Shown here: in pieces, positions 1 through 64,000 of the stretch
How the letters are laid out: each line of letters starts with the position of its first letter
Numbering within the stretch: the stretch's first letter is position 1
NCBI GenBank assembly: GCA_024998625.1
Contig: JACOEL010000007.1
Location: 62,001-126,000, forward strand
Source of the DNA: Nitrospira sp.
GTDB taxonomy: Bacteria > Nitrospirota > Nitrospiria > Nitrospirales > Nitrospiraceae
Length of the DNA: 64,000 nucleotides
Reading direction: 5' to 3'
Position numbers and translations under genes: made by a program
The notes under the pieces: model-generated
What the model saw: only the letters and a program-made list of their open reading frames with translations
Told to the model about the DNA's origin: nothing
The model's database searches: none

Positions 1-825
1 TCGGCGACGCCTGGTCCCTACGAGCTGGAGCATGCCAAGGGCGAGGTCATCGAGCAGATTATTCGTCCGACGGGACTGATGGACCCCCTGATCGATGTGC
101 GATCGGCGAAGGGGCAGGTCGACAATCTGCTCGCTGAAGTGCGGGCGGAGGCGGCGAAGGGAAATCGGGTGCTGGTGACGACCCTCACCAAGCGAATGGC
201 CGAAGACCTCACAGAGTATTATCACGACCTCGGCGTGAAGGTGCGCTATCTCCATTCGGACATCAAGACGCTGGAGCGGGCGGAAATCATCCGCGATCTC
301 CGGCGGGGGGTGTTTGATGTGCTGGTCGGGATCAACCTGTTACGGGAAGGGCTCGATCTTCCCGAGGTCAGTTTAGTGGCGATCTTGGACGCGGATAAGG
401 AGGGTTACCTCCGGTCGCATCGGTCGCTGATTCAGACGGCGGGCCGCGCAGCCAGAAATCTGGATGGGCGCGTGATTTTTTACGGCGATACGATCACTGA
501 TTCCATGCGGCGCGCCATGGACGAGACGGCGCGCCGGCGTCATATCCAGGAAGCCTATAATGCGGCCCATGGCATTACTCCTGAGAGCATCAAGAAGCAG
601 ATTCCCTTGCTGGACTATGCAACGGGTGGCGGGAATGAGGGGCAACTCGAACTGGCGGCGGAGTCAGTGAGCGATTATGCAACGACGGGCGACACGCAGC
701 AGCTGATTCGCCGGCTTGAGCTGGAGATGAAAGCGGCAGCCAAGAAATTGGAGTTTGAGCGGGCGGCGGAGTTACGGAATTGGATTCGAACGTTGAAGTT
801 GAAGGCGTTGGAATTAGCGCAATAG
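1..825 (+). CDS. uvrB: UvrABC system protein B, C-terminal part (5' truncated by window edge)
   Basis: Frame 1 is open from base 1 ([29 protein letters not shown]); helicase motifs [27 protein letters not shown] and [10 protein letters not shown]-terminal UVR motif [13 protein letters not shown]. Confidence 0.97.
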
Positions 826-861
826 CGGCGGCTAGCGGTCCCGCCTACGCAGGAAATTCTG

Positions 862-1122
862 CTACATCTGTTTGTAGAGATAAGCCCCGAGAAACATCCC
901 CAACACGCTGAGCAGGCTCACCTTGATGCTGAAGCCGAACGTCAGTTTGAGGAGGACCAGATCGACCGTGAGTGGTGGGTTGATTCCGGGAGAGAAATTG
1001 CTGGCAAAAATGTTTTGAATGGCGCCGTTCGGGGCCATCACGCGAAGTATTTCCCCGAAAATCCCGCCCAGCATTCCGCCGATCAGGATAAAGATCAGCA
1101 GCACGCCGATCGATTTTCTCAT
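862..1122 (-). CDS. Small membrane protein, DUF4321-like
   Basis: MRKSIGVLLIFILIGGMLGGIFGEILRVMAP...; two hydrophobic segments; start placed at 1122 rather than the longer ORF start at 1236. Confidence 0.65.
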   Translation of the reverse strand: MRKSIGVLLIFILIGGMLGGIFGEILRVMAPNGAIQNIFASNFSPGINPPLTVDLVLLKLTFGFSIKVSLLSVLGMFLGAYLYKQM

Positions 1123-1436
1123 CCGATATCTCTCCTGGTTCCCGCTGGTCGGGGTGCATGCGCCGACTTGAGGCACCATATCGGAAGCAGAAAATGATGT
1201 CAACAAAATGCATGCCAGAGGCTGCTGTGGATGCATGTGGCTGATTGCAAAGCTCCTCTTCCGGAGATCGGTGGGATCATAGAGGGCACCTTCGGCGCTC
1301 GGGCGTGAAGCCGGAGAACGTCCGATCGTATCGTAGTTCTAGTGCAACCAACTGAGTCTGACCCCTGTGTCTCGTGTAGCGACAGTGCTGTATTGGAACG
1401 GTCCCATGGCATCGCTTGGAATCCCTGCCGAATATC

Positions 1437-1464
1437 TTGACTTCACGCACACCCCTTCTATAGA
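1437..1464 (+). promoter_or_regulatory. Putative sigma70-type promoter upstream of ffh operon
   Basis: TTGACT (1437-1442), 16-nt spacer, TATAGA (1459-1464), about 90 nt upstream of ffh start. Confidence 0.5.
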
Positions 1465-1553
1465 CTGCCCGATGCTATTTTTCGTGATGTTTTTCGAGGC
1501 GATCGGAGCTCTGGCTCGACCCCGGCTTCGATGGCCTTTTTGTTTGGTGACGC

Positions 1554-2903
1554 GTGCTTGATGCGCTGAGCGAAAAATTCGAACGGATCCTTAAGAAGCT
1601 TCGTGGGCAGGGCGTGCTCACCGAAGACAATATTGCTGAGGCGTTGAAGGAAGTCCGACTCGCATTGCTTGAGGCGGACGTCAACTTTAAGGTCGTCAAG
1701 GATTTCCTTGACCGCGTTCGCGAGAAGGCGGTCGGGCAGGAAGTCCTGAAAAGCCTGACCCCTGGACACCAGGTCGTCAAAGTTGTCTGGGACGAACTCC
1801 GCGGCATGATGGGCGGTGAGCGGTCCGGTATCAGTCTCGCCTCCAGGCCCCCGACCATTATTATGATGGTTGGGTTACAGGGAGCCGGGAAAACGACCAC
1901 GTCCGGCAAACTCGCTCGCCTGTTTAAGGGCCAGGGTAAGCGCGTGTTACTTGTGGCGGCCGACCCGCGTCGCCCTGCCGCAGGTGATCAGTTGGCCAGC
2001 CTCGGGCGTGACCTCGGAATCGATGTACATCGATTCGATCAGATCGATGCCTCACGCGCCGATGTGGTGCGTATCTGCCAGCGCGGGGTAGAGCGCGGCC
2101 AAGAGCAGGGCTACGATCTGATTGTGCTTGATACCGGCGGCCGGTTGCATGTCGATGATGAATTGATGGCCGAACTCGTGGCGGTCAAGCAGGCGGTGAA
2201 CCCCCACGAGGTGCTTCTGGTTGCCGATGCCATGACCGGCCAGGATGCGGTCAATATGGCCGGTCAGTTCGATCAGCAGGTCGGCCTCACCGGGGTCATC
2301 CTGACGAAAGTCGAGGGCGACGCACGTGGCGGCGCCGTGCTGTCGATCCGGGCTGTGACCGGCAAGCCGATCAAGTTTCTCGGCATGGGTGAAAAGCTCG
2401 ATGCCCTGGAGCCGTTCCATCCGGACCGGATGGCGTCACGGATTCTCGGGATGGGCGATGTGCTTTCGTTGATCGAGAAGGCGCAGGAGACGTTTTCACG
2501 GGAAGAAGCCGAAGCGGCACAAAAGAAACTGACCAGCAGCATCTTTACGCTGGAGGATTTCCGGTCACAACTCGGGCAGATGAATCGGCTGGGCTCATTC
2601 GAGCAGATTTTGGGAATGCTGCCCGGCGGTCAAAAGTTGAAAGATCTCGCGAACAGCGGACTGCCCGAAAAAGAAATGAAGCGGGTCGCGGCCATGATCG
2701 ACTCCATGACCACGCGTGAGCGGCGCGACCATACGCTGATCAACGGGAGCCGGAAGAAACGAATTGCGCGCGGCAGCGGAACGAGTGTGCAGGAGGTCAA
2801 CCGCTTGATTAAGCAATTTTTGCAGGCCAGGAAAATTGCCAAGGTCATGTCGGGTGGCGCGGGAGGCCGGCGTCAGTTGGCCCAAATGCTTCGAGGTATG
2901 TAG
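1554..2903 (+). CDS. ffh: Signal recognition particle protein Ffh (GTG start)
   Basis: GLQGAGKTTTSGKLA, DTGGRLHVDDELM, TKVEGDARGG; M-domain with RKKRIARGSGTSVQEVNRLIKQF. Confidence 0.97.
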   Translation: MLDALSEKFERILKKLRGQGVLTEDNIAEALKEVRLALLEADVNFKVVKDFLDRVREKAVGQEVLKSLTPGHQVVKVVWDELRGMMGGERSGISLASRPPTIIMMVGLQGAGKTTTSGKLARLFKGQGKRVLLVAADPRRPAAGDQLASLGRDLGIDVHRFDQIDASRADVVRICQRGVERGQEQGYDLIVLDTGGRLHVDDELMAELVAVKQAVNPHEVLLVADAMTGQDAVNMAGQFDQQVGLTGVILTKVEGDARGGAVLSIRAVTGKPIKFLGMGEKLDALEPFHPDRMASRILGMGDVLSLIEKAQETFSREEAEAAQKKLTSSIFTLEDFRSQLGQMNRLGSFEQILGMLPGGQKLKDLANSGLPEKEMKRVAAMIDSMTTRERRDHTLINGSRKKRIARGSGTSVQEVNRLIKQFLQARKIAKVMSGGAGGRRQLAQMLRGM

Positions 2904-3005
2904 CAGGTCAAGAGTGTTTCAGGTGGTATTCATTCAAGGTGAAGAGAGTCCTAACCGAGCGGACACAGTCTAGGGCTGAACGCTCATTACTCTGAGGAGG
3001 TTCTA

Positions 3006-3314
3006 GTGGCGGTTCATTTACGATTGGCACGGACAGGGCGACATAAGCGGCCGATGTATCGGGTGATTGCGGCCGATTCGCGGAAACCGCGTGACGGGCG
3101 CTTTTTGGAGATTCTCGGGATTTTCGATCCGCTCAAGAACCCGGCGGTGCCGGTGTTGAAGTCGGAACGAGTGCTGTCATGGTTGCGGCATGGGGCCCAG
3201 CCCACGGTGACCGTTCGGACTCTGCTGAAGCGACATGGGGTCTGGAAAGAGTTTGAGACCGAGAAGTCCGCCAAGGCGGAGAAGACCGAGAAGAGCGCAA
3301 AGAGCAAGAAGTAG
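3006..3314 (+). CDS. rpsP: 30S ribosomal protein S16 with Lys/Glu-rich C-terminal tail
   Basis: MAVHLRLARTGRHKRPMYRVIAADSRKPRDGRFLEILG; GAGGAGG Shine-Dalgarno just upstream. Confidence 0.96.
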   Translation: MAVHLRLARTGRHKRPMYRVIAADSRKPRDGRFLEILGIFDPLKNPAVPVLKSERVLSWLRHGAQPTVTVRTLLKRHGVWKEFETEKSAKAEKTEKSAKSKK

Positions 3315-3324
3315 CCGGCATCAC

Positions 3325-3852
3325 ATGGCGACGCTCGATCAAGAAGAGCTGGTGATCATTGGAAGGATCGAGCGATCGTTCGGGATTCGAGGCGAGGCGC
3401 GGGTGCGTTCCCTCACGGATGTGCCTGGACGGTTCGAGTCCCTCGGGCAGGTAACGATTGTTGGGCCTGCCGGGAAGACGCTCGATACCCGTGTGACCCA
3501 CGCGCGGCCCGGCGGGCCGACATGGATTATGGGGTTCGAAGCGTTTACGACCCCTGAGCAGGTCGCCGAGTTTCGTGGAGCCTTCATCCAAGTTCCCCGC
3601 GGAGATTCGCCGGCGTTGCCGGTCGATCAATACTACCAATGTGACTTGATCGGCATGGTCGTGCAGGATGAAGCCGGAACCGTACTGGGCTGCTTGGAAG
3701 AGGTCGTGTCTATGTCCGGCAACCAGAACTTTCTGGTGCGGCAGGATGGGAAGGAACTATTGATTCCCGCCGCAAAGCAAGTCGTAGTCGCGGTCGATGT
3801 TCTGGCGCGGATCATGACGGTGCGGCTACCGGAAGGGTTCGGGGACCTATAA
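3325..3852 (+). CDS. rimM: Ribosome maturation factor RimM
   Basis: IIGRIERSFGIRGEARVRSLTDVPGRF; between rpsP and trmD; C-terminal PRC-barrel region. Confidence 0.93.
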   Translation: MATLDQEELVIIGRIERSFGIRGEARVRSLTDVPGRFESLGQVTIVGPAGKTLDTRVTHARPGGPTWIMGFEAFTTPEQVAEFRGAFIQVPRGDSPALPVDQYYQCDLIGMVVQDEAGTVLGCLEEVVSMSGNQNFLVRQDGKELLIPAAKQVVVAVDVLARIMTVRLPEGFGDL

Positions 3853-3853
3853 G

Positions 3854-4627
3854 ATGCGATGCGCGGTTCTGACATTGTTTCCGGATATGGTGGCACCGGT
3901 GCTTGGCCAGAGTATCCTCAAGCGTGCCCAGGAAAAGGGGTTGCTGGAGGTGTCGGTTCAAAACCTGCGCGAGCATACCTTCGACCGGCATAAGACTGCG
4001 GATGATATGCCGTATGGCGGGGGGGCCGGAATGGTCATGAAGGCCGAACCGGTGCTCCAGGCCGTCGATGCGCTGCAGGCTCACTATCAGGCTGCTCATC
4101 CGGAGACGACGTTGCGGGTGATTATTCCGTCTCCGCAAGGGCGGCCCTTTACGCAGGAACTCGCACAGTCCTTAGCGCAGGATGACCGGGTGGTGGTGTT
4201 TGTATGTGGGCATTATGAGGGGATGGATGAGCGCGTCAGGTTGGCGCTGCACCCCGAAGAAATCTCCGTCGGCGATTACGTGTTGACCGGAGGGGAACTG
4301 CCGGCGTTGGTGATGATCGATGCGGCGGCGCGCCTGGTCCCCGGCGTGTTGGGCGATGCGGCGTCGGCGGCCGAGGAATCGTTTACCGAGGGATTGTTGG
4401 AGTATCCGCACTATACCAGACCGGCGGAGGTGCGCGGGATGGCGGTTCCGGAGGTGCTGGTCTCGGGTCACCATGAGGCGATCCGGTTGTGGCGCCGGAA
4501 GGAAGCGTTGCGGAACACCTATCTGAAGCGGCCGGATCTCCTGCGGGATCGCGAGCTTGGATCGGAAGATCGACGGTTGTTAAGCGAAGTGATGCAAGAG
4601 AGTCTTGTACAGGTACCTGTTCGTTGA
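3854..4627 (+). CDS. trmD: tRNA (guanine-N1)-methyltransferase
   Basis: [76 protein letters not shown]. Confidence 0.97.
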
Positions 4628-4643
4628 GAGGAGGAGAAGGACT

Positions 4644-5048
4644 ATGAATCGGCTAGAACGGATCCAACGATCCTTAACCAAGAAGACGACGCCCAAGTTC
4701 GAGATCGGGGATACTGTTCGTGTCCACGTGAAGGTGGTCGAGGGTGAAAAAGAGCGTATCCAGGTGTATGAAGGGACGGTCATCGCGAGAAAGGGCACGC
4801 TCAATAGCGAAACCTTCACCGTGCGCAAGCTGTCCTACAATGTCGGCGTGGAGCGAACCTTCCCCATCCACTCGCCCAATGTGGCCAAGATTGATGTCGT
4901 CCGTCAAGGTCGCGTTCGTCGAGCCAAGCTCTACTATCTGCGCACCAAGAAGGGGAAGTTTGCCAAGGTGGAAGATCGCGAATTTAAGGTCGAGAGCAAG
5001 GCGCAAACCGCGGCCAAGCTTGAGGCAGCCGCAGCTGCCAAGGCCTGA
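4644..5048 (+). CDS. rplS: 50S ribosomal protein L19
   Basis: [57 protein letters not shown]. Confidence 0.97.
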
Positions 5049-5097
5049 TTGATCGTTTGTGCTGTGTTCCGCTTGAGACCAGGACAGAGGCGCACGT

Positions 5098-5772
5098 TTG
5101 GCTGGTACTCCGAACCCGACGACAGGGGGCCCCACCGAGGAGTTTGAGGGGGAGGCTCGGTGTCGCGGGTACCGGCATATAGCCGGGCTCGATGAGGCCG
5201 GGCGTGGGCCTCTCGCCGGTCCTGTCGTTGCGGCTGCGGTGCTGTTGCCGCGTCGATGCCGCTTGCCTGGCCTCAACGATTCCAAGCAGGTCGGCGAAGC
5301 AGACCGAGTTCGATTGTTCGCTGAAATCGTTCGCCGGGCTACCGGTGTCGGTATCGGAGTTGCCACGGAGGCGGAAATCGATCGGTTGAATATCCTTCAA
5401 GCAACCCGGTTGGCGATGCGGCGCGCCCTCCAAGCATTGCCGTTCCCGCCGGATTTCTTGCTGTTGGATGCCGTGACCCTTTCCGGGCTGTCGGTCCCTC
5501 AACGCTCCATCATCAAAGGCGATGGCCTCTCCTGTTCCATCGCGGCTGCCTCGATCATCGCCAAGGTGACCCGCGACCGGTTGATGGTGAAGTATCACCG
5601 TTGGTACCCCCACTATAACTTTGCCGAGCACAAAGGCTACGGAACTCCGGAGCACCTCCGACTGCTCAGGGAGCACGGGCCTTGTGCGATCCATCGCCGG
5701 AGTTTTGCGCCTGTGCAGCAGCTCTGTGTTGGTGATGCCGGGACATGGTGTTCCTCTCTGGAGCGGGTCTGA
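5098..5772 (+). CDS. rnhB: Ribonuclease HII
   Basis: IAGLDEAGRGPLAGPVVAAAVLLP; LNDSKQVGEADR; AAASIIAKVTRDRLM; HKGYGTPEHLRLLREHGP. Confidence 0.95.
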   Translation: MAGTPNPTTGGPTEEFEGEARCRGYRHIAGLDEAGRGPLAGPVVAAAVLLPRRCRLPGLNDSKQVGEADRVRLFAEIVRRATGVGIGVATEAEIDRLNILQATRLAMRRALQALPFPPDFLLLDAVTLSGLSVPQRSIIKGDGLSCSIAAASIIAKVTRDRLMVKYHRWYPHYNFAEHKGYGTPEHLRLLREHGPCAIHRRSFAPVQQLCVGDAGTWCSSLERV

Positions 5773-5787
5773 GGGCCTGCCGGACCG

Positions 5788-6174
5788 ATGCGCGACCGAC
5801 GTCGTTTGCTGGGTGATGAAGGGGAGGGACGGGCTGAAGCCTATCTCCGCCGGCTGGGGTTTCGCATTCTGGGCCGGAATGTGCGTTCCCCATTGGGCGA
5901 ACTCGATCTGGTTGCCGACGATCAGGGGGTGCTGGTGTTCGTCGAGGTCAAACGTCGTCGGACCGGAACCTACGGAGGCGCGATTGAAGCGGTCGATGCG
6001 CGCAAACAGCTCAAATTGATTCGGCTCGCGGCGCAGTATCTGGCCCAACACCGGATTCATGATCGTGCGTGCCGATTCGATGTTGTCTTGATACAGGATG
6101 ATTCCGGGACGGCTGAGGCCGTGCAGCATATTGCGAATGCATTCGACGTCGCGGGGGATGATCTGCGATGGTAG
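5788..6174 (+). CDS. UPF0102/YraN family nuclease-like protein
   Basis: GEGRAEAYLRRLGFRILGRNVRSPLGELDLVADDQGVLVFVEVKRR. Confidence 0.9.
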   Translation: MRDRRRLLGDEGEGRAEAYLRRLGFRILGRNVRSPLGELDLVADDQGVLVFVEVKRRRTGTYGGAIEAVDARKQLKLIRLAAQYLAQHRIHDRACRFDVVLIQDDSGTAEAVQHIANAFDVAGDDLRW

Positions 6175-6276
6175 GATGGGAATCGCGCTCCTGATTCATC
6201 TGCTCATTGTGCGTCGTGCCGGGAGGCGGGGAGCCGGGTGGTCACTCCGGTCCGGCGGCTGCTCTTGTCACCGTCC

Positions 6277-6945
6277 ATGATTCAACTTTTTCACGTCTCA
6301 AAATATTACGACCGCCGTTTGGCTCTGTCCGATGTAACCCTTGAAATCGGGAAGGGCGAGTTCGTGCTCTTGATGGGGCCGAGCGGCGCCGGAAAATCGA
6401 CATTGTTGAAATTGCTGATCGGCGCAGAGCGCCCGGAGGAAGGACAGATCCTGGTGCAGGGTCGCAGCTTGTCCAAATTGCGACCGTCTGAAATTCCCTT
6501 ACTGCGTCGCAAGATCGGTGTGGTGCTGCAGGATTTTCGCCTGCTGCCCAAGAAAACCGTGTTCGACAATGTGTCGTTACCCTTGCTGGTGCAGGGGGCC
6601 TCGACTGTCGAAATCAGGCGGAAAGTGACGGACGCATTACGGTCGGTTGGGTTGGATCACAAGAAGGATCTCTTTCCCCCCGGTCTCTCCACCGGCGAGC
6701 AGCAACGGGTTTGCATCGCCCGCGCCATCGTCAATGGGCCGATCGTGCTGCTGGCCGATGAGCCGACGGGGAATCTGGATCCGGAGCTGACCAGCGAAAT
6801 CATCGAATTGTTCAAGTCGATCAACGCCCGGGGCACGACGATCATCGTGGCAACGCACGACCCCAATGTCTTGGCGCAGGTCAACCGGCGCGTGATCACA
6901 TTGGACCAGGGCAAGGTCGTCTCGCGGGAACAGGTGTGCTCGTGA
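6277..6945 (+). CDS. ftsE: Cell division ATP-binding protein FtsE
   Basis: MIQLFHVSKYYDRRLALSDVTLEIGKGEFVLLMGPSGAGKSTLLKLL; Walker B LLADEPTGNLDPEL; followed by ftsX. Confidence 0.93.
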   Translation: MIQLFHVSKYYDRRLALSDVTLEIGKGEFVLLMGPSGAGKSTLLKLLIGAERPEEGQILVQGRSLSKLRPSEIPLLRRKIGVVLQDFRLLPKKTVFDNVSLPLLVQGASTVEIRRKVTDALRSVGLDHKKDLFPPGLSTGEQQRVCIARAIVNGPIVLLADEPTGNLDPELTSEIIELFKSINARGTTIIVATHDPNVLAQVNRRVITLDQGKVVSREQVCS

Positions 6946-7841
6946 GGCGTCTGCTATATCTGCTGCGGGAAGCAGTCGCCAACGTGCTGACCAATCGAAC
7001 GACCACGGTGGTGGCGGTGGCCACCACGGCTTTCACGTTTGCCTGCGTCGGCGTGTTTTTGCTGTTGTATGTCAATTTGAAGACCATGGCCTCCTCGCTT
7101 GAGCAGGACATCCAGGTTATGGTGTACCTGCAGGACGACCTGACGGAGCAGACGAGAAGCGAAATTGAATTGCAACTGAAAGCCGATCGTGCCGTCGGGT
7201 CGTTGATCTTTGTGTCCAAGGAACGGGCGTTGGCTGATTTCCAGAGTCAGTTTCCGGCCGAGTCCCATCTGTTGCAGGGACTCGGGCAGAACCCGCTGCC
7301 GGCCTCATTTGTCGTGACGCTTGCGGTGGAGTCCCGTTCATCGGATGCGATGCGGCGGTGGGCTAATCGCGCCCAGTCGATTCCCGGAGTTGCGCAGGTG
7401 CAATACAATCAGGAATGGGTCGAGGCCTTGGCCGGCATTGTCCGGTATATCGAGGTGGCTGCCATCATTGTCGGCCTCATTTTATCGGCGGCGTCGGTCA
7501 CGATCATCGCGAACACGATCCGCTTGGCGCTGTATTCACGCCGGGAGGAAATTGAAATTCTGGGGTTGATCGGGGCGAGTACGACCTTTATCCGCGTGCC
7601 CTATCTGCTCGAAGGTGCAGCGCTCGGGTTGCTCGGTAGTGCTCTCTCGCTGGTAATCCTCAAAGCCGGGTTTGAGTTGTTCCGCCATGAAATCCGGTCT
7701 GCCAGCCGGTTCCTGGGCGTGGATGCGCTGCTGACATTTTTCCCCTTTCAAATGTGTGTGGTGCTTGTCTGTGTGGGGCTCTTTCTCGGTTGTGCCGGCA
7801 GTTTTCTCTCGCTGCTCCGATTCGGAGAGGGACGGGCATGA
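6936..7841 (+). CDS. ftsX: Cell division protein FtsX
   Basis: Four-TM topology with extracellular domain; overlaps ftsE; SREEIEILGLIGAST. Confidence 0.92.
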   Translation: MLVRRLLYLLREAVANVLTNRTTTVVAVATTAFTFACVGVFLLLYVNLKTMASSLEQDIQVMVYLQDDLTEQTRSEIELQLKADRAVGSLIFVSKERALADFQSQFPAESHLLQGLGQNPLPASFVVTLAVESRSSDAMRRWANRAQSIPGVAQVQYNQEWVEALAGIVRYIEVAAIIVGLILSAASVTIIANTIRLALYSRREEIEILGLIGASTTFIRVPYLLEGAALGLLGSALSLVILKAGFELFRHEIRSASRFLGVDALLTFFPFQMCVVLVCVGLFLGCAGSFLSLLRFGEGRA

Positions 7842-9028
7842 AGTGGGCACGATGGGGATGTGTTGTGATGGCTGCTCATCTGGTCTTGTGGACTGACCCT
7901 GCCTGGGCGGAGCGCAAGGACTCATACGCGGACAAGATCGAACAAGAAAAGAAAACGCTGGAAAAGTTGCGCGGCACGATTGTCGAGAAACGTAAGAAGG
8001 CGGACGAGGCGGAAAAGAAACGCGAGTCAGTCCTGCAGGGGTTGCAGTCCTTGGACGAACGTCTGGTTCGTTACCGGCAGGAACACCAGGACGTCGTTAA
8101 GAAGCTCAAAAAGAAGGATGTGGAAATCGAGCAAATGAGCGTGCAGTTGAGCCGCCTCTCGGAACGCATCGATGAGCGGCAGGATGCCATCGCCGCCCGC
8201 TTGCGGGTTCAATATGTCGAGGGGCGGTTTTGGCACCTGAGAACGCTGTTGGCGGCCAGTTCTTCCGGAGACTTTCAGCGGCGGTTTCGATATCTCTCGG
8301 CCGTGACGCAGCGAGAGTATGAGATCATGGAGACCTACCGGAAAGACGCCGAGCGGATCGCCGAGGTCGAGCGGAGTCGAGAAGAGGCGCGCCAGGGCAT
8401 CCTGGCTTACAAGGCCAGCACCGAGGAAAAGCTGGCTCAGATCCAAGGGCTGAAAAAACAGAAGCGGGTGTATCTCGCTAAAATCACTCAAGAAAAGGAA
8501 TCGCATGACCGGGCCGTAGAGGAACTGGAACGGTCTGCCACCCGGGTCGACAGTTTACTGAAGGAACTGGAGACCAGGCGTCGGGCGGCGCTGGCGACTC
8601 GTCCACCCTCCGCGGCGGGAGGTCTCCGCGCATTACGCGGGACGCTGCTCTGGCCAACCGAAGGGCAAGTGGTGTCCTATTTCGGGCGGCAGAAACATCC
8701 GACCTTCAATACCTACATCCAGCGGAAAGGGATTGAGATTCGCGCCGCGGAAGGGAGTAATATACGGTCGGTGCTTGCCGGCCAAGTTGTCTACGCGGAC
8801 TGGTTGAAAGGCTACGGACTCGTTATAATCATGGATCATGCGAACGGAGTCTTTTCGTTGTATGCCCATGCGTCGAAAATATTGACGTCGGTCGGAGCCC
8901 GGATTGAAGCCGGAGAAGCGATCGGTGAAACGGGTGACACAGGCATGACGGGTGAGAATACGCTCTATTTTGAGTTGCGCGAGGGGGCGGAACCGGTGGA
9001 TCCCCTCGTGTGGCTGGCAAAGCGATAG
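7838..9028 (+). CDS. EnvC-like murein hydrolase activator, coiled coil plus LytM/M23 domain
   Basis: Signal peptide and long coiled coil, then GTLLWPTEGQVVSYFGRQKHPTFNTYIQRKGIEI and VIIMDHANGVFSLYAHASKIL; ATG overlaps ftsX stop. Confidence 0.9.
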   Translation: MKWARWGCVVMAAHLVLWTDPAWAERKDSYADKIEQEKKTLEKLRGTIVEKRKKADEAEKKRESVLQGLQSLDERLVRYRQEHQDVVKKLKKKDVEIEQMSVQLSRLSERIDERQDAIAARLRVQYVEGRFWHLRTLLAASSSGDFQRRFRYLSAVTQREYEIMETYRKDAERIAEVERSREEARQGILAYKASTEEKLAQIQGLKKQKRVYLAKITQEKESHDRAVEELERSATRVDSLLKELETRRRAALATRPPSAAGGLRALRGTLLWPTEGQVVSYFGRQKHPTFNTYIQRKGIEIRAAEGSNIRSVLAGQVVYADWLKGYGLVIIMDHANGVFSLYAHASKILTSVGARIEAGEAIGETGDTGMTGENTLYFELREGAEPVDPLVWLAKR

Positions 9029-9054
9029 GCCTCGGAAGGAAGGAAACCTACGTT

Positions 9055-10404
9055 ATGGAACAGCGGCGAAGCCGACGGTGGTTATATCTTTTGCTGATGG
9101 TGACGGTAGCGCTGGGGATCGGCATTGTGCTGGAAAAGGGGTTGGAGCGGACCGGCCACGCCTCCGAAACCTATGAAGAGCTGCGGACCTTCTCCGAGGT
9201 CTTGACGCAGGTGCAGAAGCACTACGTCGACGATACAAAGGTGAAAGACCTCGTACAGGGCGCGATTCGCGGAATGCTCAGCACGTTGGATCCGCACTCG
9301 GCCTATATGACGCCCGAGATGTACAAGGAAATGCAGGTCGAAACGAAAGGCGAATTCGGCGGGGTCGGGATTCAGATCGGTGTGAAGGAGAACCGCCTTG
9401 CCGTCATTTCCCCGATCGAAGGGACGCCCGCGCATCGCGCCGGGATCAAGGCCGGTGATTTCATTACCAAGGTGAACGACGAGCCCACGAAGGATTTGAC
9501 GCTGATGGATGCGGTGCAGAAAATGCGTGGGCCCAAAGGCACGAAGGTGAACCTTACCATCCAGCGGGACGGCACGGCGGATCCGCTGGCGTTTTCCCTG
9601 GTGCGGGATACCATCAAGATCGAAAGCGTCAAATTCAAGGTGCTCGACAATACTATCGGGTATGTGCGCTTGACGCAGTTCCAGGAAGCCACAGGGCGGG
9701 ACCTGAGCCGGGCCCTCAAGCAGTTCAAGGAGCAGAAAGTTCAGGGAACGATTCTCGATTTGCGAAACAATCCCGGCGGCCTGCTGACGGCAGCCGTCGA
9801 TGTGTCTGAGCAGTTCGTGGGGAACGGGAAGCTGATCGTCTATACCAAAGGTCGTGAAGGGAAGAAGGACGAGTGGTTCTCCAAGACCAAGGAGACGCTG
9901 GAAGATTCGCCGATGATCATCCTGGTGAATGAAGGATCGGCCAGTGCGTCGGAAATTGTGGCCGGTGCGTTGCAGGATTGGGGACGGGCCGTCATTGTCG
10001 GGACCACGTCCTTCGGCAAGGGATCCGTCCAGACGATTCTGCCGCTCGGTGACGGGTCGGGACTCCGTCTCACGACTGCCAAGTACTACACGCCGAAGGG
10101 GCGCTCGATTCAGTCCACCGGCATTACACCGGACATTGTGGTCAAACTGCAAACGCAAACCGTCGTAAAGGCCGGCGAGAAAGACGGAAAAGAGTCTGAA
10201 CCGAAGACGGCCAAAGCGCCTGCAGTCGGAAAGGATCCATCGCCTTCTGCCAAGCCGGGTGAGGAGCCTGCGCATAAGAATGGCGCCGCGTCGGCCGGGG
10301 ATGCCGCCGGAGATATTTCGCTGGAGGATGACGTGCAGCTGCAGAAGGCCGTTGAGCTGCTGAAGACCTGGAAGATCTTTAAGGAGTTGCGTCCGGCCGC
10401 GTAG
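9055..10404 (+). CDS. ctpA: S41 family C-terminal processing peptidase with PDZ domain
   Basis: GEFGGVGIQIGVKENRLAVISPIEGTPAHRAGIKAGDFI; LRNNPGGLLTAAVDVSEQF; VNEGSASASEIVAGALQDWGRAVIVGTTSFGKGSVQ. Confidence 0.95.
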   Translation: MEQRRSRRWLYLLLMVTVALGIGIVLEKGLERTGHASETYEELRTFSEVLTQVQKHYVDDTKVKDLVQGAIRGMLSTLDPHSAYMTPEMYKEMQVETKGEFGGVGIQIGVKENRLAVISPIEGTPAHRAGIKAGDFITKVNDEPTKDLTLMDAVQKMRGPKGTKVNLTIQRDGTADPLAFSLVRDTIKIESVKFKVLDNTIGYVRLTQFQEATGRDLSRALKQFKEQKVQGTILDLRNNPGGLLTAAVDVSEQFVGNGKLIVYTKGREGKKDEWFSKTKETLEDSPMIILVNEGSASASEIVAGALQDWGRAVIVGTTSFGKGSVQTILPLGDGSGLRLTTAKYYTPKGRSIQSTGITPDIVVKLQTQTVVKAGEKDGKESEPKTAKAPAVGKDPSPSAKPGEEPAHKNGAASAGDAAGDISLEDDVQLQKAVELLKTWKIFKELRPAA

Positions 10405-10894
10405 TCGGCCCGGTTTCGATCCGTTCGCGAATAGCGGCGAGCAGCGTGTCTTCCGACCCGGAAAAGCCTGGTTGTGTTCGTAAGAGGTGGGATGCAACCA
10501 GGCTTTCCAGATCGGTCAATGTGCGGATGTTCAGCCGGAAATACAAGTAACTCACCAGCGAGTCGGAGAGCCCCGGCAACGAAGCCCAATCGGCCACTTC
10601 TTCCGGCAACGGGGTCTTCAGTTCTTCATAGGCGCGAATTGTTCCTGTCGCCAGAAACTCTTCAATCTTCACTGCCAAGTCCCGACCGATTCCAGGGATC
10701 TCCTGAAGCTGATGGCGCGCGGCTAGATCAGCCAGGTCCTCCGTGACCGCCAGAATCGAATCAGCCGCTTTCCGATACGCGCGGACACGATAAGGATTGG
10801 CGCGTTGGCCGGCCAGCAGGTTGGCCATCGCACGAAAGATCTGCGCAAGTTGATGGGGGCGGTCGTCCATAGTCGTGTGTCCGGCGCGATTCAT
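10379..10894 (-). CDS. Stand-alone helix-hairpin-helix protein resembling the PolX N-terminal domain
   Basis: QIFRAMANLLAGQRANPYRVRAYRKAADSI; LQEIPGIGRDLAVKIEEFLATG; overlaps ctpA 3' end antisense. Confidence 0.72.
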   Translation of the reverse strand: MNRAGHTTMDDRPHQLAQIFRAMANLLAGQRANPYRVRAYRKAADSILAVTEDLADLAARHQLQEIPGIGRDLAVKIEEFLATGTIRAYEELKTPLPEEVADWASLPGLSDSLVSYLYFRLNIRTLTDLESLVASHLLRTQPGFSGSEDTLLAAIRERIETGPTTRPDATP

Positions 10895-10945
10895 CTATAT
10901 TCTGCGAGTATCAAATCCCAAACGGCAAGGCCGAACCGGGCTTGG

Positions 10946-10975
10946 TTGACAACCGGTTTTCCCGTTTCATAGGAT
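10946..10975 (+). promoter_or_regulatory. Putative sigma70-type promoter for thiSGE
   Basis: TTGACA (10946-10951), 18-nt spacer, TAGGAT (10970-10975), just upstream of thiS. Confidence 0.5.
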
Positions 10976-10986
10976 GATCTGAAGAA

Positions 10987-11205
10987 TTGAGGTGCGCAGT
11001 GATCATTCACGTGAATGGTGAATCTCGCGGAATCGGCGATGGGCAGACGGTTGCAGCGCTGTTGCACGAGTTGGCGATCCGCGCCGATCGCGTCGCTGTC
11101 GAATTAAATTTGGAGATTCTGGATCGCAAGGATTTTGAAACCCGCGGCCTCCGCGAGGGGGATCGGGTGGAGATATTGAGCTTTATTGGTGGCGGAGCGA
11201 GGTAA
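10987..11205 (+). CDS. thiS: Sulfur carrier protein ThiS
   Basis: [25 protein letters not shown]...[14 protein letters not shown] motif; followed by thiG. Confidence 0.88.
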
Positions 11206-11213
11206 CCACATTT

Positions 11214-11993
11214 ATGGATACGATCAACGATCGCTTAGTGATTGCCGGCCGGGAATTTAAGTCTCGCCTGTGGGTGGGGACCGGTAAGTATAAAGACTTT
11301 GTCGAAACCAAGAAGGCTATCGACGCGTCCGGTGCGGACGTGGTGACGGTGGCGGTTCGTCGCGTGAACATCACGGATCGGTCCAAGGAGAATCTTCTGG
11401 ACTATCTCGATCCGAAAAAATACGTCATTCTGCCGAACACCGCCGGTTGTTATACGGTGGAAGATGCCGTCCGGTATGCCCGGCTGGCTCGCGCGGCCGG
11501 CGTGTCCGATCTGGTCAAGCTGGAAGTCCTGGGTGATGAAAAGACGCTTTTCCCGGACACGGTGGGATTGCTCGAGGCGGCCAAGATCCTCATCAAAGAA
11601 GGGTTCATCGTCCTGCCCTATACCAACGATGACCCGATCGTTGCCAAAAAGCTGGTGGATATCGGCTGTCCCGCGGTGATGCCGCTCGCTGCTCCGATCG
11701 GCTCTGGGCTCGGGATCCGTAATCCATACAATCTCAAGATCATCATGGAAACGGTCAAAGTGCCCATCATTGTGGACGCCGGAGTCGGAACGGCATCCGA
11801 TGCCGCGCTGGCGATGGAGTATGGAGCGGATGCGGTGCTGATGAACACCGCCATTGCCGGCGCGCAGGACCCCATCGCGATGGCCGAGGCCATGAAGTAC
11901 GGTGTCTGGGCCGGACGACTGGCCTACAAGGCCGGGCGTATTCCACGCAAGCTCTATGCGACAGCCAGCAGCCCGATCGAAGGCATGCTCTAA
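11214..11993 (+). CDS. thiG: Thiazole synthase
   Basis: [89 protein letters not shown]. Confidence 0.97.
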
Positions 11994-12122
11994 TAACCAG
12001 AGAACCGTCATTGGTCGGGGTCGGGGAGCCGGCCTGAGTCCGTGTGTGAGTGGTGAACTGGTCCTGATCTCACGGCTTCTCGCATTCAACTGGCATCATT
12101 CAGCATCCAGAATATTTCTCGA

Positions 12123-12749
12123 ATGCCCTCCGTCGATTTCCGTCTGTATGTAGTGACTGATCGTCAACAGACCGCCGGACGACCGCTGGTGTCGGTCGTC
12201 GGACGGGCGGTGAGTGCGGGTGCGCGCGCGGTGCAGCTGCGTGAACGTGATCTCCCGGTCCGAGAGCTGCTCTCTTTGGCGCTCGGCCTGCAGCGCGAAC
12301 TGTCGGACGTGCAGCTGTTCATCAATGACCGTGTGGATCTGGCGGTGGCACTGGGATGCCGAGGGGCGCATTTGCGCGAGAGCAGTTTGCCCGCCCAGGT
12401 GGTGCGAACGCTGTTGCAGCCCTCGCAGTTGCTGGGGTTGTCCGTCCATTCCATCCAGGGCGCGGTGGCGGCAGAACGGCACGGCGCGGATTTTGTGGTG
12501 TTGGGTCCGATTTACGACACGCCGTCGAAACGGGAGTATGGGACGCCGCTCGGCCTCCAGGTACTCGAACAGGCCGCGCGAGCGGTGCACATTCCGATTT
12601 TTGCCATCGGAGGGATGACGGCCTCGCGCACACGCGAGGTGCGGCAGGCAGGAGCATTCGGTGTGGCGGTGTTGTCCTCGATCTTGAGTGCGTCGAATGT
12701 CGAAGCAGCGACCGAGCAATTGCTTTCGGCGATCGAGCGCGAATCATGA
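12123..12749 (+). CDS. thiE: Thiamine-phosphate synthase
   Basis: RLYVVTDRQ; GARAVQLRERDLPVRELL; FINDRVDLAVALGCRGAHLRESSLP; DFVVLGPIYDTPSKREYGTPLGL. Confidence 0.93.
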   Translation: MPSVDFRLYVVTDRQQTAGRPLVSVVGRAVSAGARAVQLRERDLPVRELLSLALGLQRELSDVQLFINDRVDLAVALGCRGAHLRESSLPAQVVRTLLQPSQLLGLSVHSIQGAVAAERHGADFVVLGPIYDTPSKREYGTPLGLQVLEQAARAVHIPIFAIGGMTASRTREVRQAGAFGVAVLSSILSASNVEAATEQLLSAIERES

Positions 12750-12809
12750 AGATGATTGCCGCAGAGACCGTCTCGCACAGCGACACACGTCACGCTGCGT
12801 CGGCTGCTG

Positions 12810-12838
12810 TTGACCACCCCATAGACGGGTGATAGAAT
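12810..12838 (+). promoter_or_regulatory. Putative sigma70-type promoter for proteasome operon
   Basis: TTGACC (12810-12815), 17-nt spacer, TAGAAT (12833-12838), about 60 nt upstream of mpa/arc start. Confidence 0.55.
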
Positions 12839-12898
12839 CCGAAACAGTGTTGATGACCGGCACTGACAAGGATTGTAATCGATCCAACGAGTGGGGCG

Positions 12899-14668
12899 AT
12901 GGCCGAATCAAAAGGGAGTTCAGGCCGACTCCGGTCTTTCCGTGATTCCGTCAAGCGCCTGGCCAAGTCACTTTCTGACGGAGATGGAGTCGTGACGCAC
13001 AAGAACGACGAACATGCTCGCGAGGTAGAAAAACTTCGCATCCAAATCCAGTCCATGGAGGAGGAGATTCGGCGGCTCTATCAGTCACGCTATCAGCTCG
13101 AACAAACGACGAAGCAGAACGAAAAGCTCGTCGCCACGCTCCAGGAAGCCAAATCTCAAATCGAAACGTTGCGGGCTGAAGTGGAAAAGTTGACCGCTCC
13201 GCCCTCGACCTACGGCATTTTCTCCAGCCTTGACACCGATGGGACGGGAAATGTCTACGTATCCGGCCGGAAGATGAAGGTGAGTCTTCATCCCTCCATC
13301 AAAGCGAAGTCTCTCCGCAAAGGGCAGGAGGTCATCCTCAACGAAGCCCTCAATGTCATCGAAGTGCGTGGATTCGATGTGCAGGGCGAAGTCGTCCGCT
13401 TGAAGGATGTGTTGGATGGAAATCGGGCGTTGGTGACGCTGCACTTCGATGAAGAAAAAGTCGCGGAGCTTGGCGAGCCATTGCTCAGTGAACGCCTCAG
13501 CGTCGGCGATCATCTGCTCTACGATCCGCGGTCAGGCTGCGTCATCGAAAAGCTGCCGAAATCGGAAGCCGAGGAACTGGTGCTCGAAGAGGTCCCCGAT
13601 GTGGACTACGAACATATCGGCGGGCTCCAGAAGGAAATCGAGCAGGTGCGTGACGCGGTGGAGTTGCCCTTCCTGTACCCGCACATTTTTGCGGACTACA
13701 AACTCAGCGCCCCAAAGGGCGTGTTGCTCTATGGCCCGCCGGGATGCGGCAAGACGTTGATCGCCAAGGCCGTGGCCAGTTCGATCGCCAAAAAACTGGG
13801 GCATCTCAAAGACAAACAGCTGCGCAGCTACTTCCTCCATGTGAAGGGGCCTGAACTGCTGAATAAGTATGTCGGCGAGTCTGAGCGGCAGGTGCGCGAG
13901 GTGTTCAAAAAGGCCAAGGAACGCGCCGACGACGGTCATCCTGTGATTGTATTTTTCGACGAGATGGACGCGCTGTTCCGCACCCGCGGCACCGGTATCT
14001 CCTCGGACATTGAATCGACCATCGTGCCGCAGTTCCTCTCGGAAATCGACGGTGTGGAACGTCTCACCAATGTCATCGTCATCGGGGCAAGCAACCGGCA
14101 AGACTTGATCGATCCGGCCGTGCTCCGCGCGGGTCGCCTCGATGTGAAGGTGAAGGTCGGCCGACCGGACGCCACGGCGGCGCGGGATATCTTCTCCAAG
14201 TATGTCTCGACCGATTTGCCGTTTGCTGAGGACGACCTGAAGCGGCATGGCGGGGATGCCCGGGCACTTGTCGATTCCCTTATGAATATGACGGTCGATG
14301 CCATGTATGCGACGACCGACGAAAACAAATTCATTGAAGTGACCTATGCGAACGGCGAGAAGGAAGTGCTGTACTTCAAGGATTTTGCCAGCGGCGCGTT
14401 GATCGAGGGCATCGTGTCTCGGGCCAAGAAATTCGCCGTGAAGCGGGCGATTGCGCAAGAAGGAACCGGCTTGCGGGCCGAGGATCTGATTCGCGCGATC
14501 CGGGAGGAGTTCAAAGAGCACGAAGACTTGCCCAACACCACAAATCCGGACGATTGGGCAAAGGTCGCCGGCAAAAAAGGCGAGAAGATTGTCCACCTCC
14601 GGACGATCAGCGGCGGGCCTGCAGAGGCGCGCCAAATCGAAACGGTCAACACCGGTCACTACCTGTAG
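12899..14668 (+). CDS. mpa: Proteasome-associated AAA+ ATPase (Mpa/ARC)
   Basis: N-terminal coiled coil, OB-type region, AAA module GVLLYGPPGCGKTLIAKAVASSIAKK and VIVFFDEMDALFRTRGTGISSDIESTIVPQFLSEIDG; C-terminal GHYL (HbYX-like). Confidence 0.96.
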   Translation: MAESKGSSGRLRSFRDSVKRLAKSLSDGDGVVTHKNDEHAREVEKLRIQIQSMEEEIRRLYQSRYQLEQTTKQNEKLVATLQEAKSQIETLRAEVEKLTAPPSTYGIFSSLDTDGTGNVYVSGRKMKVSLHPSIKAKSLRKGQEVILNEALNVIEVRGFDVQGEVVRLKDVLDGNRALVTLHFDEEKVAELGEPLLSERLSVGDHLLYDPRSGCVIEKLPKSEAEELVLEEVPDVDYEHIGGLQKEIEQVRDAVELPFLYPHIFADYKLSAPKGVLLYGPPGCGKTLIAKAVASSIAKKLGHLKDKQLRSYFLHVKGPELLNKYVGESERQVREVFKKAKERADDGHPVIVFFDEMDALFRTRGTGISSDIESTIVPQFLSEIDGVERLTNVIVIGASNRQDLIDPAVLRAGRLDVKVKVGRPDATAARDIFSKYVSTDLPFAEDDLKRHGGDARALVDSLMNMTVDAMYATTDENKFIEVTYANGEKEVLYFKDFASGALIEGIVSRAKKFAVKRAIAQEGTGLRAEDLIRAIREEFKEHEDLPNTTNPDDWAKVAGKKGEKIVHLRTISGGPAEARQIETVNTGHYL

Positions 14669-14679
14669 CGCGATAGTTC

Positions 14680-16179
14680 ATGAGCGACAATCCTACGCAC
14701 AATCCGTCCCGTGTCATCGGCACGGAGACCGAATTCGGTATCGCCAGTCGTGACCCGAATGCGGCCGATCCGGTGGCCAATTCCATTCACCTCATCGGCT
14801 ACTACCAGAATCTGCCGGCCCCGCATGCGGTGTGGGACTACGAAAACGAAAACCCCTTGCTGGATGCGCGCGGGTTTGAGGTCGATGGCGAGCGGGAACG
14901 CCCGGGCCCCGATTACAATCGGCAACTCAACAAGGTCCTGGCCAACGGGGGGCGCCTCTATGTCGATGGCGCGCATCCTGAATATTCCACGCCGGAGTGT
15001 CTCAATGCGAGGGAAGTCGTGGCGTTTGAGCGGGTCGGTGAGCGCATCGTCGCGCAGGCCTTGGAAGGGATTACCAAGGCGCGCGGTCGCGACCAGTTCG
15101 TGTTGTATAAAAATAATTCAGACGGCAAGGGCAATAGCTACGGGTACCACGAGAATTATCTCGTATCGCGGACAGTGTCGTTTGAACGCATCACCCAGGT
15201 CCTCACGCCGTTCTTTGTGACCCGTTCGATTTATGCCGGGTCCGGCAAGGTCGGCGCGGAAAACCAGACCAGCCCCGTGGACTATCAGATTTCACAGCGG
15301 GCTGATTTTTTCGAAACCCTCGTGGATCTGAACACGATGGTTCGGCGGCCGATCATCAATACGCGTGACGAACCGCATTCTGATTCAGCGAAGTACCGGC
15401 GGCTCCATGTGATCGTCGGAGACGCCAATATGGCGGAAGTATCGACCTATCTGAAGGTCGGGACCCTTTCGATCGTCCTGGAGTTGCTCGAGGCCGGCGC
15501 AGACCTTCCTCAAATCAGCCTGGCAGATCCGGTGAATGCCATCAAGCAGGTCTCCCGGGATGTGCAGGTGAAAGAGAGTCTCAAATTGACCGACGGGAGC
15601 GCATCGACTGCGATTGCCGTGCAGCGAGCGTACCTCAAGGCCGCCCAGAGCTATTATGCCTGCCACGAACTCAACCAGGTGACGAAGGACGTGCTGGTGC
15701 GGTGGGAAGATGTGCTCGATCGCCTGGAACGAGACCCTCGGTCATTGGTGCGTGAGTTGGATTGGGTCGCCAAGCGGTACTTGATCGAATCCTATATGGA
15801 ACGCAAATCCTGTGGCTGGGACGATCCACGCGTCCGTCTGATGGATTTCCAATACCATGATGTCCGTCCCGACAAGGGACTGTATTACACCCTGGAACGG
15901 AATCATCGAATTGAGCGGGTGGTATTGGATCATGAGATTGCGCGGGCGGAATTCAATCCGCCGGTTGGGACCAGGGCCTTCTTTAGGGGGCAGTGCGTCA
16001 AGAAGTACCCGAATGTCGTCTACGGGGCGAGTTGGACGTCCGTGCTGTTCGATACCGGACAGAACAAGATCAAGAGAATCCCCTTGATGGATCCCTTGCG
16101 GGGAACCGAAGCGCTTACGGGGGAGCTTTTGGCGCAAGCGGAGACGGCGTCCGCGCTGCTCGCTAAACTTTCGACCTGA
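14680..16179 (+). CDS. dop: Dop-type depupylase/deamidase
   Basis: RVIGTETEFGIASRDPNAADPVANS; DGAHPEYSTPEC; YKNNSDGKGNSYGYHENYLVSR; INTRDEPHSD; immediately downstream of mpa. Confidence 0.93.
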   Translation: MSDNPTHNPSRVIGTETEFGIASRDPNAADPVANSIHLIGYYQNLPAPHAVWDYENENPLLDARGFEVDGERERPGPDYNRQLNKVLANGGRLYVDGAHPEYSTPECLNAREVVAFERVGERIVAQALEGITKARGRDQFVLYKNNSDGKGNSYGYHENYLVSRTVSFERITQVLTPFFVTRSIYAGSGKVGAENQTSPVDYQISQRADFFETLVDLNTMVRRPIINTRDEPHSDSAKYRRLHVIVGDANMAEVSTYLKVGTLSIVLELLEAGADLPQISLADPVNAIKQVSRDVQVKESLKLTDGSASTAIAVQRAYLKAAQSYYACHELNQVTKDVLVRWEDVLDRLERDPRSLVRELDWVAKRYLIESYMERKSCGWDDPRVRLMDFQYHDVRPDKGLYYTLERNHRIERVVLDHEIARAEFNPPVGTRAFFRGQCVKKYPNVVYGASWTSVLFDTGQNKIKRIPLMDPLRGTEALTGELLAQAETASALLAKLST

Positions 16180-16192
16180 CTGCGACCATTGA

Positions 16193-17017
16193 ATGAAACA
16201 TTCTTCCTTCCTTCCACATCACGAGGGGTCCAGTTTCTTCGATTTCCTCACCCAGCATCATCCTGAGTTAAGACCCGGTTTGAGTGAGATCGCCATCCAG
16301 CGCGCCGCGCTTCCTGTGGATTTCGGCCGACACGGAACGATCCCGGTGCCGCATGGGACGACGGTCCTGGCGTTGAAATATCGGGATGGGGCCATTATTG
16401 CCGGTGATCGACGCGCGACCGAGGGATTTCAGATCGCCGATCGGCGGATTGAAAAGGTTTTCCGCATCGACGACTATTCCGCGATGGCGATTGCCGGAGC
16501 TGCGGGGCCGTGCATCGAGATGGCCAAATTGTTTCAGACGGAGCTTGAGCATTACGAGAAACTCGAAGGTGTGCAGTTGTCCTGTGAGGGGAAGGCGAAC
16601 AAGCTGGGGCAGATGGTGAAGGCCAACCTTCCGATGGTATTTCAGGGATTGGTCGTCATGCCGCTTTACGTCGGATACGACCTCAAGCGGAAAGAAGGCC
16701 GCATTTTTAAGTACGACATTACAGGAGGGCGCTACGAGGAGTCCGACCACCATTCCATCGGCTCCGGCGGCAAGGATGCCCGCAATACGATGCGTGAGCA
16801 TTACCGATCCGGTCTCCAGGAAGAAGAGGCGCTGCGGGTCGGGCTGTTGGCCCTCTACAATGCGGCGGATGAGGATGTGGGGACCGGCGGGCCTGATTTA
16901 GTCCGCGGTATTTATCCGACGGCGAAAATCGTCAGCCGTGCCGGTATCACTGATGTGCCGGAAGACCGGGTGCGTGCCCTGTTCGAAACCATGATCGCAG
17001 AGCGAAGGAGATCCTAG
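16193..17017 (+). CDS. prcB: 20S proteasome beta subunit with 55-residue propeptide
   Basis: PHG|TTVLALKYRDGAIIAGDRRATEGFQIADRRIEKVF; predicted mature Thr at codon 56 (about 16358). Confidence 0.96.
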   Translation: MKHSSFLPHHEGSSFFDFLTQHHPELRPGLSEIAIQRAALPVDFGRHGTIPVPHGTTVLALKYRDGAIIAGDRRATEGFQIADRRIEKVFRIDDYSAMAIAGAAGPCIEMAKLFQTELEHYEKLEGVQLSCEGKANKLGQMVKANLPMVFQGLVVMPLYVGYDLKRKEGRIFKYDITGGRYEESDHHSIGSGGKDARNTMREHYRSGLQEEEALRVGLLALYNAADEDVGTGGPDLVRGIYPTAKIVSRAGITDVPEDRVRALFETMIAERRRS

Positions 17018-17020
17018 CCG

Positions 17021-17704
17021 ATGCCGTTGCCCTACTACGTCTCGCCTGAACAAATGATGCAGGACAAGGCGGAGTATGCCAAAAAAGGCATTGCCAAAGG
17101 ACGCTCCATCATTGCGCTTGAATATATCGACGGCATCCTGCTCGCAGCGGACAATCCCAGCTCCTCATTGCACAAAGTGTCAGAGATCTACGACCGGATC
17201 GCGTTTGCCGGAGCCGGCAAATATAGCGAGTTCGAACATCTCCGGAAGGCCGGCATTCGCCATGCCGATCTGACAGGCTACATGTACAGCCGGGAAGATG
17301 TGAGCGCGCGGACCTTGTCCAATGCCTATTCGCAGAGCCTGGGGACGGCCTTCAGCACCGACGTCAAGCCGCTGGAAGTCGAAATTCTTGTCGTGCAGGT
17401 CGGGCTGAACGGTCAGGCGAATGAAATCTTCCGCATTTCATTCGACGGCAGCATCGTGGATGAAAAAAATCTCGCGGTGATCGGGGGACGATCGGAAGCC
17501 GTTCAGCAATATTTGCGGGAACATGCGACACCGCAGCCACCCACGCTGAAGGATGGGCTCCGGCGCTGCCTTGCCGCCCTGGAGCAGGTCGCCACTCAAA
17601 AGATCCCTTCCGAAAATCTCGAAGTCGCCGTGCTGGACCGGAACCGTCTTGGGCGGAAGTTCAAACGGTTGAGCAGTGCCGATATCTCCCAACTCTTCGC
17701 CTGA
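17021..17704 (+). CDS. prcA: 20S proteasome alpha subunit
   Basis: YYVSPEQMMQDKAEYAKKGIAKGRSIIALEYIDGILLAADN; 3-bp gap after prcB. Confidence 0.96.
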   Translation: MPLPYYVSPEQMMQDKAEYAKKGIAKGRSIIALEYIDGILLAADNPSSSLHKVSEIYDRIAFAGAGKYSEFEHLRKAGIRHADLTGYMYSREDVSARTLSNAYSQSLGTAFSTDVKPLEVEILVVQVGLNGQANEIFRISFDGSIVDEKNLAVIGGRSEAVQQYLREHATPQPPTLKDGLRRCLAALEQVATQKIPSENLEVAVLDRNRLGRKFKRLSSADISQLFA

Positions 17705-17835
17705 TATACCCTTCACGCAACGGCGTGCTTATCTGCTTTCCGGTCGGTGATGCACCGTGCATTGCCGGGCATCTGTTGAAGCCTCACTCGCCGCGGTGTA
17801 TCCTGAGGGAAGCGGATTCAAGGAAACGTCTCTCC

Positions 17836-19212
17836 ATGCAGCAACGTATCTTCGGTTTAGAAAACGAGTACGGCCTCATTTTCTCTCCGAACGGGAAGAT
17901 TTATCTTCCGATGGAGAAAGTGTTGGGCTATATCTTCGAAGGCCTTATTCCGAACAGCTGGCCGTCGAATGCATTCCTGGTCAACGGCGCGCGCTTTTAT
18001 CAGGATACCGGCTGCCATCCGGAGTACTCCACGCCGGAGTGCGACAATATCCTCGATTTGGTCATCCACGATAAGGCGGGCGAGCGCTTGCTGGAAGCCT
18101 GTTTGCCGGCGGCGGAAGAGCGCCTGCGGGAAGAGGGGCTGTCCGGAGAAATCTATATTTTCAAGAACAACACCGATTCACTCGGTAATACGTACGGCTG
18201 CCATGAAAATTATCTCATGCGCCGGGACGTGGATTTCTGGAAGGTCACTGAGCAACTCATTCCGTTTTTCGTGACCCGGCAGATCTATTCCGGCGCCGGT
18301 AAGGTCCTGAAAGTCTCGGGTAAACCGCAGTACTTCATCTCGCAGCGCGCCCAGCATATTCATGAAAAGACTTCCTCCTCGACGACTTCGTCCAGGAGTA
18401 TCATCAACACCCGTGACGAGCCCCACGCCGATGCGGAGAAATATCGGCGGCTCCACATCATTGTGGGCGACTCCAATATGTCGGAGTATGCGACGTATTT
18501 GAAAGTCGGCACGGCCACGTTGGTGCTCTCGATGATCGAAGCCGGGTATTCGGTCAGCGGGATGGAACTCGAAGATCCTGTGAAAGCCATCCGTGAAATT
18601 TCCCGCGATCCGACCCTCAACAAGAAGGTGAAGCTGGATGACGGCCGGCAGATGACTGCCGTCGAGATCCAGCGCATCTACGTCAAGCGCGCGAAAGAGT
18701 TTCTGGCGGAGCAGGCGCACGATCCGGTGCTGGACGATGTGTGGGAGAAGTGGGTGTCGGTGTTGGATCGCCTGGAAGAGGATCCGATGCAACTGGTGCA
18801 CGAGGTCGATTGGGTGATGAAAAAGCATCTGATTCAGTCGTACACCGACAAGAAGGATTGCGGCTGGGATGACCCCCGGGTGTTCCTGCTGGATTTGCAA
18901 TTTCATGACGTGAAACGAACCCGCGGACTGTATTATTTGATGGAAAATCGAGGGATGGCCGCGCGGGTCGTGGAGGAGGAATCGGTGCAACGGGCGATGT
19001 CCGTGCCGCCTCAAACCACGCGCGCAAAAGTCCGCGGCGACTTTATCCGGTTTGCGCGGGCCAAGAACCGGTCGTATACGGTCGACTGGACGTATTTGAA
19101 GTTGAACGGGTACTGGGAAGAGACCATTCTCTGCATGGATCCGTTCAGCGCGGTGAACCGGCGGGTCGAAGAATTGTTATCACAAGTGTCCGGCGCGCGA
19201 TTGTATCGATGA
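17836..19212 (+). CDS. pafA: Pup ligase PafA
   Basis: MQQRIFGLENEYGLIFSPNGK; GARFYQDTGCHPEYSTPECDN; FKNNTDSLGNTYGCHENYLMRRD; INTRDEPHADAEKYRRLHIIVGDSN; start set at 17836 (ORF opens at 17725). Confidence 0.95.
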   Translation: MQQRIFGLENEYGLIFSPNGKIYLPMEKVLGYIFEGLIPNSWPSNAFLVNGARFYQDTGCHPEYSTPECDNILDLVIHDKAGERLLEACLPAAEERLREEGLSGEIYIFKNNTDSLGNTYGCHENYLMRRDVDFWKVTEQLIPFFVTRQIYSGAGKVLKVSGKPQYFISQRAQHIHEKTSSSTTSSRSIINTRDEPHADAEKYRRLHIIVGDSNMSEYATYLKVGTATLVLSMIEAGYSVSGMELEDPVKAIREISRDPTLNKKVKLDDGRQMTAVEIQRIYVKRAKEFLAEQAHDPVLDDVWEKWVSVLDRLEEDPMQLVHEVDWVMKKHLIQSYTDKKDCGWDDPRVFLLDLQFHDVKRTRGLYYLMENRGMAARVVEEESVQRAMSVPPQTTRAKVRGDFIRFARAKNRSYTVDWTYLKLNGYWEETILCMDPFSAVNRRVEELLSQVSGARLYR

Positions 19213-20231
19213 CAGAGGGGCACGGGCAGAGACGAGACAAGACCATGTCGTTCCTGGATCGCTTTCTCATCATTTCGGTCGTGCTGCTGACGAGTGTGTT
19301 TCCCGTCGAGCTCTTTCCGAACACGGGACCGGTGCCTCGTGGCGGCGACGGGCAATTCAGCGGCAAGCAGGGTCAAGTGATCCTCATCAACGTGCCGGAT
19401 ATCAAGGATGCGGCCAGCGTCAAAGGCCAATTTTTGGGGCGCAGGGTGACGCTCTTTCCGGACCCTTCTTCCGGCGGCGGCGTCGGGTACATCGGTTTAC
19501 TGGGGATCGACCTACAAGACGAGCCCGGGGCGCATGAGCTCACGATCGAGGCCCAACTGGGTGAGCAGACACGCCATTTTTCCTATCAGGTGTTGGTGCT
19601 GAAGGAGAAGTTCGCCGTCGAGCATCTGAAGTTGCCGAAAGACAAGGTCGATCTCGACGAGAAAGCGGCTGCGCGCTGGAAGGCCGAACAGGAGCAGGTT
19701 CGCAAGGCGCTGGCTGAGGAGTCTGCCATGCGGCTCTGGCAAGCCGGGTTCATCGAACCGGTTCATGGTAAGCGGACAGGAATTTTCGGCAGTGTTCGTA
19801 TCATGAACGGTCAAGCGAGAAACCCGCACAACGGCGAAGATATCGGCGCGCCGATGGGCACCGACGTGATGGCCAGCAATGACGGTGTCGTCCGGCTCAT
19901 TGTGGACCATATCTTTTCAGGCCGCGGCATCTTTGTGGACCACGGTCTCGGTCTGTACTCAATGTATTTTCACCTCTCCGACGTGCTGGTGAAAGAAGGT
20001 GATTTGATCAAGGCCGGCCAGATCATCGGCAAAGTCGGGGCCACCGGTCGGGCGACCGGCCCGCACTTGCATTGGGGCATGAAGGTCAACGGCGCGCGCG
20101 TGAACCCCTACGCGCTGCTCGAATTGCCCCTTCCCCAGAACCCTGCCGCTGCACGACCTGTGTTGGCCGTCCCGACGCGTCCCGCACAGGTCGAATCAAG
20201 CACCCCCGCAGTCGGCGGAGATACGCGATAA
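19209..20231 (+). CDS. Secreted M23 family metallopeptidase
   Basis: Signal-like N-terminus FLIISVVLLTSVFP; NPHNGEDIGAPMGTDVMASNDGVV...FVDHGLGLYSMYFHLSDVLVKEGD...GRATGPHLHWGMKVNGARVNPY; ATGA overlap with pafA stop. Confidence 0.93.
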   Translation: MTEGHGQRRDKTMSFLDRFLIISVVLLTSVFPVELFPNTGPVPRGGDGQFSGKQGQVILINVPDIKDAASVKGQFLGRRVTLFPDPSSGGGVGYIGLLGIDLQDEPGAHELTIEAQLGEQTRHFSYQVLVLKEKFAVEHLKLPKDKVDLDEKAAARWKAEQEQVRKALAEESAMRLWQAGFIEPVHGKRTGIFGSVRIMNGQARNPHNGEDIGAPMGTDVMASNDGVVRLIVDHIFSGRGIFVDHGLGLYSMYFHLSDVLVKEGDLIKAGQIIGKVGATGRATGPHLHWGMKVNGARVNPYALLELPLPQNPAAARPVLAVPTRPAQVESSTPAVGGDTR

Positions 20232-20301
20232 CGCGACTCGCTGCCGACGTACCCTCCCATCTGGTGGCGGATCGATGCTCAGGATCCGTGCCCCGTTTCT
20301 C

Positions 20302-22728
20302 TTAGGTCTGATTCGACCACGTTGGATCAAGCGCGGCGTTCACCGCCTTTATCAGTGAGTCGGGGGTATAGGGCTTGGGCAGAAATGTGGTCCGTGCATC
20401 AAGCTGTTCCAGTATCGATCCCTCTCGGTCTGAATAGCCGGAGGTGAGGATGATGTTGATCTCCGGTTGCAACGTCCGGAGTTCGGCGGCGAGTTGTATC
20501 CCCCCTATGCCGGGCATCACCAAATCGGTAATCAAGAGTGAGAGTTTTCCTCCCCGCTGGCGAACCAGCTGGCGCGCTTCCTCGCCGGTTCGCGCGGCCA
20601 GTACCGTATGATGTTGTCCGGCCAGCACCGTCTGTGCCAGGCCTCGCACCATATCATTGTCTTCGACCAGGAGAATAGTTTCCGACTGTTCACTGATGCT
20701 CCTGGGGTGAGCCACAGGGCGCGGCGATTCGGAATCCTCGTCGATGCGCGGCAGATAAATCGTAAATGTGGTGCCGCGTCCGGGCTCGCTCTCAATCCCG
20801 ACCGTCCCTCCGCTCTGCCGGACGATTCCGTAGACCGTGGACAATCCGAGGCCGGTGCCTTTGCCCAGTTCCTTCGTGGTGAAAAACGGCTCAAACACGT
20901 GAGCGACCGTGTCGGCATCCATCCCGCATCCTGTGTCCCGGACGGCCAGCGTGACGTACGGGCCAGGGGTGAGGGGATCGGGCCAGAGCGGATCGGAGTG
21001 AGTGATCGAGACCGATTTCGTCTCCAGGTCCAGGCGGCCTCCCTGCGGCATCGCATCGCGCGCGTTGACCACCAAATTCATCACGACCTGCTCGATTTGG
21101 CCGGGATCCGCCTTGATTCGTCCAAGCGCAGGATCCAAGGTGAGGGCGAGTTGAATGTCTTCCCCGATAACACGTTTCATGAGCTCGACGATGTCGGTCA
21201 CCCGGTCATTCAAGTTGAGCGGTTGGCGTTCCACCATCTGGTGACGCGTGAAGGCCAACAACTGCCGGGTGAGGGCAGTGGCTTTATTGCCGGCTTCCCT
21301 GATTTGTGCCATGCCGCGCTGCGTCCGGGTGGTTTGTCCCGGCTCATCCGTCAAGAGCTCAGCCCAGCTATTGATAATCGTCAAAAGATTGTTAAAGTCG
21401 TGTGCAATTCCTCCGGCCATGCGACCCAGGGCTTCCATTTTCTGCGCCTGGCGGAGTTGGCGTTCGAGATCCTTTCGGTGAAGAAATTGAGTGATCATGG
21501 CCCCCAACTCGGAAGCCCGTTCCAATCGGGATGAGCTGGGCCGCAGCCGTTCGTAGGTGAGAAACTCCATGACCCCCAGGATCTCTTTCCCTGTGTGAAT
21601 GGGGAACGCGAGCCCTCCGTGGAAGTCGGCTTCCTGCGCGGCGTGAAGGATCGGGCAGTCGGCCTCGTTGAGAATATCCGGGCAGAGGGTGGCATGCCCT
21701 GTCTTCCAGACCTGGCCGGCCAAACCCGCTCCCTGTCGCAGGGCAAGGCTCCGATAGATTCGGGCGAAGTTCTCGACAGGGAGGCCCGGCTGGTGCCACA
21801 GGGCATTGCAGCGCAAGGTCTTGTCTTGTTGCACCAGCCACAATGCGCCCAGTGTCCAGCTTTGGAGCTCGCACATGGTGCGAAGAATTGTGGGGACCGC
21901 TTCACTGAGCGAGGCGGATTCTTCAAGCGCGAGGCCGACGGCGAGTTGAACGGCGTGCATGGTTTCGGCTTGCCGGCGTTCGGTGATGTCGGCCTTGGCG
22001 CCGATCATGCGGTAAGGATGGCCTTCATGGTCTCGAAGCACATACCCGTGATCAATGATATAGGCATAGGTGCCGTCGGCTCGACGAAATCGATATTCGG
22101 CTGTCCACAGGTTCTGGTCCGACTGAAGCACTTGAGCGAGGTTGGTGAGAACCGCGGCCTGGTCCTCGGGATGAATCTGCTCTGCCCAGGGAATGTGGCC
22201 TCGCCGAAGATTCTCAGGGGCGGAACCATATACCGATTGGTGCGCCTCGTTGAACCACGTCACGCCGGAGGTGATTTCCCAGTCCCAGATGCCGTCGCGG
22301 GTGGCGAGGCAGGTTAGATGAAACCGCTCCTCGCTCTTCCGTAAGGCTTGCTCGACGCGGTGCCGGCCCATGGCATAACGGATGGCGCGTCGGAGCGCGT
22401 CCCCCGTCAGCCGGCCCTTTACGAGATAGTCCTGCGCGCCGCGCAGGAGGGATTGCTCAGCCACCACGTCGTTATCCAGGCCCGTCAGCACGATGACCGG
22501 CGCGTCATGCGCTTGAGCCCGCACCCGATCGAGCGTCTCCAGGCCTTGGCTGTCCGGCAGCGAAAGATCGACCAGGACGGCATCCACCGGGCATTCCGCT
22601 AATTTTTTAACGCCCGTTTGAAGCCTGTCCGCCCAGTTGAGCGTGACTGCGTCCGTCGACTGCGCGCAAAGCGCCTGCTGGATCAGCTCGGCATCATCTT
22701 CGTTGTCCTCGATCAGCAACACATGCAT
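20302..22728 (-). CDS. Hybrid histidine kinase, REC-PAS-GAF-HisKA-HATPase-REC
   Basis: N-terminal HVLLIEDNEDDAELIQQAL; PAS GIWDWEITSGVTWFNEAHQSVYG; H-box GGIAHDFNNLLTIINSW; G-box GKGTGLGLSTVYGIV; C-terminal TILLVEDNDMVRGLAQTVL. Confidence 0.93.
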   Translation of the reverse strand: MHVLLIEDNEDDAELIQQALCAQSTDAVTLNWADRLQTGVKKLAECPVDAVLVDLSLPDSQGLETLDRVRAQAHDAPVIVLTGLDNDVVAEQSLLRGAQDYLVKGRLTGDALRRAIRYAMGRHRVEQALRKSEERFHLTCLATRDGIWDWEITSGVTWFNEAHQSVYGSAPENLRRGHIPWAEQIHPEDQAAVLTNLAQVLQSDQNLWTAEYRFRRADGTYAYIIDHGYVLRDHEGHPYRMIGAKADITERRQAETMHAVQLAVGLALEESASLSEAVPTILRTMCELQSWTLGALWLVQQDKTLRCNALWHQPGLPVENFARIYRSLALRQGAGLAGQVWKTGHATLCPDILNEADCPILHAAQEADFHGGLAFPIHTGKEILGVMEFLTYERLRPSSSRLERASELGAMITQFLHRKDLERQLRQAQKMEALGRMAGGIAHDFNNLLTIINSWAELLTDEPGQTTRTQRGMAQIREAGNKATALTRQLLAFTRHQMVERQPLNLNDRVTDIVELMKRVIGEDIQLALTLDPALGRIKADPGQIEQVVMNLVVNARDAMPQGGRLDLETKSVSITHSDPLWPDPLTPGPYVTLAVRDTGCGMDADTVAHVFEPFFTTKELGKGTGLGLSTVYGIVRQSGGTVGIESEPGRGTTFTIYLPRIDEDSESPRPVAHPRSISEQSETILLVEDNDMVRGLAQTVLAGQHHTVLAARTGEEARQLVRQRGGKLSLLITDLVMPGIGGIQLAAELRTLQPEINIILTSGYSDREGSILEQLDARTTFLPKPYTPDSLIKAVNAALDPTWSNQT

Positions 22729-22731
22729 GTG

Positions 22732-23172
22732 TTACCTCTTCAGCGTCGGGACTCGTGAGACCAGCGTCCAGTAGAGTTCGAACTCTTTCACAACCGACAG
22801 GAACCGGCTGAAGGTGACAGGCTTTCGAATATACGAGCAGGCGCCCTGCTCAAATGACCGCACGATATCCTCCTCGCGCTCACTGACGGTCAGCATGACG
22901 ACCGGGAGCGGACGAAAGCGGGGGTCGGACTTAATTTCAATCAACACCTCGAGTCCGGTTTTCTTCGGCATGTTGATATCGAGGAGCACCAGGCCTGGGA
23001 ACGGACATTGGCTGAAAGGACCCTCACCCCGCAAATAGGCCAGCGCCTCTTCGCCGTCCCGTACGATGGCCACGCGATTGGCCATGTTCACGGTCTCGAA
23101 GGCTTCCCGGATCAGCAAGATGTCGTCTTCATTGTCTTCTGCGATGAGAATATCAAAGGGCCGCATGGTCAT
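22732..23172 (-). CDS. Single-domain response regulator (Rcp1-like)
   Basis: FDILIAEDNEDDILLIREAFETVNMANRVAIVRDGEEALAYLRGEGPF...LVLLDINMPKKTGLEVL. Confidence 0.93.
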   Translation of the reverse strand: MTMRPFDILIAEDNEDDILLIREAFETVNMANRVAIVRDGEEALAYLRGEGPFSQCPFPGLVLLDINMPKKTGLEVLIEIKSDPRFRPLPVVMLTVSEREEDIVRSFEQGACSYIRKPVTFSRFLSVVKEFELYWTLVSRVPTLKR

Positions 23173-25922
23173 CGTTGCACCTTCCTCGGACTAGACTGGC
23201 TGACGCCAAATGTGATGAAAAATTCCGATCCGCCACCTTCGCGGGGTTCCACCCAGGCACGGCCACCGTGTCGTTCGGCCACTTGCCGAACGATGGCCAG
23301 TCCTGCGCCGGTCCCCTCTATCTCGCGTCCGACCGCCCGTCGGAAGAGTTCGAATATCCGATCGCGTTGCTCAGGCGCCACCCCCGGACCACGATCCCGC
23401 ACGACCAGGCCGATGAGCTCGGTTCCTTCAAGATCCATCCCGGAATGTGGCGCAATCTCAATGTCAGGAGGTTGCCCGGCGGACGAAAACTTGAGCGCAT
23501 TCGCGACCAGATTATAGATGCCCTGGATGGCCCAGGTGGTATTGACCCGCAGGCGAGGGAGGGGGGAGCGAATCGTGATTCTGGCGCCGGTTTCTTTGAT
23601 GCGCTTCTCCAGCCGACGCAGGACTTCGTGCACCAGCTGTTTCGCGTCGAGGTCGTCGACGGGCGGATCCATGCGTTGTGCGCGGGAGAGATCCAGAATA
23701 TCCGTGAGCAGTTGATCGAGGCGTTGCGTGGCCCGAACGATGCGCCGCAGAAAATCCTGGCCCTTCTCATCGAGCCGGTTTGCATAGCGTTCCTGGATGA
23801 GAACCGAAAAACTTTCAATGGCCCGCAGCGGTTCTTTCAGATCGTGGGAGGTCACGTATAAGAGCGTTTCAAGATCTTTATTTTTTCTGAGAATCATGGT
23901 CTCGGACTGGCGCAGTTGAGTGATATCCCGGTTGGTTTCCAGGACGAGGCTCCGGCCGTTGGTCTTGAGCAATCCCCAGCGGCTGGCCACGAGCACGTCC
24001 CGCCCGTCTTTCGTACGATGGTGAATCTCGCCGGTCCATTCTCCGGTCTGTTCCAATTCGGCCTGGATCGTGTTGAGGGGGGCGGGCAGCCGGCTCTGCA
24101 GCAGACGATTACTGCTCTGCCCCAAGGCTTCCGATCGAGTATAGCCGTACAGCTGTTCGCACCCGCGATTCCACTCCACGATGCCCTGCTCGATATCCCA
24201 AGCGAAAATCGGTTCGTACGACAATTCGATCAGCCGGCGTTGCTGGGTCATCATCTCTTCGGTCCGCTTCCGCGCCGTGATGTCACGCGCGATGGTCGAG
24301 ACGGCGTTGACGAGACCGTGGGCATCCATGATGGGGGAAACCGTTAAGGACACCTGGATACAACTGCCGTCTTTCCGTTTGCGAATGGTTTCGTACTGTC
24401 GCACCGGTGTTCCTGTTTTGATCAGTTCGATCAGTGTGGTTTCTTCCAGCTGGCGGTCCGGGGGAATGAGAAGGAAAATGGAGTGGCCGATGATTTCCTC
24501 GCCGGAGTACCCGAACATGAGCTCGGCGCTCTTGTTCCAGGTCAGAATGCGCCCGTCGAGCGATTTGCTGATGACGGCATCGGAGGAGGATTCGACGATG
24601 GCGGCGAGTCTGGCCTGGATCTCTTGGACCTGTTTACGATCATGCGTATCGGTGTAGGTTCCCACCCACTTCAGGAGGCGGCCGTCCAGGTCCAGGATCG
24701 GCACCGCATGGGCATGGAACCAGCGATAGACGCCATCCGCCCGCTTAAAACGCAGTTCAACGTCGAGGGGGTGGATATGAGCCACTGCATCGTGCCATTG
24801 CTCGGTGATTCTCGGGCGGTCTTCGGGGTGGACGTGCTGGAGACATCCGGTGCTGAAGGGCTCGTCTGCGGACCATCCAGTATAATTCTTCCATTGCGGG
24901 CTGAGATAGTCGCAGGTGCCGTCAGGAAGACAGGTCCAGATCGGCAGCGGAAGCGACTCGACCAGTTCGCGAAACCGGCTTTCGCTGGCGATCAACGCCT
25001 GATGAATCTGGTTGCGTTGCGCCAATTCCTGCTCGAGGCGCTGATTGGTGTCCTCAAGCGCGGCGGTACGTTCTTTGACGAGCGCCTCGAGCGTTTGATG
25101 ACTTTGACGCAGGGCGACATCGGCCTTTCGGCGTTCCGTGATATCGACGAGGGTGGAGCGGCTGGCGATGAACCGACCGTCGGGATCCTTGATGGCCGTG
25201 GCGCTCAGCAGAACCGGCAGCAGGGTACCGTCTTTGCGCCGGATCTCAAACTCCAGATCCCGTACGACTCCTCTCTCGATGAAACGCGGGAACTGTTGGT
25301 GAAACAGTTCGGCAGACTCGGGGGTGAGAAGGTCCAGAAAACGCATTACACCGATGACCTCGTCTTTGCGATAGCCCAGCCAGTCGAGTTCGGTTTGGTT
25401 GATGCCGACGAACATGCCTTGCGAGTTCAGTGAATGGTATCCGCAGGGCGCATGGTCGTAGAGGTCCTGTACGTCCTGCGCGTTTTTCAGCAGCAGGCTC
25501 TCTTTCAATTGCAGGGCCTTGTGTTCCGCTTCCAGGGCTGCCGTCCGTATCAGGCGTTCGGTGGCCCGCCGGTATTGGACGATCAGATGGGCGATGATTG
25601 CAAACATGCCCACCGCGGCGGCGCGATTCAAGAGAGGCATCCATGAGGGCAGGCTGGTGATGGGGCCGGACAGGACGAGACAAAGCAATGTGAGGATGGC
25701 GCTCACTCCCGCCGTGAGGTAGGGAATCCATGTGACAGGAGCCTGGTAGGTGAGGATCAACGGGATGAGGTAGAGAACCCAGACAGGAACACCGAGCGGC
25801 GTCACCACGTCGAGGAAGAAGATGAGCCCGATTGAGACGACAATGAGGCTAAGGATGGCCCGCCCACGAGGGGAAGGAGCACTCGTGCCGGGCTTCAGCG
25901 CCTCGTTCTCGGCTATAGCCAC
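23169..25922 (-). CDS. Membrane multi-PAS sensor histidine kinase
   Basis: N-terminal multi-TM region, several PAS/PAC repeats, VTSHDLKEPLRAIESFSVLIQERY H-box, GTGAGLAIVRQVAERHGGRAWVE; ATGA overlap with response regulator. Confidence 0.93.
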   Translation of the reverse strand: MAIAENEALKPGTSAPSPRGRAILSLIVVSIGLIFFLDVVTPLGVPVWVLYLIPLILTYQAPVTWIPYLTAGVSAILTLLCLVLSGPITSLPSWMPLLNRAAAVGMFAIIAHLIVQYRRATERLIRTAALEAEHKALQLKESLLLKNAQDVQDLYDHAPCGYHSLNSQGMFVGINQTELDWLGYRKDEVIGVMRFLDLLTPESAELFHQQFPRFIERGVVRDLEFEIRRKDGTLLPVLLSATAIKDPDGRFIASRSTLVDITERRKADVALRQSHQTLEALVKERTAALEDTNQRLEQELAQRNQIHQALIASESRFRELVESLPLPIWTCLPDGTCDYLSPQWKNYTGWSADEPFSTGCLQHVHPEDRPRITEQWHDAVAHIHPLDVELRFKRADGVYRWFHAHAVPILDLDGRLLKWVGTYTDTHDRKQVQEIQARLAAIVESSSDAVISKSLDGRILTWNKSAELMFGYSGEEIIGHSIFLLIPPDRQLEETTLIELIKTGTPVRQYETIRKRKDGSCIQVSLTVSPIMDAHGLVNAVSTIARDITARKRTEEMMTQQRRLIELSYEPIFAWDIEQGIVEWNRGCEQLYGYTRSEALGQSSNRLLQSRLPAPLNTIQAELEQTGEWTGEIHHRTKDGRDVLVASRWGLLKTNGRSLVLETNRDITQLRQSETMILRKNKDLETLLYVTSHDLKEPLRAIESFSVLIQERYANRLDEKGQDFLRRIVRATQRLDQLLTDILDLSRAQRMDPPVDDLDAKQLVHEVLRRLEKRIKETGARITIRSPLPRLRVNTTWAIQGIYNLVANALKFSSAGQPPDIEIAPHSGMDLEGTELIGLVVRDRGPGVAPEQRDRIFELFRRAVGREIEGTGAGLAIVRQVAERHGGRAWVEPREGGGSEFFITFGVSQSSPRKVQR

Positions 25923-26138
25923 ATCGCTCCTCTGCAGGAGGCCTGCATCTCAATCAAGAGCCAATATCGCAGGCTATCGCAATTGAAGCTACTATGCACC
26001 AAATTACCTCACGCGAATAGAGTCAATTCGACCTAGGCATTTATCTAGGTGTGGTATTTGCGCATAGGAAGAACGCCGATTCTCGGTCGATGACCGTACA
26101 GGCAACGGCTGGAAGTCTTTCCGGAACCAGGACGGGGC

Positions 26139-27560
26139 CTAGAAATTCGTCTCCATGCTCGACGGGGTCTTATTCAGCACGGTCGCGGCGGCGCGGGATA
26201 GGGCCGCGTCCTGATTGTGATCGAGGGCGTAGATGCGGAATTGCACGAGGCGAGTGGGCAGCAGATCCAAAAACTCTTCCAGCGGTTCAGTTGAGACGCC
26301 CTTCGTGCCGGGATCGAATACGAGCAAGGGGATGCCGCGCGTATCCTTGGGGTCCGGGCGCGGATCGAGCGGAGCCATGTCGACGCGAAACGGCAATGTC
26401 TGTAGTTTCGCCGGCAAGGCCTTCTGAATCTGCTGCTGGAATTGCTCGTGACTGGGAAAGTCCATGCCTCGCTCGATGCCCTTTTCCTTGAGCACCGTGC
26501 TGTAGGCCATTTTCCATTTCACGTCGCGTCCCAGGATATGCGCCCATTCCTGGTGCAAACGACGCAGGCTGCTTTGGCCGGCGTTCTTCCATCGCCTGAC
26601 GTCTTCCAACAAGGACCAGTCGGTCAGGGTCAGGTATTCATCCATGTGCGTGGCGGGGTTGGACGGGAACAACAGTTTCATCGTGTCCCCGAAGATGTCG
26701 CGCAGATGAATGTCGATGGCGCGGGTCGTGCGGTGATAATACACGTTCGAGTACAGATACATTCTGGTGTTCAAAAACATCTGCAGGGCCGGCAACCCCG
26801 TCTTATGAATGGTGAAGCCCTTGTCGGTGACGATGGTGTAGTGAATCAAGCGGGTCAAGTCCACCGGTCCCACCGCGACGCCGCACATGTAGGCGTCGCG
26901 CAGTACATAATCGAGGTTGTCGGCTGTGTAGCTGCCTGAAATCACCGGCTGGAGCATGTTGATCCAGCGCGGAATGCGGGAGTTATCTTTGCCTTTCTCC
27001 TTCAGGATCACATGCGCAATGTGATCAGGATTCAGCTCTTCTCCGCGATCGAAGGGACCCGACGGACTGCGGCGGATTTTTCTGATGAATGGGCCCAGGT
27101 GTTCGCGCACGATGATCTGGCCGAGCTTTTCATGCGAGAGACCGAAACCATGCAAAAAGTTATCGTCGAAGAAATGGCAGAACGGACCATGTCCGATGTC
27201 ATGGACCAGCGCCGTCACGCGGAGGAACTCCTCCACGAAGGCCGCCGAGGGGAGGTCGGAGACCACGTTCTTCAAGAATGGATAGAGATGGCGCGCGAAG
27301 CGGCCTGCCACGTGCATCGTGCCGAGTGAATGTACGAATCGTGTATGTTCCGCCGAGGGGTAGACCCAGCGCGCGCTTTGGAGCTGATAGATATAGCGCA
27401 GTCGCTGCACCCATGGAGAATCGATCAGATCTTTTTCCGTGCGTTCCGAAGGATCCGGCGTCGCGTATGGCACCGTAAACGACACGTATTCGTGGATAGG
27501 ATCGGCAATGAGGGCTAATCCGTCATAGGGCGCGGGAGGATGTGCGGTCGGTAGTTTCAT
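26139..27560 (-). CDS. HD-domain phosphohydrolase (dGTPase/SAMHD1-like fold)
   Basis: YIYQLQSARWVYPSAEHTRFVHSLGTMHVAGRFARHL; TALVHDIGHGPFCHFFDD; SGSYTADNLDYVLRDAYMCGV. Confidence 0.88.
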   Translation of the reverse strand: MKLPTAHPPAPYDGLALIADPIHEYVSFTVPYATPDPSERTEKDLIDSPWVQRLRYIYQLQSARWVYPSAEHTRFVHSLGTMHVAGRFARHLYPFLKNVVSDLPSAAFVEEFLRVTALVHDIGHGPFCHFFDDNFLHGFGLSHEKLGQIIVREHLGPFIRKIRRSPSGPFDRGEELNPDHIAHVILKEKGKDNSRIPRWINMLQPVISGSYTADNLDYVLRDAYMCGVAVGPVDLTRLIHYTIVTDKGFTIHKTGLPALQMFLNTRMYLYSNVYYHRTTRAIDIHLRDIFGDTMKLLFPSNPATHMDEYLTLTDWSLLEDVRRWKNAGQSSLRRLHQEWAHILGRDVKWKMAYSTVLKEKGIERGMDFPSHEQFQQQIQKALPAKLQTLPFRVDMAPLDPRPDPKDTRGIPLLVFDPGTKGVSTEPLEEFLDLLPTRLVQFRIYALDHNQDAALSRAAATVLNKTPSSMETNF

Positions 27561-27580
27561 GAGGTCGCCGGATGAAGATC

Positions 27581-28060
27581 TTAGCGCAGGCCTGATGAGG
27601 GGGGCAACGGGTGATGACCGTCCGCCGGGTTTGTGCTCCGGTACTTGGAGAGCAAGAGATAGGTGAGCGGATAGGCCAACAGGCCGCCCGCAATACTCAG
27701 GACCATCCCGCCGACGAAGAACGGCCAGGCGTAGGGCATGACCTGGTGATAAATCCCCATGAACGACAGATCGCTCCAGTCGAAGGCCGGGAAGTCATGC
27801 ACTCCCAATAGGGTAGCGCCGGTCCAATAGGTGCCTCCGAGGATGGGAATCAGCGTCCAGGGATTGTTGAGGAATGCACCGGCCAGCAGCGCCACCACGT
27901 TCAGCCCGAATGCCCAGGCGCAGAACCCCACCATCACCATATGGAGACCATAAGCCGGGGAAAAGCCGATGAAGACGCCGATGGCAAAGGCCAGCGCCGT
28001 CCGGTGCGGTGTTTCATCGAGATGGAGAACTTGTCGAAATAACGATCGTACGTCTGCCAT
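27581..28060 (-). CDS. DUF2062 family membrane protein
   Basis: TPHRTALAFAIGVFIGFSPAYGLHMVMVGFCAWAFGLNVVALLAGAFLNNPWTL; start refined to 28060. Confidence 0.82.
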   Translation of the reverse strand: MADVRSLFRQVLHLDETPHRTALAFAIGVFIGFSPAYGLHMVMVGFCAWAFGLNVVALLAGAFLNNPWTLIPILGGTYWTGATLLGVHDFPAFDWSDLSFMGIYHQVMPYAWPFFVGGMVLSIAGGLLAYPLTYLLLSKYRSTNPADGHHPLPPSSGLR

Positions 28061-28083
28061 CGATGTCCTTGTCCCGGAGATTG

Positions 28084-29133
28084 CTAAGAGGGCCGCAGAA
28101 AATGTTCGTAACTGGTGATCGGCAGCGGTTGCGTGGTTCCTGCACCGGTTCGTAAGCGCAGACCGAGCCGCTTGGGTGTGATCGAGCCGATACAGGTGAA
28201 ACAAAAATCGGTTTTCGCGGCCAGCCGTTCGAATTGCGCTTGCTTGCGGCGAGGAACGGTGAACAGGAGCTCGTAGTCTTCGCCACCCTGGAACCCGATC
28301 TGCTGCGGATCACGGCCGCACGCCAGGGCATAGGCCAGACAGGCAGGAGAAATCGGGAGTGCGCCGGCAAGAATTTCCGCTCCGACTCCGCTCTCTTCGC
28401 AGAGATGTCGAAGGTCACCGGTCAGGCCGTCGGATAAATCGATCGCTGAGCCGGCGAGCGCATGTTTCACCAACCATCGGCCTTCTGCAATGCGGGCGGA
28501 CGGCCGGTGGTGTCGCGCGAGGAGAAAGCGGGTGTGTGCGGGACGCAGTTTCACCGGCCCGGCGCGGGCCGTGGCCGTCAAGAGGTCCAGCCCTGCGCGG
28601 GAGTCGCCGAGTGTGCCGGTGACGTATAGCCTGTCGCCGACGCGGGCGCCGCTGCGCAGGAGCGCACGTCGAGGTTGTACGGCTCCGGTAAGTGTGATGC
28701 TGAGGAACAGGCCGTGCTTGGAGGCGGACGTGTCTCCGCCGACCAAACAGACTCGATAGGGAGTGGTGGCTTGCATCATGCCGCGATAGAGCCGCTGAAT
28801 GTGTTCCGTCGAGCAGGTCGGCGGAATCGCAATCGCGACGAGCAGGAAGCGGGGTGTGCCGCCCATGGCCGCGATATCGCTTAAGTTCGCGATAGCCCCC
28901 CGGTACCCGATGTCTTCATACGAGGAGGTAGCGGGGTCGAAGTGCACACCTTCAGCCAGGAGGTCCGTCGTGATGAGCGTCCATTCGTCGGACGAGGTTT
29001 TGAGGATGGCCGTGTCATCGCCGATCCCCTTGAGCACCTGCCGGTCTGGTCGGGCGGCCTGCGCTTGCAACAGCCGGATCAGACCGAACTCGCTACCGAT
29101 AGAACTGGTCCGGCGGGATCGGCCTGACGGCAT
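28084..29133 (-). CDS. thiL: Thiamine-monophosphate kinase
   Basis: SEFGLIRLL; GIGDDTAIL; TTDLLAEGVHFD; GYRGAIANLSDIAAMGGTPRF; SAIDLSDGLTGDLRHLCEESGVGAEI. Confidence 0.95.
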   Translation of the reverse strand: MPSGRSRRTSSIGSEFGLIRLLQAQAARPDRQVLKGIGDDTAILKTSSDEWTLITTDLLAEGVHFDPATSSYEDIGYRGAIANLSDIAAMGGTPRFLLVAIAIPPTCSTEHIQRLYRGMMQATTPYRVCLVGGDTSASKHGLFLSITLTGAVQPRRALLRSGARVGDRLYVTGTLGDSRAGLDLLTATARAGPVKLRPAHTRFLLARHHRPSARIAEGRWLVKHALAGSAIDLSDGLTGDLRHLCEESGVGAEILAGALPISPACLAYALACGRDPQQIGFQGGEDYELLFTVPRRKQAQFERLAAKTDFCFTCIGSITPKRLGLRLRTGAGTTQPLPITSYEHFLRPS

Positions 29134-29134
29134 G

Positions 29135-31630
29135 TTACAGAAGCAACAATGGCGATGCCGTTGGAAGGTGGAGACTTTTCAGGAGCGAGCCGGTTGTTCG
29201 CTTGGAGGTGGTCGCGCGCGCCGATTTCTTGACCGGAGTCTTCGGGGCCGATGCGCGCGGTTTGCGGGACGAGGATCGCCGCAGGGCCGCCTTGATGACA
29301 TCGTCGACCGTATCGACAAAGATCAACTCGATGCCTTTGAGGATATGTTTTGGAATTTCCTCCAGGTCCTTCTTGTTGCGCTTCGGCAGGACGACGGTCG
29401 CGAGTTTCGCCCGTTTGGCCGCGAGGATTTTTTCCTTCAAGCCTCCGATAGGTAACACGCGCCCGCGCAGAGTGATTTCTCCGGTCATCGCGAGATCGCG
29501 GCGTACAGGGATCTGGGCCAGCGCCGAAGCGATGGCCGTGGCCATGGTGATGCCGGCCGACGGTCCGTCTTTCGGTGTGGCGCCGGCCGGTACGTGAATG
29601 TGAATGTCGTTCTTGGCGAAGATGTCGGGGCTAATGCCCAGGGTTTTCTCTCTCGAACGAACATAACTCAGGGCGGCCTGCGCCGATTCTTTCATGACGT
29701 CGCCGAGATGCCCGGTGAGGGTGAGCTGCCCCTTGCCCTTCATGACGGTCGCTTCGATATACAGCACGTCGCCGCCGCTCTCGGTCCAGGCGAGGCCTGT
29801 GGCGACCCCGATTTCGTCCTTCTCAAGTTCCGCCTCCGGAATGAACTTCGCCACACCCAGAAACTTGTTCAAATTGGTCTGGTCGATGATCTGACACTCG
29901 GATTTGCCCTCGGCGACCTTCTTGGCTACTTTCCGCATGAGGTTGGCGATTTCCCGTTCGAGGTTCCGGACTCCGGCCTCGCGCGTGTAGTGCGAGATGA
30001 CGTGGCGGATGGCCGGCTCGTTCACGCGGATATGTTTCTCGGTAATGCCATGCTCGTTCATCTGTCTGGGAATTAAGTACTTCTGCGCGATTCCGAGCTT
30101 CTCTTCTTCCGTGTATCCCGGGATGTCGATGACTTCCATGCGATCCCGTAAGGCGGGCAATATCGGATCCATGAGGTTGGCCGTGGTGACGAACATGACT
30201 TCGGTTAGGTCGAAGGGCACTCCGAGATAGTGATCGGTGAAGGTGCTGTTTTGTTCGGGATCCAGCACTTCCAGCAGAGCGGCCGAAGGATCGCCGCGGA
30301 AATCCATGCCGACTTTGTCGACCTCATCGAGCATGAATACGGGATTGTTCGTGCCGGCTTGTTTCATGCCCTGGATAATCCGTCCCGGCAGCGCGCCGAC
30401 GTAGGTTCTGCGATGGCCGCGGATCTCGGCCTCGTCGCGGACTCCGCCAAGACTGATCCGGACGAACTCGCGGCCGAGCGCGCGGGCGATGGATTTGCCG
30501 AGCGAGGTTTTGCCGACGCCGGGCGGTCCCACGAAACAGAGGATAGGCCCCTTCATTTTCTCTTTGAGCTTGCGCACGGCGAGGTATTCGATGATGCGTT
30601 CTTTCACCTTTTCCAAGTCGTAGTGGTCCTCGTTCAGGACCTTCATCGCGGCTTTCAGGTCGAGATTGTCTTTCGATTTCTTATTCCACGGGAGCTCGAC
30701 CATCCATTCCAGATAGGTCCGGACGGTGGCCGACTCCGCCGTGTCCGGATGCATTTTTTCGAGCCGCTTGAGCTGCTTCTCGGTTTCCTTGAGGACCTTC
30801 TCGGGCATCTTGGCGTCTTTGATGCGCTTGCGGAATTCCGCCACTTCCTCCGCCCGTTCATCCAACTCGCCGAGTTCTTTCTGGATGGCTTTCAACTGCT
30901 CGCGCAGGAAGTATTCGCGCTGGGTCTTGTCCATCTCCCCTTTGGCTTGAGCCTGGATCTTCTGCTGCATGGAGAGGACATCGATTTCCTTGGAGAGAAT
31001 TTCGCTGATCTGGCGCAGCCGCTGAATCGGGTCCACGATCTCCAGGACGGCCTGTGTGATGTCGACCTTCAGCCCGAGATTGGAGGCTACCATGTCGGCG
31101 AGTCGGCCGGGGTCTTCCAGATTTTCGATGACCACCATCACGTCGGGAATCAACACCTTGCCGAGGCTGACGATCTTCTCGATCTGCTCCTTGACCGTGC
31201 GCATGACGGCCTCGGTCTCCAGTGTGGAGCCGGACTGCTTCGTCTCGACGAGTTTCTCGATGCGAACCGAATAATAGGGGTCGTTCTGGATGTATTCTTC
31301 GATTCGTCCCTTGGCGAGTCCCTGGACTAAAATCTTGATCCGCTCGTCGGGCAGCTTGAGCATTCGCATGATGATGCCCACGGTACCGACTGAGTGAATG
31401 TCGTCCGGTTGCGGGTTTTCCACATCCAGGGATTTCTGGGTGGCGAGAAACAGCATGCGGTTGCCCGCGAGCGCGGCTTCGATCGCCTTGATGGACATCT
31501 CGCGTCCGACGAACAGCGGGAGCACCATGTAAGGGAACACGACGATATCCCGGACGGGCAGCAGGGGCAGCTGATCCGGCGGTTCGAGGTTCTGGTTGCT
31601 TGAGAAGTCTTGTTCTACTGCTTCGGCCAT
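29135..31630 (-). CDS. lon: ATP-dependent Lon protease with extended basic C-terminal tail
   Basis: [89 protein letters not shown]; tail [28 protein letters not shown]. Confidence 0.97.
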
Positions 31631-31716
31631 GAGGCTCCAGTCTGCTGCTGTAGGGTCTCAGTGATGGTGACGTGCTATGGCACGGTTCGGGTGACGGTAG
31701 TCCGTCATGCCCAAGG

Positions 31717-32658
31717 CTAGCTGGTGGCGCGTGTTCGACCTTGACCGGATCGGCTTGGGCCGCGGCGACGCACGTCGGCGGCGGTCGGTCGGAGTCGTTG
31801 TTGCAGGAACTCGCCGAACGCAGGTCCCAACGACGGATTCTTGAGCGCCAATTCCACGGTGGCAATGAGGAATCCGAGCTTGTCGCCCGCATCGTGCCGC
31901 TGTCCCTCGATTTCGTGGGCGAACATCGGGGTGTGCTTGACGAGTTGCCGCAAGGCATCGGTCAGTTGGATTTCTCCGTTTTTGCCCGGCGGGGTCTTGC
32001 GGAGGATCGGGAAGATCTCCGGCGGCAGGACATACCGGCCGATGACGGCAAGATTCGACGGCGCATCGGCGGGCGCGGGTTTCTCGACCAGGTCATCGAC
32101 TCGGTGCAGCCCCTTGCCCAGGCCTCGGGCGGAGATGATGCCGTATCGGCTCACCTCCTGGGGTGGAACTTCCTGCACGCCTAAGACGGCGCCTTTGCGT
32201 TGCTTGTAAATATGAATGAGTTGCGCGAGACCGGGGACCGCCGCATCGATGATTTCATCGCCCAGGATGACGGCGAACGGCTCATCGCCGATCAGGTGCT
32301 GGGCGCAGAGCACAGCGTGCCCGAGGCCCATGGCTTCCGGCTGGCGGACGTAACAGAAGTTGGCCAGATTCGAAATGTGCCGCATCTGGTTGAGCACCTG
32401 CCCCTTGCCGCTGCCCTTGAGATTTTCTTCCAGTTCCAGGGAGCGGTCGAAGTGGTCTTCGATCGCGCGCTTGCCGCGACCCGTGATGACGATGATGTCT
32501 TCGATGCCGGATGCGACGGCTTCCTCCACGACGTACTGAATCAGCGGTTTGTCGACCAGGGGCAGCATCTCTTTGGGAGAGGCTTTGGTGGCGGGGAGGA
32601 AGCGAGTGCCTAGTCCGGCAGCGGGAATAATAGCTTTACGTACATCCGTTCTCGTCAT
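31717..32658 (-). CDS. galU: UTP-glucose-1-phosphate uridylyltransferase
   Basis: RKAIIPAAGLGTRFLPATKASPKEMLPLVDKPLIQYVVEEAVASGI; FCYVRQPEAMGLGHAVLCAQHLIGDEPFAVILGDE. Confidence 0.96.
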   Translation of the reverse strand: MTRTDVRKAIIPAAGLGTRFLPATKASPKEMLPLVDKPLIQYVVEEAVASGIEDIIVITGRGKRAIEDHFDRSLELEENLKGSGKGQVLNQMRHISNLANFCYVRQPEAMGLGHAVLCAQHLIGDEPFAVILGDEIIDAAVPGLAQLIHIYKQRKGAVLGVQEVPPQEVSRYGIISARGLGKGLHRVDDLVEKPAPADAPSNLAVIGRYVLPPEIFPILRKTPPGKNGEIQLTDALRQLVKHTPMFAHEIEGQRHDAGDKLGFLIATVELALKNPSLGPAFGEFLQQRLRPTAADVRRRGPSRSGQGRTRATS

Positions 32659-32747
32659 AGGGGGATAGTATGTGATGGGGTAAGTGAAGTCAAGATTTCC
32701 TCCGGTCTTTTCGGCGCGTCGCGCGCATCCTCGCGCGGGGAAACTCC

Positions 32748-32776
32748 TTTACATTGAAAAATGTGGTCAATATAAT
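32748..32776 (+). promoter_or_regulatory. Putative sigma70-type promoter upstream of bamA/lpx operon
   Basis: TTTACA (32748-32753), 17-nt spacer, consensus TATAAT (32771-32776), in the divergent galU/bamA spacer. Confidence 0.6.
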
Positions 32777-32974
32777 CCGAGAGTTTTTCTGCGCACGTGC
32801 GGTGGTGCTGCAACGAAAGCGGCGCATCGGTGATGGTAACGACAACAGTTCGTGAGTGCCTGCGCAAGGCCGGTCGGCCCGGCGCACGTGACGCGACACG
32901 GAACGCGGTGGTTTCCTATCTCGAACTTCAGGGCAACCAGTGCTTGCATTCCCAAGTGGTACGGAAGGATTGCG

Positions 32975-35299
32975 GTGACCAAGTCGGGAGGCAGGCGGTG
33001 GGTGCCGATTCTTATTCTCGCGCTGGTGGCCTTCTACGCGTTCGGCGTAGGGGCGCCTCTGTATGCCCAGGACGGCGCGCCGACGGTCACGTCGGTCACC
33101 ATTCGTGGGCAGAAGCGCATTGAACTCCAGGCGATCGAGGGGCGTCTCACGCTCAAAGCCAACGATCGTTTTACGGCCGACGCGCTCCGCGAGCAGGTCA
33201 AGATTCTGTACGGCACCGGCTACTTTGAAGACGTACAGGTGGAGACGGAACCGGCCGCGGGAGGTGTGTCCGTCGGGTTTGTCGTCCGGGAAAAGCCTTT
33301 CATCACGGAGATCGTGTTCGACGGTAACGAGGAATTGAGCGACGACAAGCTCAAGGAAAAGATCACGATCAAGAGCCAGACGTTCCTCGATCAGCAGCAG
33401 GCCAAAGAGAGTGCGGAAAAAATCCGGCTCGCCTATCAAGAGGACGGCTATTACAACTGTCAGGTCATTCCCGTCATCCAGGCGGTGGACGAGGATCGGA
33501 AACGGTTGACCTACTTCATCAAAGAAGGCACCAAGGCCAAAGTCCGCCATATCAATTTCGAGGGCATGCGGGCGGTGACTAAGGAAGAAGTCTTTAAGGT
33601 GACGGCGACACGGGAATGGATTCCCTGGTATGGACTCATCACGCAGTTGAAGGTGCCGTCCCTGCTGTCCGATGCCGGCGTCCTGAAGCGCGAGGAACTG
33701 GGCAACGATATCGAGCGCATGCGGGAAGTCTATTTGAACAAGGGCTATCTGAATGTGCAGATCAGCCAGCCGACGCTGGAACTGAGCGAGGATAAGAAGT
33801 GGTTCGAGATCAACTATTCGATCGTGGAGGGCGAGCCGTTCATCGTGCAGGAGGTCGGGTTTCGCGGGAATACGGTGTTCGAGGATCATGAATTGCGTGA
33901 AGGGCTGAATATCAGACCGGGCGAGATTTTTCAGCGGGCCAAGATCCGGGGTGAAATCACCCGCATCACGGATCTGTACGGTGCAAAGGGCTATGTGTTC
34001 GCCGACGTTGTGCCGAACGTGACGCCCGACAATAATGCGCGCACGGCCACAATTCTCCTCAACGTGAAAGAGGGGGAGATGATGCGGATCCGCGAGATCC
34101 ACGTCCACGGCAACGACAAGACCCGCGACAACGTGGTGCGTCGCGAACTGCGGTTGGATGAGCAGGATGTGGTCGATACCCTCGCATTGAAACGCAGTTT
34201 CCAACGGCTGAACAATCTCAACTTTTTCGAGACCGTTGAAATTCTGCCGCAGCAGGTCGATGTCGACAAGGTCGATCTCAACGTGAAGGTGAAGGAGAAG
34301 CCGACCGGCCAGTTCAGTATCGGCGGCGGATTCAGCACGTTGGATAAACTGGTGGCGATTGCGGATATCACCGAAGGAAATCTCGGCGGGAACGGCTGGT
34401 TGGGTCGTATCCGCGGGCAATTGGGCCAGCAGCGGTCGTTGGGATTGGTGACGTTCCGCAACCCCTACGTCAACGACTCGTACAATGCCCTGCAACTGGA
34501 TATTTATCGGTCGATGACCAACTACATTTCCTACTTTGAGTCGAAGTCGGGTGTCAGCGCGACCTGGAGCCGCTGGCTGTCGGAGTACGTGAACGGGAGC
34601 ATCAGTCTGTTCGGCGAGCAACTCAAATACAGCGATCCTGAGGCAGGGCTGTGCCCGGATTTCATTCCGCTCATTTGTCGCCAGCTCGGGACGCAATCGT
34701 CGACGGGTTTTCGCACCTCGATTTTTCGCGACACGCGCGACTATTACCTGGATCCGCGCACCGGCTGGCGATTCAGCCTCGGTGTGGATTACGGCACGCC
34801 CGCGCTCGGCGGCAGCAATCACTTTTTCAAGTATTATGCGGACGTGATCAAGTATACGCCGTTGCTCTACGATACACGGTTCTCGGTGCACGTTCGGTAC
34901 GGTTCGACGGAGGGGATCGGGGGTCGGCCCATTCCCCTCACCGAACGGTTTTTTGTCGGCGGTATCAATACCATGCGCGGGTTCGTGTTCGGGCGGGCGG
35001 GGCCTGTGACGCCGAATGGATCCCTCTTGGGTTCCGCGAAGGAACTCATTTTCAACAACGATTTTATCTTCACCATTTCGTCCGAAGCGAAGCTGAACGG
35101 CGTGTTCTTCTTCGATTACGGAAATGGATTCGACGATAACGAACCGGTGCAGTTTAACAAACTGCGGAGCGCGGCCGGGTTCGAAGCCAGGTGGATTTCT
35201 CCGTTCGGCCCCTTGCGGGCGGCCTACGGAATCAACCTGGATCCTCGACCGACGGAGCGAATGGGTGTGTTCGAATTTACGATCGGATCGCTGTTCTGA
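32975..35299 (+). CDS. bamA: Outer membrane protein assembly factor BamA
   Basis: Signal peptide WVPILILALVAFYAFGVGAPLYAQ; POTRA repeats; C-terminal beta-barrel with FFVGGINTMRGFVFGRAGPVTPNG and terminal FEFTIGSLF; GTG start at 32975 after GGAAGGA. Confidence 0.94.
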   Translation: MTKSGGRRWVPILILALVAFYAFGVGAPLYAQDGAPTVTSVTIRGQKRIELQAIEGRLTLKANDRFTADALREQVKILYGTGYFEDVQVETEPAAGGVSVGFVVREKPFITEIVFDGNEELSDDKLKEKITIKSQTFLDQQQAKESAEKIRLAYQEDGYYNCQVIPVIQAVDEDRKRLTYFIKEGTKAKVRHINFEGMRAVTKEEVFKVTATREWIPWYGLITQLKVPSLLSDAGVLKREELGNDIERMREVYLNKGYLNVQISQPTLELSEDKKWFEINYSIVEGEPFIVQEVGFRGNTVFEDHELREGLNIRPGEIFQRAKIRGEITRITDLYGAKGYVFADVVPNVTPDNNARTATILLNVKEGEMMRIREIHVHGNDKTRDNVVRRELRLDEQDVVDTLALKRSFQRLNNLNFFETVEILPQQVDVDKVDLNVKVKEKPTGQFSIGGGFSTLDKLVAIADITEGNLGGNGWLGRIRGQLGQQRSLGLVTFRNPYVNDSYNALQLDIYRSMTNYISYFESKSGVSATWSRWLSEYVNGSISLFGEQLKYSDPEAGLCPDFIPLICRQLGTQSSTGFRTSIFRDTRDYYLDPRTGWRFSLGVDYGTPALGGSNHFFKYYADVIKYTPLLYDTRFSVHVRYGSTEGIGGRPIPLTERFFVGGINTMRGFVFGRAGPVTPNGSLLGSAKELIFNNDFIFTISSEAKLNGVFFFDYGNGFDDNEPVQFNKLRSAAGFEARWISPFGPLRAAYGINLDPRPTERMGVFEFTIGSLF

Positions 35300-35337
35300 T
35301 ACAGGCCGAGTGGGTGTCTGAGAAAGGAATCGCCGGA

Positions 35338-35913
35338 ATGGGGAGACCAGTGGGTTGCAACGGATCGAGGGGAGCCGGTTGGGCCGGGATGTGCCTGGTG
35401 TTCCTGACCCTGTCGTTGCTGGTCGGCGGATGCCGGTCGAACCATTCGACTGTGCCGATTTCGACACGTATCGGCGTGGTGGATCCCCAGCGAGTGTTGA
35501 GCGACACCAATGCCGGAAAAAAGGCCAAGGACATGCTGGCCTCCTTTGCGAAGAACCGTCAGGCCCTGATCGAACTGGAAGAAAAAGAGTTGCGGCGGAT
35601 GGAAGAAGATTTCATGAAGCAGGGCAGTGTGTTGAGCGCCAACGCCAAGCGCGAGCGGGAGGAACAATTCCGTCGTCGCATGTCCGAGTATCAGCAGAAG
35701 GTCACCGACCTGAATCGTGAAGTGCAGGATAAGCAGAAAGAGGTGTTGGACGGATTCCGCGAAAAAATTGAAACCTTGTCGGGCCGAGTGGCCAAACGGT
35801 TGGAACTCCAGGCTGTGTTCGATCGCGGCCGCGGGGGGCCCACTCTGTACTTCGACGAGGCGGTGGATGTGTCGTCGCAGGTGATCGAAGAATTCAATAA
35901 AACGTATCCATGA
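35338..35913 (+). CDS. OmpH/Skp-like chaperone, probable lipoprotein
   Basis: Lipobox-like LTLSLLVGGC; IGVVDPQRVLSDTNAGKKAKDML; Skp-type helical region. Confidence 0.85.
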   Translation: MGRPVGCNGSRGAGWAGMCLVFLTLSLLVGGCRSNHSTVPISTRIGVVDPQRVLSDTNAGKKAKDMLASFAKNRQALIELEEKELRRMEEDFMKQGSVLSANAKREREEQFRRRMSEYQQKVTDLNREVQDKQKEVLDGFREKIETLSGRVAKRLELQAVFDRGRGGPTLYFDEAVDVSSQVIEEFNKTYP

Positions 35914-36461
35914 TGAGGGAGCCCATGAACGTACGTACTTGGATCGTAGCGGGTGCGGTGCCGGTGGTGTTGGCGTGGCTGGCGCAGCCCGTGCAGGCAG
36001 CGGACCGCATCAAGGTCGCGATGATGGACCAGCAACAGGTCGTCGAGCGGAGCGTGGCCGGGAAACGCGCCCTCGAGGACCTCAAGAGTTATTCCACGAC
36101 GCGCCAGAAGATCATCGATTCCGATGATCAGGAATTGAAGGAGCTTGAGAAGGCGCTTCAGGACGGCGCGCTCACCGACGAGGTCCGCAAGGAGAAACAG
36201 GAGCAGTTCAGGACGAAGCTGGAGGCCTACCAGCGCCGGATTCAGGACTTCAACCGTGAGGTACAGGAGAAGCAGAAAGGCATGGTCCAGGATTTTGCGC
36301 AGCGCATTCATGCCGCCGCATCCGCGGTAGCCCAGAAGGAAGGGTATACCGCCGTCATCGACCGGGGCAGCGAGTCCACGGTCAAGATCGTCATCTATGG
36401 CCATCCGTCGGTCGACCTGACGGAGCAGATCATCAAGGAGTTCGACCGGCAAAACAAATAG
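35910..36461 (+). CDS. OmpH/Skp-like periplasmic chaperone (second copy)
   Basis: Signal peptide TWIVAGAVPVVLAWLAQPVQAAD; IKVAMMDQQQVVERSVAGKRALEDL; DFNREVQEKQKGMVQDFAQRI. Confidence 0.87.
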   Translation: MMREPMNVRTWIVAGAVPVVLAWLAQPVQAADRIKVAMMDQQQVVERSVAGKRALEDLKSYSTTRQKIIDSDDQELKELEKALQDGALTDEVRKEKQEQFRTKLEAYQRRIQDFNREVQEKQKGMVQDFAQRIHAAASAVAQKEGYTAVIDRGSESTVKIVIYGHPSVDLTEQIIKEFDRQNK

Positions 36462-36503
36462 CCGGGATGTGTAATCGTCTACGCAACACAGGAGGCGGGG
36501 CTG

Positions 36504-36962
36504 ATGTCAGTGATGGACAATGTTGAGATTCAATCGATCCTTCCTCACCGGTATCCGTTCTTGCTGGTCGATCGCATTCGCGAACTCGATCCGGACCGCC
36601 GGATCGTCGGCCTTAAGAATGTGACGATCAACGAGCCGTTTTTTCAGGGGCATTTCCCCGGTCGTCCGGTCATGCCCGGCGTGCTGATCCTTGAGGCGCT
36701 GGCCCAGGTCGGCGGGGTGTTGGCGTTCAAGTCGCTGGGGCCGGTCGGCCGGCCGGTCGTGTATTTGACCGGCATCGACGGGGCGAAGTTCCGGAAGCCG
36801 GTGGTCCCGGGCGACATTCTCCGCTTGGAAGTGGATGTGCTGAAGAAACGCGCGCCGTTCTGGAAGATGCAAGGCAGGGCCTTCGTCGAGTCCGAACTGG
36901 TGTGTGAAGCGGAAGTCACCGCCATGGTGACGGATGAAAAGGGCCAGGAAGGACAGCGTTAA
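36504..36962 (+). CDS. fabZ: 3-hydroxyacyl-ACP dehydratase FabZ
   Basis: ILPHRYPFLLVDRI; NEPFFQGHFPGRPVMPGVLILEALAQVGGVLA. Confidence 0.96.
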   Translation: MSVMDNVEIQSILPHRYPFLLVDRIRELDPDRRIVGLKNVTINEPFFQGHFPGRPVMPGVLILEALAQVGGVLAFKSLGPVGRPVVYLTGIDGAKFRKPVVPGDILRLEVDVLKKRAPFWKMQGRAFVESELVCEAEVTAMVTDEKGQEGQR

Positions 36963-37048
36963 TCGTCAATCGTCACGGGTCAATCGTGTTCTGCTTCATG
37001 AACGACGAATGACGGATGACCGTTGACCTCTTCGACGGGAGGTTTTGA

Positions 37049-37858
37049 GTGAACATACATCCGACCGCGGTGGTCCATCCTAAAGCGGTGCTCGCAGACG
37101 ATGTGGAAGTGGGTGCCTATTCCGTCGTCGGTGAACACGTCCGGATCGGCGCAGGCACTCGCGTATTGTCCCACGTGTGCATCGATGGGTGGACCGACAT
37201 CGGAGAACGGTGCGAATTACATCCCTTTGTATCGGTCGGCGGACCGCCCCAACATATGCAGTATAAGGGCGAGCCGACCAAGGTCGTGATTGGTCACGAC
37301 AATATTCTGCGGGAGTACGTGACGGTCAACCGGGCGACGGTGCAAGGCGGCGGAGTCACCAGTATCGGCGACTCCAACTTCCTGATGGCCTATGTCCATG
37401 TCGCCCACGATTGCCACCTCGGCAATCATCTCATTCTCGCGAATGCGGCGAGTCTGGCCGGCCATATTACCATCGGCGATCACGCCATCATCGGCGGACT
37501 CTCGGGCATCCACCAATTCGTGCGGATCGGCGCCTATGCGATGGTCGGCGGGTGCTGCGCGCTCGGCCAGGACCTCCCGCCGTTCATGCGGGCCGCCGGC
37601 GGGTATCGCGCCCGCATGTACGGGCTGAACTCCATTGGTCTGCGTCGGCATGGTTTCTCCTCCGAGCGCATCGCGGCGCTCAAGAAGTCCTACGAAGTCC
37701 TGTTTCGTTCCGGGCACCGGGTGGCGGAGGCCGTCAAGCTGGTGCGCGAGAACTTCAGTACCAGCCCGGATGTCATGCAGGTAGCCGCGTTTATGGAAGG
37801 GACCAAGCGAGGGATCTGCCGGTCGGTCGGCAAGGATCAAGAGGGCGAAGAGGAGTAG
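37049..37858 (+). CDS. lpxA: UDP-N-acetylglucosamine O-acyltransferase-family LpxA
   Basis: NIHPTAVVHPKAVLADDVEVGAYSVVGEHVRIG; PPQHMQYKGEPTKVVIGHDNILREYVTVNRAT; AYVHVAHDCHLGN. Confidence 0.95.
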   Translation: MNIHPTAVVHPKAVLADDVEVGAYSVVGEHVRIGAGTRVLSHVCIDGWTDIGERCELHPFVSVGGPPQHMQYKGEPTKVVIGHDNILREYVTVNRATVQGGGVTSIGDSNFLMAYVHVAHDCHLGNHLILANAASLAGHITIGDHAIIGGLSGIHQFVRIGAYAMVGGCCALGQDLPPFMRAAGGYRARMYGLNSIGLRRHGFSSERIAALKKSYEVLFRSGHRVAEAVKLVRENFSTSPDVMQVAAFMEGTKRGICRSVGKDQEGEEE

Positions 37859-37861
37859 CGA

Positions 37862-38704
37862 GTGGCGAAGCAGGTGGCCGAGCATAGGCGCGCATCCGAT
37901 GGGCAGCGGATCGGGCTGATCGCGGGCAACGGCCGGTTTCCGATCATTTTTGCCGACAATGCGAAGCGGCTCGGATATTCCGTGTCCGCGGTGGCGCATG
38001 AGGGGGAAACCGACCCGGAACTGGCCCGGCACGTCGATCACATTCACTGGATCAAGATCGGGCAATTCGGCAAATTGATCGAGGCCCTCAAGCGGGACGG
38101 CGTTCAGCGGGCGGTCATGCTCGGAGGCATCAAGAAGACCCACGTGTTTTCGACAGTGCGGCCTGATTTTCGCGCCTTGGCCCTGGCTGCCAAGTTGATT
38201 CATCTGAAAGACGACGACATTCTTCGCCGGGTCGCCGAGGAGATCGAACAGGAAGGCATTGAAATCTGCGAATCGACATTCGGTCTTCAGGGGATCCTTG
38301 TCGAGGAGGGCACGTTGACGAGACGTGAGCCGAGCAAAAAGGAATGGGACGACATCCGGTACGGCTGGGATGTCGGAAAACAGATCGGAGCGCTGGATAT
38401 CGGCCAGTGCGTCGTGGTGAAGGATCGGGTGATTGTGGCCGTCGAAGCCGTGGAAGGAACCGATGGCGCGATCCGCCGGGGCGGTGAACTGGCGCATGGA
38501 GGCGTGGTGGTCGTGAAACGATGTAAGCCCCAGCAGGATCTCCGGTTCGATCTTCCCGCCGTCGGTCCGCGCACCATTGAGGTGATGGAGAGCGTCAAGG
38601 CATCCGTGCTGGCGTTGGAAGCAGGGCGTGGCATTCTCCTGGACCGTGACGAAACGATCGCGAAGGCGAACCGGGCCGGCATCTCGATCATCGGAATGAC
38701 TTAG
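37862..38704 (+). CDS. lpxI: LpxI-family UDP-2,3-diacylglucosamine pyrophosphatase (DUF1009)
   Basis: RIGLIAGNGRFPIIFADNAKRLGYSVSAVAHEGETDPEL; GGIKKTHVF; VEAVEGTDGAIRRGGEL; FDLPAVGPRTIEVM. Confidence 0.92.
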   Translation: MAKQVAEHRRASDGQRIGLIAGNGRFPIIFADNAKRLGYSVSAVAHEGETDPELARHVDHIHWIKIGQFGKLIEALKRDGVQRAVMLGGIKKTHVFSTVRPDFRALALAAKLIHLKDDDILRRVAEEIEQEGIEICESTFGLQGILVEEGTLTRREPSKKEWDDIRYGWDVGKQIGALDIGQCVVVKDRVIVAVEAVEGTDGAIRRGGELAHGGVVVVKRCKPQQDLRFDLPAVGPRTIEVMESVKASVLALEAGRGILLDRDETIAKANRAGISIIGMT

Positions 38705-38905
38705 CAGGCTGGGGAATAACTCGACTATTGCGCCTTCGTGCGATCAGCGCCTGTAAGGTGTTAGCATTGAAATAGTATGCAGGATGTGAAAAAAGGCCGT
38801 CCAGTAAGGCGGCAGCAATCGACGAGGCGAATCGTACTCGGGCTGTATGGTGAGCCTGGGCGTGATGCGAGAACGCCGCTGGCGGGCTTTTCCCACATCC
38901 TGCCA
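38704..38905 (+). repeat. MITE-like intergenic repeat, copy 1 (core 38779-38905 with inverted ends)
   Basis: Shares blocks with 58164-58364: aaaaaggccgtccag.aaggc.gcagc, cgtactcg.gc.gta.ggtgagc, gatgcgagaacgccgct.gc; core ends GCAGGATGTGAAAAAAGGCCGTCCAG versus reverse complement of right end GCAGGATGTGGGAAAAGCCCGCCAG. Confidence 0.85.
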
Positions 38906-38958
38906 ATGCCGTTCGGCATCGGCACGGAGGTCTGCCTTATGAGACGGGACTGAGCGCG

Positions 38959-39948
38959 ATGAAACAGCTTCGAGCCGGCGTAATCGGCGTCGGTCATCTG
39001 GGACAACACCATGCCCGCCACTATGCGACGCTGCCGGGCGCAACATTGGTGGGTGTGTGCGATGCGTCGCCGACCCGCGCCAAGTTGATCGCCGATCGGC
39101 ACGGTGTGCAGGCCTGGGCCAACCTCGACGACCTGCTGAAGGAAGTCGATATTGTCAGTGTGGCCGCGCCCACCTCTGCGCATTTTTCGGCGACCAAAGC
39201 CTGTCTGGAGGCGGGCAAGCATGTGCTGGTCGAAAAACCGATCGCCGTGACGTCGGCGGAAGCCCGGGAACTGGTCGAGCTGGCCGCGCGCCGCGGGTGC
39301 TTGTTACAGGTCGGACATAGCGAGCGGTTCAATCCGATCATGCAACGCATGCGTCCCTTCATCGAGCGCCCGGCCTTCATCGAATGTCACCGCCTGAGTG
39401 CTTTCGGTGAGCGGGGAACCGATGTGGATGTCGTGCTGGATCTGATGATTCACGACCTGGATCTGGTGTTGTCGTTCAATCCGGGGCCGGTCGAAGAGGT
39501 GCGGGCGGCCGGGGTGCCGGTGCTCTCGTCGAACATCGATATCGCCAATGCCCGTATTGCCTTTGCCGGCGGCTGCGTCGCGAACGTGACGGCGAGTCGC
39601 GTATCGACCAACAAGATGCGCCGGCTGCGTGTCTTCCAGCGCGACCGTTACGTCTCGATCGATTTTCAAACGCGCCAGGCTGTCGTGTCCCGTCGCGTGC
39701 AGGCGGCCGGCGACAAGCCGACCATCGAGGTCGAATCCTACCAGGCCGGAGATGAGGAGCCGTTGCGGCTCGAGCTGGACTCGTTCATTCACGCGGTGAA
39801 TACCGGAGCCCGTCCCGTCGTGTCGGGTGAAGACGGGGAAGCGGCGCTCCATCTGGCGACCCTGGTCCTCGAGGCCATCGGCCGGTTTACGCAACGCCAT
39901 TCGGCGGATGAGGCCGCGGCGGTGGCCTTTGGCCGGGAGAATGTGTAA
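38959..39948 (+). CDS. Gfo/Idh/MocA family oxidoreductase
   Basis: LRAGVIGVGHLGQHHARHYATLPGATLVGVCDASPTRAKLIAD; GKHVLVEKPIAVTSAEARELVELA; VGHSERFNPI. Confidence 0.92.
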   Translation: MKQLRAGVIGVGHLGQHHARHYATLPGATLVGVCDASPTRAKLIADRHGVQAWANLDDLLKEVDIVSVAAPTSAHFSATKACLEAGKHVLVEKPIAVTSAEARELVELAARRGCLLQVGHSERFNPIMQRMRPFIERPAFIECHRLSAFGERGTDVDVVLDLMIHDLDLVLSFNPGPVEEVRAAGVPVLSSNIDIANARIAFAGGCVANVTASRVSTNKMRRLRVFQRDRYVSIDFQTRQAVVSRRVQAAGDKPTIEVESYQAGDEEPLRLELDSFIHAVNTGARPVVSGEDGEAALHLATLVLEAIGRFTQRHSADEAAAVAFGRENV

Positions 39949-39987
39949 GGGGATGACCTCTGTGCCGATCCGCACGAGACCAGCAGC

Positions 39988-41121
39988 ATGCCGCGCATCT
40001 TAATCGTCACCGGCGAGGCTTCCGGCGACCTCCACGGGGGCCACTTGGTCAAGGCGCTCAAGGAGCTGTCTCCCGCCCTTCAGATTGTGGGTATCGGCGG
40101 TGTGTCGATGCGGGCGGCAGGCGCCGAACTGGTGAAAGATATTCCCCAGCTGGATGTGATGGGGCTCATCGGCCTCTCTGCCGTCAAAACGATGCTGCAG
40201 CGGATTTCGCGTATCCGGACCCTGATCAAGGGTGAACGGTGGGATCTCGTCGTGTTGATCGACAACCCGGGGCTCAATTTTCATTTTGCGCGAGTAGCCA
40301 GGGCCTGCGGGCTCAAGGTGCTCTACTACATTGCGCCGCAAGTATGGGCCTGGCGGCGCGGGCGGATGCGTTGGATTCAGCAGCGCGTCGATCATGTGCT
40401 CGCGATTCTGCCGTTCGAGGAACCGCTCTACAAGAAGGCCGGTGTGCGGTGTACGTTTGTGGGTAATCCACTGCTCGACGAAGTCGCGCCGTCGTACGAT
40501 CGGCAGGCGCTGCGCCGGCAGTTCGGATTGTCGGATGCGGGCCCGGTGATCGGCCTGTTCCCGGGCAGCCGAAAAGGCGAGCTGCTCGCGCATATTCCGC
40601 TGCTTCTGGAGACGGTGAAGCGCCTTGCCGAGCGGCACCCGGCGATTCAGTTCATCCTGGCCCAGGCATCGTCGATTCAAGACCAGTTCCTTGCCGATCT
40701 CTTGAAAAATAGCCCGGTTCCCATTCGGGTCTTTCGCAATCAGGCCAGTGAAGTCATGGCGGCCTCGGACCTGCTGGTCGTCAAGTCGGGGACCTCCACC
40801 CTGCAGGCTGCGGTGGTGGGAACGCCCATGATCTTGTTCTATCGAGCCTCCTCCTGGCTCACCTACCGGTTGGCGCGTCTTCTGATTCGGGTGCCCTGGA
40901 TCGGGCTCGCGAATCTGGTCGCCGGACGGGGGATCGTGCCGGAACTGATTCACGATGAGGCGACGCCGGAGCGGCTCGTACAGGAAACCGAACGGCTGTT
41001 GGCGGATACCCGGGCCTATGAAGAAATGAAAGCCGCGCTCTTATCGGTTCGCCAGGCGTTGGGCACACCCGGCGCGTCCCGTCGCGCCGCGGAAGCCGTC
41101 CTGGCCGAGTGTCGCGCATGA
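39988..41121 (+). CDS. lpxB: Lipid-A-disaccharide synthase
   Basis: RILIVTGEASGDLHGGHLVKAL; VLIDNPGLNFHFARVARACGLKVLYYIAPQVWAWRRGRM; LPFEEPLYKKAGVRCTFVGNPLLDE. Confidence 0.97.
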   Translation: MPRILIVTGEASGDLHGGHLVKALKELSPALQIVGIGGVSMRAAGAELVKDIPQLDVMGLIGLSAVKTMLQRISRIRTLIKGERWDLVVLIDNPGLNFHFARVARACGLKVLYYIAPQVWAWRRGRMRWIQQRVDHVLAILPFEEPLYKKAGVRCTFVGNPLLDEVAPSYDRQALRRQFGLSDAGPVIGLFPGSRKGELLAHIPLLLETVKRLAERHPAIQFILAQASSIQDQFLADLLKNSPVPIRVFRNQASEVMAASDLLVVKSGTSTLQAAVVGTPMILFYRASSWLTYRLARLLIRVPWIGLANLVAGRGIVPELIHDEATPERLVQETERLLADTRAYEEMKAALLSVRQALGTPGASRRAAEAVLAECRA

Positions 41122-42854
41122 AACATTATCTTCGTCTACTCCGATATTTGACTCCCTACCGGTTTCGACTGGGTGCGGCGTTCCTCTGCGCGCTGCTCGT
41201 AGCCGGACTCTCCGCCGCCTATGCCTGGTTGGTGCGCCCGGTCCTCGACGGCCTGTTCATCAGCAAGGATGAAAGCCTGCTGCTCGTGCTTCCCATCGCG
41301 ATCCTGGCGGTGGCCGTGCTCAAGGGGGTCTTCAACTACGGGCAGAACTATCTGATGAACTATGTCGGGAACCAGGTCATCGGCGACATCAGAGAGCAGC
41401 TCTTTTCCAAACTCGTTCGATTGCCGGTTCACTTTCATGACACGAATACGTCGGGCCGGTTGGTCTCGCGGGTCATCAACGATGTGAATCAGATGGCCAA
41501 TGCCGTCGCCGGTGTGCTGAAAGACCTGTTTCAGCAGGGGTTGACGTTTCTGGCCATGATCGGCGTGATCATTTACCAGAACTGGAAACTGGCGGCGGTC
41601 TCGATGATTGTGGTGCCGCTCTCCGTGGTGACCATGGCGAGAATGGGAAAACGCTTGAGGAATCTGGCTACGCGCGGCCAGGAACGCATGGGCGACATGG
41701 CCTCGACGCTGCAGGAAACCCTGGCCGGAATCCGCATGGTGAAATCGTTCGGCCGGGAAGAGGAAGAGGCCAAGCGATTTCGTCTGAGCAACGACGCCTT
41801 CATCCATACGACGATGAAGGCCATTCAGGTCTCCTCACTGGGTTCTTCCCATATGGAGGTCATCGGTGTGCTGGGGGTCGCGGGGATCATCTGGTACGGC
41901 GGGTATCTGGTCATTCACGATGAAATGACTCCCGGCGCCTTCTTCTCGTTCCTGGCGGCTATGTTCATGGCCTACACGCCGATCAGAAGATTGTCCGGTG
42001 CGAACAACACGGTTCAGCAGGCGCTGGCGGCCGCCGAGCGGGTGTTCGATGTGCTGGATTTGCCGACGGAGCAGGAGGCCAACGGCGGCCGGCCGGACCT
42101 GCCGGCCATTTCCAGATCCCTCGAATTCCGGCAAGTCGCGTTCCAGTATGAAGGCCAGAGCGAGCCTGCGCTGAGCGGTATCGATTTGACGATCCAGGCG
42201 GGCGAGATCATTGCCTTTGTGGGCAGCAGCGGGAGTGGAAAGACCACGCTGGTGAGTCTGCTGCCGAGATTCTATGAGCCCACCGGAGGGCAGATTCTGA
42301 TCGACGGGGTGGATCTTCAGACCTGCAGTTTGCGGTCGGTGCGCGGGCAGATCGGAATCGTCTCCCAGGAAGTCGTGCTGTTCGACGATACGGTGCGCAA
42401 TAATATCGGCTACGGGCGGCTGGGTGCCACGCCCGACGATGTGATGCGAGCAGCCCAGCTGGCTTACGCCCATGAGTTCATCGTCCGGATGCCGGCCGGG
42501 TATGATACGTTGATCGGAGAGCGTGGGCTCAAGCTCTCGGGCGGTGAGCGGCAGCGTCTGGCGATCGCGCGGGCAATCCTCCGCGACCCGCCGATCCTGA
42601 TTCTGGATGAAGCGACGTCGGCGCTGGACACCCAATCGGAGCGCATCGTGCAACTGGCCCTGACCAATCTGATGCATAACCGAACGACCCTGGTCGTAGC
42701 GCACCGGCTGTCGACCATTCAAAATGCCAACCGCATTGTGGTGTTGGATCGGGGCAGGGTGGCGGAAGTCGGCTCGCATGAAGAGCTCCTGCGCAAGGGC
42801 GGCATGTATAAGCGCCTGCACGCGATGCAGTTTGCCGATGCGATTTCAGAGTAG
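41118..42854 (+). CDS. msbA: Lipid A export ABC transporter MsbA
   Basis: ABC exporter TM region; VGSSGSGKTTLVSLLPRFYEPTGGQILIDGVDL; LSGGERQRLAIARAILRDPPILILDEATSALD; overlaps lpxB stop. Confidence 0.93.
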   Translation: MKHYLRLLRYLTPYRFRLGAAFLCALLVAGLSAAYAWLVRPVLDGLFISKDESLLLVLPIAILAVAVLKGVFNYGQNYLMNYVGNQVIGDIREQLFSKLVRLPVHFHDTNTSGRLVSRVINDVNQMANAVAGVLKDLFQQGLTFLAMIGVIIYQNWKLAAVSMIVVPLSVVTMARMGKRLRNLATRGQERMGDMASTLQETLAGIRMVKSFGREEEEAKRFRLSNDAFIHTTMKAIQVSSLGSSHMEVIGVLGVAGIIWYGGYLVIHDEMTPGAFFSFLAAMFMAYTPIRRLSGANNTVQQALAAAERVFDVLDLPTEQEANGGRPDLPAISRSLEFRQVAFQYEGQSEPALSGIDLTIQAGEIIAFVGSSGSGKTTLVSLLPRFYEPTGGQILIDGVDLQTCSLRSVRGQIGIVSQEVVLFDDTVRNNIGYGRLGATPDDVMRAAQLAYAHEFIVRMPAGYDTLIGERGLKLSGGERQRLAIARAILRDPPILILDEATSALDTQSERIVQLALTNLMHNRTTLVVAHRLSTIQNANRIVVLDRGRVAEVGSHEELLRKGGMYKRLHAMQFADAISE

Positions 42855-42886
42855 GGATGCAGGTAAAGGTGAGGGATGGCAGTCCT

Positions 42887-43599
42887 ATGACAACTGATCG
42901 ATCAGCGGCGGCTCCGCAGCCGCAGCCGTTGCTGAAGCGGGTCGTCAACGCGCTCAAGATCGCGGTGGTGCCGTCTGTCGGCTACCAGATCATTCAGATG
43001 CTGCGCCGGACGATGACCTGGCGCACCGAAGGGTCGGAGCATGTGAACCGCTTGTTTGCAGAAGAGAAGCGGGTGATCCTGGCCTTTTGGCATGCTCAAC
43101 AACTGATGATGCCGCTGGCCATTCCTGGGCTGGAAGCCCATGTGTTGATCAGTCAGCATCGCGACGGCGAACTGATCCGCCGCATCGTGGCGCGTTTCGG
43201 GTTGGACGCCGTTCGCGGGTCCAGCACCAGAGGAGGCGCGGAAGCGTTTCGACGGCTGATTCGCCTTGGGCGATCCGGCGGCAATCTCGTGTTGACGCCG
43301 GACGGGCCGAAGGGCCCGCGGCAGGTGGCCAAGGTGGGCGTGGTGCAGTTGGCGAGGGCCACCGGCCTGCCGATCATCCCGATGGCCTTCGGCTGCTCAA
43401 AAAAAAACTCTTCGCGAGCTGGGACCGGTTCATCATGCCCTATCCGTTCTCGCGGGGCCTCTTTCTCCTGGGGCCGCCGATCAGCGTGCCGCCCGACGCC
43501 TCGTCCGACGACCTTGAGCGTGTCCGCCGGGAGTTGGAAGAGACGCTGAACCGCATGACGATCAAGGCCGATGAGGCCGTCCTGCGGGCTGGTCCGTGA
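42887..43599 (+). pseudogene. DUF374 lysophospholipid acyltransferase-like gene split by an apparent frameshift at an A9 run (43399-43407)
   Basis: Frame 2 gives ...RRTMTWRTEGSEHVNRLF..VILAFWHAQQLMMPLA..VLTPDGPKGPRQVAK..IPMAFGCSKK; frame 1 continues LFASWDRFIMPYPFSRGLFLLGPPISVPPDASSDDLERVRRELEETLNRMTIKADEAVLRAGP to a stop overlapping waaA. Confidence 0.88.
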
Positions 43600-44954
43600 T
43601 GTGGTATCTGCTCTACAACAGTCTTCTGCTCCTGGTCTCCCCGATTATCCTGTTCGTCTTGTCGGCCAAGCAGCGTTGTCGTCGCGGGTTGCCCCAGCGG
43701 CTGGGACTGCGGGCGGAGAGGCCCGCGACTGATCCAGCCGGCAGGTCGGGTTGCATCTGGATTCATGCCGTGTCTTTGGGCGAAGTGGTAGCTGTGGCGC
43801 CGCTTGTGCGGGATTTGCGTCGGCGGTACCCTGAGGTGAGGTTGGTCGTCTCGACCGTGACCGAAACCGGGCGCGAGGCGGTCGAGCAGCGGCTGGAGGG
43901 CGTGGCCGAGCACCGGTACGCGCCGCTCGATTTTCCCTGGGTCGTCAATCAGGCGATCGACCGTCTCAAGCCGAGTTTGTATGTTTTTGTCGAGACGGAA
44001 CTCTGGCCGAATATCCTGCGGAGTTTGCGGCGTCGGAATGTGCCGTCGGTTCTGGTCAACGGGCGATTGTCCACCCGTTCGTTTGAGCGGCAACGCCTGC
44101 CGGTCATCCGGGATTTCTACCGGACCATGCTGAACATGATCAGCTGTTGCCTCATGCAATCGGAGCGGGATGCGCAGCGCATGATCGAGTTGGGCGCCGA
44201 GCCGTCGAGGGTTCGATGCACCGGCAATATCAAGTTCGATCAACCAGTTCCGCAGGCTGCTGCCGGCGGTACGGCCGTGTCGAAAGCGGCGCTCGGGCTG
44301 ACTGACCGGGAACTGTTGCTGGTGGCCGGGAGCACGCATTCCGGCGAGGAAGAAGCGATCGTCAATGTCTATCAAATCCTGAGTTCTGAGTTCCCCGAGC
44401 TCCGCTTGGTCCTGGCCCCCCGCCATATCGAACGGGCGGCACAGGTGGAGCAGATGATCCAGGCGAAAGGCCTTACGGTGACCAGGCGGAGCACGGGCGG
44501 ACAAGCGCCGATGGCGGGCATGGGGGCGAGGGTGTTGGTCCTGGATACGCGTGGTGAATTGGCCTTGCTGTATCGAGACGCGGTGGTGGCTTTTGTCGGG
44601 GGCACCCTGGCGCCGGTGGGCGGGCATAATCTGTTGGAGCCGGCGGTCTGGGGGAAACCGGTGCTGTTCGGTCCGCATACCGACCATTGTGCCGAAGTGG
44701 CGGCGCTCCTGGTGAATGCGCAGGGAGGACAGGTGGTACGGGACGAACAGGACCTCGCGCAGGGTTTGCGAGCGCTTCTGCGCGATCCCGCCGCGTTGCA
44801 GCGGATGGGACAGGCGGCGCAGCGGGTCGTGGTGGACAACCAGGGCGCGCTTCAGCGTAGCGCGGAGATCATCGCGACGTTTCTGCCGGGACGAGAGCCT
44901 TCGAGGGACGCGCGGGTCGAACAGGGGCACGAGTTGTCGAGTCGGCAATCGTAA
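43596..44954 (+). CDS. waaA: 3-deoxy-D-manno-octulosonic acid transferase
   Basis: RLGLRAERPATDPAGRSGCIWIHAVSLGEVVAVAPLVRDL; ETELWPNILRSLRRRNVPSVLVNGRLSTRSF; GNIKFDQP; FVGGTLAPVGGHNLLEPAVWGKPVLFGPH. Confidence 0.96.
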   Translation: MMWYLLYNSLLLLVSPIILFVLSAKQRCRRGLPQRLGLRAERPATDPAGRSGCIWIHAVSLGEVVAVAPLVRDLRRRYPEVRLVVSTVTETGREAVEQRLEGVAEHRYAPLDFPWVVNQAIDRLKPSLYVFVETELWPNILRSLRRRNVPSVLVNGRLSTRSFERQRLPVIRDFYRTMLNMISCCLMQSERDAQRMIELGAEPSRVRCTGNIKFDQPVPQAAAGGTAVSKAALGLTDRELLLVAGSTHSGEEEAIVNVYQILSSEFPELRLVLAPRHIERAAQVEQMIQAKGLTVTRRSTGGQAPMAGMGARVLVLDTRGELALLYRDAVVAFVGGTLAPVGGHNLLEPAVWGKPVLFGPHTDHCAEVAALLVNAQGGQVVRDEQDLAQGLRALLRDPAALQRMGQAAQRVVVDNQGALQRSAEIIATFLPGREPSRDARVEQGHELSSRQS

Positions 44955-46036
44955 TGGCGGCGACCATGTCGAGAGGGCCGCGGTCCTGGTTGCGGTGGCT
45001 CGGGTATCCGTATGAACTCGCGGCCAGGTTTCGCCTGTGGTGTTACACGCATGGTTGGTTCCCCACACGCCGCTTGCCTCGTCCTGTGATCAGCGTCGGG
45101 AATCTCACGGTCGGTGGCACAGGCAAAACGCCAGTCGTCATGTACCTGGTGGAGCGACTGACGGCGCAGGGCAAACGCGTGGCGATTTTGAGCCGCGGGT
45201 ATCGGCGGCGCAGCAAGGCTCCGCAATTGCTGGTCTCCGACGGACAACGGATTTTAGTGGGGCCGGACGAAGCCGGAGATGAGCCCTATCTGATCGCGCG
45301 TCGCTGCCCTCAGGCCGTCGTGGCGGTGGGGGCAGACAGATTTGCGCTCGGCCAGTGGGTGTTGGAGCGACACCCGGTGGATTGTTTTGTATTGGATGAC
45401 GGGTTTCAGCATGTCCAACTCCATCGCGATGTGAATCTTCTGCTGGTGGATGCGACGGACGCGGTAGGGATTCAGGCGGCGTTGCCGATCGGACGATTAC
45501 GGGAGCCTCTCTCGGCGGCCGCGCGCGCCTCGGCCATCCTTATCACCCGGGTCGATGAGGCGTACGGAGGGGAATCGGTGCGACGTCTGTTGCTTGACGC
45601 CTGCGGCTCGCTTCCGTCGCCGGTTCGTGTGGGATTCCGGGCCGAGGAGTTCCGGCGCGTGGGGACGGACGAGCGGCGTCCGTTGGATGCGTTTCGCGGT
45701 CGGTCGGCCGTGCTTTTCAGCGGGATCGGCAACGCCGAGTCCTTTCGCGCTCTGGTGGCCGGATTGGGTATCACCGTGATTGAGATGCTGGCATTTCCCG
45801 ATCATGTGCACTATACCCGTGGGATGATGGACACCATTCGGGCCAGGGCCAAAGCCGGCGACCCCGATCTGCTGGTGACAACGGAGAAAGATGCCGACAA
45901 GGTCGCGCCGTTGTTAGTTGCGGAGGATGCCTGCTGGGCCGTGAGACTCCGCACCGAAGTTGTGTCGGGGCAGGAGGAGTTGGAGCGATTGTTGCGACTT
46001 GACTCAGTACCGGGCAGGACGGGAGGCCATGCGTAA
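44954..46036 (+). CDS. lpxK: Tetraacyldisaccharide 4'-kinase
   Basis: RLPRPVISVGNLTVGGTGKTPVVMYLVERLTAQGKRVAILSRGYRRRS; DCFVLDDGFQHVQLHRDVNLLLVDA. Confidence 0.95.
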   Translation: MAATMSRGPRSWLRWLGYPYELAARFRLWCYTHGWFPTRRLPRPVISVGNLTVGGTGKTPVVMYLVERLTAQGKRVAILSRGYRRRSKAPQLLVSDGQRILVGPDEAGDEPYLIARRCPQAVVAVGADRFALGQWVLERHPVDCFVLDDGFQHVQLHRDVNLLLVDATDAVGIQAALPIGRLREPLSAAARASAILITRVDEAYGGESVRRLLLDACGSLPSPVRVGFRAEEFRRVGTDERRPLDAFRGRSAVLFSGIGNAESFRALVAGLGITVIEMLAFPDHVHYTRGMMDTIRARAKAGDPDLLVTTEKDADKVAPLLVAEDACWAVRLRTEVVSGQEELERLLRLDSVPGRTGGHA

Positions 46037-47717
46037 GGAAGGCATCCGTCGCATCGTCGTCCGGGGTCCTAATTGGCTCGGGGATGCAGTTATGTGCGAA
46101 CCGGCCCTGAGCCAGGTGCGCGCGCTTTTTCCACAGGCCGAGATCACTCTGCTCGTGAAGCCCGGCATTGCGGATCTGCTGGCGCAGCATCCGGCGGTGA
46201 ACCGGACGCTGATGTATGACGATCGAGGCCGCCATGCCGGGCTGGTTGGAAAATGGACCCTCGCCGGCGTGCTGCGCCGTCACCGATTCGACCTGGCCAT
46301 CCTGTTTCAGAATGCGTTTGAAGCGGCGCTGATCAGTTTCCTGGCTGGTATTCCCAGACGATTCGGATACGCGACGGACGGCCGAACGCTGTTGCTGACC
46401 GACCCGGTGACCGCGCCGCCACGCACCGCGCAACGGCATCAGGTCGAGTACTATTGGGATCTCCTGAAGCCGCTGGGCGGGCAGGGTCCTGCGCCTGCGC
46501 CTCGTCTGTTTGTCACGCCGGACGAATCGGCGTTGATCGCCGGGCGGTTGGCGGATGCCGGAATCGGGCCTTCGGATCCGGTGATCGGGGTGAACCCCGG
46601 CTCGACCTATGGCCACGCCAAACGCTGGTTGCCGGATCGGTATGCCGAGGTCGTGAATCGTGTGGTGAAAGAGGCCCAGGGGCAATCGGGTGCCAGAGTC
46701 GGCGTGGTGATCCTGGGAGCCAAGGGCGAAGAGCGGCTGGGAAAAGCCATCGCCGACCAGATCAAGACCCGTACGGTCGTCTGTTCCGGACAGACCACGG
46801 TACGGGAATTGATGGCGCTCGTGAAGCGCTGCCAGTTATTCCTCACAAACGACACGGGGCCCATGCACGTCGCGGCGGCCTTCAAGGTTCCGCTGGTAGC
46901 TGTGTTTGGCCCGACCGATTGGCAAACCACATCGCCGTTCGGAGTCGATGCCAAGCTGGTCCGGCAGCCGGTGTCCTGCGCGCCCTGTCTCCTGCGGGAA
47001 TGTCCCATCGATCACCGGTGCATGACCGAGGTGACGGTGGAGCAGGTCTACGATGCAGCGGCGCAGCATCTACCGCTGGTGGCCTCTCCTCCCGCAGTCG
47101 AACCAGCGCCGCCGCCGGGTCTCACTTCCACGTCGCTGGCGGGTGTCACGGTGTTTCTCGATCGTGACGGCACATTGAATGTCGATACGGGATATGTAAA
47201 GTCTCCCGATGACTTCACGGTTCTACCCGGCGTGGGGGCGGCGCTGGCCAGGTTGAAGCAGGCCGGCGCGCGCCTGGTCGTCGTCACGAATCAGTCCGGC
47301 CTGGGGCGGGGATATTTTTCTTCAAGGGATCTCGAAGCGATTCACAGCAAGTTGCGGCTGGTGCTGGCTGAGGACGGGGTGACGCTGGATGGGCTGTATT
47401 TTTGTCCCCACCATCCCGACGATCACTGCAATTGTCGCAAACCGGCCCGGGGTATGATCGACCGGGCCCATGCCGAATTGCAGGTGGACCTGAGCCGCGC
47501 CTATGTGATCGGCGACAGTGTTCGTGATGTCGAATTAGCCAAGCAGGTGGGGGCGCAGAGCCTGCTGGTGATGACCGGCCCGTCCGGTGCGGAGGCCCTG
47601 GCCGACTTGACGGCCCGCGATCTGCCTCCTGACTATGTGGCCGAGGGGTTGTGGCAGGCGGTGGATTGGATTCTCGCCCATGCGACGCGCAGGCCCGCCG
47701 CCGACCTGCAGCGCTGA
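46029..47717 (+). CDS. Fusion: ADP-heptose:LPS heptosyltransferase II (WaaF-like) plus C-terminal GmhB-like HAD phosphatase
   Basis: N-term RIVVRGPNWLGDAVMCEPAL, NPGSTYGHAKRWLPDRYAEV, NDTGPMHVAAAFKVPLVAVFGPTDWQTTSPFG; C-term VFLDRDGTLNVDTGYVKSPDDFTVLPGV, VVTNQSGLGRGYF, CPHHPDDHCNCRKPARGM. Confidence 0.94.
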   Translation: MRKEGIRRIVVRGPNWLGDAVMCEPALSQVRALFPQAEITLLVKPGIADLLAQHPAVNRTLMYDDRGRHAGLVGKWTLAGVLRRHRFDLAILFQNAFEAALISFLAGIPRRFGYATDGRTLLLTDPVTAPPRTAQRHQVEYYWDLLKPLGGQGPAPAPRLFVTPDESALIAGRLADAGIGPSDPVIGVNPGSTYGHAKRWLPDRYAEVVNRVVKEAQGQSGARVGVVILGAKGEERLGKAIADQIKTRTVVCSGQTTVRELMALVKRCQLFLTNDTGPMHVAAAFKVPLVAVFGPTDWQTTSPFGVDAKLVRQPVSCAPCLLRECPIDHRCMTEVTVEQVYDAAAQHLPLVASPPAVEPAPPPGLTSTSLAGVTVFLDRDGTLNVDTGYVKSPDDFTVLPGVGAALARLKQAGARLVVVTNQSGLGRGYFSSRDLEAIHSKLRLVLAEDGVTLDGLYFCPHHPDDHCNCRKPARGMIDRAHAELQVDLSRAYVIGDSVRDVELAKQVGAQSLLVMTGPSGAEALADLTARDLPPDYVAEGLWQAVDWILAHATRRPAADLQR

Positions 47718-47734
47718 TCATTTCTGGTGGCCGA

Positions 47735-48778
47735 ATGACCGACCCCGTACGCCGACTCCTGCTGATCAAACCCAGTTCGTTGGGCGACATCGTCCATGCG
47801 ATGCCGACCCTGGCGGCGTTGCGCGAGCGGTTTCCCCAAGCCGAGGTTACCTGGCTGGTGAAGCGGCAATGGGCGCCGCTGGTGGAAGTCATGGCCGGGG
47901 TCGATCAGGTCTGTTCGGTATCGGAAGGACTCAGGGGCTGGTTGGGTCGGGTGCCTGCTCTCCGGGCGGCCGGCTTCGACCTGGTCGTGGATCTTCAGGG
48001 ACTTTTCCGGAGCGGGGCCATGACGCTGTTGACCGGTTGCGGCCGCCGGATCGGGTTTGCCAATGCGCGGGAGGGCAGCTCGATGTTCTACACCCAGCGG
48101 GTGGCGGTTCCTCTCGCGCCCATGCACGCGGTCGATCGCTACCTGCTCGTCGCCGAGGCGCTGGGCGCGACACGACCCACGCGACCGCGGTTCGAATTCG
48201 TCGATCGATCGAAAGACCGGCAGGCCGTGGAGACCATGTTGTCCCGGGCAGGAGTTGTCGCTCAGCAACCCTGGGTCGCCATGAACGTGTCCGCGCGTTG
48301 GGAGACCAAGCGTTGGCCGCCGCAGCATTTTTCCGAGGCAGCTGACCGGCTTTCTCAGGCGCATGCGCTGCCTGTGGTCTTGATCGGCGGGCCGGCCGAG
48401 CGGCCGGAGTCGCTCGCAGTGACGGCGCTCATGCGTACGAAAGCGATTGATCTGACAGGACAGACCCCTGTAGGCTTGCTCCCCGGTTTGTTACGTCGCG
48501 CGTCTGTGTTGGTGACGAACGATTCCGGGCCGATGCATATCGCCGCGGCGGTGGGGACGCCGGTGGTGGCCCTGTTCGGCCCGACGGATCCCGTCAGAAC
48601 CGGGCCCTATGGCATGGGCCATGTTGTCCTGTCGCATGCAGTGGAATGCAGCCCCTGTTTTCGCCGCGACTGTGCCCGTGCGGTGCCCCTCGAATGTCTG
48701 ACCGCCGTGGGACCGGAAACGGTCGTTCGTGCCGTCGAACAACAACTTGAGCGATCACGCAAGTCAGGATCATTGTGA
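47735..48778 (+). CDS. GT9 LPS heptosyltransferase (WaaC-like)
   Basis: RRLLLIKPSSLGDIVHAMPTLAALRERFPQAEVTWLVKRQWAPLVE; NDSGPMHIAAAVGTPVVALFGPTDPVRTGPYG. Confidence 0.92.
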   Translation: MTDPVRRLLLIKPSSLGDIVHAMPTLAALRERFPQAEVTWLVKRQWAPLVEVMAGVDQVCSVSEGLRGWLGRVPALRAAGFDLVVDLQGLFRSGAMTLLTGCGRRIGFANAREGSSMFYTQRVAVPLAPMHAVDRYLLVAEALGATRPTRPRFEFVDRSKDRQAVETMLSRAGVVAQQPWVAMNVSARWETKRWPPQHFSEAADRLSQAHALPVVLIGGPAERPESLAVTALMRTKAIDLTGQTPVGLLPGLLRRASVLVTNDSGPMHIAAAVGTPVVALFGPTDPVRTGPYGMGHVVLSHAVECSPCFRRDCARAVPLECLTAVGPETVVRAVEQQLERSRKSGSL

Positions 48779-49878
48779 ACATCATCATTGCGGAATCCAG
48801 CACGGCGGTCGGCGGGCAGGAACTGGCCGTTCTGCTCCACGCTGAACGTCTGTTGAAGCGCGGCCATCGCATTCGATTGGTCCTGGAGCCGCGTAGCCCC
48901 ATCATGGTCATGGCGAGAGAACGAGGGCTTCCGGTCGAACCGTTTGTCATGCGGCAATGGCGGCTACCGCTGTCGATTCTGGCCTTTCGCGCGTTGCTCA
49001 AGCGGGAGCGTCCCGAGATCGTCCACGTCAACAGTTCACGCGACAGCTGGATCGCGGCGCTGTCGTCACGCCTGCTCGATCCGCGTCCCAAGGTCATTCG
49101 CACGCGGCATATTTCGGCGCCGCTCAATAACAACGCCACTACGCAGTTGCTGTATCGTCGTCTCTTCGACATGGTCATCGTGACCGGGAGCGAACGGAAC
49201 CGGCAGGACCTCATCCATCGGGACGGACTGGCGCCGGACCGTGTCGCGTCGTTTCCCATCGGCTTGGATGTGGAGCACTTTTCGCCGGCCAAACCTCAGC
49301 ACGATATCCGGGTCGAGCTGGGGATTCCCGGCGGGCATCTGCTGGTCGGGATGATTTCCTATCTGCGGGACTATAAGGGCCACCGGTATCTTGTGGAGGC
49401 GGCCGCCAAAGTGCTGAAGCAACACCAGGGAGTGGCCTTTCTCATCGTGGGTGAAGGGCCGGAAGAGCAGAACATCCGCGCGCAGATCGAGCGTCTCGGC
49501 CTGATCGCCGATGTCCGCATGCTGGGATTCCGGGACGACCTTCTGGATGTGTTCCGGTCGTTGAATCTCTTTGTGATTCCCACGGTCGAAGGCGATACCA
49601 TTCCTCAGGTGTTGATGCAGGCCCTGGCGATCGGACTCCCGGTTGTCTCGACGACCACCGGATCGATTCCCGATGTGCTGGCCGACGGGGAGTCGGGGTT
49701 CATCGTCCCGCCGCGGGATGCCGATGCATTGGCCGACCGGATCGGCCGCCTGCTGGTCGATCCCCAGCTCCGCGCCGCGATGGGGAGACGGGGCCGCCAG
49801 ACGGTGGTGCAGTCCTATTCGATCGACCGGATGGTGGATGAGCTGGAGCATGTCTATCGGCGGGTGATCGCATCATGA
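48775..49878 (+). CDS. GT4-type glycosyltransferase
   Basis: HVNSSRDSWIAALSSRLL; LVGMISYLRDYKGHRYLVEAAAKVL; PQVLMQALAIGLPVVSTTTGSIPDVLADGESGFIVPPRD. Confidence 0.92.
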   Translation: MNIIIAESSTAVGGQELAVLLHAERLLKRGHRIRLVLEPRSPIMVMARERGLPVEPFVMRQWRLPLSILAFRALLKRERPEIVHVNSSRDSWIAALSSRLLDPRPKVIRTRHISAPLNNNATTQLLYRRLFDMVIVTGSERNRQDLIHRDGLAPDRVASFPIGLDVEHFSPAKPQHDIRVELGIPGGHLLVGMISYLRDYKGHRYLVEAAAKVLKQHQGVAFLIVGEGPEEQNIRAQIERLGLIADVRMLGFRDDLLDVFRSLNLFVIPTVEGDTIPQVLMQALAIGLPVVSTTTGSIPDVLADGESGFIVPPRDADALADRIGRLLVDPQLRAAMGRRGRQTVVQSYSIDRMVDELEHVYRRVIAS

Positions 49879-52016
49879 TGCAACGATGGGCGGAAGCCCG
49901 CGACTCGATCTGCAAAAGCGTGCTGTTCTGGTGGATCCTCTTCGTCGTGATGCAAATGGCGGAGCGGATGTTCCTGCTGCGCGACGCGTTCGAACAGGAA
50001 GCTCCCAGTCTGCCGCTGCTACTCAAGACCCTGGTCGTCGGCGTACGGGGGGATTTCATCACCGCCACCTTTGCGCTGGTGCTGGCCGGGATTGGGGCAG
50101 GGGCATGGGCTCTGCGGGGGCATGGCTGGAGCGGGATGAGACGTCTGCCCCAGCCCTTCCTCCTGTCGTTTCGATCCGGGCTGCATGTGGGGTGTGTGCT
50201 GACCGGCTTGTTGTTGTTTGTCCTGTTGTGTGTGGACATGGGGTACTACGGGTTCAACCGGCAGCATATGGACTTCGTGTTTCTCGAATATATCGGCGAC
50301 CTCTTTGCACCTGCATCGACACCCGACAGCACCAATGCGCAGGCGATGCGGCAAACCAGCGCAGAGTTAAGCGAGACCGGAAAATGGGCCGCCCGGCTGG
50401 CGCTCTTTCTGGGCATCCAGGCTGTGGCCATGGGGCTGTGGTGGTGGAGTTTTTCCTGCGCCATTGTACCCGCGCTGGCTCGCTGGCGGCCGGGCTCTGG
50501 GTTTCAGGCGAACACGGTCCTCCTGGTCGCACTGGTGGCCGGCGGAGCCGGGTTTCATCATTCCGGCCCCTACGGGATTCGGATCGCGCCGATCGGAAGC
50601 ATGGTCTATTACACGCTGGCGCAGAATCCTGTCCTCTTTGCGGCTGAGGCCCTGCGAATCGCGGTGGTATCGCGGGGGGCGATGGAACAACGGGCAAATG
50701 CCGAGGCCATGCCCTATGATGTCGCCGTTCAGACGGTGCAGCGATTGCTCGGCCCGGGGGAAGCGTTTATGGATCAGCGGTATCCCCTGGTCAGAACCAT
50801 GGCCGCCTCTTCCGACGGTGTTCGGTTACCCGGGCAGGCGAACATCCTGTTGGTGTTTCTCGAAGGATTGGATCGCCGCTATCTCGAACAGAAGTACGGC
50901 GAGATTCAGGGGACACCGTTTTTGGATCGCCTGAAGCAGGAGAGCGTCTACTTCGAGAACTTTTTCTCCAACGGCGTGCAAACTTCACGAGGACTGTTTG
51001 CGACCCTCTGTAGTGCGTTTCCGCGGCAAGGGGCCGCCGCGATGAAAACGCGGTATGCCCACGATTATCTCTGTCTGCCGTCGTTGTTACAGCGTCGGGG
51101 CTACCGCACGGAGATGGTGATCGGGCAGCATCGGGACCTGAACCGGCTTCAGTCGTTCGTGGCGCGCAATGGCTTGCAGCAGCTGATCGACGAGGGAGAT
51201 TTTCCCAAGGATGCGGAGCGGATGGGCCTCGGCATCGTGGACGGCGCCCTGTTCGCTCTCTGTTACGAACGCATCAAGCAACTCCAGGCGGAGGACAAGC
51301 CGTTTTTTCTAACGACCCTCACGTTATCGACCCACCATCCCTTCGCGGCCCCGCAGAACCATCCCGAGGTACGTCTGCTGCAGGAGCAGGTGCAGGACAA
51401 GTATGTGGGCGCCTTACGATATACGGATCACGAGTTCGAGCGGGTGTTCACCAGACTCGTTCGCGAGGGACTCCTGAGGAATACGGTCGTCGTCGTTCTG
51501 GGTGACCATGGCCGGCATGAACCGGTCGGGAGCAGCGACATCGAGCGAAAGGCAGGTCATTTTGCATCGCCGCTGTTGATCTGGATGGACGAGTCGTTGC
51601 GCACTCCGGCCACCTATCGCCCGCGGACCGTGTCGGCCATTGCCAGTCAGGTCGATGTGGCTCCGACCCTGCTGGCGCTCAACGGCATATTGCCTACCGT
51701 GGGCGCGTTCGCCGGACATGACCTGACTTGTCTGTTGGTGCGGGATTGCCTGCCCGACCAGGTGGCCTATCTCACCAGTGTCTACGACAATCTGGTCGGC
51801 CTGGCCAGCCCGGACGGGCTGTTATTGTATTCGTTCTCGACCGAGTCGTTTCAAGAGGCCACGCTCAATTTCGGAGCGCTATCCGAACACGAGCCGGGCC
51901 GGCGACGACGGTTCGCTGCTCGAGACCGGGAGTTGATGGCCTTCTACGAGGTGGCGAATGTCGCGCTCGATTCGAATCGCCTCTGGTCCTGGCGCGAGTT
52001 CGGGACACGATTATGA
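49875..52016 (+). CDS. LTA synthase/LPS phosphotransferase-like membrane sulfatase-fold protein
   Basis: N-terminal multi-TM; NILLVFLEGLDRRYLEQKYGEIQGTPFLDRLKQESVYFENFFSNGVQTSRGLFATLCSAFP; LSTHHPF; VVVLGDHGRHEPVG. Confidence 0.9.
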   Translation: MMQRWAEARDSICKSVLFWWILFVVMQMAERMFLLRDAFEQEAPSLPLLLKTLVVGVRGDFITATFALVLAGIGAGAWALRGHGWSGMRRLPQPFLLSFRSGLHVGCVLTGLLLFVLLCVDMGYYGFNRQHMDFVFLEYIGDLFAPASTPDSTNAQAMRQTSAELSETGKWAARLALFLGIQAVAMGLWWWSFSCAIVPALARWRPGSGFQANTVLLVALVAGGAGFHHSGPYGIRIAPIGSMVYYTLAQNPVLFAAEALRIAVVSRGAMEQRANAEAMPYDVAVQTVQRLLGPGEAFMDQRYPLVRTMAASSDGVRLPGQANILLVFLEGLDRRYLEQKYGEIQGTPFLDRLKQESVYFENFFSNGVQTSRGLFATLCSAFPRQGAAAMKTRYAHDYLCLPSLLQRRGYRTEMVIGQHRDLNRLQSFVARNGLQQLIDEGDFPKDAERMGLGIVDGALFALCYERIKQLQAEDKPFFLTTLTLSTHHPFAAPQNHPEVRLLQEQVQDKYVGALRYTDHEFERVFTRLVREGLLRNTVVVVLGDHGRHEPVGSSDIERKAGHFASPLLIWMDESLRTPATYRPRTVSAIASQVDVAPTLLALNGILPTVGAFAGHDLTCLLVRDCLPDQVAYLTSVYDNLVGLASPDGLLLYSFSTESFQEATLNFGALSEHEPGRRRRFAARDRELMAFYEVANVALDSNRLWSWREFGTRL

Positions 52017-52068
52017 TCGTGCGGGACACAATTTCTTATTCGTAGTTGTTCGATAAGGACCTGCTGCT

Positions 52069-52872
52069 GTGAATCACATTCCGGTGTCGGCCGTGGTCAT
52101 CGCCTACAATGACGAGCCCAACATGCGGGCTTGTCTGGAGTCCATCACCTGGGCGGATGAAATTATCGTGGTGGATTCTCACAGTACCGACGCCACTGAG
52201 CGGATCAGCCGGGAATTCACCGATCAGGTCTACCAGCATGACTTTCACGGGTTCGGACGCTTGCGGAACGAAGCCCTGACCCATGCCAGGCACGACTGGG
52301 TGTTCAGCCTGGATACCGATGAACGGGCGACGCCGGAGTTACACGACGAGATCCGGCGTGTGCTGGCTGCGGGCCCGGAGGCCGATGCCTACTTCGTTCC
52401 CCGCAAGAATTATTTTCTCGGGCGATGGATCAAACATTGCGGATGGTTTCCGGACTACCGGCAGCCGCAGTTGTTTCGCAAGAGCCGGCTGCGTTATCGG
52501 GAGGAACTCGTCCATGAAAGTTTTGATCTGGACGGGAAAATCGGCTACTTGACGGCCGCTGCGCTGCAGTACCCCTTCCGGGATATCGACCATTACTTAG
52601 CGAAGCAGGAGCGCTATTCCGATCTCATGGCACGGCGCATGGTCGAGCAGGGGCGTGCATTCTCCCCGCATCAGCTGGTCTCCCATCCCTGTTTTACCTT
52701 TCTCAAAATGTATGTCGGGCGGAAAGGGTGCTTGGACGGGGTGCCCGGACTCATCTTGTCCGGACTCTATGCCTACTATACGTTCATCAAGTACGCGCGT
52801 TTCTGGGAGCTGCAGTCCCGGGTGCCGGCTGAAGGCAGCCGGGCGGCGCCGGTCAAGCAGGACGAAGCGTGA
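52069..52872 (+). CDS. GT2 glycosyltransferase, WaaE/KdtX-like (copy 1)
   Basis: VSAVVIAYNDEPNMRACLESITWADEIIVVDSHSTDATERI; HDWVFSLDTDERATPEL; PRKNYFLGRWIKHCGWFPDYRQPQLFRKSRLRY. Confidence 0.9.
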   Translation: MNHIPVSAVVIAYNDEPNMRACLESITWADEIIVVDSHSTDATERISREFTDQVYQHDFHGFGRLRNEALTHARHDWVFSLDTDERATPELHDEIRRVLAAGPEADAYFVPRKNYFLGRWIKHCGWFPDYRQPQLFRKSRLRYREELVHESFDLDGKIGYLTAAALQYPFRDIDHYLAKQERYSDLMARRMVEQGRAFSPHQLVSHPCFTFLKMYVGRKGCLDGVPGLILSGLYAYYTFIKYARFWELQSRVPAEGSRAAPVKQDEA

Positions 52873-53666
52873 CGGTCACCGACGATGGAGCCAGACGCAG
52901 AACCATGACGATTGCGGCGGTAGTCATCACCAAAGATGAAGAAAAGAATATTGCCGACTGTCTCGAGTCCCTGCGCTGGGCCGACGAACTGATCGTCGTG
53001 GATGCGGAAAGCCGGGACCGGACGGTGGAGCTGGCAAAGCAGTACACCCCGAACGTGTTTGTCCGCCCCTGGCCAGGGTATGGCCCGCAAAAAAACTTCG
53101 GCATCGAGCAGGCCGCTGCGGAGTGGATTCTCGTGGTGGATGCCGACGAGCGTGTGACCGGGGGATTGCGGAGGGAAATCGAAGCGTTACTGGCGACGGC
53201 TCCGGCTGCCGACATCGGAGGGTATGAGATTCCCCGGCGGAATTTTTTCTACGGGAAATGGATTCAAGGCGGCGGGCTCTATCCGGACTATCAGCTGCGG
53301 CTGTTCCGAAACACCGCCGGCCGGTACGACGACGTGACGCTGCACGAAAACTTCACGCTCAGCGGGCGTCGGGAGCGGCTTCGGGAGCCTTTCGATCACT
53401 ACAGCATGCCCAGCGTCAACCATCACATCCGCAAGATGATGCGGTATACGACGCTCGGTGCCGATGAGAAACTCAAGCGGGTCACCCATATCAGCGGCTG
53501 GGTCATTGCTACGCACCATCTGGGTACGATCCTCAAAACCCTGTTCTCGCGCGGCGGGTATCGCGACGGGGTGCACGGATTGGTGGTGGCGATGTTTGCC
53601 GGCCTCCACACGTTCGTCAAATATGCCAAGGCCTGGGAGCGTGTGAACGTAAGGCGGGACGCATGA
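52869..53666 (+). CDS. GT2 glycosyltransferase, WaaE/KdtX-like (copy 2)
   Basis: IAAVVITKDEEKNIADCLESLRWADELIVVDAESRDRTVELAKQY; EWILVVDADERVTGGLRREI; PRRNFFYGKWIQGGGLYPDYQLRLFRNTAGRY. Confidence 0.9.
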   Translation: MTVTDDGARRRTMTIAAVVITKDEEKNIADCLESLRWADELIVVDAESRDRTVELAKQYTPNVFVRPWPGYGPQKNFGIEQAAAEWILVVDADERVTGGLRREIEALLATAPAADIGGYEIPRRNFFYGKWIQGGGLYPDYQLRLFRNTAGRYDDVTLHENFTLSGRRERLREPFDHYSMPSVNHHIRKMMRYTTLGADEKLKRVTHISGWVIATHHLGTILKTLFSRGGYRDGVHGLVVAMFAGLHTFVKYAKAWERVNVRRDA

Positions 53667-53715
53667 TCGATCCATCCCTGCCCGGCATGAACCTGGCGGA
53701 GGTCCTGTTTCCCTG

Positions 53716-54819
53716 ATGCGTATCGGGATCGACGCGGCGTCAATCGTGGGGGACAAGGGCGGCGTCGGCTGGCATACCTATCACCTGCTACGATCGCTGC
53801 TGGCCTTGGATGAGCAAGTCGAGTATGTCGGATATCTCCGTCCCGGATCCCTGCATGCGGGCCGGCTCGAAGGCTGGCCGGTGCACGAGCGTATGCGGTG
53901 GGTGGAAACGCCGCGGTGGCTGATGCCATGGCGGGGCGCCTGGGATGAGCTCGATCTCTATCACGGCCCCAACTTCAAGATGCATACGAGGGGACGATCC
54001 GGCGGAATCGTCACCATCCATGATCTGTGGCTGGCCAGGCATCCGGAATATTCGCGGAAGCTGTTGGGTCAGGCCGGCTCATCCCGGCGAGCGATAGCCA
54101 CGGCCAACCGGGCGCGACGGGTCGTAACGGTGTCGGAGTTTTCGGCCCGTGAGATAGAAGCCTTGTATGGAATTCCGCGAGACCGGGTGGTCGTCATCCA
54201 TAACGGCGTGACCGAGGAATTCTCTCCTGTGCAGGATGAGCAGGCGATGCCGGCGTTGATGAAGCGGTGGGCGATTCCATCCGCCGGATTTATTCTGTTC
54301 GTCGGCGGGGCCGATCCAAGAAAGAATCACCGTGGTTTTCTGCAGGCCGTGGCGCAGTCGCGTTCACAGCTTGGGGGGCGGGTCATTGTGCTCGTGGGGG
54401 ATGCGGAGCACCCGCAGGGAAGCTACCTCGCGACGGCCCGGTCGCTCGGGTTGGGGCAGGACGTGCGTTGCACCGGTCGTCTCAATCGCGAAGAGCTGCG
54501 CCGGCTCTACTCCTTCGCCGACGTGTTTGTCTTTCCGTCGCTCTATGAGGGATTCGGCATGCCGGTCCTGGAGGCGATGGCCTGCGGCGCGCCGACGATT
54601 ACCTCGTTGACGTCGTCGCTTCCGGAAGTGGCAGGGGATGCGGCGGTGCTGGTGGATCCGGAGGATGCCGGGGCGTTAGGAACGGCGATGGTAAACGTAT
54701 TGTCCGATCAGGGGCTGCGACAACAGCTTCGGGGTCGTGGGTTTGAGCGGGCGCGACTCTTTACCTGGCAGCGCGCGGCGTTGCGTACCAGTGCCCTGTA
54801 TCGTGAACTCTGTGCTTGA
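53716..54819 (+). CDS. GT4-type glycosyltransferase
   Basis: [99 protein letters not shown]. Confidence 0.93.
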
Positions 54820-54820
54820 G

Positions 54821-54845
54821 GCAGGCTGTTGAAAAAGCCCGTCCG
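54821..54845 (+). repeat. Partial/degenerate copy of the intergenic repeat terminus
   Basis: gcaggctgttgaaaaagcccgtccg immediately after the TGA of the upstream gene; resembles ends of copies 1 and 2. Confidence 0.45.
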
Positions 54846-55087
54846 CGTCGTGGTCAAGGTCTGTGAATCGTGACGCGTATCTCGGAGGGGATAGGAGCTA
54901 CAGCGTATGGTTGAGAGCGGGAAGAGGAGGGTTGTGGTGCTGGCTCCTGCGATGAGCTATAGGCCATAAGCTCATGTATCCGGACGAGAGACGAACGACG
55001 CTTCACGAGCGACGGACGGATGTGCGATCCTCGACGTTGTCCTAAGTTACAGGAGCTGTGGTGCAACAATCTGCTAGAGTCGGCGGT

Positions 55088-56134
55088 ATGACGGATCTTC
55101 AGAACATTCTGCTCATCAAGTTGCGGCATATCGGTGATGTGCTCCTATCGACGCCGGTATTACACGGGTTGCGAACCGCTTTTCCCCAGGCGCGGCTGAC
55201 GATGCTGGTCAATCGTGGAACAGAAGGGGTGTTAGCGCACAACCCGGATGTGAACGAGGTGTTATGTCTCGAGAAGGGCTCCTGGAAGGCCCAGATGAAG
55301 TTCGTGCAGATGCTGCGTCGGCGAGGTTTTGACGGCGTCGTCGATCTGACCGATGGGGACCGCTCGGCCGTCATCAGTCTGGCGACCGGTGCTGCCGTCC
55401 GTATTGGGTTCAATGCGGAACATCGCTGGCGCGGGCTCTTGTACAGCCAGGTGACCAAACCACGCCCGATGGATCAGCACCGAGTGGACTATGACCTCTG
55501 CACCTTGAGGGCTCTGGGGCTCGACCCGAAGCCGGGCACGCCCGTTTTGTACCCGTCGCCGACGGATGAGCAGGTGGTGGAGACCTGGATGCAGGAGGCC
55601 GGTCTGTTGTTTGCACAGGCCTCGCCCTTGTTGGTGCTGTTGCAACCGGGGGCGCGTTACTCGCTGAAAGTCTGGCCGCATGAACGGTTTGCGCAGCTGG
55701 CCGATCGTCTCGCCGACAAGTTTGCCTGCCGGATTCTCCTGGGCGGCGACCAGCGTGAACGCGAGGTTGCCGAGCAGGTCGCCCGCAAGACGCACTGTGC
55801 GCCCACTGTGGTCGCGGGGAAGTTTTCGCTCCTGCAGTTCGCCGCCTTGGTGAAACGTTGTGCGCTGTTCGTCGGAAACGACGGCGGCGCCATGCATATT
55901 GCCGCAACGATGAGAACGCCGGTCGTGGCTATTTTCGGGCCGACGTATCCGCAACGGTGGGGACCGCGCGGTGGCCCGGCGCAGGTGATCTACAAAGGCT
56001 TGGATTGCCGGGCCTGTTATCATCCGACCTGCTTGCGCGGCGATGACAGTTGCATGCAGCAGATCACGGTGGATGAGGTGTTTACGGCGGCCAGCCGGAT
56101 GTTGGAACGTGCGCCGGTGAGGACAGAGGCATGA
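55088..56134 (+). CDS. GT9 heptosyltransferase (WaaQ/heptosyltransferase III-like)
   Basis: NILLIKLRHIGDVLLSTPVLHGLRTAFPQARLTMLVNRGTEGVLAHNPDV; NDGGAMHIAATMRTPVVAIFGPTYPQRWGPRGG. Confidence 0.92.
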   Translation: MTDLQNILLIKLRHIGDVLLSTPVLHGLRTAFPQARLTMLVNRGTEGVLAHNPDVNEVLCLEKGSWKAQMKFVQMLRRRGFDGVVDLTDGDRSAVISLATGAAVRIGFNAEHRWRGLLYSQVTKPRPMDQHRVDYDLCTLRALGLDPKPGTPVLYPSPTDEQVVETWMQEAGLLFAQASPLLVLLQPGARYSLKVWPHERFAQLADRLADKFACRILLGGDQREREVAEQVARKTHCAPTVVAGKFSLLQFAALVKRCALFVGNDGGAMHIAATMRTPVVAIFGPTYPQRWGPRGGPAQVIYKGLDCRACYHPTCLRGDDSCMQQITVDEVFTAASRMLERAPVRTEA

Positions 56135-57030
56135 GCGACGAATTGGTGAGCGTGGTCATTCCGGTATTTAACGGCGCGCCGTTTGTCGCCAAGGCCGTGG
56201 CCAGCGTGCGGGCGCAGGGGCACAGTGCCGTGGAAATCCTCGTGGTGGATGACGGATCGACCGACGGGACGCAGGAGGTGTTGAAGCGCCTTGCGGAGAG
56301 CGACGGCATTCGATGGTTTCAGCGCAGCCACGGCGGCCCGGCCCGTTCCCGCAATTACGGCATCGCCGCCGCGCAAGGGCAATTCATCGCGCTGCTGGAT
56401 TGCGATGATGAATGGTTGCCGGACAAACTGGCCGCTCAGTTGGCTGTCATGCGTGCCAGGCCGGATGTGGGGTTGGTCCATACGGACTTCGAGGTGCGCT
56501 TTGAAGACGGCACGCTGGAAGAGCGTGTGTCGGCACGATCGAGCCGTGAGCCGATGGTGCAGGCGTTTGCCGGCGGTCATGTCGCGCTGCCGTCCACACT
56601 CCTGATCCGGAAAGCGGTGCTCGATCAAATCGGGAGCCTGGACCCTGAACTGTACGGGTCGGAAGATTCCGATCTCACGATCCGGCTGTTTCGGGTGACC
56701 AGGTTCGAGTGCATCGATGAGGTGTTGGTGCACAAGCTCCAGCGGGGGCACGGCTATCGAGACATGGCTTTCGATGAGCAGACCCATCGCGAGCGCGTTC
56801 TCGCCAGTCGAGATCGCTTTCTCATGCGCCTGGAGGGGTTCGCTCCCTTGACGGCGGCGCAACGCGCCGCGTTGGATCGGGAATGGGCGAATTATTTTCT
56901 TTTAAAAGGGGCGGCCGCAGAACGGGCCGGCCGGTGTAAAGAGGCGCGGAGACACTATTGGGATGCGATCTGTAAGGCACCGGCACGCATTCGATGTTAT
57001 ACGCGTTGGCTTCGCACCCTGAAGCCCTAG
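56131..57030 (+). CDS. GT2 glycosyltransferase
   Basis: VSVVIPVFNGAPFVAKAVASVRAQGHSAVEILVVDDGSTDGTQEVL; ARSRNYGIAAAQGQFIALLDCDDEWLPDKLAAQL. Confidence 0.93.
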   Translation: MSDELVSVVIPVFNGAPFVAKAVASVRAQGHSAVEILVVDDGSTDGTQEVLKRLAESDGIRWFQRSHGGPARSRNYGIAAAQGQFIALLDCDDEWLPDKLAAQLAVMRARPDVGLVHTDFEVRFEDGTLEERVSARSSREPMVQAFAGGHVALPSTLLIRKAVLDQIGSLDPELYGSEDSDLTIRLFRVTRFECIDEVLVHKLQRGHGYRDMAFDEQTHRERVLASRDRFLMRLEGFAPLTAAQRAALDREWANYFLLKGAAAERAGRCKEARRHYWDAICKAPARIRCYTRWLRTLKP

Positions 57031-57081
57031 CCCGGACTCTTCATGAACGCCTCGCGACGGTATTCATGAAGAGTCCGGGCT
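57029..57081 (+). repeat. Perfect 19-bp inverted repeat with 15-nt loop
   Basis: AGCCCGGACTCTTCATGAA (57029-57047) and TTCATGAAGAGTCCGGGCT (57063-57081); left arm overlaps TAG stop of upstream gene. Confidence 0.95.
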
Positions 57082-57139
57082 CGCGCAACCGATGCGGGCC
57101 TCCCGCTGAGCGCCTCGAAACACAATCGCCAAAGGATCT

Positions 57140-58195
57140 ATGGAAACCGTCAGCTGCGACCTGTGTGGAGAGGCTTCGGCCACTCCTGTCTTCAGCCAAT
57201 ACGATCTTGCCCACCGTGTCACCGATGACCTATTTACGGTGGTGCGTTGTCGAGGCTGCCGCCTGTTATTCTTGAATCCTCGTCCCACTCGTGAGGAGAT
57301 CGGTCGCTACTATCCTGCCACCTATTACCCCGACGCTGCGCCCAGTCAGGCCGGTGATCTCCGCCGGGCTGTCAAGCGATGGTCCGGGAAAATCCGGCGG
57401 TGGATCGCTCAGGATTTTTATGGCTATCCGGCGCCGGAATCGGTCCGCCGCTGGCAATGGTTGCGCCGGCTCCTCATATGGCCTGAGTTCCTCTGGCGCC
57501 GCTGGCGTGGTCGCGGCCTGCTGCCCTGGGCCGGTCGAGGCCGGGCCTTGGATGTCGGTTGCGGTGCGGGCAACAATCTGGTGTCGCTGCAGGAACAAGG
57601 TTGGGATGTGTCCGGAGTAGATGCCAGCGCTGTGGCCGTGGAGCGGGCGCGGGCCCGTTTCGGTGATCGGGTCCGCCTCAGTGATTTGAGATCGATGGCC
57701 TATCCGGACCGAACCTTTGATACGGTTCTGTTCAGTCATGTGCTGGAGCATGTGCATGGTCCATTGCCTCTTCTGGAAGAGGTGTGGCGCATTTTGGATT
57801 GGGAGGGCCGGGTCGTCATCCTCTGCCCCAACGCCGGCAGCCTGGAGGCGAAACTCTTTGGACGATGGTGGTTTCCCTGGGAATTGCCGCGCCATCTGTT
57901 CCACTATGAGAAGGCGACGCTTATGCGGGTGTTGGAAGCGGCCGGTTTCCATATCGAGTCGGTCAGCACCGGCTTGGGCTCGCTCTACTTTATGGCGAGC
58001 CTGGCTCGGGTATGGGAACAGCGGTTCGGGCGAGTGGTGCCCGGTCGTCGATTCATCGAGAAAGTGTTCGTCCGCCCTTTCTGTTTCTGTGTCGGGCATC
58101 TGGGGTACGGAACTGAGTTGAAGGTCTATGCCAGGAAAGATCGGCACGGGCTCGCTGAGCCTGGCAGGCTGCGGAAAAACTCATTTTTTGCGTAA
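57140..58195 (+). CDS. Class I SAM methyltransferase with N-terminal Cys-rich motif
   Basis: CDLCGEASATPVF...VVRCRGCRLLFLNPRPTREEIGRYY; ALDVGCGAGNNLVSLQEQGWDVSGVDASAVAVERA; FDTVLFSHVLEHVHGPLPLLEEVWRIL. Confidence 0.92.
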   Translation: METVSCDLCGEASATPVFSQYDLAHRVTDDLFTVVRCRGCRLLFLNPRPTREEIGRYYPATYYPDAAPSQAGDLRRAVKRWSGKIRRWIAQDFYGYPAPESVRRWQWLRRLLIWPEFLWRRWRGRGLLPWAGRGRALDVGCGAGNNLVSLQEQGWDVSGVDASAVAVERARARFGDRVRLSDLRSMAYPDRTFDTVLFSHVLEHVHGPLPLLEEVWRILDWEGRVVILCPNAGSLEAKLFGRWWFPWELPRHLFHYEKATLMRVLEAAGFHIESVSTGLGSLYFMASLARVWEQRFGRVVPGRRFIEKVFVRPFCFCVGHLGYGTELKVYARKDRHGLAEPGRLRKNSFFA

Positions 58196-58364
58196 TACGT
58201 CGCGATCAACCCACATGCCGTGTAGGCAGCAGAATCACCACCGGATGCGCAAAAAGGCCGTCCAGCAAGGCCGCAGCGAGCGAAGAAGCGAAGCGTACTC
58301 GAGCCGTACGGTGAGCTTCTGAGCGATGCGAGAACGCCGCTAGCAGACGATTTCCGCATCCTGC
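58164..58364 (+). repeat. MITE-like intergenic repeat, copy 2
   Basis: gcaggctgcggaaaaac ... caaaaaggccgtccagcaaggccgcagc ... cgtactcgagccgtacggtgagc ... gatgcgagaacgccgctagcag ... ccgcatcctgc; matches copy 1 in order, orientation and length. Confidence 0.85.
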
Positions 58365-59275
58365 TAGACAAAGTACGATCTGACGAGACGCGACCAAGTC
58401 TTCATGTTGAGCGGTTCGTGGCGCAGAGCCGACTGAAAGGCCTGCCGAGCGGCGGTGGGGGTGTGGGCCCGCAGGTGGTGTTTGCCCAGGTCGGCATAAT
58501 AGACCGCCCAATCGTGCGAGAGGGCATCGCCTTCAGGGGTGCCGGGTCGGCAAGAGGCGGCGTGTTTTTCGAGGAACCGGCGCCGACCGTCCAGGGCGCG
58601 CAAAGAGGGGATATCCCGCGACGCATTGTGTCCGTATAGCCGGTGCCGATAGAGCGGTTTGGGAAGATGAATGAATCGGCCCGGACCGTACAGCCGGATG
58701 ATTAAATCGATGTCCTCCCAAATCGAGAGGGCCGCATCGTAGCCGCCTACCGCATCGAAACAGGTCCTGCGGAAAAGCGACCCCGATGTGGCGGCGTCGT
58801 GTCCGCCCCGCAGCAATTGCGTGATGCTGCGTTGCTGTTTCATCGCGGCATCGTATTCAAGAATCTCGTTCCGTTCATTGACCTGGTACCCGTCGCAGTG
58901 CACGAGGGCTGCCTGCGGAGCGCTCTCGAGGATGCCGAGCGTTGCTTCCAGGAAGGTGGGCTCCCACAGATCGTCCTGATCGAGAAATGCCAGATAGGGG
59001 GTTTGGGCCAGGCGCGCGCCGGTATTTCTGGCGGCGGCTTGTCCGCTGTTCTGTGGGTGACGCACGTAGCGGACCTGCGGGATGGTTTGCACCAACGCGC
59101 CCGTGCCGTCCGTCGAGGCATCGTCTACGACGATGATCTCATCGGCGGCCAGGGTTTGCGCGCGCACGGAATCGATGGCCTCCTTCAGATATCTGGAGAT
59201 GCCGTTGTAGGCGGGAATCACGACGCTGATCTGTGTCACGGGCTTGAGTTCCTTGGAGCCGTCAATCGGTAACAT
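58364..59275 (-). CDS. GT2 glycosyltransferase
   Basis: ISVVIPAYNGISRYLKEAIDSVRAQTLAADEIIVVDDASTDGTGALV; AARNTGARLAQTPYLAFLDQDDLWEPTFLEATLG. Confidence 0.93.
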   Translation of the reverse strand: MLPIDGSKELKPVTQISVVIPAYNGISRYLKEAIDSVRAQTLAADEIIVVDDASTDGTGALVQTIPQVRYVRHPQNSGQAAARNTGARLAQTPYLAFLDQDDLWEPTFLEATLGILESAPQAALVHCDGYQVNERNEILEYDAAMKQQRSITQLLRGGHDAATSGSLFRRTCFDAVGGYDAALSIWEDIDLIIRLYGPGRFIHLPKPLYRHRLYGHNASRDIPSLRALDGRRRFLEKHAASCRPGTPEGDALSHDWAVYYADLGKHHLRAHTPTAARQAFQSALRHEPLNMKTWSRLVRSYFV

Positions 59276-59492
59276 AGGCGGTGAACGCAGTCAACCGGCG
59301 TTGTTGCCGACCCATCCAGGCGACATCGATTCGGCTGTCTTGACTTGTCGGATAGGCTGTGATTCCATGCGCGCCGATTACTCGTGGTTGATCGCTCGCA
59401 GTACTATCGCGCGTACTGTTTCGACTGACTGCCCCGTGCGTGATCGCCGATCCGGTCCTGTCCTCCACCATAGGTCTATTCCGCGCCATATT

Positions 59493-60572
59493 GTGAAGAT
59501 CGTCATTGCCGCATGGCATCTCAAGAATCTCAACGTGGGGATCGGGCGATATGCCCGGGAACTGATTGAGGCGCTGGGGCGCGTCGATCAGACGAATCAA
59601 TACGAGATTCTGATCCCTCACGCGGAGCATCCGTTCACCGCGCGACCGAATATGCGGTTTCGCGTGATCCGTTTCCCGCTGTTCCGCCGCCGTTTCTGGG
59701 AGCAGGTGGCTCCGCTCCTGGTCGGCCCGTACGATGTGCTCCACTTTCCGTATGACTCTTGCGTGGCCTGGAAACGCGGAAAGTTCGTGGCCACTATCCA
59801 TGACGTCAAGCCGTTGCTGTTTCCCGTGCTCCGTGCCCGTACCAATCTCAATAGTCGTATCGAGCAGTGGCTGGTCGGAGATCGCTGGAAGAAGGTCGAC
59901 CACGTCATCACGATTTCCGAACATTCGCGGCGCGATCTCCTAGCGCACGTTCCGCTTCGCCCCGAGCAGGTGACCGTGACCTCCCTGGGCCTCGATGCCG
60001 AGCGGTTTCGGCCCGCCGAGCATCCGGGGGTGCGCAAGCCCTACGTGTTCTGCGTGGCCGGAGCCGACCCGACCAAGAACGTCGGCGTCCTCATCGACGC
60101 GTTCGCGAAACTTCCTGAGACGCTGCGCAGCCGTTTCGACCTGCTTCTGGCAGGTGATGTCTGTAAACGCCCGGATATTCGCGCGACCGTCGAGCGCCTA
60201 GGCATCAGCGCATGCACGAAGTTTGTCGGGGTGATCTCCGATACGGAACTTGTGGTCTCTTATCAGGAGGCTACGGTATTTGTCTTCCCGTCGCTCTATG
60301 AAGGGTTCGGGTTGCCGGTGCTGGAGGCGATGGGGTGCGGTTGCCCGGTGATCTGTTCGAATGCCGCTTCGCTGCCTGAAGTGGCCGGTGATGCGGCAGT
60401 ACTGTTCGATCCGCATGACGGCGGTCGATTGGCCCTTGAACTCTCCCGCGTTCTGGCGTCACCCGTGCTGCGGGGCGAATTGAGGGCCCGCGGATTGGCT
60501 CGGGCGCGTGAGTTTTCCTGGGATCGCACTGCGGTTGAGACGGTGGCGGTCTATCGACGTCTTGCAGGCTGA
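59493..60572 (+). CDS. GT4-type glycosyltransferase (GTG start likely at 59493)
   Basis: [94 protein letters not shown]. Confidence 0.92.
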
Positions 60573-60700
60573 GCTGAGTCAGTGGCTCTCAATGAGTGCG
60601 TCGGACAGGCCGCAACACGGATGGTGCTCGACATGTTGCAGCTCCTGTGTTGTCATGGGACTGCAACCGGTTCTTGCCCGATGTCGAGGGGATGCAGGCT

Positions 60701-61903
60701 ATGTCGGAAGAGGCGTGCGATGTTTTAATCGCCGGGGCCGGAGTGATCGGCGTGGCCATCGCGAGGGAGCTCAGGCGTCGGTATGGCGTCAAGGTGGTCG
60801 TGTTGGAGAAGGAACCCACGGCTGGCCGGCACGCGAGCGGTCGCAACAGCGGCGTGTTGCACGCGGGCGTCTATTACAAGGCAGGAACACTCAAGGCGCG
60901 GCTGTGTGTAGAGGGGAACCGGCGGTTGCGGGCCTATTGTCGGGAGCAGGCCATTCCGCTCAACGAGCATGGCAAGGTGATTGTGGCGCGGACGGAAGCG
61001 GAGTTGCCGGCGCTGCGTGAATTGTACGCGCGATCCCAGGCCAATGGAGTCCGTGTGAGCCTGCTTGATGAACAGGCTCTGAAAGAGGTGGAACCTTGCG
61101 CGAAGACCGTACAGCAGGCGCTGTACGTACAGGATACTGCGGTGGTCAACCCGCAGCGGGTCATGGCGGCCATGGTGGCGGATGCCGAACGTGAAGGCGT
61201 GGAGTTTCGCTTCGGCTGTGCGTGGCAAGGGCGGGAGGGCGATGCCGTGGCGCGCACCGATCGAGGCCGCGTGGCCTACGGGCATTTCGTGAATTGCGGT
61301 GGACTCTTTGCCGATCGAATTGCGCATGCCTACGGGGTCGGTCGGCACTTCAAGATACTGCCGTTTCGCGGACAGTTCTATCAGTTGCGTCCGGGGTCCG
61401 CATTGCAGGTCCGCGGCAACATCTATCCCGTCCCGGACCTGCGGAATCCTTTCTTGGGCGTGCACTTTACGCGACGTCCGGAAGGCGATGTGACGATCGG
61501 ACCTTCGGCCCTCCCGCTGCTGGGTCGTGAGCAGTATCAAGGCCTGACCGGGGCAACGGTCGGCGGTACGCTCACGATGCTGGCCTATTTGATGCGACTC
61601 TTCGGTCGCAACCGGGACCATTTTCGCTCGATTGCTTGGACCGAGATGGTCAAGCTGACGCGCACGGGTTTTTTCCGTGAAGCGGAAGCGCTCGGACAGG
61701 GATTTAAAAAAGCCGATTTACTGCCGGGGCAAGCGCCGGGCATTCGGGCGCAGTTGGTCGATACGCGAACGGCCGAGCTCGTGAGCGATTTTATGATTGA
61801 GGCGGGGCCGCGTTCCACGCACGTGTTGAATGCCGTGTCCCCCGCCTTTACTTCGTCACTACCTTTTGCCGAGCATGTCGTCGGAGCGATGAAGCTCGCG
61901 TAG
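60701..61903 (+). CDS. lhgO: L-2-hydroxyglutarate oxidase/dehydrogenase-like FAD protein
   Basis: CDVLIAGAGVIGVAIARELRRRYGVKVVVLEKEPTAGRHASGRNSGVLHAGVYYKAGTLKARLCVEGNR; FKILPFRGQFYQLRPGSA; HVLNAVSPAFTSSLPFAEHVV. Confidence 0.9.
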   Translation: MSEEACDVLIAGAGVIGVAIARELRRRYGVKVVVLEKEPTAGRHASGRNSGVLHAGVYYKAGTLKARLCVEGNRRLRAYCREQAIPLNEHGKVIVARTEAELPALRELYARSQANGVRVSLLDEQALKEVEPCAKTVQQALYVQDTAVVNPQRVMAAMVADAEREGVEFRFGCAWQGREGDAVARTDRGRVAYGHFVNCGGLFADRIAHAYGVGRHFKILPFRGQFYQLRPGSALQVRGNIYPVPDLRNPFLGVHFTRRPEGDVTIGPSALPLLGREQYQGLTGATVGGTLTMLAYLMRLFGRNRDHFRSIAWTEMVKLTRTGFFREAEALGQGFKKADLLPGQAPGIRAQLVDTRTAELVSDFMIEAGPRSTHVLNAVSPAFTSSLPFAEHVVGAMKLA

Positions 61904-62078
61904 TGTTCCATCGGCGGCATGATCGAATTTTCTGGTCTGAAGCTTGGCTGAGACGCTAAGATCCAAGTCGATCGATGCGCGAGGTGGCCGCTGTCCGAAA
62001 GCATCTATGCCGAGTGCCGATCGCGTGATATAAGATGACCTGTTCGTGGGCTCAATCCGTGCTCTTGCGTTGGGGGTG

Positions 62079-62816
62079 ATGATGAAGGGTGTCGTACTTG
62101 CCGGGGGTCTCGGCTCTCGATTGCTGCCGCTCACCAAAGTGACCAACAAACATCTCCTGCCTGTCTACGACAAGCCGATGATCTACTATCCCATCCAGAC
62201 GTTGGTCAACGCCGGCATTACGGAGGTGATGTTGGTGACGGGCGGGAACAGCGCCGGGGATTTCCTGAAGTTGTTGGGGAACGGGCGCGACTTCGGCCTC
62301 AAGCATCTCAGCTATACGTATCAGCAGGGGGAAGGCGGCATCGCCGATGCGTTGCGGTTGGCGGAGCATTTTGCCGACGAGGGCCCGGTCTGCGTGGTGC
62401 TGGGTGACAATTTGATCCAGGGCAATATTGCGAAGGCGGCCGCGGCATTCCGAGCGCAGAAGCGGGGCGCAAAGATTCTTCTCAAGGAAGTGAAAGATCC
62501 GCAGCGCTTCGGTGTGCCGTATCTCGAAGGGGACCGGGTGCTGAGCATCGAAGAAAAGCCGGCGCACCCCCGCTCGTCTTATGCGGTGACCGGAATCTAT
62601 TTTTACGACGCGCGCGTGTTCGAGATCACCCGGACGTTGAAGCCTTCCGGCCGTGGTGAACTCGAAATTACGGACGTCAACAATGCGTACATTACCTCCG
62701 GGGAGTTGACCTGGAATGTGCTGGACGGCTGGTGGACGGATGCCGGCACGATCGAATCGTTGTTGGCTGCCAATCAACTCGTCGCGCAGACCGGGGCGAA
62801 CAGGATGGAGTTCTAA
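62079..62816 (+). CDS. rfbA: Glucose-1-phosphate thymidylyltransferase
   Basis: MKGVVLAGGLGSRLLPLTKVTNKHLLPVYDKPMIYYPIQTLVNAGITEVMLVTGG; followed by rfbB. Confidence 0.93.
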   Translation: MMKGVVLAGGLGSRLLPLTKVTNKHLLPVYDKPMIYYPIQTLVNAGITEVMLVTGGNSAGDFLKLLGNGRDFGLKHLSYTYQQGEGGIADALRLAEHFADEGPVCVVLGDNLIQGNIAKAAAAFRAQKRGAKILLKEVKDPQRFGVPYLEGDRVLSIEEKPAHPRSSYAVTGIYFYDARVFEITRTLKPSGRGELEITDVNNAYITSGELTWNVLDGWWTDAGTIESLLAANQLVAQTGANRMEF

Positions 62817-63845
62817 ATGCGTATTCTCGTGACGGGCGGAGCCGGTTTTATCGGGTCGCATCTGGTGCGTCGCTTGATTCAGAGCGGTCGCCATTCGGTC
62901 GTGAATCTGGATGCGCTGAAATATTCCGGCAATCTTGAAAATCTCGCCGATCTGGCCGGCGATCCGCAGTATACCTTCGTGCATGCCGACATCGGTGATC
63001 AGCGGGCGGTACATGCCACGTTGCAGGCACACCGCATCGAGGGCATCATCAATTGCGCGGCGGAAACGCACGTCGACCGCTCGATTCTCGATCCCGGGGC
63101 CTTTGCCCGCACGGATGTCGTGGGTACCGGTATCCTGTTGGAGGAAGCGCGTCAGGCCGGGGTGCAACGGTTTCTCCAGGTCAGCACCGACGAGGTGTAC
63201 GGCAGTGTCGAGCGGGGCAGTTCCACGGAGGGAGATCGGCTGGAACCGCGAAGTCCTTATTCCGCGAGCAAGGCCGGAGGGGATTTGCTGGTGCTGAGTT
63301 ATTGGACTACTTACCGGTTTCCTGTCCTGGTCACGCGCGGCAGCAATACGTATGGCCCCAACCAGTATCCGGAAAAATTCATTCCGCTGTTTGCGACCAA
63401 CGCGATCGACGGGGAGCCGCTTCCGTTGTACGGTGACGGCAGGCAATGCCGGGACTGGTTGTCGGTCTATGACCATGCGGCAGGGATTCAGCATGTGTTC
63501 GAACAGGGGGAGCCGGGAACTGTCTACAATGTTGGGGGCGGGAATGAGCGGGAGAATATCACAGTGGCCGAACAGATCGTGGCGACGCTGGGGAAGTCCC
63601 GTTCGCTGATTCGGTTTGTGCAGGACCGCCCGGGGCACGATCGACGCTATTCGATCGATTGTCGCCGCCTGCGTGCCTTGGGTTGGTTGCCGCAGGTGCC
63701 CTTTGAAGAGGGGCTGAAGCAGACGGTCGAATGGTATCGCACGCATGAGAACTGGTGGCGGACGATTAAGTCCGGAGAGTTCAAGGACTATTATCAACAG
63801 CAGTACGCGAAGCGGCTGCAGCAGGGGATGGCGTGCGGATCGTAA
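62817..63845 (+). CDS. rfbB: dTDP-glucose 4,6-dehydratase
   Basis: RILVTGGAGFIGSHLVRRLIQSG; NCAAETHVDRSI; VSTDEVYGSVERG; YSASKAGGDLLVLSYWTTYRFPVLVTRGSNTYGPNQYPEKFIPL. Confidence 0.96.
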   Translation: MRILVTGGAGFIGSHLVRRLIQSGRHSVVNLDALKYSGNLENLADLAGDPQYTFVHADIGDQRAVHATLQAHRIEGIINCAAETHVDRSILDPGAFARTDVVGTGILLEEARQAGVQRFLQVSTDEVYGSVERGSSTEGDRLEPRSPYSASKAGGDLLVLSYWTTYRFPVLVTRGSNTYGPNQYPEKFIPLFATNAIDGEPLPLYGDGRQCRDWLSVYDHAAGIQHVFEQGEPGTVYNVGGGNERENITVAEQIVATLGKSRSLIRFVQDRPGHDRRYSIDCRRLRALGWLPQVPFEEGLKQTVEWYRTHENWWRTIKSGEFKDYYQQQYAKRLQQGMACGS

Positions 63846-64000
63846 TCACCGGAGCGCAGGGACAGTTGGGCATGGATCTCCGGCAGGTCTTGCAAGGGCA
63901 TCGACTGACGTTGCTCGATCTCCCGACGTTCGACCTGACCCATCAGGACTGCGGACGCGTCATTGTCGAGGCAGCGCCTGAGGTTGTGATTCACGCCGGC
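63833..64000 (+). CDS. rfbD: dTDP-4-dehydrorhamnose reductase, N-terminal part (truncated by window edge)
   Basis: GTG start; (M)RIVITGAQGQLGMDLRQVLQGHRLTLLDLPTFDLTHQDCGRVIVEAAPEVVIHAG; overlaps rfbB stop. Confidence 0.85.
   Translation, partial: MRIVITGAQGQLGMDLRQVLQGHRLTLLDLPTFDLTHQDCGRVIVEAAPEVVIHAG

Follow-up and report, generated by a model that had tools for sequence, protein, structure and literature searches.

In a Nitrospira genome close to N. defluvii, the lpxI gene is separated from the next gene of its operon, of the Gfo/Idh type, by 254 nt, compared with 52 nt in most close relatives. This raises the question of what has opened the gap, and why the additional sequence begins directly at the lpxI stop codon. 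The original prediction, made on the 64,000-nt stretch of DNA analyzed here (the window), was that a MITE-like repeat of ∼200 bp splits the two genes in an otherwise tightly packed operon, and the gap lengths in relatives bear this out. The lpxI protein shares 96 to 97% identity with its N. defluvii counterpart (FP929003, L087), and the close matches are from Nitrospira.

A short repeat flush with the lpxI stop codon

The gap contains a 198-bp nonautonomous element at positions 38705 to 38902, reading CAGG...CCTG from end to end. The TAG stop codon of lpxI occupies 38702 to 38704 and the next base begins CAGGCTGGGGAATAACTC, with TTAG flanking the element on the left (38701 to 38704) and CCAA on the right (38903 to 38906). 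The original prediction placed the element correctly, but its boundaries are corrected here to 38705 to 38902, with the core at 38780 to 38902. It had also taken the left terminus to supply the lpxI stop; the element does abut the stop, but the TAG is part of the target site that was duplicated. The features of this copy (copy 1) and of a second copy in the window are as follows.

37862 to 38704, plus strand: lpxI, the gene whose stop codon took the insertion
38701 to 38704, plus strand: left target-site copy TTAG, including the lpxI stop TAG (CTAG here in L031/L032, CTAA in the empty relatives L034/L035)
38705 to 38722, plus strand: left terminal repeat CAGGCTGGGGAATAACTC, 2 mismatches to the insertion sequence (IS) end CAGGCTGCGGAAAAACTC
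38705 to 38779, plus strand: left module (terminal repeat and spacer), 75 nt, retained in three relatives without the core
38780 to 38902, plus strand: core hairpin of the old family, 123 nt, in the orientation of covariance model R1
38885 to 38902, minus strand: right terminal repeat, reading inward CAGGATGTGGGAAAAGCC
38903 to 38906, plus strand: right target-site copy CCAA, decayed
38959 to 39948, plus strand: Gfo/Idh-type gene, next in the operon
58161 to 58164, plus strand: left target-site copy of copy 2, CTGG, one change from CTAG
58165 to 58363, plus strand: copy 2, left terminal repeat identical to the IS end over 18 nt
58364 to 58367, plus strand: right target-site copy of copy 2, CTAG, in which CTA is the stop (TAG) of a minus-strand gene
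58364 to 59275, minus strand: glycosyltransferase-like gene whose stop overlaps the right target site of copy 2

The ordered blocks that copy 1 had been predicted to share with 58164 to 58364 are confirmed by global alignment with copy 2, in which 152 of 209 columns are identical (score 90.5, versus a maximum of 8.5 among shuffles). A third, weak match at 26257 to 26437 (24 bits) was rejected as chance, being absent with a second model and without recognizable ends. The BLASTN search proposed with the original prediction for counting copies returned 36 matches in the genome at E ≤ 0.01, and covariance models of the core place at least ∼70 distinct copies genome-wide, a lower bound from the best 150 candidates scored. 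Two models found largely the same places, but the second was built from copies found by the first and the two are not independent. Copies are dispersed beside unrelated genes. With multiple dispersed copies, no coding capacity, and a length below 500 bp, the element falls among the MITEs, and our literature search found no paper describing it in Nitrospira.

The core folds as one long hairpin at −66.8 kcal/mol (38778 to 38907 folded; shuffle z of −5.9, no shuffle equally low). The other strand reaches −54.7 kcal/mol, so the strands differ but the hairpin is very stable on both. No Rfam 15 family matched the window at the gathering score, and in a search of four loci the single Rfam match was at chance level and outside the elements. 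A simple scan for intrinsic terminators (a short-loop GC stem followed by a T run, loop limit of 8 nt) found none at 38400 to 39200, and the element may contain a long-loop bidirectional terminator.

A probable IS5-family partner and one insertion into the lpxI stop

Copy 1 is very probably a MITE that was moved in trans by an IS5-family transposase into the lpxI stop codon, with a right-hand 123 nt that belongs to an older hairpin family. The original prediction had called for a transposase with matching termini, and one is encoded in the same genome: a pattern search for CTAGCAGGNTGNNGAAAAA located two perfect sites on contig G000:C19 with a transposase gene between them, CTAGCAGGCTGCGGAAAAA standing at both ends in opposite orientation, 1.3 kb apart. 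The transposase matches NCBIfam NF033581 (IS5 family) at 270 bits against a cutoff of 140, and Pfam DUF772 and DDE_Tnp_1 also score above their cutoffs. Both IS termini carry the end CAGGCTGCGGAAAAAC, which matches the left end of the element; the 18-nt IS end agrees with the left end of copy 2 at every position and with that of copy 1 at all but 2. The element and the IS have only these ends in common. The DDE transposase, the inverted ends, and the 4-bp duplications CTAG, CTAA, and TTAG are as in IS5-family insertion sequences, of which Escherichia coli IS5 is the type. Unlike E. coli IS5, the partner has a different end sequence and is present in a single copy, whose transposase frame, as read from the sequence, is apparently shifted near the C terminus, making present mobility doubtful. 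We infer that the transposase came from this particular IS lineage. An IS1182-like transposase gene (L168:2497-3399), below its family cutoff, adjoins the IS5-family element on C19.

Duplications of the 4-bp target YTAR flank well-preserved copies of both the IS and the element and are clean in L188, in L234 to L242, and in the IS copies. IS copies of relatives have the same ends and are flanked by TTAG/TTAG or CTAG/CTAG, while L188, a copy from the window's own genome, is flanked by TTAG/TTAG. Groups of near-identical ∼200-bp MITE copies in N. defluvii are flanked by CTAA/CTAA or CTAG/CTAG, and their similarity and clean duplications point to recent transposition. The duplication at copy 1 itself is not clean, its TTAG/CCAA pair having decayed. 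L088 had suggested a TA-only duplication of the IS630 kind, a reading abandoned in favor of 4-bp YTAR once the clean pairs TTAG/TTAG and CTAA/CTAA were seen. In the mechanism that we propose, the transposase would recognize CAGGCTGCGGAAAAAC-type ends, insert into YTAR, and duplicate these 4 bp, so that a TAA or TAG stop preceded by a pyrimidine would be a target and insertion there would not alter the upstream reading frame.

Relatives preserve the site without the element. L034 and L035 read ...CTAATACCG... where the window has TTAG, the element, and then CCAATGCCG..., a difference consistent with insertion into CTAA and a few later substitutions. The four insertion-bearing genomes form one clade with support of 100/99, which together with the empty sites shows that the lpxI stop received one insertion. 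The element would have entered this stop, probably CTAA, in the common ancestor of the window genome, N. defluvii, and two relatives, lengthening the gap from ∼52 nt to ∼250 nt. With dispersed copies, inverted ends, 4-bp duplications, and empty sites in relatives, the MITE-like nature predicted for the repeat holds. L031 and L032 retain the left module with other sequence in place of the core, and the core at lpxI in N. defluvii is cut short. Loss of the core in three of the four carriers shows that the core of copy 1 is not needed there, and copy 1 as a whole is probably dispensable. Lying in the orientation opposite to that of most old copies (see below), and with its core lost in the three nearest relatives, it appears to be an ordinary passenger with no useful function.

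Comparative reading of the operon shows independent insertions at the stop codons of lpxI and gfo in other lineages. L074 has a 200-bp MITE at the gfo stop (CTCTAG-CAGG...CATG-CTAAGAG) where L038 and L041 have the clean empty site CTCTAGGAG, and another lineage has a core copy at the lpxI stop (L062/L088 versus L066). Degraded core-like copies apparently lie between fabZ and lpxA in L036 to L041, L043, L045, and L074. Other short repeats, ACGTTTTACGATTCACG-like and AATCGTCACGGGTCAATCGT-like, occupy gaps within operons of some Nitrospira (the lpxI-gfo gap of L031/L032; window positions 36963 to 37048).

The position at stop codons can be traced to target choice. Since YTAR contains TAA or TAG, insertion at a stop recreates the stop, while insertion in coding sequence does not. 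The original prediction had asked about target sites and proximity to stop codons, and the YTAR duplications and the copies flush with stops answer both. Within 464 kb of the genome there are 1,043 YTAR sites, 72 at stop codons, 507 intergenic, and 464 coding, by gene calls from our own codon-usage script. TAG is the stop of 25 of the 34 genes with a copy flush at its model-3′ end, versus 97 of 337 genes overall. A target motif that contains a stop codon is thus a simple rule by which an element can spread in a gene-dense genome with little harm.

Orientation and pairing in the older core family

Beyond what the original prediction envisaged, the right 123 nt are an older and more widespread hairpin with a behavior of its own. 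In a search of 148 genomes of the phylum (best 23 candidates scored per genome), the core was found at E ≤ 1e−15 in all 32 of the genomes listed for the window's family, Nitrospiraceae, in 4 more of the order, and in 2 others, with heavy compensatory change. Copies with a recognizable left module, which are young, lie flush with stops at either end (3 at the model-3′ end versus 4 at the other), whereas the old, core-only copies do so at 31 model-3′ ends versus 1. A MITE in the opposite orientation would place its core ∼75 nt from the stop, and core-only copies at 50 to 100 nt were therefore counted too; this looser and fairer count adds at most 5 opposite copies, giving 31 versus at most 6. 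A further 21 copies, drawn mainly from a different Nitrospira genome (G139) and otherwise from N. defluvii, show the same direction, with 10 flush copies versus 0. We infer from these counts that old copies were selectively retained in one arrangement behind stop codons, for which a 3′-end or terminator-like element, a structured DNA site, or a lower deletion rate may be responsible.

Pairing also appears to have been kept. The same core copy stands directly behind the stop across the genus at two genes, one PhzF-like and one kinase-like, with some relatives lacking it. Of the 29 pairs, 7 in the first orthologous set and 9 in the second show compensatory double changes. An alignment of 50 copies shows such double changes at 20 of the 29 pairs and conserves the motifs GTTCTCG and CTGCGGCCTTG on facing sides of an internal loop. 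Counted without a tree model, the double changes suggest selection on pairing. Divergent contexts are few (2 of 62 copies versus 32 of 251 gaps).

The orientation counts, the orthologous copies with their compensatory changes, and the scarcity of divergent contexts would all fit domestication of the old copies, though not of copy 1: the MITE would insert both ways, and only copies whose model-3′ end adjoins the stop would be kept long-term. We regard this as a tentative reading, and hold it equally tentative that action on the mRNA end of the upstream gene keeps the pairing in place. More broadly, it is conceivable, if short of probable, that the core is a formerly mobile Nitrospiraceae hairpin taken over as a stop-linked 3′-end element, with one orientation retained because it acts on the 3′ end of the upstream gene or on the DNA there, and with pairing conserved in place. 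Against domestication, the fair count lessens the orientation bias, and wobble pairs in the orthologous sets favor a role as RNA no more than one as DNA, showing no strand preference in G·U versus A·C once two constant G·U pairs are set aside. A strand-specific wobble test for an RNA role was rejected: the 143 G·U versus 80 A·C on the R1 strand come partly from few pairs, and the excess is absent in the orthologous sets.

Replication offers a different, and in our judgment unlikely, origin for the bias of old copies in orientation and toward the leading strand: the orientation in which the better-folding strand is exposed as single strand would be deleted faster. The unequal folding energies of the two strands fit this, as does N. 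defluvii, where 62 of 79 lower-scoring (older) copies follow the leading strand, compared with 57% of sampled genes and 13 of 23 high-scoring (younger) copies. However, old copies are more strongly biased with respect to the gene (31 to 1) than with respect to the replication fork (78%). The possibility that the strand excess of weaker copies was a tool artefact was set aside, as the excess recurred with the second model and agrees with the replichore pattern seen in N. defluvii. The simplest account remains an IS5-family MITE that would land with little harm in stop codons and whose old copies would then be retained preferentially in one orientation. With young copies unbiased and old ones strongly biased, genomes and RNA-seq can be used to ask directly at what point selfish DNA turns into a host 3′-end element.

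Known repeat systems and a second family at stops

It is very improbable that positions 38705 to 38902 instead serve the lpx operon as an immobile regulatory RNA or terminator of the host. The hairpin, very stable on both strands, and the strong covariation over the family are what such a role would predict, but the element occupies the lpxI-gfo junction in one clade only and is absent from the lpx operons of most relatives, three of the four carriers lack its core, and its copies are dispersed beside unrelated genes. Integron-like attC sites or REP/RAYT elements, suggested by structured, partly clustered palindromes directly after stops, can be dismissed almost entirely, since the ends are CAGG...CCTG without GTTRRRY/RYYYAAC boxes (consensus of 50 copies), the neighbors are ordinary genes and not cassettes, also at the clusters on C27, C9, and C32 for which an integron array was rejected, and a constant GTAG tag is lacking in copies far longer than REPs.

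Like REP elements and REPINs, the element forms palindromes at the 3′ ends of genes, many per genome; unlike these (a 20- to 40-nt palindrome with a constant GTAG or CGTC tag), it has a 123-nt core, CAGG...CCTG ends, and YTAR duplications, and the end tetramers of its copies vary, mostly among CTAG, CTAA, and CTAC. It resembles the bacterial MITEs reviewed in PMC10969869 in being short, noncoding, and intergenic, with IS ends, target duplications, and a hairpin. It goes beyond that review in lying flush with stop codons and in having old copies with a one-sided orientation; the words “stop codon” and “orientation” are absent from the text of the review.

A different short palindromic element (CCCGGACTCTTCATGAA...TTCATGAAGAGTCCGGG) at window positions 57028 to 57081 begins at the TAG stop of a glycosyltransferase-like gene (56131 to 57030), and is a second MITE-like family at stop codons. 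Its end sequence occurs ∼45 times in the genome, often as inverted pairs 120 to 200 bp apart. In L298 and L311, a copy of this second family has inserted after the stop codon of the kinase-like gene and ahead of the older core; the L298 insertion is bounded by CTAG at each end.
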